22,806 bases of DNA from Paraglomus occultum (lineage: Eukaryota > Glomeromycota > Glomeromycetes > Paraglomerales > Paraglomeraceae). Below, piece after piece: positions 1 to 22,806 of the stretch; positions within the stretch are counted from its first letter, which is position 1; the number at the start of each line of letters is the position of its first letter. Under the pieces are notes generated by a model. That model was not told the origin of the DNA, did not search any database, and saw only the letters and a list, made by a program, of their open reading frames with translations. The DNA is taken from NCBI GenBank assembly GCA_910592205.1, contig CAJVPJ010000520.1, forward strand, positions 1 to 22,806, in the 5' to 3' direction. Both the position numbers and the translations under genes were made by a program.

Positions 1-239
1 GCGTTGTAAGCTTGTTATTGAAAGTAATGGAGAGCGAATTCCGTACTAAAATTTATTAATAAAATCTATCCCTTTTTGTCTTTCAAACAAGTTATTATTT
101 ATGCTGTTTGCTACAGTGGTTATTGTGTAATTGTCTTTTTTCCAATTCCGGTTTTTTTTTGAGACAGACTGTATATTGACGAAGCATCGCTCAGGTTATG
201 TGATAAAGCTTCGATGCTGAGGATGGTGCAAATAGAGCT

Positions 240-464
240 AACCAAGAAGAAATATTATGTTGGTCCATTTATGGAAAGGATTTCAGAGTTCAGTTCAATG
301 AGATTATTAAAAATAGCAGAGGTGAAATTGGTGAAAAGAAGGCGAGAAGCTTACTTTATGATTCCCATTACGTCGATTTGCAAGCATATTAATATTCAGA
401 AATCGAAGCGCAAAATTCCGAGCTTTCTATGAACGTACGATCGAAACTGCTGGCATCTAAGTAA
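240..464 (+). pseudogene. decayed coding fragment, unknown family
   Basis: One frame reads through 74 codons with a protein-like composition (for example LCWSIYGKDFRVQFNEI and GEIGEKKARSLLYD) but is interrupted by TAA at 390-392 and ends at TAA 462-464. There is no credible start. The wording resembles a repetitive protein family common in Rhizophagus-like genomes, with a 'KKAR.L.YD' stretch, but that is recollection rather than a demonstrated match. I read it as the remnant of a dispersed gene. The 72-aa ATG-started frame over the same bases looks like a shadow. Confidence 0.3.
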
Positions 465-767
465 ATAGAAAAAGTTTCTATTCAAATTCTTGTCAGATTG
501 AAGGTTGCATCCTAAGCATATTATGATACAATAAAAATGATGTGATAAGAATCACTTCCAACAGCTTAGTGTTTAAATGGCAACGTCAATAACTTACCTA
601 TGGAAACTTTATCTTGCTAAATACGGAGTAACTGTTTCTATCGACGCATAAAATTGAATTTATTTGCGAAATAGCATATTCATCGTGAATTATGATTCCC
701 ACGAGTACTTGTGTTACACCTGTCAGCTGTACAAATAACATATGCCAGCTTGCAGCGACAAACCAAG
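465..767. other. non-coding stretch upstream of the hydrolase gene
   Basis: This AT-rich stretch holds no supported gene. The 83-aa minus-strand frame at 598-849 runs antisense to hydrolase exon 1 and looks like a shadow. The stretch presumably contains the promoter and 5' UTR of the hydrolase gene; no clear TATA box stands out. Confidence 0.4.
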
Positions 768-2208
768 ATGTCCGAATCTCTCTTCTTCGAGCAACAGGAT
801 GGTTCGCGAATTGCGTACAAGATTTATGAACCATACAAGTCAGATACAACAGATGAGATTCCTCTTGTGATGATTATTGGATTGTAATAATTCATTCAAT
901 ATATACAATATATACATTCGTATCAATAATCTGATTGTTCTAACGTCGCTTATCATTGTAACAAACCGCTTTTCATTTTTTTAATTTGATTTGCGGTTTT
1001 AATCGACACATATGAATAGGTGGTCTACTAAAGAAATACTAATGGGTTTGGAAAAAGGTAAATTACCTATCGACACGTAATATATAAGCTATATCCCACG
1101 TTTTTAACTGACTTTAATGCGATATTAGAATTAGCAAAAGATCGAAAAGGTATGTGCTATTTTCTTCATCGTATTTTGTAAACGATTTACAATACTTGTA
1201 ACATTTATTGAACAGTAATTGTATTGGATAATCGTGGAATCGGAGAATCAACCGTTGCGTCTGAAACTGATCCGTGCTCAATTGAGTTGATGGCACAAGA
1301 TATAATAGCATTAATCAAGCATCTTGCAATCACAAAATTTAATCTGTTAGGATGGTCTATGGGAGGTAATTCTCAATAACCAAGTGTAATATAATAGTAC
1401 TTTTATTCATATTCAAGATCTGTCAATTGTAGGTCAAATAGCACTTTGCGTTGCGTTAAATATACCTCCTACTCTTAAATTAGAAAAACTAATTGTTTGT
1501 GCAAGGTAAAATGCATACATTATACATACATATGTAAACGTTTTACTTATCCACAAATTTGACTGTCACTACAGCTGGGTTCATGTTTCAAATGCAAGTT
1601 TTGACAACCTGTATCATTTACCGAAGTGGGATTACCCGAAAAGCTTACAAGAGCAGCGGAAGGAAATTACAGTCCTGTTCGAAAAAAACTTTATTGACTA
1701 CCTTCTCAAAAAGCCAGAAACGTTTGATAAACTGACTGAGGTTCTGTTCAATTCTCGCAGGCCATTTGAAATGTTTAGTTTGTATTATTCTTGGAACCAT
1801 GCTTGTTATGCTTGATGTTTAATTTAAAAGTGAAAACTAATAACAAATTTACTTGTAGAACGGCAATGGGAAGCTATAAAACAGTCAAATTTTGCCTCAA
1901 AATTGCACATGATTAAAGTGCCAACTTTGATAATTCATGGTGAAATTGATAAACTTGTTTCTATTCAAGAAGGGGAATTGCTTGCAAATGAAATCCCTGA
2001 TGCTATATTTGTCAGAATACCAAAAGTTGGACATATGTAAGTGTATTTTATTAAACCGTATTTAAAATTTAACATCATAATTACTTACGTTGATAACTGA
2101 ACTCAAAGGTTTTGGCCAATGGAACCCAAATCTGTTATCATCATTAATGACTTTTTGTTTGGAAAGAATAATGTTGATATTAGGAATAAAGCAAGATGCT
2201 TGTTGTAA
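768..2208 (+). CDS. alpha/beta hydrolase fold protein, 292 aa, eight exons
   Basis: The exons I derive are 768-883, 1020-1057, 1129-1149, 1216-1365, 1433-1505, 1575-1777, 1859-2036 and 2109-2208. Every intron is GT-AG, all phases join, and the sum is exactly 293 codons including TAA. The nucleophile elbow is GWSMGG, with Ser at about residue 106. The acid lies in HGEIDKLV (Asp about 231) and the histidine in VGHMFW (His about 259), so the triad is complete. LDNRGIGES before the elbow matches the DxRGxGxS motif of the family. The size and layout fit single-domain hydrolases of the 3-oxoadipate enol-lactonase, epoxide hydrolase or esterase type, probably soluble and cytosolic; no signal peptide is visible. 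The substrate cannot be told. Exon 3 is only 21 bases. The ATG at 768 gives a natural N-terminus, MSESLFFEQQDGSRIAYKIY. The order is intact, so this appears to be a live gene. Confidence 0.88.
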
Positions 2209-2560
2209 TTGAAATCTTACATGATAATGTAGGCAGCCTTTCTGAGTGGATCAAAAGGACCCAGTTATCATATAAACTCTTTACAGATGGTGAGAGGAAA
2301 TTACATGTACTAATGACCTAAAGTCGTTTTAGATTTATCTTTTAAGTGGGACAGTTGGATGTCATCTCAAGGATAAATATTTTATTAGTCAAAACTCGTT
2401 TTGAACTGCATGAGTGTGAAAGCTCTAGAGCTATGAAAAGCTGAGCATAACTTTGCAACTTGAGAAAAGTCGCTCTTATAACTAATTACTAATTCCGAAT
2501 TACTGTAATAAATAATGTAAATGAATCAGACTTGCATCATGCTAGAGTGATGACATTTAA
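2209..2560. other. non-coding spacer between the hydrolase and the foreign island
   Basis: All frames carry frequent stops under both the standard code and TGA=Trp. It includes the 3' UTR of the hydrolase gene. The left junction of the foreign island should lie somewhere before 2561, but no terminal repeat or target-site duplication is obvious. Confidence 0.4.
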
Positions 2561-3825
2561 AAAGGAGAGGGTGCTAAGTTAGGTAAGAAAGTTGATGAAT
2601 TAAGAGAAATTAGTGTTAAACAAATCAAAGTCAATGATGAAAACAAGCAGCTGAGAAAGTAAAAGAAGATGCTAAAAAATTACGTGTAAGTGGTTTAATC
2701 ACTCAATTTAGAACTATTTGAGATAAACCAGGAAATAGAACTTATAAAAAACTATTATTTATGAGAAATGTTTTGGGGTGGATTAAACATTGAGAAGCAT
2801 TAAAAACTGATGACACCTTTGATATTGATGGGGAAAAAACCAAGTTAGATCAGATTGAAGCAAAAGCTGATGCTATACTTGGTAAATATTATAATTGAAT
2901 TAGCTTTGGCACCTACTTTACTGAAAGGTTAAAAAATTGAAAAAATAGTGATGGTAAATATTATAAAGAGGAAGTAGTAAGAGCTCATTTAAGAGAAATC
3001 AAAGACTGTTTAAATTCCTTAAATCGAGGGTTAGATCCTGTCGAACAAAATGAGTTAGATCAAATTGATCACTATTTGGAACATGGTCCAGTTCCTCTCG
3101 AAAGGAGAATTCTACCCATGGAACTGAAAGCGGCCTTAGGAGTTAAAACTAATGTGTTTCGGGATTTAACTAAAAAATGAATTGCTTATTCCCAAAATAT
3201 TGATTTCAAAGTTAAGGCCAATGAAATTGAAGAACTAGCCAAGCGAGTTAATAAACCAGGATCTAAAATCCAAGCTCCAATAATTAAATATTGCAAAGAA
3301 GTCTTATCTAAAAAACCAGAACTAGTCGAAGATGATACTTATAATCTTCCCGAAGCGAGTGCTGACAATCGAGCTTGATTAGATTGATTCTTTACTCGCG
3401 ATTCCGAAGTAGTAGTGGGAACGATTGCTTTACAAGAAATCAAAGGGAATAATAATCTGAAAGCAGAAATCTTGCAGGAAATGAAAAACTTTAAAAACAG
3501 TAAAGATAACCTAATCTTATTAGATCGATCCATTAATGGAAATGGGGAAGAATTTACTGAAGAAGGAATCATTAAATACTATAGTGAAAAGTTAGGAGGA
3601 CAAAATCATGCTACTCGGAAATATGAAAAGCCCTTTAAGGATCAGCAACCAGAAGTGTTCTGAACGTGGAGTAATCCTTTAGCTATCTTATCCGGACTAG
3701 TTTTACTAACTTTAGTGGGAGGACTAATTTGAGCTTTTATTCGTCGGAAAAAAATAATTGCTTGATGAAATCAACCTGCTGAAGCGGAAGGTGATGAATT
3801 TGATAGTGAAGAGGATGAGTGATAG
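2561..3825 (+). pseudogene. Mollicutes-code (TGA=Trp) membrane-anchored protein gene, 5' truncated, frameshifted
   Basis: From 2620 to the TAG at 3823-3825 one frame has no TAA or TAG, but 12 TGA codons (2719, 2791, 2896, 2938, 3178, 3376, 3385, 3661, 3730, 3763, 3766, 3820). They fall where Trp fits, for example AWLDWF and GLIWAF. TGG occurs only twice (2779, 3667). That ratio is typical of genetic code 4. Codons are AT-rich, with TTA preferred for Leu. The product is lysine- and glutamate-rich, then has one hydrophobic segment (3673-3738, PLAILSGLVLLTLVGGL), a basic stop-transfer (RRKK) and an acidic tail (DEFDSEEDEW). This suggests a C-terminally anchored protein with a long charged domain. 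The start is missing: a related frame begins after TAA 2558 and shifts by one base between 2620 and 2660. I do not recognise the family. The fungus could not translate it; the standard code leaves an 82-codon piece (3415-3663). A mitochondrial plasmid source is a weaker alternative. Confidence 0.75.
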
Positions 3826-3875
3826 ATAAAGTTGCTGGAAACACAAAAAAGGTGTTCTAATAATGACTTGATTGT

Positions 3876-4139
3876 TTATTCTGCCAGTCTTCTTTTCTTT
3901 CTTAGTTCATCATGTGTTAATGTTGGTGCTAATGCTCGTTTAGTAGTTATGATTTTCTGTTCCTCTTGATAAATTTCATAAGTGATTTTTTCTTGATCTA
4001 GATATTCCTGGAGAGTTTGGGTGTCATTGATTTTAAAAACATAAGGAGCAATTTTTTCTCCTTGAGCTTTTTTTAGAATGCTTCAAATAGTGCTGTAATT
4101 CTTTGGTTCCATAGTGGATTTAATGTAAATTAGTTTCAT
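3876..4139 (-). pseudogene. small Mollicutes-code gene, 87 aa, one TGA=Trp
   Basis: On the minus strand an ATG at 4139 opens 88 codons to TAA at 3878-3876, with a single TGA at 4085-4083 (codon 19, in NYSTIWSILKKAQ). The product begins MKLIYIKSTMEPKNYSTI and is lysine- and glutamate-rich, ending in ELRKKRRLAE. It is convergent with the TGA-rich gene, with 50 bases between their stops, as expected for a contiguous piece of a compact bacterial chromosome. An AATATAAT stretch lies directly before the ATG, but no Shine-Dalgarno sequence is clear. A close relative lies at 4607 on the other strand, which supports this frame as real protein. Function unknown. In the standard code it stops after 18 residues. 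Confidence 0.7.
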
Positions 4140-4338
4140 ATTATATTTTTATATATAGAGGTAATCCTATATTAACCCTGTTATGGTTTATATTCATCAC
4201 CTTCTGGGATGATAAAGTGAGCATTAAATTACAAGTCCATAATAATAAGTTATGATGAACACCATTTACCATTATTACTTTCCAAAACGTCATCATTCAC
4301 ACTGGTCAATTTTACAGTCACATTAACATCGGGTCCGG
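4140..4338. other. AT-rich spacer at the right side of the foreign island
   Basis: No gene in any frame under either code. The right boundary of the bacterial-type DNA is not sharp. If the 4607 gene belongs to the same insertion, the boundary lies beyond about 4.9 kb. Confidence 0.3.
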
Positions 4339-4476
4339 TTCATTTCACCGACAATCGTTTCGCCGACAATCATTTCACCGACAAATTTTCGCCAGCATTA
4401 TTTTAAAATTATCCCTTTTTGATAGTTTTTGTCGGTAAAATGTACCTGTCGGCGAAATGATTGTCGGCGAAATGAA
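4339..4476. mobile_element. MITE-like inverted-repeat element (TTTCGCCGACA type)
   Basis: A 31-base left arm (4339-4369, beginning TTCATTTCACCGACAATCG) and a 31-base right arm (4446-4476, CTGTCGGCGAAATGATTGTC...) are inverted copies with 2 mismatches. They enclose 76 bases, and each arm is itself built from repeated 'TTTCRCCGACA' units; a third unit follows the left arm at about 4371-4384. No coding capacity. It fits a short non-autonomous inverted-repeat transposon or foldback element. No clean target-site duplication was identified. Confidence 0.6.
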
Positions 4477-4606
4477 TGCCTCCCTTAACCCCTCATTTAC
4501 AGAATGTTCACTTTGTCTGGTTTGTTGCAGTCTGCCCCATTATATGTTTTTTATATTGTCAATATCCAGTGTCGGAAAAAACCTGTGCATAATAATAATA
4601 ATAAAA

Positions 4607-4957
4607 ATGAAACTAATTTACATCAAATCCACAATGAACACAAAGAATTACAGAACCATTAGAAGCATTCTAAAAAAAGCTCAAGGAGAGAAAATTGGCC
4701 CTTATTATTATGTTTTTAAAATGAATGACTATGGCACCAAAATTTTTGAGGAATATTTAGATAAAGAAAAGATTACCTATGAATTTACCAGGAAGAATGA
4801 TAATAAACCATTAAACCCAAATTCAATAAAACTAAGAAAAAAAAACGAAAATCAGAAGACAGTAAGGGAAAGCAGTTTAGCATTTCTTGTAGTTTTTGAC
4901 TCCAATTTCTTCGTAAGCATAAATTTTATTATTCGATTATCGAATGTGTGTTCTTGA
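4607..4957 (+). CDS. nuclear-readable paralogue of the 87-aa Mollicutes-type protein
   Basis: From ATG 4607 the product begins MKLIYIKSTMNTKNYRTI, and 27 of its first 32 residues match the minus-strand gene at 4139-3876. Codon 19 is AGA (Arg) where the sister has TGA, so this copy can be read in the standard code. Two extra residues appear in PYYYVFK, and the shared EYLDxEKITYE block follows. After about residue 80 (LRKKNENQ) similarity ends, beside a run of nine A. The next 30 or so residues to TGA 4957 look unlike the sister, so a frameshift in the A run is likely and the true end is uncertain. The longer frame from 4457 starts inside the inverted-repeat element and is not a plausible N-terminus. 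Expression is unknown; it may be a relic of transferred endobacterial DNA. Confidence 0.5.
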   Translation: MKLIYIKSTMNTKNYRTIRSILKKAQGEKIGPYYYVFKMNDYGTKIFEEYLDKEKITYEFTRKNDNKPLNPNSIKLRKKNENQKTVRESSLAFLVVFDSNFFVSINFIIRLSNVCS

Positions 4958-5581
4958 GATATAAAGGCACCAAAGTGAGGAAAATACTCGGACCCATAGC
5001 CATTAATGAGTATAACCTATTATTTGGTCACACTGGTGCAAATTTAAATTTCATTATCTTCTTTTATATCACTGCTATTGATAATATCGTCACTATTAAT
5101 CTGTTTCTTTATTTTTATTAATCCATTCTTCCTTCGCGTAACTCGCGGGTTTCAGTTGTCATTTGATTAAATGAAAGTTTCGGATCCCAGCCGACCTTTT
5201 TTGTCAAACAAGTTTTTAAAGCTTTTCCACAGTTTTCGTCTGGCAAGTAACTTTGTTCGTACTTGGTTTATTGTTATTATTATGCCTTTTTTGCACATTC
5301 CCTATCTCCGAATTAGGGATGTACTAGTTAATATGGTTATTTTTGAATGTCACTATCACTTATATTAATTTATTACACGGGACCAGCTCATTATGGAATC
5401 AACTTCATTGTCCTGCGCTGTCCAGGTGACTATTCGTAACCAAAAGGCATATTGATATTGCCTAAAACAAAAAGTATAGAATGCCACTTAGTCAGATTGT
5501 TTTCAATAATATCACGTGTTGAGCAGCCTAGCCTATAAAGAACGATCCCAACTACATTCCCTCTCAGTCAGATTGATTTCA
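4958..5581. other. spacer upstream of the F-box gene
   Basis: AT-rich with no supported gene. The 65-aa frame at 5171-5368 has low-complexity hydrophobic composition and no neighbouring exon support. The 5' part of this spacer is a candidate for the right junction of the island. Confidence 0.35.
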
Positions 5582-7138
5582 ATGTCCGGTTTCACATCAC
5601 CTACACCACTTCCTGTAGAATGTATTCACGAGATAATATTTCATCTTTTCGATGAACCTGATGCTTTGAATAGATGTATACGCACAAGTCGTCTATTTGC
5701 ACGTCTTACAGCACCAATACTATATAAGAATCCATGGCGCTTTTTTGGTGTAGAGGACGAAGAAGGAGAGCTAAGAAAAGATGATGATCCACGAGGACCG
5801 TTGCTTATAAGGACGTATATGAATTGTTTAGATAAACCTCTTCTTGAGGTTGTCATGACTCGTGCAGCTCAAACAGTGACTTGTGGAAGAGCTGCTGCTG
5901 CTATAGTTTCTTCTATCCCCACGGCAATTTCTAGTTTGCTCGATTATATCGCTTATACTCGAGACATCAATTTACCCATTATTTACAGATTTATCGAGGC
6001 CGAATGTTTGGCGCTTGTTCCGTTTGCTGGTATGACGAATATGATTCAGGACTCGTTTATGGAATTGTCAAAAGCTTTCGCCCAGCGCTGTTCTAATGTA
6101 GAAACATTTGTTAGCTGTTGGCATGTGAATACCGAGATATTGAAAACAGTTATTAGCAGATTTCCCAATTTATGTCGTCTGGATCTGTTAAAATATGAGG
6201 CTACTGATGAGATATTGGACCTAATAGCCAAAAACTGTCGACGCTTGCATGAATTCAGGTCTATGGTCAAAGCGTGTTCGGCTGCATCATTATCGTCCGT
6301 AATTGAGGCACAAGAAGATGGACATCTGAAAGAGTTTTGTATTAGAGTGACTACTTCTCCTCGTCTACTGCTGACTAGGCTGTCTGCTGGGGTCATTGCC
6401 AAGATAACTGATTTGAGAATTAACATAGTTTCTATACTTGACGTTATGAATGGATTGAATTTTACCAACTTGCGGAGTCTAGATCTGAGTGAATGTTTAG
6501 GCGTGATTGACACTACGTTCGATACGTTCATGTTTGGACAAATGTTTTCCGAAGTCAACCTTTCCGAAACCAAAGTAACTGAAGAAGCTATCATAGCCCT
6601 TGCTAAACATTGTAACAAGAATTTGAAAAAGTTGGTAATGCTTCCGTGCGGGGCAGCCGATTCGGTAGAGGAGGGTATTAGAGCTTTAGCTGAACACTGT
6701 CCTAATTTGATCGAGTTCAGGCTCGATGTTATTCGCGCCGAGTTAAGATCTATTATTGAATTGATCAACGCGTGTAGAAATATGAGCGTTCTAGTCATAG
6801 GCGGTGTTGATATTAATTCAGAGGATGACATTCTGGACAAGGTTATTGATGCTATTGGAACGAATCTCGGAAATACTTTGAGTGAGCTGGACGTGAGAGA
6901 TTGGGCAGTGAGTGACGAGGCTATCGTGTCATTGGCTAGAAAATGTACAAATCTAACCAAGTTGACTTTGAGATATTGTCGATATATCAATGATGGCAGT
7001 ATTAGAGAATTATGTAAACATTTACCGGGGAAACTAAGATTCCTTGATATATCGAAATGTCCAGATATCACCATAGAGACTGTCGGGTATGCAACGAATA
7101 CACTGATTGGATGTCGGATTGTGCATTGTTCTGGTTGA
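5582..7138 (+). CDS. F-box and leucine-rich-repeat protein, 518 aa, intronless
   Basis: The ATG at 5582 gives MSGFTSPTPLPVECIHEI, placing an F-box at about residues 9-54 (LPVECIHEIIFHLF then LTAPILYKNPWRFF). The rest is a run of AMN1/RNI-type leucine-rich repeats, clearest after residue 190 (LRSLDLSECLGV, LVMLPCGAADSVEEGI, LSELDVRDWAVSDEAI, LTKLTLRYCRYINDGSI, LRFLDISKCPDIT). Such proteins bind Skp1 through the F-box and present substrates to SCF ubiquitin ligases through the repeats. The frame is open 22 codons upstream, but only from a GTG, so the ATG is preferred. The family is very large in mycorrhizal fungi, so a specific orthologue cannot be named. Intact. The 342-aa minus-strand frame at 6046-7074 is its shadow. 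Confidence 0.9.
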   Translation: MSGFTSPTPLPVECIHEIIFHLFDEPDALNRCIRTSRLFARLTAPILYKNPWRFFGVEDEEGELRKDDDPRGPLLIRTYMNCLDKPLLEVVMTRAAQTVTCGRAAAAIVSSIPTAISSLLDYIAYTRDINLPIIYRFIEAECLALVPFAGMTNMIQDSFMELSKAFAQRCSNVETFVSCWHVNTEILKTVISRFPNLCRLDLLKYEATDEILDLIAKNCRRLHEFRSMVKACSAASLSSVIEAQEDGHLKEFCIRVTTSPRLLLTRLSAGVIAKITDLRINIVSILDVMNGLNFTNLRSLDLSECLGVIDTTFDTFMFGQMFSEVNLSETKVTEEAIIALAKHCNKNLKKLVMLPCGAADSVEEGIRALAEHCPNLIEFRLDVIRAELRSIIELINACRNMSVLVIGGVDINSEDDILDKVIDAIGTNLGNTLSELDVRDWAVSDEAIVSLARKCTNLTKLTLRYCRYINDGSIRELCKHLPGKLRFLDISKCPDITIETVGYATNTLIGCRIVHCSG

Positions 7139-7981
7139 GTGTTGAGGTGTTGTTATCGGTCACTGCCATCGAGTATGTAGAATGGCGGCCAGGGTCGCAG
7201 GGATATAAGAAAAATTGTAAGGGCGACGAGACTGTGAACTGGTGGACACAGTTACCTGCGTTGTAATATCGACGGTGAATCTTGTATTTATTTCATGCTC
7301 AAATGTATCGAGAATTAGGCACGTATTGGTACCCACTTCACAAAGTACTAGCAATCTATTTAGACGGTAACGGCCAGTTAACCAGCATGATTTCACTCTC
7401 CAAATATCTGATTTTTGGCTTTAGCATGTGTATGACAACCTTTGTGAAATTATACAATTTGTATAGATAGATTAAATAAGTCTTTGACAAATCACAACCA
7501 GTATCGGGAGGCTCGCTAACCAGTTATATTAGATACCGGCAGACGAAGAAACGTTTATTTATTTTTATGTATTTATTCGGAAGGTCGTAAAAAATTCTTA
7601 AATTATCAGAGGAGACAAAGAATGATTTCTATAAACTACTTTTTTCGACCTTTTTATTTTAGCAATCGACTCATTAAGATTTTTACATGATCTTTCCTGT
7701 AAAAATACACGATTTCTAGCAATTACATTAAAAAAATAGTTCCGTTATTTTGGACCAAATTTGGTGATGCAGTGATTGGGACTATATATAATGATCCATC
7801 ATCAAACTAATAATAATTAATTCAAACAGTATGCCAAGCAGGTTGATTGCCGTAACTGAATTGAAGGCGTTCTAGTTCCGTTATAATTACAACATTAAAC
7901 CGTCATAAAAAGCTGAATTAAATTTTTTTCATTTAAAAAAAATTTATTTATGGTTAATATGTGCTAAAAAGAATGAAATTA
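7139..7981. other. convergent intergenic region (F-box gene / NST1 gene)
   Basis: Both flanking genes end here, so it should hold two 3' UTRs. Several AATAAA-like and A/T-rich stretches are present (for example 7920-7960). The small frames at 7160-7470 lack exon support. Confidence 0.4.
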
Positions 7982-10900
7982 TCACGTGATTGTCCGTTTT
8001 AATTGGTCTGTAGAAATTCCGGAAACTTTTACTAACCTCCAGTCAGACTCGAATAAAGAATTAGAGAAATAAGATTGCGGCGGACTACTAGTAACAGCGC
8101 TCTGCCTTCTTGACAACGGTGCAACAGGCTCTTCATCACTTCTCAACGCGCTGGGTCCAACTACTCCACCAAACCCGGGTGGTGGTGAGATAGTACGTTC
8201 AACCTGCGTACCAATTGAGCCTGAAGACCCTTTCCTTGGTCGTTGTATAGGCGCTGGTCTATGTATTGCCTTGGATGATACACTTGGTTGAATCAAGTGT
8301 GTGTCGTCGTGGGGGGTACTCAATCGACGAGATCCAATTGGTAATGGATTAGGTATTACATTAGACATCACTCCTGGACTTGCTAAATTCTGTTGTGGAC
8401 GTACTTGAGTACCAAGATCGAATGTTTGTGTAGTTAATGGATTCTGAGCACCAAAAGGGATTGGGGCATAAGTTGCGCTAGGATTAGACGCAACTGGCGG
8501 CACAGCCGACGGTATACCAGTCGCTGACGGAATCACCACTGGCTCATTCAATAACGCTAGATTGGATGATGCTACATTAGATTGCGGAATGGGAATATGA
8601 GGATTAGGAACAATGGGGTTATATCCGCGTGGGTTAGGCATCGGCTGGCGAAGTTGCTGGTGATGTGAATGCATTACTGGTGGGCCGTGTTGATGAGGAT
8701 GCACCCCAAGGCCCATCGGTGGCAGACCCGATGCAAATAATGATGGATTGGGATTTATTCCCGATATAGTGTTCGTTTGTTGTAGATTTGGGCTTACTAC
8801 TTTCTTATTGTTTGTATATCCCTCATTTATTAGTTCACCCGACAAAGGAATATGTCCATTTAAACCTGGCGTTGGTTGAGGGCCGTAGGGCGACTGTGGT
8901 GATGTAGGACTGAAGAGGTGAGTAGGCGTGTGAGGCGTGTGAGGAGTATGCGGCGTATGTGGCGTGTGAGGAGTATGCGGTGTGTGCGGCGTGGGTGGGG
9001 GAATGAGAGATGGATGATTTATGGAATGCTGTTGGACTGAATGTTGCTGGACGTGTTGTTGATTCAATGCTTGTTGAGATTCGAATGAAGGATACCATCC
9101 AGGTATTCCACCATTCGGCATATTTGGCTTGGAAGTTATATTTTGTTGAGCAGACGTTGGCGTTATTGATGATTGACCAATGGGAGGAGGAATAGGTCGC
9201 TGTTTACGGTCAAGCTGTTGTGGTTGTAGTGACGTTTGCTGTGGTAAAGTTCTTGTAAGTGGTAAAGAGACCGCACGCTGTCTTTCTTCTCGCTCCTTTC
9301 GTTCCCTTTCCTCCTGTTCTCGCTTCTCTCGTTCCTCTATCTCTTTACGCATCCGCGCCTCTCGCTCTTTACGCTCTTTCTCCTCCTTTTCTTTCTCTGC
9401 TCTTAACTTTCGTTCCCTTTCCTCCTCCTCCCGCCTATTGCGCTCTCTATCCTCTTGTTCTTTCCGAGCTCTTTCTTCACGTTCTTTCTGTTCACGTTCT
9501 TCACGCTCTTTACGCTCCTTCGCCTCCTGCTCTTTACGACGACGTTCCTCTCGTTCTTTTTCCTCTCTTGCTTTTCGCCTCTTTTCTTCTTCTTTTCGTA
9601 GTCGCTCTTCTTCTCGAGCTCTGCGCTCAGCTTCTTTACGTTGACGTTCCTCCTCACGTCTTTTACGTTCTTCTTCAGCTTTACGCTCGCGTTCTGCACG
9701 CTGAGCAGCTTCCTCTGCGGCACGTTCCTGTTCCTTGCGTTGTCGTTCTTCTATCTTTTGCATTTTCATAGCTCTACGGTTTTCAATTATTTGAGTAACG
9801 ATTGACTAGTGACTTGATATTAAGATACGTTTTGTCACAGACCTCTTTTTATCCTTCTTCTTCTCTTTTTCTTTTAGTTTTTTAAGCTCACGTTCTTCCT
9901 TTAAACGATTTTCTTCTTCTAGTTCTTCCAAGAACTTTTTCTGTCGTTCTTGAGCCACCTAATATTTGATGATGATAACAATAAAATCATATCTGTTTTA
10001 ACAACGTTTACAGTGACCATGACATGAAATACTACTGGACTTGGTAACAAAACCATTTCCGTATCGAATTTGCATGATGAATTATATTTCATATTCAATA
10101 TATGACAAACCTTTTCTTTGTAAGCAGCTAAGACGCGTTGTCCAAACATTTCGGCAGCAAAGACCTGAAACATTTTTTTACTCTGCTCCATACGCTGCTG
10201 TTCGGTCGCTACCTCCTACAGACCAAAATGCAGTGGTTATTATAAAGTTGTGAACCTTTTATCTACAATACTTAACACTGGACCTACAATACGACTAAAT
10301 TCAGTATCTCGATACAAGCTCCATACCTCCTCATTCTCATCATCATCATAGTCATCATAGTCATCATCATCGTCCTCGTCCTCACGCTGCTGATCCTCCT
10401 CCTCGCGTTGCGTACGATGTTCAGCCAGACGTTCCATCATTTCCAGAAACTTCTTTCCGTCGTTCATAAGGAGATCATCAGCCACAGTCAAGATGCCTCC
10501 TAAGCCAGTGCATAGATATCAGTAACTGTTGTTTATTATCCGTGAAGGAACTAGTTACAAGTACTCTCCCGGCCTTGCTCCGCGATAATGTATTGAGCTC
10601 AGAGGAATGCATGGAGTGGCTAAGGAAAGAGAGAGAAGGGGGAGTAGAGAAGGGGAGGGGGAAAATGGATTGCATGGGAGGATATTTGTAGCCACGAGAA
10701 AATCTTGACGTAAAGATTGTGTCGGTTTAACATTCCTTTATCTTTACACTTGTCCTTGTGATTCATATTCTCGCTCTTTTCTTGTATTGCTTCGGCCCAT
10801 CACCTTCTCAATACATTGCCTTCCCCTTCTTCAACCCGTTCCAACCGACTATTGCTACCTATTTCTTTTCTTTTCTTTTCTTTTTTTTTCTACAGAGCAA

Positions 10901-12520
10901 AATATTTCTACTTACCTTTTGCAGTTAGGCTATTTGCAAATCCAAATATTTCTCTACGCGTTTCACTTCCATGCGAGCTACCATCATATTCCTCTTCCTC
11001 CTCATCGCATTCTTCTTCATCGTCTTCCTCGTCATCTTCATACTCGCGATTTCCATTTCGATAATCAATAGTGGATGAGGGGAATTGTTGTTGTCGCTGT
11101 TGTTGCTGTTGATTAGCGCATTGTTCTAGATCTTCGCAGTATGCGTCATAGAGAGCTTCAAGTTCTTCCTGTATGACGGTTCTAGAGATGTTGAGGGTGC
11201 ATGGAGAAAGATAAGTTAATCGTGTAATTTAACATATGATGGAACCTAAGTGCCGTGCCCAATCACTATTGGAGATTGCTTAACCATATTTGAAACTAGC
11301 ATAGGTTCTGGTAAATAGTTCATCTTCAATGATCGGTGGCACTCTAGGTGAAGTATTCATGACCAATGAATGTGCTAATAGAGCGTTTACTACGCATTGA
11401 TAAGAATTCTTTTCAGGGCACGATCATGTTGGAATTGCCAAGTAAGCACTACTTCCGTGTTGATACTGACAAAATCATTTCATGGTATGTCCATACTCAG
11501 CATCGTTAAATAAACCAAGATGTTGCATACGCAGAGAAAGAAAAGGATATGTACTTTTTCCCGACTAGTATTTACGCCTAATATCTTTCATTTTCCCAAT
11601 AGTCTCTTCCGCTAATCAAGGTTTTCTCATCCCTATTATGCATGCTCAAATCATTCCCACATCATTTCCCAACCTTTTAGCTTCACGCTCGTGAAATTCC
11701 CTGTCCGCTAAATGACATCCTTCACCTTATTCCAAGAGATCGTCGATAATACGAACCTTTTACGCCCACACATAGTACAAGAACATGGACGCTTCTCTTT
11801 CTTCACCTTACTTAATACAGCTTCTTTTTCTACTTTAAGTAAACTCCTTCTTTCCTCTTCGCCTAGCTGTAACCAGAATTCTCTTATGCGTTGACGTTCT
11901 TCGCGATTATTGGTGTTCCAGATACCATCTTTGCGAGGTTTGTGATTATTGCTATGATGATTACTTGTATTTATATCATTTATGCTACTATTATTCTTGT
12001 TCTTCTTCCTTTTCTTCTTTCGCTTTGAGCCAGGCTGCGGTGATTGATAATTGTCACCGTTTATGGCAGTAGCGGAATCTCGGCGAGGAAAAGGTATTCC
12101 AGGAGCTTCTGGATCATAGCCGTCGTCGTCCGAAAACTCTTCGCAATCTTCCTCCAACTCCTCGTGGTCGTCAGCAGATAGAACAGTGTTGTTGTGCTTC
12201 TCCGTCTGTTGTGGGTGAGTGAGAGAGTGATCGTTGTCTGTGTGAGAGTGTTTTCTTTTTGCTTTCTTCTTTTTCTTCCTTTTTGTTGTTCCGTTCAATG
12301 CTGGTTGTTGATGTTGGATTGGTTGAAGGTCTGAATCTTTGCGTGGAGGAGAGCAAGCGGGGGATAGTAGTGTCTGTTGTTCTTTGACAATATTCCTGCA
12401 TTTTGTACCTGACTTGTTGTATATGACTGCCTGTTTTGTGGCTAGCTGTTGTTGTTGGAGTGTAGTTGGTGGATGGGGGAGTGAGTCGTCGGGCTGGAAG
12501 GTATGTGAACTCGCCATCAT
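7982..12520 (-). CDS. NST1: NST1-like stress response protein, about 1071 aa, six exons
   Basis: Exons in transcript order are 12520-11757, 11181-10916, 10499-10327, 10215-10111, 9958-9843 and 9773-7982. All introns are GT-AG and the phases join to 1072 codons. Fungal NST1 landmarks are in order: two basic patches (about 80-92 and 163-175), [20 protein letters not shown] with SCTMCGRK (206-254), [19 protein letters not shown] and an acidic stretch (255-343), [19 protein letters not shown] with an acidic run (344-401), and [20 protein letters not shown] (about 410-430). A Lys/Glu/Arg-rich coiled coil follows (437-641), then a long Pro/Gln/Asn/Ser tail with TPH repeats. Yeast NST1 is a cytoplasmic negative regulator of salt tolerance, and the family associates with mRNA-decay or P-body factors; the role here is inferred. 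The donor of intron 1 (GTTCGT) is weak. The last codons are uncertain: a 73-base intron using GTTAGT near 8033 would give another terminus. A start at the second ATG (12517) is equally likely. Confidence 0.85.
8925..8996 (-). repeat. 9-bp minisatellite coding for Thr-Pro-His repeats in the NST1-like gene
   Basis: Eight tandem 9-base units (plus-strand forms GGCGTGTGA, GGAGTATGC, GGCGTATGT and similar) encode consecutive Pro-His-Thr triplets in the disordered tail. Units differ at the third codon position but keep the amino acids. The unit length of three codons lets the copy number change without breaking the frame. Confidence 0.85.
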
Positions 12521-14293
12521 TGTTAGATTGATCTAGAGAACAGGGAGACGTAATTGTGGTGATGAGTATGTCAAGTAGGGCGGAGTATATACCACTATGA
12601 AGACGTATATTCAGCCTAAATACGTATTCGTTATGTGTCTGTGTTTGAGTTGTGTAAAAGTAGGCGTGTCTAGAGTTCTACTTACCTTAAATACGAATGC
12701 TATTGACTGGTTTTCTGTCAAGTCTAGTTTTGTTGAAGAAATATATATATATACATACTAATACGTCATCAGAAATAAGAATGATTTTGTTCGTGATTGG
12801 GAACGGATCGATGTTTGATTCTTATGGGAAGAGTGCGTCGGAATGGTTGATTTAAAGAATATGTTCAACAGATGAGCCGATTGCATTATGTTATTGCTGC
12901 AACGATTATTTGTTTACTGTAATAATGATACTACTTTACGTCTTTATTATTGAGACAAAAGGAAAAATACCAGTTATTATTAGTTAAAAATAATGCCAGT
13001 GACATGATTGCTAGTAATTTCATTATAAGTCGGTACAGTTATGGTATTAAATGGGGCAACACTTTGACTGAAAGAGCATGGCACGCCACAACGATTTCAG
13101 GGGGCCAACCCTGTCAAAGCGTCACGTTCAAAAAACCTTCCATCAACTTCGATTAATGTTAACACAAATTAAAAGGTGAAACTATACTAATACTAAACCA
13201 ACCAATTATATTTATACAAGAATTCCAGTAAACATTTTCCAATTACGACAGTCAAGAAATTACTGAAATTTAAACGCCATTTTATCACGGCCACTCTTTA
13301 CGTCATACTGATACTTAACACAATTACAATGTCAATTATTTGTTATCGGTTTAGGAAAAATATTCTGATCGTATTACCTAAAGACTCATTGTTAGTCGCA
13401 ATTACTCCTTGTTAAGTAATTAAGGCAGTTCTTTGTGTTGAATCATTTGCTCCTTCTTTTCATATATTATGGTTTACTTCTCGTCTCTCTGGCGTACGCC
13501 TGCATTCGATGGTAAAGAAAATTGACTTCTACCGATGTCTCCAAAGCTTCACATCAGCGTCTTGTCTTCTGAAAAGCTTATGAATTTTAACATCAACTTC
13601 TTATTGAAAAAAACAAATTGATGGTAAGTCTTTGCATGACCTTAAAACAGTCAAAGCAGAGGAATTTAGTGCCGACATACACATCAAGCAAAGAATGAAC
13701 CTATATATTAAAGACTAATGTGTCTAGAACACGCGGAACGTATTTGAAAATTTTCTTCTGCGGCCCGATTGAGTATATCTGCACATTTATATTAATACAT
13801 GTACTTCTTGCCGGCACGCAAATTATTACATGTGCAAAGCGAATGTCGGTGATTTTATGAGTCTCGTTTGTTTGCTCTTGGACTATGCAAGAGTAAATAT
13901 CTGTTTCAGACCAAAGCTTATACAGTGACTATACATAGTAATAGATAAACATCAAGAGTACTTATATCATCCCGGGCGTTTCTCTCTCACCTATAATGCA
14001 AGACCACGACAAATGATGCGTCAGTATATTACTTATCAGTCAATTCCTTTCTACTTGTTTGTTTCACTAAATTAACAAGATTATCCAATCTAAAGACGAT
14101 ATCCATTCAACATCTAAAATCTTATGGGTGGCGGCGCATCGTGTTAACAATCTAAGACGTGACTAGACATCTATCCTGTACGCCGGAAAAACCGTACCAT
14201 TTAACTATGAGAAACCCAGCCTTTGTATACAGTAATCGTGAGACGAATGACTAAAACATCATTGTTTACTAACACAGACGAGGATCCCGTATC
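12521..14293. other. long intergenic region with no supported gene
   Basis: It should contain the 5' UTR and promoter of the NST1-like gene at its left end. An (AT)n run lies at about 12742-12755. A short exon-like stretch at 13470-13512 (ATG, MVYFSSLWRTPAFD, then G|GTAAAG) could be a first exon, but no compatible acceptor was found. The 68-aa frame at 12950-13156 is not protein-like. Confidence 0.35.
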
Positions 14294-15107
14294 ATGTTTC
14301 ATTTGTTGCAAAGAAAATATGGAGACGCATTCACTGGCCATAATTATCCACAAGACCTCTTCGAAGACATGTTTCCGGGTGTAAAGTCTGATATGTATCT
14401 AGTAAAGGTACTGTTAAACTTTGAAATTCTTTTCTGAACCCATAAAGTCTGACATCACAGGCGATTACCGCCGTGTAAGTGATACCAACCCCTGTACGTA
14501 AGAATTTGGGGCAGAAATTCTAAACAAAACTTGCTTATCAAATCTCATCAGATGTTAGTCTACTACGCTTAGTCCGACGACAATTTCCTCTAACCCAAAA
14601 GATATATACAGTCTTCTGGGCTTGTGGATGCCATATGATAGGTTAAAGGTGTTCAGCATAGCTGATGGGCATATTTGTATATGATGTTCGGGTTTTTAAA
14701 TGTTGCCAAATAATAGCTTATTGTCATAGCAACTCACATATCAGAGGATACAAATTTGAACAATTCAGGTGACACTGCTGACCTTTTAAGGGTTATCAGC
14801 ATTTTAAGTCTTGCCATAATTATAACATAACTAGCCGCCTCGTCAATACGTTAATATTGGGCATGTGAAATATCAGGGTTTATTGTCACATCATATTATA
14901 TGTCTAATTTGCCTCAGTTTTGAAGCAAATAACTAAATACCCTAATTGGGTTTACGTTTGTCATCATTACAAACTATCATAGTTTTTGAAGTATTAGTTT
15001 AACTGAATACGTAATATAATTATTATTTTTACTATAGAATACGCCAGAGTTATTATCAAGCAAAACAAACGCAAAAGCAATACGTCGAAGACATTGAACA
15101 AGGCTGA
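14294..15107 (+). CDS. probable 75-aa protein with four exons, unknown function
   Basis: The exons I propose are 14294-14407, 14461-14474 (14 bases), 14612-14641 (30 bases) and 15038-15107. All introns are GT-AG, and the third ends in a pyrimidine-rich tract before ACTATAG. The phases join (0, 2, 2) and the sum is 76 codons with TGA. The product begins MFHLLQRKYGDAFTGHNYPQ. It has an acidic and aromatic stretch (LFEDMFPGVKSDM), a short hydrophobic segment at about 34-51 (MYLVKAITAVLLGLWMPY), then a charged Gln/Lys tail ending YVEDIEQG. That shape suits a small single-pass membrane protein, perhaps mitochondrial, but I do not recognise the family. The agreement of phases across two tiny exons is the main support. 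Further 5' exons are possible, although an in-frame TAA lies shortly before the ATG. Confidence 0.45.
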
Positions 15108-16023
15108 GGAAACTTTGAAGAGATACCATTATGTAGAAAAACTTAGTAAAAGAGTTTGTTAGACGAGTAAGGAAGTGGATTGGGGGAAGTAAGAAAGTAT
15201 CTATGACGATCGGATCGGTAAGTCATGCGTCCACGGGACGGGTAAGTTAATTCTGATCGATTGACAGAACAATTAGGATTTGTAAGCGCGAAGCATAATG
15301 CGGAAGAAGATCAATAAATATAATCTGTTGCAAATCCAATTGTTGCGACAAATGATAGAGTTCGACAAAGGGGGGAAGCTTTTAGCTTTTATTCTGCGCC
15401 AGGGGGCCATTATCATTATTATTGGTTGTGAAAGAAATTATTTCTCTAAATGCTTATAATTCTGAGCACCCGATGCTCGTGAAATAATAACTCACTTTTC
15501 CATAACGTTCGAAAGATATTTGTACGCTAATTACGCGAATAGCCCTCGACAAAACTAGACTAATGTTATAATCATATAAGATAAGTAATAGTGAGTGACG
15601 AGACATATAAACTAGCCAAAATACCAAATCGAAAGATTGCAATTCTCCTTTGATTTGAATTGTTGTTTGATATCATTGGTGTCCTTATTGGGATACGAGT
15701 AGTGTGCTGTTCTACACACAAAACGCACTGTTCCTCAGCAAACAAGCAGTCTTTCCCGCTGCCAACACATGGTCCAGCCGAGTGGCTGAGAACAACTTGG
15801 GATGTAAAATCAAACAAGCGACATCCCAACTTTCCTTAAAGCTTTTCTAGCTTCCGACTAATGTCAGAATTTTCATCATACTATTTGCTGATAGTATTCA
15901 GTTCAGGCTTGTACCCGGTTTCTTTCATCATCCAACTTGCTCACGCACAAATGAAAGTCTAAAATTCTTTGAGTGGAAGTCTTTCTATATAAAAAGCTTT
16001 TACCGTAAGTTGTGCAATTTGTC
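15108..16023. other. intergenic region with no confident gene
   Basis: Holds the 3' UTR of the small gene. The minus-strand frames at 15454-15829 (62 and 85 aa) are Ser- or Cys-rich with no domain and no exon support. A perfect 9-bp inverted repeat (TTGGGATGT at 15797-15805, ACATCCCAA at 15821-15829) with a 15-base loop is visible. It is not a tRNA, as no B box is present. Confidence 0.35.
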
Positions 16024-16125
16024 TTACCATGATTTAACGATTGCTTCCATTGAATCCAAACTTAACAGTTTTTCTGAGTGCCAAGCTCCGTACATTTGCT
16101 TTTCTCTCTGCTTGCGCAGCAGCGT
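16024..16125 (-). other. exon-like patch, possible terminal exon of an unrecognised gene
   Basis: After a good acceptor (TTTCCTAG) the minus strand codes for 33 residues (TLLRKQREKQMYGAWHSEKL...EAIVKSW) and TAA at 16026-16024. Upstream, about 16237-16196, another protein-like stretch (MRRSVAAQRHENIK) ends at GTAACG. I could not find splice phases joining the two, so no gene model is claimed. The competing 77-aa minus-strand frame at 16034-16267 overlaps both. Confidence 0.22.
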
Positions 16126-16644
16126 CTAGGAAATCATAATAATTCCACAGAAACCGTTGTAAAATAAACCCTGTTATTGACCACGCGCTCGAAAACAGAA
16201 AACCGCTCGCGTTACTTGATATTTTCGTGTCTTTGAGCTGCCACAGACCGACGCATCTGTCTCTCAATAAACGGAATGCTCAATGTTAGTTACAGTGTTA
16301 CATCACATAATCATAGAGTTCATTTTGTACCCAAATACTCAAACAAAATGGTTTCATTCTCAAAACAATCACCCTTTGCTGAGACAACTGGCATTGTTCA
16401 AATATTATCCTTCATAAAAGATAATAATATTTAATACGATACTTATTTCGTTGAGTGCCGATAAAGCTATCTCATGCGAGACTGTAAAAATTACAGGCAT
16501 TAAAAACTTATCCTAATTAAACGATAATATAACTAGATAGTATAAAAATCCATAATTTAGTAATCATTAAAATTATACCTCATCTATTGTTAATTACATA
16601 CGTCCTACGACCTCCGGCTATACACAACACACATAATCCAACCC
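16126..16644. other. spacer, 3' side of the acetyltransferase gene
   Basis: AT-rich, apart from the possible exon mentioned at 16196-16237. It probably includes the 3' UTR of the acetyltransferase, which is transcribed leftward. No other gene or repeat seen. Confidence 0.3.
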
Positions 16645-17627
16645 TCATTCATCTATTTTCCTTCTTCTTGCCTTACGACACCGATCCCACTCCTCGATAT
16701 CCAATCTCATCTTTACATTCTCGGTAAACCCATAAAATACAGATGCGCGCGCAACTTCCCGAAAACCAAACTTATAAAATATGTTCAACGCAGGATATTG
16801 CCACGTGTTCACTACGCATGATATCCACTTTACACCTCGCTTAAACATATCTCGGGTGGCATGGTCCAGCAATGCCGTCGCAATACCACGACACCTATAT
16901 TCAGAAAGAATACATAAATAGAGAACACTCGGTTCGCGGTCAATTACTGTCAATTTGGTGTCTTCCTCTCTTTCAATCACCGCCACAAATCCAACGACTC
17001 TATTCCCAGCATCTTTGTCCATAGCTACCCAGAATCTAGATAACGATTCCGGTCCATGCGAACTGTCTTTGTCGTCATTCGAATCTGTAGATGTTGCTTG
17101 AATCTTGTAATGATCATGAATATTAAAAAAATCATGCAAAAGCACGCGGCGTGCTTCGGTGATTATGGCATGGGTTATTATTTTACGAACATTCAGATAG
17201 ATAAATACTCCCCACCCACAGAGCATTAGAATCACCACCGGAATACCATTGGCCGGGTAATTCTTTACCGTAGCGTAAGTGAGAAACACCCATAGAACGA
17301 GAATGTACCGATGTTGCATCGTGTAAGATATTGCATATGGGATATTGCTGTCAAACGAATGAAAAGCAACCAAAAGTAGGGTTAATAAGAAATTAAGACT
17401 CTGTAAACAAATAACGGGCAAAGACATTCAATCCGTCTTTTCGCAATATCTCTTATTTAAGTTATTGCAAGACGTGAGAACACTCACTCTATCATGCAAC
17501 TGCCGTATATCCTCTGTACAGCACCATAGTCCTTAGATTCCAACTCTCTAATGCGAATGCTTCCAGGCAAAGTACTCGAACCATACGTTCGCCTTTTGTC
17601 CCTGTACATATTGCCTATATTGCCCAT
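16645..17627 (-). CDS. membrane-anchored GNAT N-acetyltransferase (camello/NAT8-like), about 297 aa
   Basis: The C-terminal half is a GNAT acetyl-CoA-dependent acetyltransferase domain. RFWVAMDKDAGNRVVGFVAV is strand 4, YLCILSEYRCRGIATALLDH is motif A with the acetyl-CoA pyrophosphate loop R-x-R-G-I-A (about residues 215-220), and NIFYKFGF is motif B. Before it lie hydrophobic segments at about 48-62, 79-91 and 99-115, the layout of camello/NAT8-type enzymes that sit in ER or Golgi membranes. The large open frame starts at 17427, but a stop sits directly before that ATG. A better model adds exon 1 (17627-17488, from ATG 17627), which supplies the usual GNAT opening SIRIRELESKDYGAVQRIYG. It is spliced at GTGAGT (17487) to an acceptor ending at 17399. 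The substrate is unknown. The domain call is firm; the splice acceptor and exact start are inference. Confidence 0.75.
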
Positions 17628-18951
17628 TATGCTCTTTTACTCTCGAAGTAATGTCACGAAAGCGTCCTTTCGCATGAAAACAGACAGACAGACATGCAAG
17701 GACGTCCGTTGAACAGACTGAAAAAGTATGGGGTGAAAAGGCAGAATCATGATAAACAAAACAACGCCAACCCCCGCTGCGCGAATGGGATGTTAAACTC
17801 GCACATGTCAAATGTTGCATCATCTGACGTAACACCAGTTGTAAAATGTCAAAATAATGAGCGAAGCGAGTAACAAATTGCTTAATCCCAGGCTCACCAA
17901 AGATCATGTATTACGTCATTATAATTTTAGCTCATTGTCCCTTTCTGTTACGTAATTTCTCAGATGGTCGCTTTGCATACGCACTTGGGATGAGATAATC
18001 TTGTCATGGTGCAGGAGGATGAGTATGCAACACCCATTATCTAGCATCAACTAGAAGACATACTGATATTAATATTGTCACACACACATAAATTGGGAGT
18101 AGTACAATTTAACACATGATTGTTATAGTGTTACACGCGATATTTCCTAACTATTATGAGTGTTGTCGAGTAAATTGTCGGTATTTGCTAGTTCCTATAT
18201 CGAAGCAGATATTCTCGCGGCATTACAACTGTTATTCTCTTGAGATGAAACGTACGTTTTGGAGGGATGGATCGAGATCGTGGGTAGTAAAGCTTACGTT
18301 ATGGTTAATACTGTCATTATACCTAACGAAATTAAGAAAAGCCCCCCACAGTTCGACAATCTCGACAGTATATTTCGAATAATAAAATCAACTTATGGAT
18401 AATCCCATTTAATCTTTCGCAAACTAATTTCCCAAGCGTTGAAAATATTCAAATCAAGCAATTGGCGACTTGATTTAATCCTCCTATGGCGCAAGACACC
18501 TAAAGCCCGAGGCTTTTATATTAGAGGGTTAGAGAAAAACTAATCCGTAAGAATAATAGAGCAGACGAAGTAGAATAAAAGTTACAATTTAAATTCTTAA
18601 TCAACTAAAAAAATTTTGAGTTTAGGCATTTGGAAAGCAACAGTTTTCTTAAGTTTTTCTTAAGTTTCTTAACGGGCGTCCAATTTGTGCAACTATAATT
18701 TGTGTACCAGTCCATTATCCAATAAAGTGAAAGTTTAGCATTATTGTTCCCGACCAACTAAAAGCTGCACATAAACAAATAGAGAGGCAAATTTATTAAA
18801 AAAAAATGAACTCAACCTGAAGCACATTTGAACTAACGGAGACGGGATTGAGTGATAATTTATCAGGTGAAAAACCTTGGGAAACGATGAATAAAGCGAA
18901 ATCTGCATTATGATTGTTAAAAATTTTATTGGCACCATGGACTAACACTGT
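17628..18951. other. intergenic region with no supported gene
   Basis: The left end should carry the promoter of the acetyltransferase. The 119-aa minus-strand frame at 17548-17907 overlaps exon 1 of that gene in another frame and has no domain. The 88-aa plus-strand frame at 18116-18382 and the 65-aa minus frame at 18741-18938 are unsupported. Three close copies of TTTCTTAAG-like sequence lie at about 18646-18672. Confidence 0.35.
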
Positions 18952-18981
18952 GTGGAAATAACATGATTATGTTATTCCCAC
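18952..18981. repeat. 30-bp near-perfect palindrome, copy 1
   Basis: GTGGAAATAACATGA is followed by its near inverse complement, giving 15-base arms with two mismatched pairs. A perfect version lies 133 bases downstream. Confidence 0.8.
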
Positions 18982-19113
18982 TTTTTTCAAGTTGCATGTA
19001 TGACCGTGAGGGCTAATAAGGATGCAAACGGAACATAAAAGTCTATGTTTGATATATTTTCCATATGTTTCTTCATCCATAGGCGCGCAATTTTGTAAGT
19101 TCATGATAATGTA

Positions 19114-19143
19114 GTGGAAATAACATAATTATGTTATTTCCAC
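19114..19143. repeat. 30-bp perfect palindrome, copy 2
   Basis: The arm GTGGAAATAACATAA is followed immediately by its exact inverse complement TTATGTTATTTCCAC with no spacer. It differs from copy 1 at only two bases. The pair brackets a 132-bp A/T-rich interval and may be the ends of a small element. Confidence 0.85.
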
Positions 19144-19166
19144 TTCGTTTAGTATTAGGTTATTCC

Positions 19167-19215
19167 CACTCAGGTGTGTGGCGTAATTCATTTTTTTACG
19201 CCACACACTCGAGTG
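19167..19215. repeat. 20-bp inverted repeat with short loop (GTGTGTGGCGTAA type)
   Basis: The left arm 19167-19186 (CACTCAGGTGTGTGGCGTAA) and right arm 19196-19215 (TTACGCCACACACTCGAGTG) pair with 2 mismatches around a 9-base loop. A further CACCACACAC stretch follows at about 19233. Likely a foldback or MITE end; no coding role. Confidence 0.8.
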
Positions 19216-19249
19216 TTGCATTTTGGTTTTTACACCACACACGAACTTA

Positions 19250-19411
19250 CAGTCAAGACTCGATATAGTAAAGTCTCAATATAGTAAATTTCGCGTTATA
19301 GTTAAGAATTTCTCTGAACAAAAAACCGATTTATTAAATTTTCTCTTGATAAAATGAAGTTTCATAGTAGTAAGTTTCGATAATAGTAAATTTCGCGTTA
19401 TAGTCAAGCTG
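19250..19411. mobile_element. pogo/Tc1-like terminal repeat fragment (CTCGATATAGTAA type)
   Basis: It begins CAGTCAAGACTCGATATAG directly after a TA dinucleotide, matching the general form of pogo-superfamily ends (CAGT...CTCGATAT..., TA target). It holds two copies of a 26-base unit with one mismatch (ATAGTAAATTTCGCGTTATAG, 19281-19306 and 19383-19408). No matching inverted end was found downstream, so it is a solo or truncated end, with no transposase nearby. Confidence 0.5.
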
Positions 19412-19547
19412 AAATTCCCAAATTTACATTAATTGGTGTTTTAGTCATTAATGTCTCTAATAATAATAAGCTAGCAGCAGCAGTCAACTTACTCTTCATG
19501 TGATTGCTCTTTGATACTTTGCCAACTTGTTAACATCTCCTTGACAT

Positions 19548-20655
19548 TTACTTTCTTAGATCCCACAAGCCATTCCCCATTGCCCTGAAGAGTCTCCATG
19601 CCTGTTTCTCCAATTCATCTTCCCTAACATCACAGTCTCTCTCATTACTTTTGTCATCCCCTTTTTTGTTGACAGATTGGATAGCATTACTAAATAATTT
19701 GATCAGTCATTTTTAATTATATGACTTCACTTTCTACTGATTCATACCTTGACCTTTAAACCCGTCTTCTTCATCACTTGAGTGAGTTGAGCATTTTGGC
19801 CTTTGTTCCACATCCTCATTAGATGCGGTCAGCAAAGGATTCTCTTTGAGCTATTACTATATCAAAATTACAGACAATCAACAAGTTATTCCAATCCAAG
19901 GCCACCAAGAGTCAAAAAAAATGATTACTATTACACCAGACCAGATGAACTCTTCACTTACCTCATTTACCCTGTCTGTCATGTCCAATGCATCATTCTG
20001 CTTGCATTTCAGAGTGTTGTTGATATCTGTTCAAAATAGATGATGGAACAGAGCTTGGGAAAATAAATTTGCACATGTTAATGTTTGGCTCTAAATTGAA
20101 AAAAATTGATGGCTTACCTCCTTGTTTCTTAAAAACAGAATATACAAATACAGTATTAGTATATCAGATTGATGATATACACTGTGAATTATATAATGAT
20201 AACACATACCACTGTGTATTTCTTACCACTTAGCTTCACTTTGGTTGTTTTGTCCTCAACCACAACTAACTCGACAGTGTTGTCATAAATCTTCTATAAT
20301 AATGCATCTGATTAGAATTTTTAATAATTGAAAACCTTTTACTATGTTAACAGCTTATCTGACTGACATTAGCATTTCGAATGTCTAGCTCTTGGACGAA
20401 TTGCTGAACCTCTGGGCACTCAGCAGCACCTGAGAGGCTTGTGCAAAGTGTTGTGGCTTTCCTCTTTACTGATTTGTTTGTATAAGGATTTCTGGAATTG
20501 TTGCACATATGGTGCAGAAAGGCCTCCTTGATAGCAGGTAGGTCCGCACTTGAGTACTTCACATCGATTGCTAGATACTTTAGGGCTCCTAGAAAACTCC
20601 AGCTAGTATATTTACAATCTTCAAGGTACTTCGAAATCTGATCATTGAAGTCCAT
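19548..20655 (-). CDS. multi-exon gene of unknown function, about 212 aa, 3' end uncertain
   Basis: The proposed exons in transcript order are 20655-20368, 20296-20227, 20026-19962, 19850-19748 and 19660-19548. Introns are GT-AG with good donors for exons 2 to 4 (GTAAGA, GTAAGT, GTATGA), and phases agree throughout. Exon 1 codes for MDFNDQISKYLEDCKYTSWS, then a helical-looking region with two Cys-containing patches. Later exons are acidic and hydrophilic (VELVVVEDKTTKVKL, THSSDEEDGFK, EDELEKQAWRLF). No family recognised. The last exon is doubtful: its acceptor (AAAAAAG) has no pyrimidine tract. Another frame in the same place reads GEWLVGSKKVNVKEMLTSWQ to TAA at 19491-19489, so a frameshift or a missed exon is likely. 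A 10-base exon-like patch with good splice sites also exists near 20125 and could be alternatively used. Confidence 0.4.
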
Positions 20656-20850
20656 ATCTAATACTAGTATTAGACAATAAAAACATAGAAGAGGTTATAA
20701 GCATGAGGAAAATAAAGAGACGAAAAAGATAGATGAAATAAATAAAAATATGGCTTATCATAATGCTTCTGGTAGAGAGATGGAGGCGTGAGGCTCTAGG
20801 AGGTAGTGATGAACTACATCGAAGAGGGTATTCCTGGAAATCTTTACCAA

Positions 20851-21080
20851 ACATCAGCCGCAGGGGTCACTAAACACTGGGTGCCTAGATTGGCCATACA
20901 CGGGTGTAGGAAACATTATGACCAGTATACTAGACACAAGGTGGAAGGCGGCAGGCCATGCAGCATCTAATGAATAACACTGCACGGGGTAGCCTCGGAC
21001 CTTGGGTCTAAACAACAGCCGCAGGGGTTGCTAAGCACTGAGCACTTAGCTCGGCCATACACGGGTGCCGGATACTGTGG
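20851..21080. repeat. two diverged copies of a 70-bp GC-richer repeat
   Basis: 20851-20920 and 21012-21080 align over about 70 bases (shared ACAxCAGCCGCAGGGGT and GGCCATACACGGGTG), 161 bases apart, roughly three-quarters identical. The composition is clearly more GC-rich than the surroundings. The repeat does not match 5S rRNA or a tRNA by eye. The 65-aa minus-strand frame (20967-21164) over copy 2 is probably a repeat-derived shadow. The rest of 20656-21480 holds no supported gene. Confidence 0.55.
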
Positions 21081-21479
21081 GTCGCCAGATTCACTGAATA
21101 GATACAGAATACAGACCCGGTGAAATGAATTGAATCGAGCAAACGCGTAATGCGTCAAAGACAAAGCGTGGCCTTCAGCGACGAGAATCTGAGCACGGAT
21201 AGTGGAAAAGGTTCAAGAATCTTGAGTATTATGAGCGCGCGGACAAAGAGCGCAGAAAGATAGGATAAGCATCTTATACCTACCTACACGTACGCGTGAG
21301 AGAACGGCAGGTGGCAGCTAAATTCCCGATTATCAGTGACAGGTATAAACATAGCATTATAGCAACATTTCAAAAATGTAGTAACTTTCTGCTATATGTG
21401 ACTTGAAAACGATAGCACATTGAAATTGTTAAAATATGACGCATTTCGCAAGTTATAGCGCCACCTTATATTCAAATCA

Positions 21480-22582
21480 TGAGTCCACGAACGGATTTAT
21501 GTGACACGTGCCAACATTTTCGGAACGGCTTACAGATAATGCTCGTAAGGAAGAAGAAGCGAAAGATTTACTAAAAAATTCAAAGAACATTTAGTTAAGA
21601 CCAAATTAGAAAGAAATTATTACAACAAAAATACGAAATTAGCAGAACAACAAAGGAAAATGGTAGACGATAATTACGTTGTAACCGGAGGTAAAGCTGA
21701 TTATTGTAGCGTTGACGCGACGGCTCATTACAGTTACGATTGAGCACAAAATGTTCACGTGCCCCATTCCAATCAACAGGTAAGTAAAATTATTATCTTA
21801 GTCCGCGCAAAGTGCATTTATTTGGTATACATGATGAAGCAGTACGCGAACAAATTAATTACGTTCTCGATGAAGACGAAATTATCGGCAAAGGTCCTAA
21901 TGGTACGCCGAGCCTGGTATTTGATGGAATTAAACGATTGAATAAAGGTGAGAAACATTTAAAGATTACTTGCAATAATGCCGGCGGTCAGAATAAAAAT
22001 AATGCAAGTATTTGATTTTACTTATATATAGTAATTTGCGGTAATTATGAAAGTATCGAATTAAATTTCGTGGTACCTGGACATACTAAATTTAAGTGTG
22101 ATGGTAGCTTCGGACTGATTAAAAAGCTTTATCGAAAAACAACTGTCGATTGCGTAGATCATATTATTGAAGTTGTGAAAAAATCAAGTACAGCCGGATT
22201 AAACAAAGCTCAACGTTATGACAATGGCAAAGGCTTTCAATACTTAGATCTGAATTCTGTATTAGAAATTTTTTTTAAAAAACTAAATGGTTTACAAAAA
22301 TATCAGCATTTTGTATTCGAAGCAGCCAATCCTGGAGTTGTCAAAGCTCAGCTGGTTGCTAATGGTGCTTTTACCGAATTTAATTTATTGAAAACCAGAA
22401 AAACAACTGTTTCCAAAATTACTGGAGAAATTAAATTCTTTTCCATCTTAATACTAACCCCTCCTCCTTTGGATTACAAAAGGCAAGAATATCTTTACTA
22501 TTACCAAAAAATTCGTGCATTTGTTAGAGATGAATTCAAAGATATTACTTGCCCACAACCAAGTTATACTGACAATGACTAA
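21480..22582 (+). pseudogene. broken DUF7869-type (transposon-associated) gene
   Basis: In order, the pieces are SPRTDLCDTCQHF, a Lys-rich helix (KTKLERNYYNKNTKL), DWAQNVHVPHSNQQ, SPRKVHLFGIHDEA, then KITCNNAGGQNKNN, VVPGHTKFKCDGSFGLIKKLYRKT, GLNKAQRYDN, GLQKYQHFVFEA and PPPLDYKRQEYLY up to TAA 22580-22582. This is the layout of the DUF7869 proteins that recur in fungal and animal genomes, often linked to transposons; the D-N-GQNKNN and GHTKF motifs are hallmarks, although the first Asp here appears as Asn (TCNNAGG). The copy is dead as written: about three single-base frameshifts (near 21537, 21575 and 21795) and two TGA codons (21741, 22013) where Trp is expected. The sequence GTAAGT...CTTAG at 21780-21801 resembles a 22-base intron, but a lost base explains it better. 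The open part is 21812-22582 apart from TGA 22013. No start codon was found. Confidence 0.7.
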
Positions 22583-22806
22583 AATTCTTTGTTACTCTTT
22601 AATTTGTTTTCTATTACCATAATAAGTTAATCTTTCAATAAATGTTGCTTAGTTTTATTGCTTTTAATTTTTAAAACTTAAATAAATAATAATAATAAAC
22701 ATTAATGTAATTATATAGTGAATATAGCCATATTAATGTTCTGACCCAAATCGAAATCTGACCCAATTCGGAATAGGGTCGACCCAAATCGCGATCGCGT
22801 TTCGGG
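22583..22806. repeat. 3' flank with tandem TGACCCAAATCG-type repeats at the window edge
   Basis: After the AT-rich 3' region of the broken gene, three 12-base units appear: TGACCCAAATCG (22742-22753), TGACCCAATTCG (22759-22770) and CGACCCAAATCG (22780-22791). An internal AGGGTCGACCC palindrome-like core and GCGATCGC follow. The window ends inside it, so the full element cannot be seen. It may be the terminal repeat of a mobile element. Confidence 0.45.

Follow-up and report, generated by a model that had tools for sequence, protein, structure and literature searches.

A TGA=Trp mobile element family in the nuclear DNA of Paraglomus occultum, probably derived from an endobacterium

Related systems and the Paraglomus locus

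Among the described systems close to the locus analysed here are transfers of the Wolbachia type, in which DNA of a bacterial endosymbiont lies in the nuclear chromosomes of its host and decays after arrival. The case of Paraglomus occultum is alike in these respects. However, Wolbachia-type inserts are chromosome fragments, whereas the Paraglomus sequence is a mobile element, found in hundreds of places and written in an altered code. A mobile element that crossed from a bacterium into a eukaryotic nucleus also has a parallel in bdelloid rotifers, whose genome reportedly contains bacterial insertion sequences; in Paraglomus, by contrast, the copy number is in the hundreds and the code is altered. 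Pack-type elements, i.e., DNA transposons that carry genes, offer a third comparison. They too have variable cargo between mobile ends and many truncated copies, but in the Paraglomus element both cargo and transposase are written in code 4 (TGA=Trp).

The partners are also familiar ones. MRE (Mollicutes-related endobacteria) contigs inside fungal assemblies are described in passages of PMC11423566, gene transfers from fungus to MRE are described in passages of PMC10507103, and Rhizophagus has bacterial genes whose donors, according to part of PMC5982333, are not known MRE. The present case shares with this exchange between Mucoromycota and MRE the kind of partners and the horizontal mode of transfer, as set out in parts of PMC10507103 and PMC5982333. 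It differs in direction, which in the passages of PMC10507103 is from fungus to bacterium and here would be from endobacterium to fungus. Among the records listed in literature searches, no title or abstract opening names a mobile element passing from endobacterium to fungus; most subscription papers fall outside this scope, and earlier notice is possible.

The reading that we favour, with a probability of roughly 0.8, is that a DNA-transposon family from an endobacterium with TGA=Trp, of the Mollicutes-related type, entered the nuclear chromosomes of its host many times, and that the locus analysed here is one dead copy. If true, this would be an instance, at transposon scale, of DNA moving from an endobacterium into a fungus, which is less often described than the reverse. 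The altered code is a rare built-in marker, because the place in which a copy last worked can be told from its TGA codons at Trp columns, and arrival can be distinguished from decay for every single copy. Sequences common to Mucoromycota and endobacteria then need not all be contamination or the result of fungus-to-bacterium transfer.

The window copy, its code and its host flanks

The window, meaning the whole stretch of DNA that was analysed, is the complete contig C520 (CAJVPJ010000520.1; 22,806 nucleotides) of an assembly of 32.3 Mb in 1408 contigs. Its features are listed below.

1218 to 1364, plus strand: alpha/beta hydrolase exon of the host flank (Pfam Abhydrolase_1, E 3.1e-6, above cut-off), with Trp written TGG
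2557 to 4538, plus strand: 5'-truncated, decaying element copy (cargo gene, orf87 and right terminus), delimited by homology to other copies
2561 to 2644, plus strand: N-terminal part of the cargo protein (KGEGAKLGKKVDELREISVKQIKVNDENK...) in another frame, continuous in copy L022
2620 to 3825, plus strand: code-4 cargo frame of 401 codons, with a C-terminal hydrophobic anchor, an acidic tail and 12 TGA=Trp past the frameshift
3879 to 4139, minus strand: orf87, an 87-aa ORF with an NLS-like C-terminus and one TGA (codon 19)
4152 to 4174, minus strand: motif (about 22 bp) located upstream of orf87; the motif of the transposase-side end recurs here in inverted form
4324 to 4488, no strand assigned: hairpin-forming repeat inserted in the window copy (arms 4352-4383 and 4447-4478)
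4501 to 4538, plus strand: right terminus (AGAATGTTCACTTTGTCTGGTTTGTTGCAGTCTGCCCC), then ATTA
4592 to 5131, minus strand: second, inverted partial element, with an orf87 copy at 4607-4798 on the plus strand
5510 to 7075, plus strand: F-box/LRR-like gene of the host flank (families below cut-off), with three TGG as Trp codons and its stop as the sole in-frame TGA
21402 to 22723, plus strand: decayed module of the DUF7869 transposase; two of its Trp columns have TGA

Homology to four other copies begins at 2557/2560 and ends at the shared terminus at 4538, a sharp right end that was found by aligning 20 fetched loci. It stops at 4323 and picks up again at about 4489, on either side of the hairpin repeat. 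The same repeat, with TCGGCGAAATGA-type arms, is seen elsewhere on contig C8 (L024:1521-1657).

Read from stop to stop under code 4, positions 2620-3825 give 401 codons with 14 TGA, 2 TGG and no TAA or TAG, and the remaining two forward frames have 30 and 33 TAA/TAG across this stretch. The TGA codons at 2635 and 2638 precede a frameshift near 2645 and lie outside the homologous reading of the cargo frame; the other 12 are at 2719, 2791, 2896, 2938, 3178, 3376, 3385, 3661, 3730, 3763, 3766 and 3820. Among 2000 sequences generated for region 2500-4300 by a first-order Markov model, the longest code-4 frame had a mean length of 109 codons and a maximum of 333, so that none matched the 401 codons observed. 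Stronger evidence than frame length for a code-4 cargo comes from comparison with other copies. Across 31 HSPs (those >99.5% identical to the query were skipped), 99 TGA codons fall opposite a Trp of the query and 22 opposite another residue (Ile in nine cases), and there are 27 TAA/TAG in scattered positions.

Much of the initial annotation of this stretch can be upheld. It had described a frame of about 400 codons with 12 TGA and neither TAA nor TAG, which agrees with the 401 codons and with the count after the frameshift. Copy L022 reads unbroken through position 2645, so the single frameshift that had been proposed in the window copy is real, and the 5' end is missing as suggested, with copies L022, L025 and L026 extending about 600-700 bp further left. 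The proposed transmembrane-type anchor corresponds to a C-terminal hydrophobic stretch with an acidic tail, recognized by eye in the 401-aa protein. As for the neighbours, the hydrolase stands, with its Abhydrolase_1 match above cut-off, and the F-box gene matches LRR/F-box-like families only below their cut-offs. The 401-aa protein had no family above cut-off in Pfam and NCBIfam, and a GTDB scan, an IMG/VR scan and a phage tblastn with it were all unproductive, as were Rfam and tRNA scans of the window.

The host code can be read from ordinary genes of the assembly. A Pfam Histone match, which we take to be H2B from its conserved end, finishes in ...KYTSSK followed by a TGA stop, and the tubulin exons that were read have TGG as their only Trp codon. 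A TGA in a short N-terminal tubulin match was rejected as coding, as it lies beyond a GTAAGC splice donor and was read as intron. The copy on contig C1 is flanked on its right by an SH3 gene and on its left by an unnamed ORF with four TGG and one TGA (codon 6 of a mechanical frame); next to the copy on C125 is a kinase gene, on the side that was read. In the hydrolase, F-box-like, SH3 and kinase flank genes, Trp is TGG. The window and C1 copies thus appear to have contiguous host-type genes on both sides, as is expected of nuclear insertion.

The element family, its enzyme and a candidate donor

The 401-aa protein has 48 matching segments on 25 contigs of the assembly, the window's own included. 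The 23-bp form of the terminus occurs at 359 sites at ≤3 mismatches (reversed control, 0), and the left, transposase-side motif at 98 sites (control, 1). By these homologies the window gene is a decaying member of a transposable element family with a high copy number, of which the assembly contains hundreds of pieces.

Some longer copies continue leftward into the DUF7869 module, whose left edge is a conserved motif beside DNA that differs among the copies read. An inverted motif of about 20 bp flanks the unit from transposase to orf87 on both sides, and with its inverted form beside orf87 this unit looks bounded by short inverted repeats. Within 4 kb of a transposase, orf87 lies downstream and convergent in 11 pairs, downstream on the same strand in 2, upstream and divergent in 3 and upstream on the same strand in 3 (based on 70 of the 109 rows for the transposase and on 146 of the 150 for orf87). 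The 11 convergent pairs indicate that the usual order is transposase, cargo, convergent orf87. An extra tail, ending in GGGGCATGC when read inward, is found on many copies and is absent from some; it may be part of the original element or derive from a fungal one. The transposase-side end differs from the GGGGCATGC end, and a single fixed element boundary was rejected, two kinds of end being present. When 94 perfect termini of the 359 were set against all 150 scored orf87 rows, just 25 of the 94 had a listed orf87 match adjacent, so the terminus may also occur without orf87. Inverted GGGGCATGC ends with ATAT outside both were seen at two loci only, and ATAT also follows many single ends. On C818 the terminus of another copy directly adjoins cargo sequence, and on C241 two termini are 44 bp apart.

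Cargo genes vary between copies, and those cargo proteins that were scanned have no confident family. Differing cargo proteins are encoded, for instance, at L021:1266-2211, L041:935-1447, L051:3264-4037, L052:31-1062 and L059:1-729, all with in-frame TGA; several of them have weak coiled-coil matches and one has a cysteine-rich start. Locus L046 was rejected as a clean complete element, as the 2.4 kb from its left end to the transposase carry other gene fragments. Between the outward-facing terminus and the transposase (L046:72-2461, on C43) are fragments like a CXC domain (PF03638, below cut-off) and like a kinase (by eye), a possible capture of fungal gene pieces or possibly two adjacent insertions.

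The enzyme of the family matches DUF7869 (PF25273) with 56.1 bits against a cut-off of 26, and at least 109 segments of it are present in the assembly (83 scored of 717 candidates). It is probably a transposase, and its conserved Asp residues may be those of a DDE enzyme. The Pfam entry gives no function, and a full-text literature search for 'DUF7869' returned no papers. Compared with other DUF7869 proteins, that of the element has mostly TGA as its Trp codon and occurs together with cargo of bacterial type. DUF7869 was absent from 14 prokaryote controls, which makes a eukaryotic ancestry of the enzyme likely. A PDB profile search gave no relative, an IMG/VR scan and a plasmid tblastn were unproductive, and a single-sequence AlphaFold model (pLDDT 35) was unusable.

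The code of the enzyme was read from 20 transposase copies among the loci fetched. TGA is common to two or more copies at all five Trp columns and at none of the 586 other columns, four of the five columns alternate between TGA and TGG, and none of the 20 copies has TGG at every Trp column that it covers. In the numbering of the C125 copy, the columns are as follows.

Column 91: TGA in 15 of the 16 copies with letters, AGA in the remaining one
Column 139: TGA in 7 and TGG in 10 of 19 copies
Column 218: TGA in 5 and TGG in 13 of 20 copies
Column 314: TGA in 15 and TGG in 5 of 20 copies
Column 405: TGA in 13 and TGG in 1 of 15 copies

Over 42 HSPs, 54 transposase TGA codons stand opposite Trp and 17 opposite other residues; of 33 TAA/TAG codons, two are at Trp. 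With TGA at Trp positions in transposase and cargo alike, both were written for TGA=Trp. Eight of the 109 transposase segments have no stop codon and others have TAA only, all of them short pieces; the C1 copy has an open transposase frame of 615 codons.

The transposases of C458 and C125 differ at dS 0.63 with omega 0.09, and comparison of either with C1 reaches saturation. With C125 as the reference, dS is 0.43-0.60 and omega 0.06-0.14 in 12 of 19 transposase copies; of the remaining seven, six have omega 0.21-0.41 and one is saturated. Omega is 0.24-0.56 in 15 cargo copies and 0.10-0.37 in 21 of 22 orf87 copies. Care must be taken with these values, which lean low because tblastn segments favour conserved stretches; the survey skipped the query's own copy, and overlapping HSPs count some codons twice. 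The values of the 12 copies indicate that they diverged where TGA is sense. Much of the divergence thus seems, on codon comparison, to predate the death of the copies in the nucleus and to have built up while they were under selection and TGA was read as Trp; this favours many arrivals over one. With omega of 0.21-0.41 in the rest and of 0.24-0.56 in the cargo, part of the divergence may be nuclear.

At least 150 segments match orf87 (150 scored of 396 candidates, a few genes being counted twice). Its TGA at codon 19 was rejected as a Trp codon; four aligned relatives have Arg there, so this TGA is taken as a mutation. The classic monopartite NLS has the pattern K-K/R-x-K/R. Among 23 distinct readings of orf87 of at least 60 aa (22 from elements, 1 bacterial), an NLS-like C-terminus (PRKKRKLEE and variants) is present in 16 of the 22 element readings. 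Counted over the 18 of these in which the basic block is retained, the number is again 16. No such motif is seen in the homologue from the bacterial contig C16. The motif is a hint, not proof, of a putative nuclear localization. A weak match to Viral_Rep (E 0.095, below cut-off) was rejected, and an IMG/VR scan with the orf87 alignment was unproductive.

Bacterial contigs in code 4 are found in the same assembly and offer a candidate donor. C967 carries rplJ-rplL-rpoB-rpoC (L10, L7/L12) with TGA=Trp, the rpoB gene having 5 TGA and 4 TGG. C16 (79 kb) has a tRNA cluster that includes a UCA anticodon, called SeC by ARAGORN and on our reading a Mollicutes Trp tRNA, as well as HU-like, thioredoxin, AIG1-like (GTPase) and PemK-like (toxin) genes. 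Between the AIG1-like and PemK-like genes lies the orf87 homologue, which shares 56% identical residues with the window copy and, when used as a query, scores 215 bits against itself and 88 bits against the next copy. It has ACG at the usual start ATG and so may itself be a relic. Another C16 protein, of 151 aa, has a C-terminus that is hydrophobic and rich in Trp and is followed by an acidic tail; by eye, this resembles the end of the 401-aa protein. Among the transposase and DUF7869 matches listed, none is on C16 or C967, the contigs recognized as bacterial, of which about 10 kb were read. Third-position GC is 0.21 in the 401-aa cargo gene, 0.31 in the bacterial rpoB and 0.30-0.39 in three transposases; with 0.21 against 0.31, composition alone does not link the cargo to that bacterium. 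A GTDB scan with the bacterial rpoB gave four distant relatives (29-35%). An exact 16S/18S primer motif was not found, and with no 16S the name 'Mollicutes-related' derives from gene content, code and tRNA.

Taken against these results, the initial annotation was right to read TGA as Trp, which is borne out by TGA at Trp positions in cargo and transposase. Its guess at a Mollicutes-type endobacterium as the source gains support from the code-4 bacterial contigs, one with an orf87 homologue, and its placing of the copy in nuclear DNA, where it decayed, we judge correct from the host-type genes that flank it. The proposal of a lone chance insert of endosymbiont DNA does not hold; the gene belongs instead to a mobile element that has a defined end and a probable transposase and is present as hundreds of fragments.

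Possible routes into the nucleus

On the favoured reading, the family would have evolved, and have its home, in an endobacterium that reads TGA as Trp. In the better-preserved copies, a DUF7869 transposase-like gene is followed by at least one variable cargo gene and then by a convergent orf87, and the window copy has kept one cargo gene, orf87 and the right end. Many copies would have arrived separately. Once in the nucleus, TGA would act as a stop, and the genes would become unreadable and decay. With TGA as a stop, nuclear copies cannot give full-length transposase, so any further nuclear spread would depend on enzyme delivered by the endobacterium or on a transposase of the fungus that recognizes the ends. 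A bolder version, which we offer tentatively and put well short of an even chance, is a cross-kingdom transposon. Transposase and orf87 made in the endobacterium, perhaps together with element DNA, would reach the fungal nucleus and there insert and remobilize copies that the fungus cannot read, the nucleus being a second habitat of an element with working genes only in the endosymbiont. If the enzyme truly works in the nucleus from outside, this would be a new way for mobile DNA to cross kingdoms.

Alternatively, there may have been few captures followed by nuclear amplification, in which a fungal transposon with GGGGCATGC ends took up the code-4 orf87 and cargo and was spread by a fungal transposase. 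The 359 terminus copies in the assembly fit this account, as do the tail between orf87 and terminus that is common to many fetched copies, the two loci with ATAT outside both ends, the close or abutting termini, and the small share (25 of 94) of listed perfect termini with a listed orf87 match beside them. However, the switching between TGA and TGG, and the 12 of 19 transposases at dS 0.43-0.60 and omega 0.06-0.14, are unlike what a nuclear burst of one or a few dead copies would leave. As a general account we regard it as less likely than the favoured reading; for the tail-bearing subfamily it is a possible one.

Passive insertion of endosymbiont DNA, independent of any transposon, would be in keeping with a donor present in the assembly and with DNA in that donor's code, but the family is on 25 contigs with a shared end. 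The bacterial rpoB, the sole core gene so searched, is not likewise dispersed, its matches being on C967 and, as weaker segments, on C743 and C1125, where they are taken for putative polymerase genes of the fungus itself. Such an origin is very improbable. Fungal mitochondria commonly use code 4, and a nuclear insert of mitochondrial origin, whether from the mitochondrial genome or from a plasmid, would equally show TGA=Trp. Against this, the contig of the orf87 homologue also has HU-like, thioredoxin, PemK-like and tRNA genes, the rpoB operon written in code 4 is bacterial, and no mitochondrial gene family was found among the proteins scanned, which came from some of the copies and also included no B-type DNA polymerase or phage-type RNA polymerase family. 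We therefore give a mitochondrial source little credence.

An assembly chimera or endobacterial contamination has to be considered, as endobacterial contigs are present in this assembly and such contamination of Mucoromycota assemblies is documented in parts of PMC11423566 and PMC10507103. It is nevertheless highly improbable, given host-type genes on both sides in the window contig and C1 and on the one side read in C125, a single precise end at hundreds of sites, and a repeat inserted in the window copy. Least credible of all is that the fungus itself decodes TGA as Trp, by reassignment or read-through, and that the element is a normal active nuclear transposon: open transposase frames in nuclear copies, such as that on C1, would suit it, but H2B stops at TGA, Trp is written TGG in the tubulin exons and in the F-box-like gene, 24 element loci contain no tRNA, suppressor or other, and three or four in-frame TGAs would leave very little full-length read-through product.

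Elsewhere in the window, at 18952-19145, are two near-identical palindromic repeats of 32 bp, 162 bp apart.
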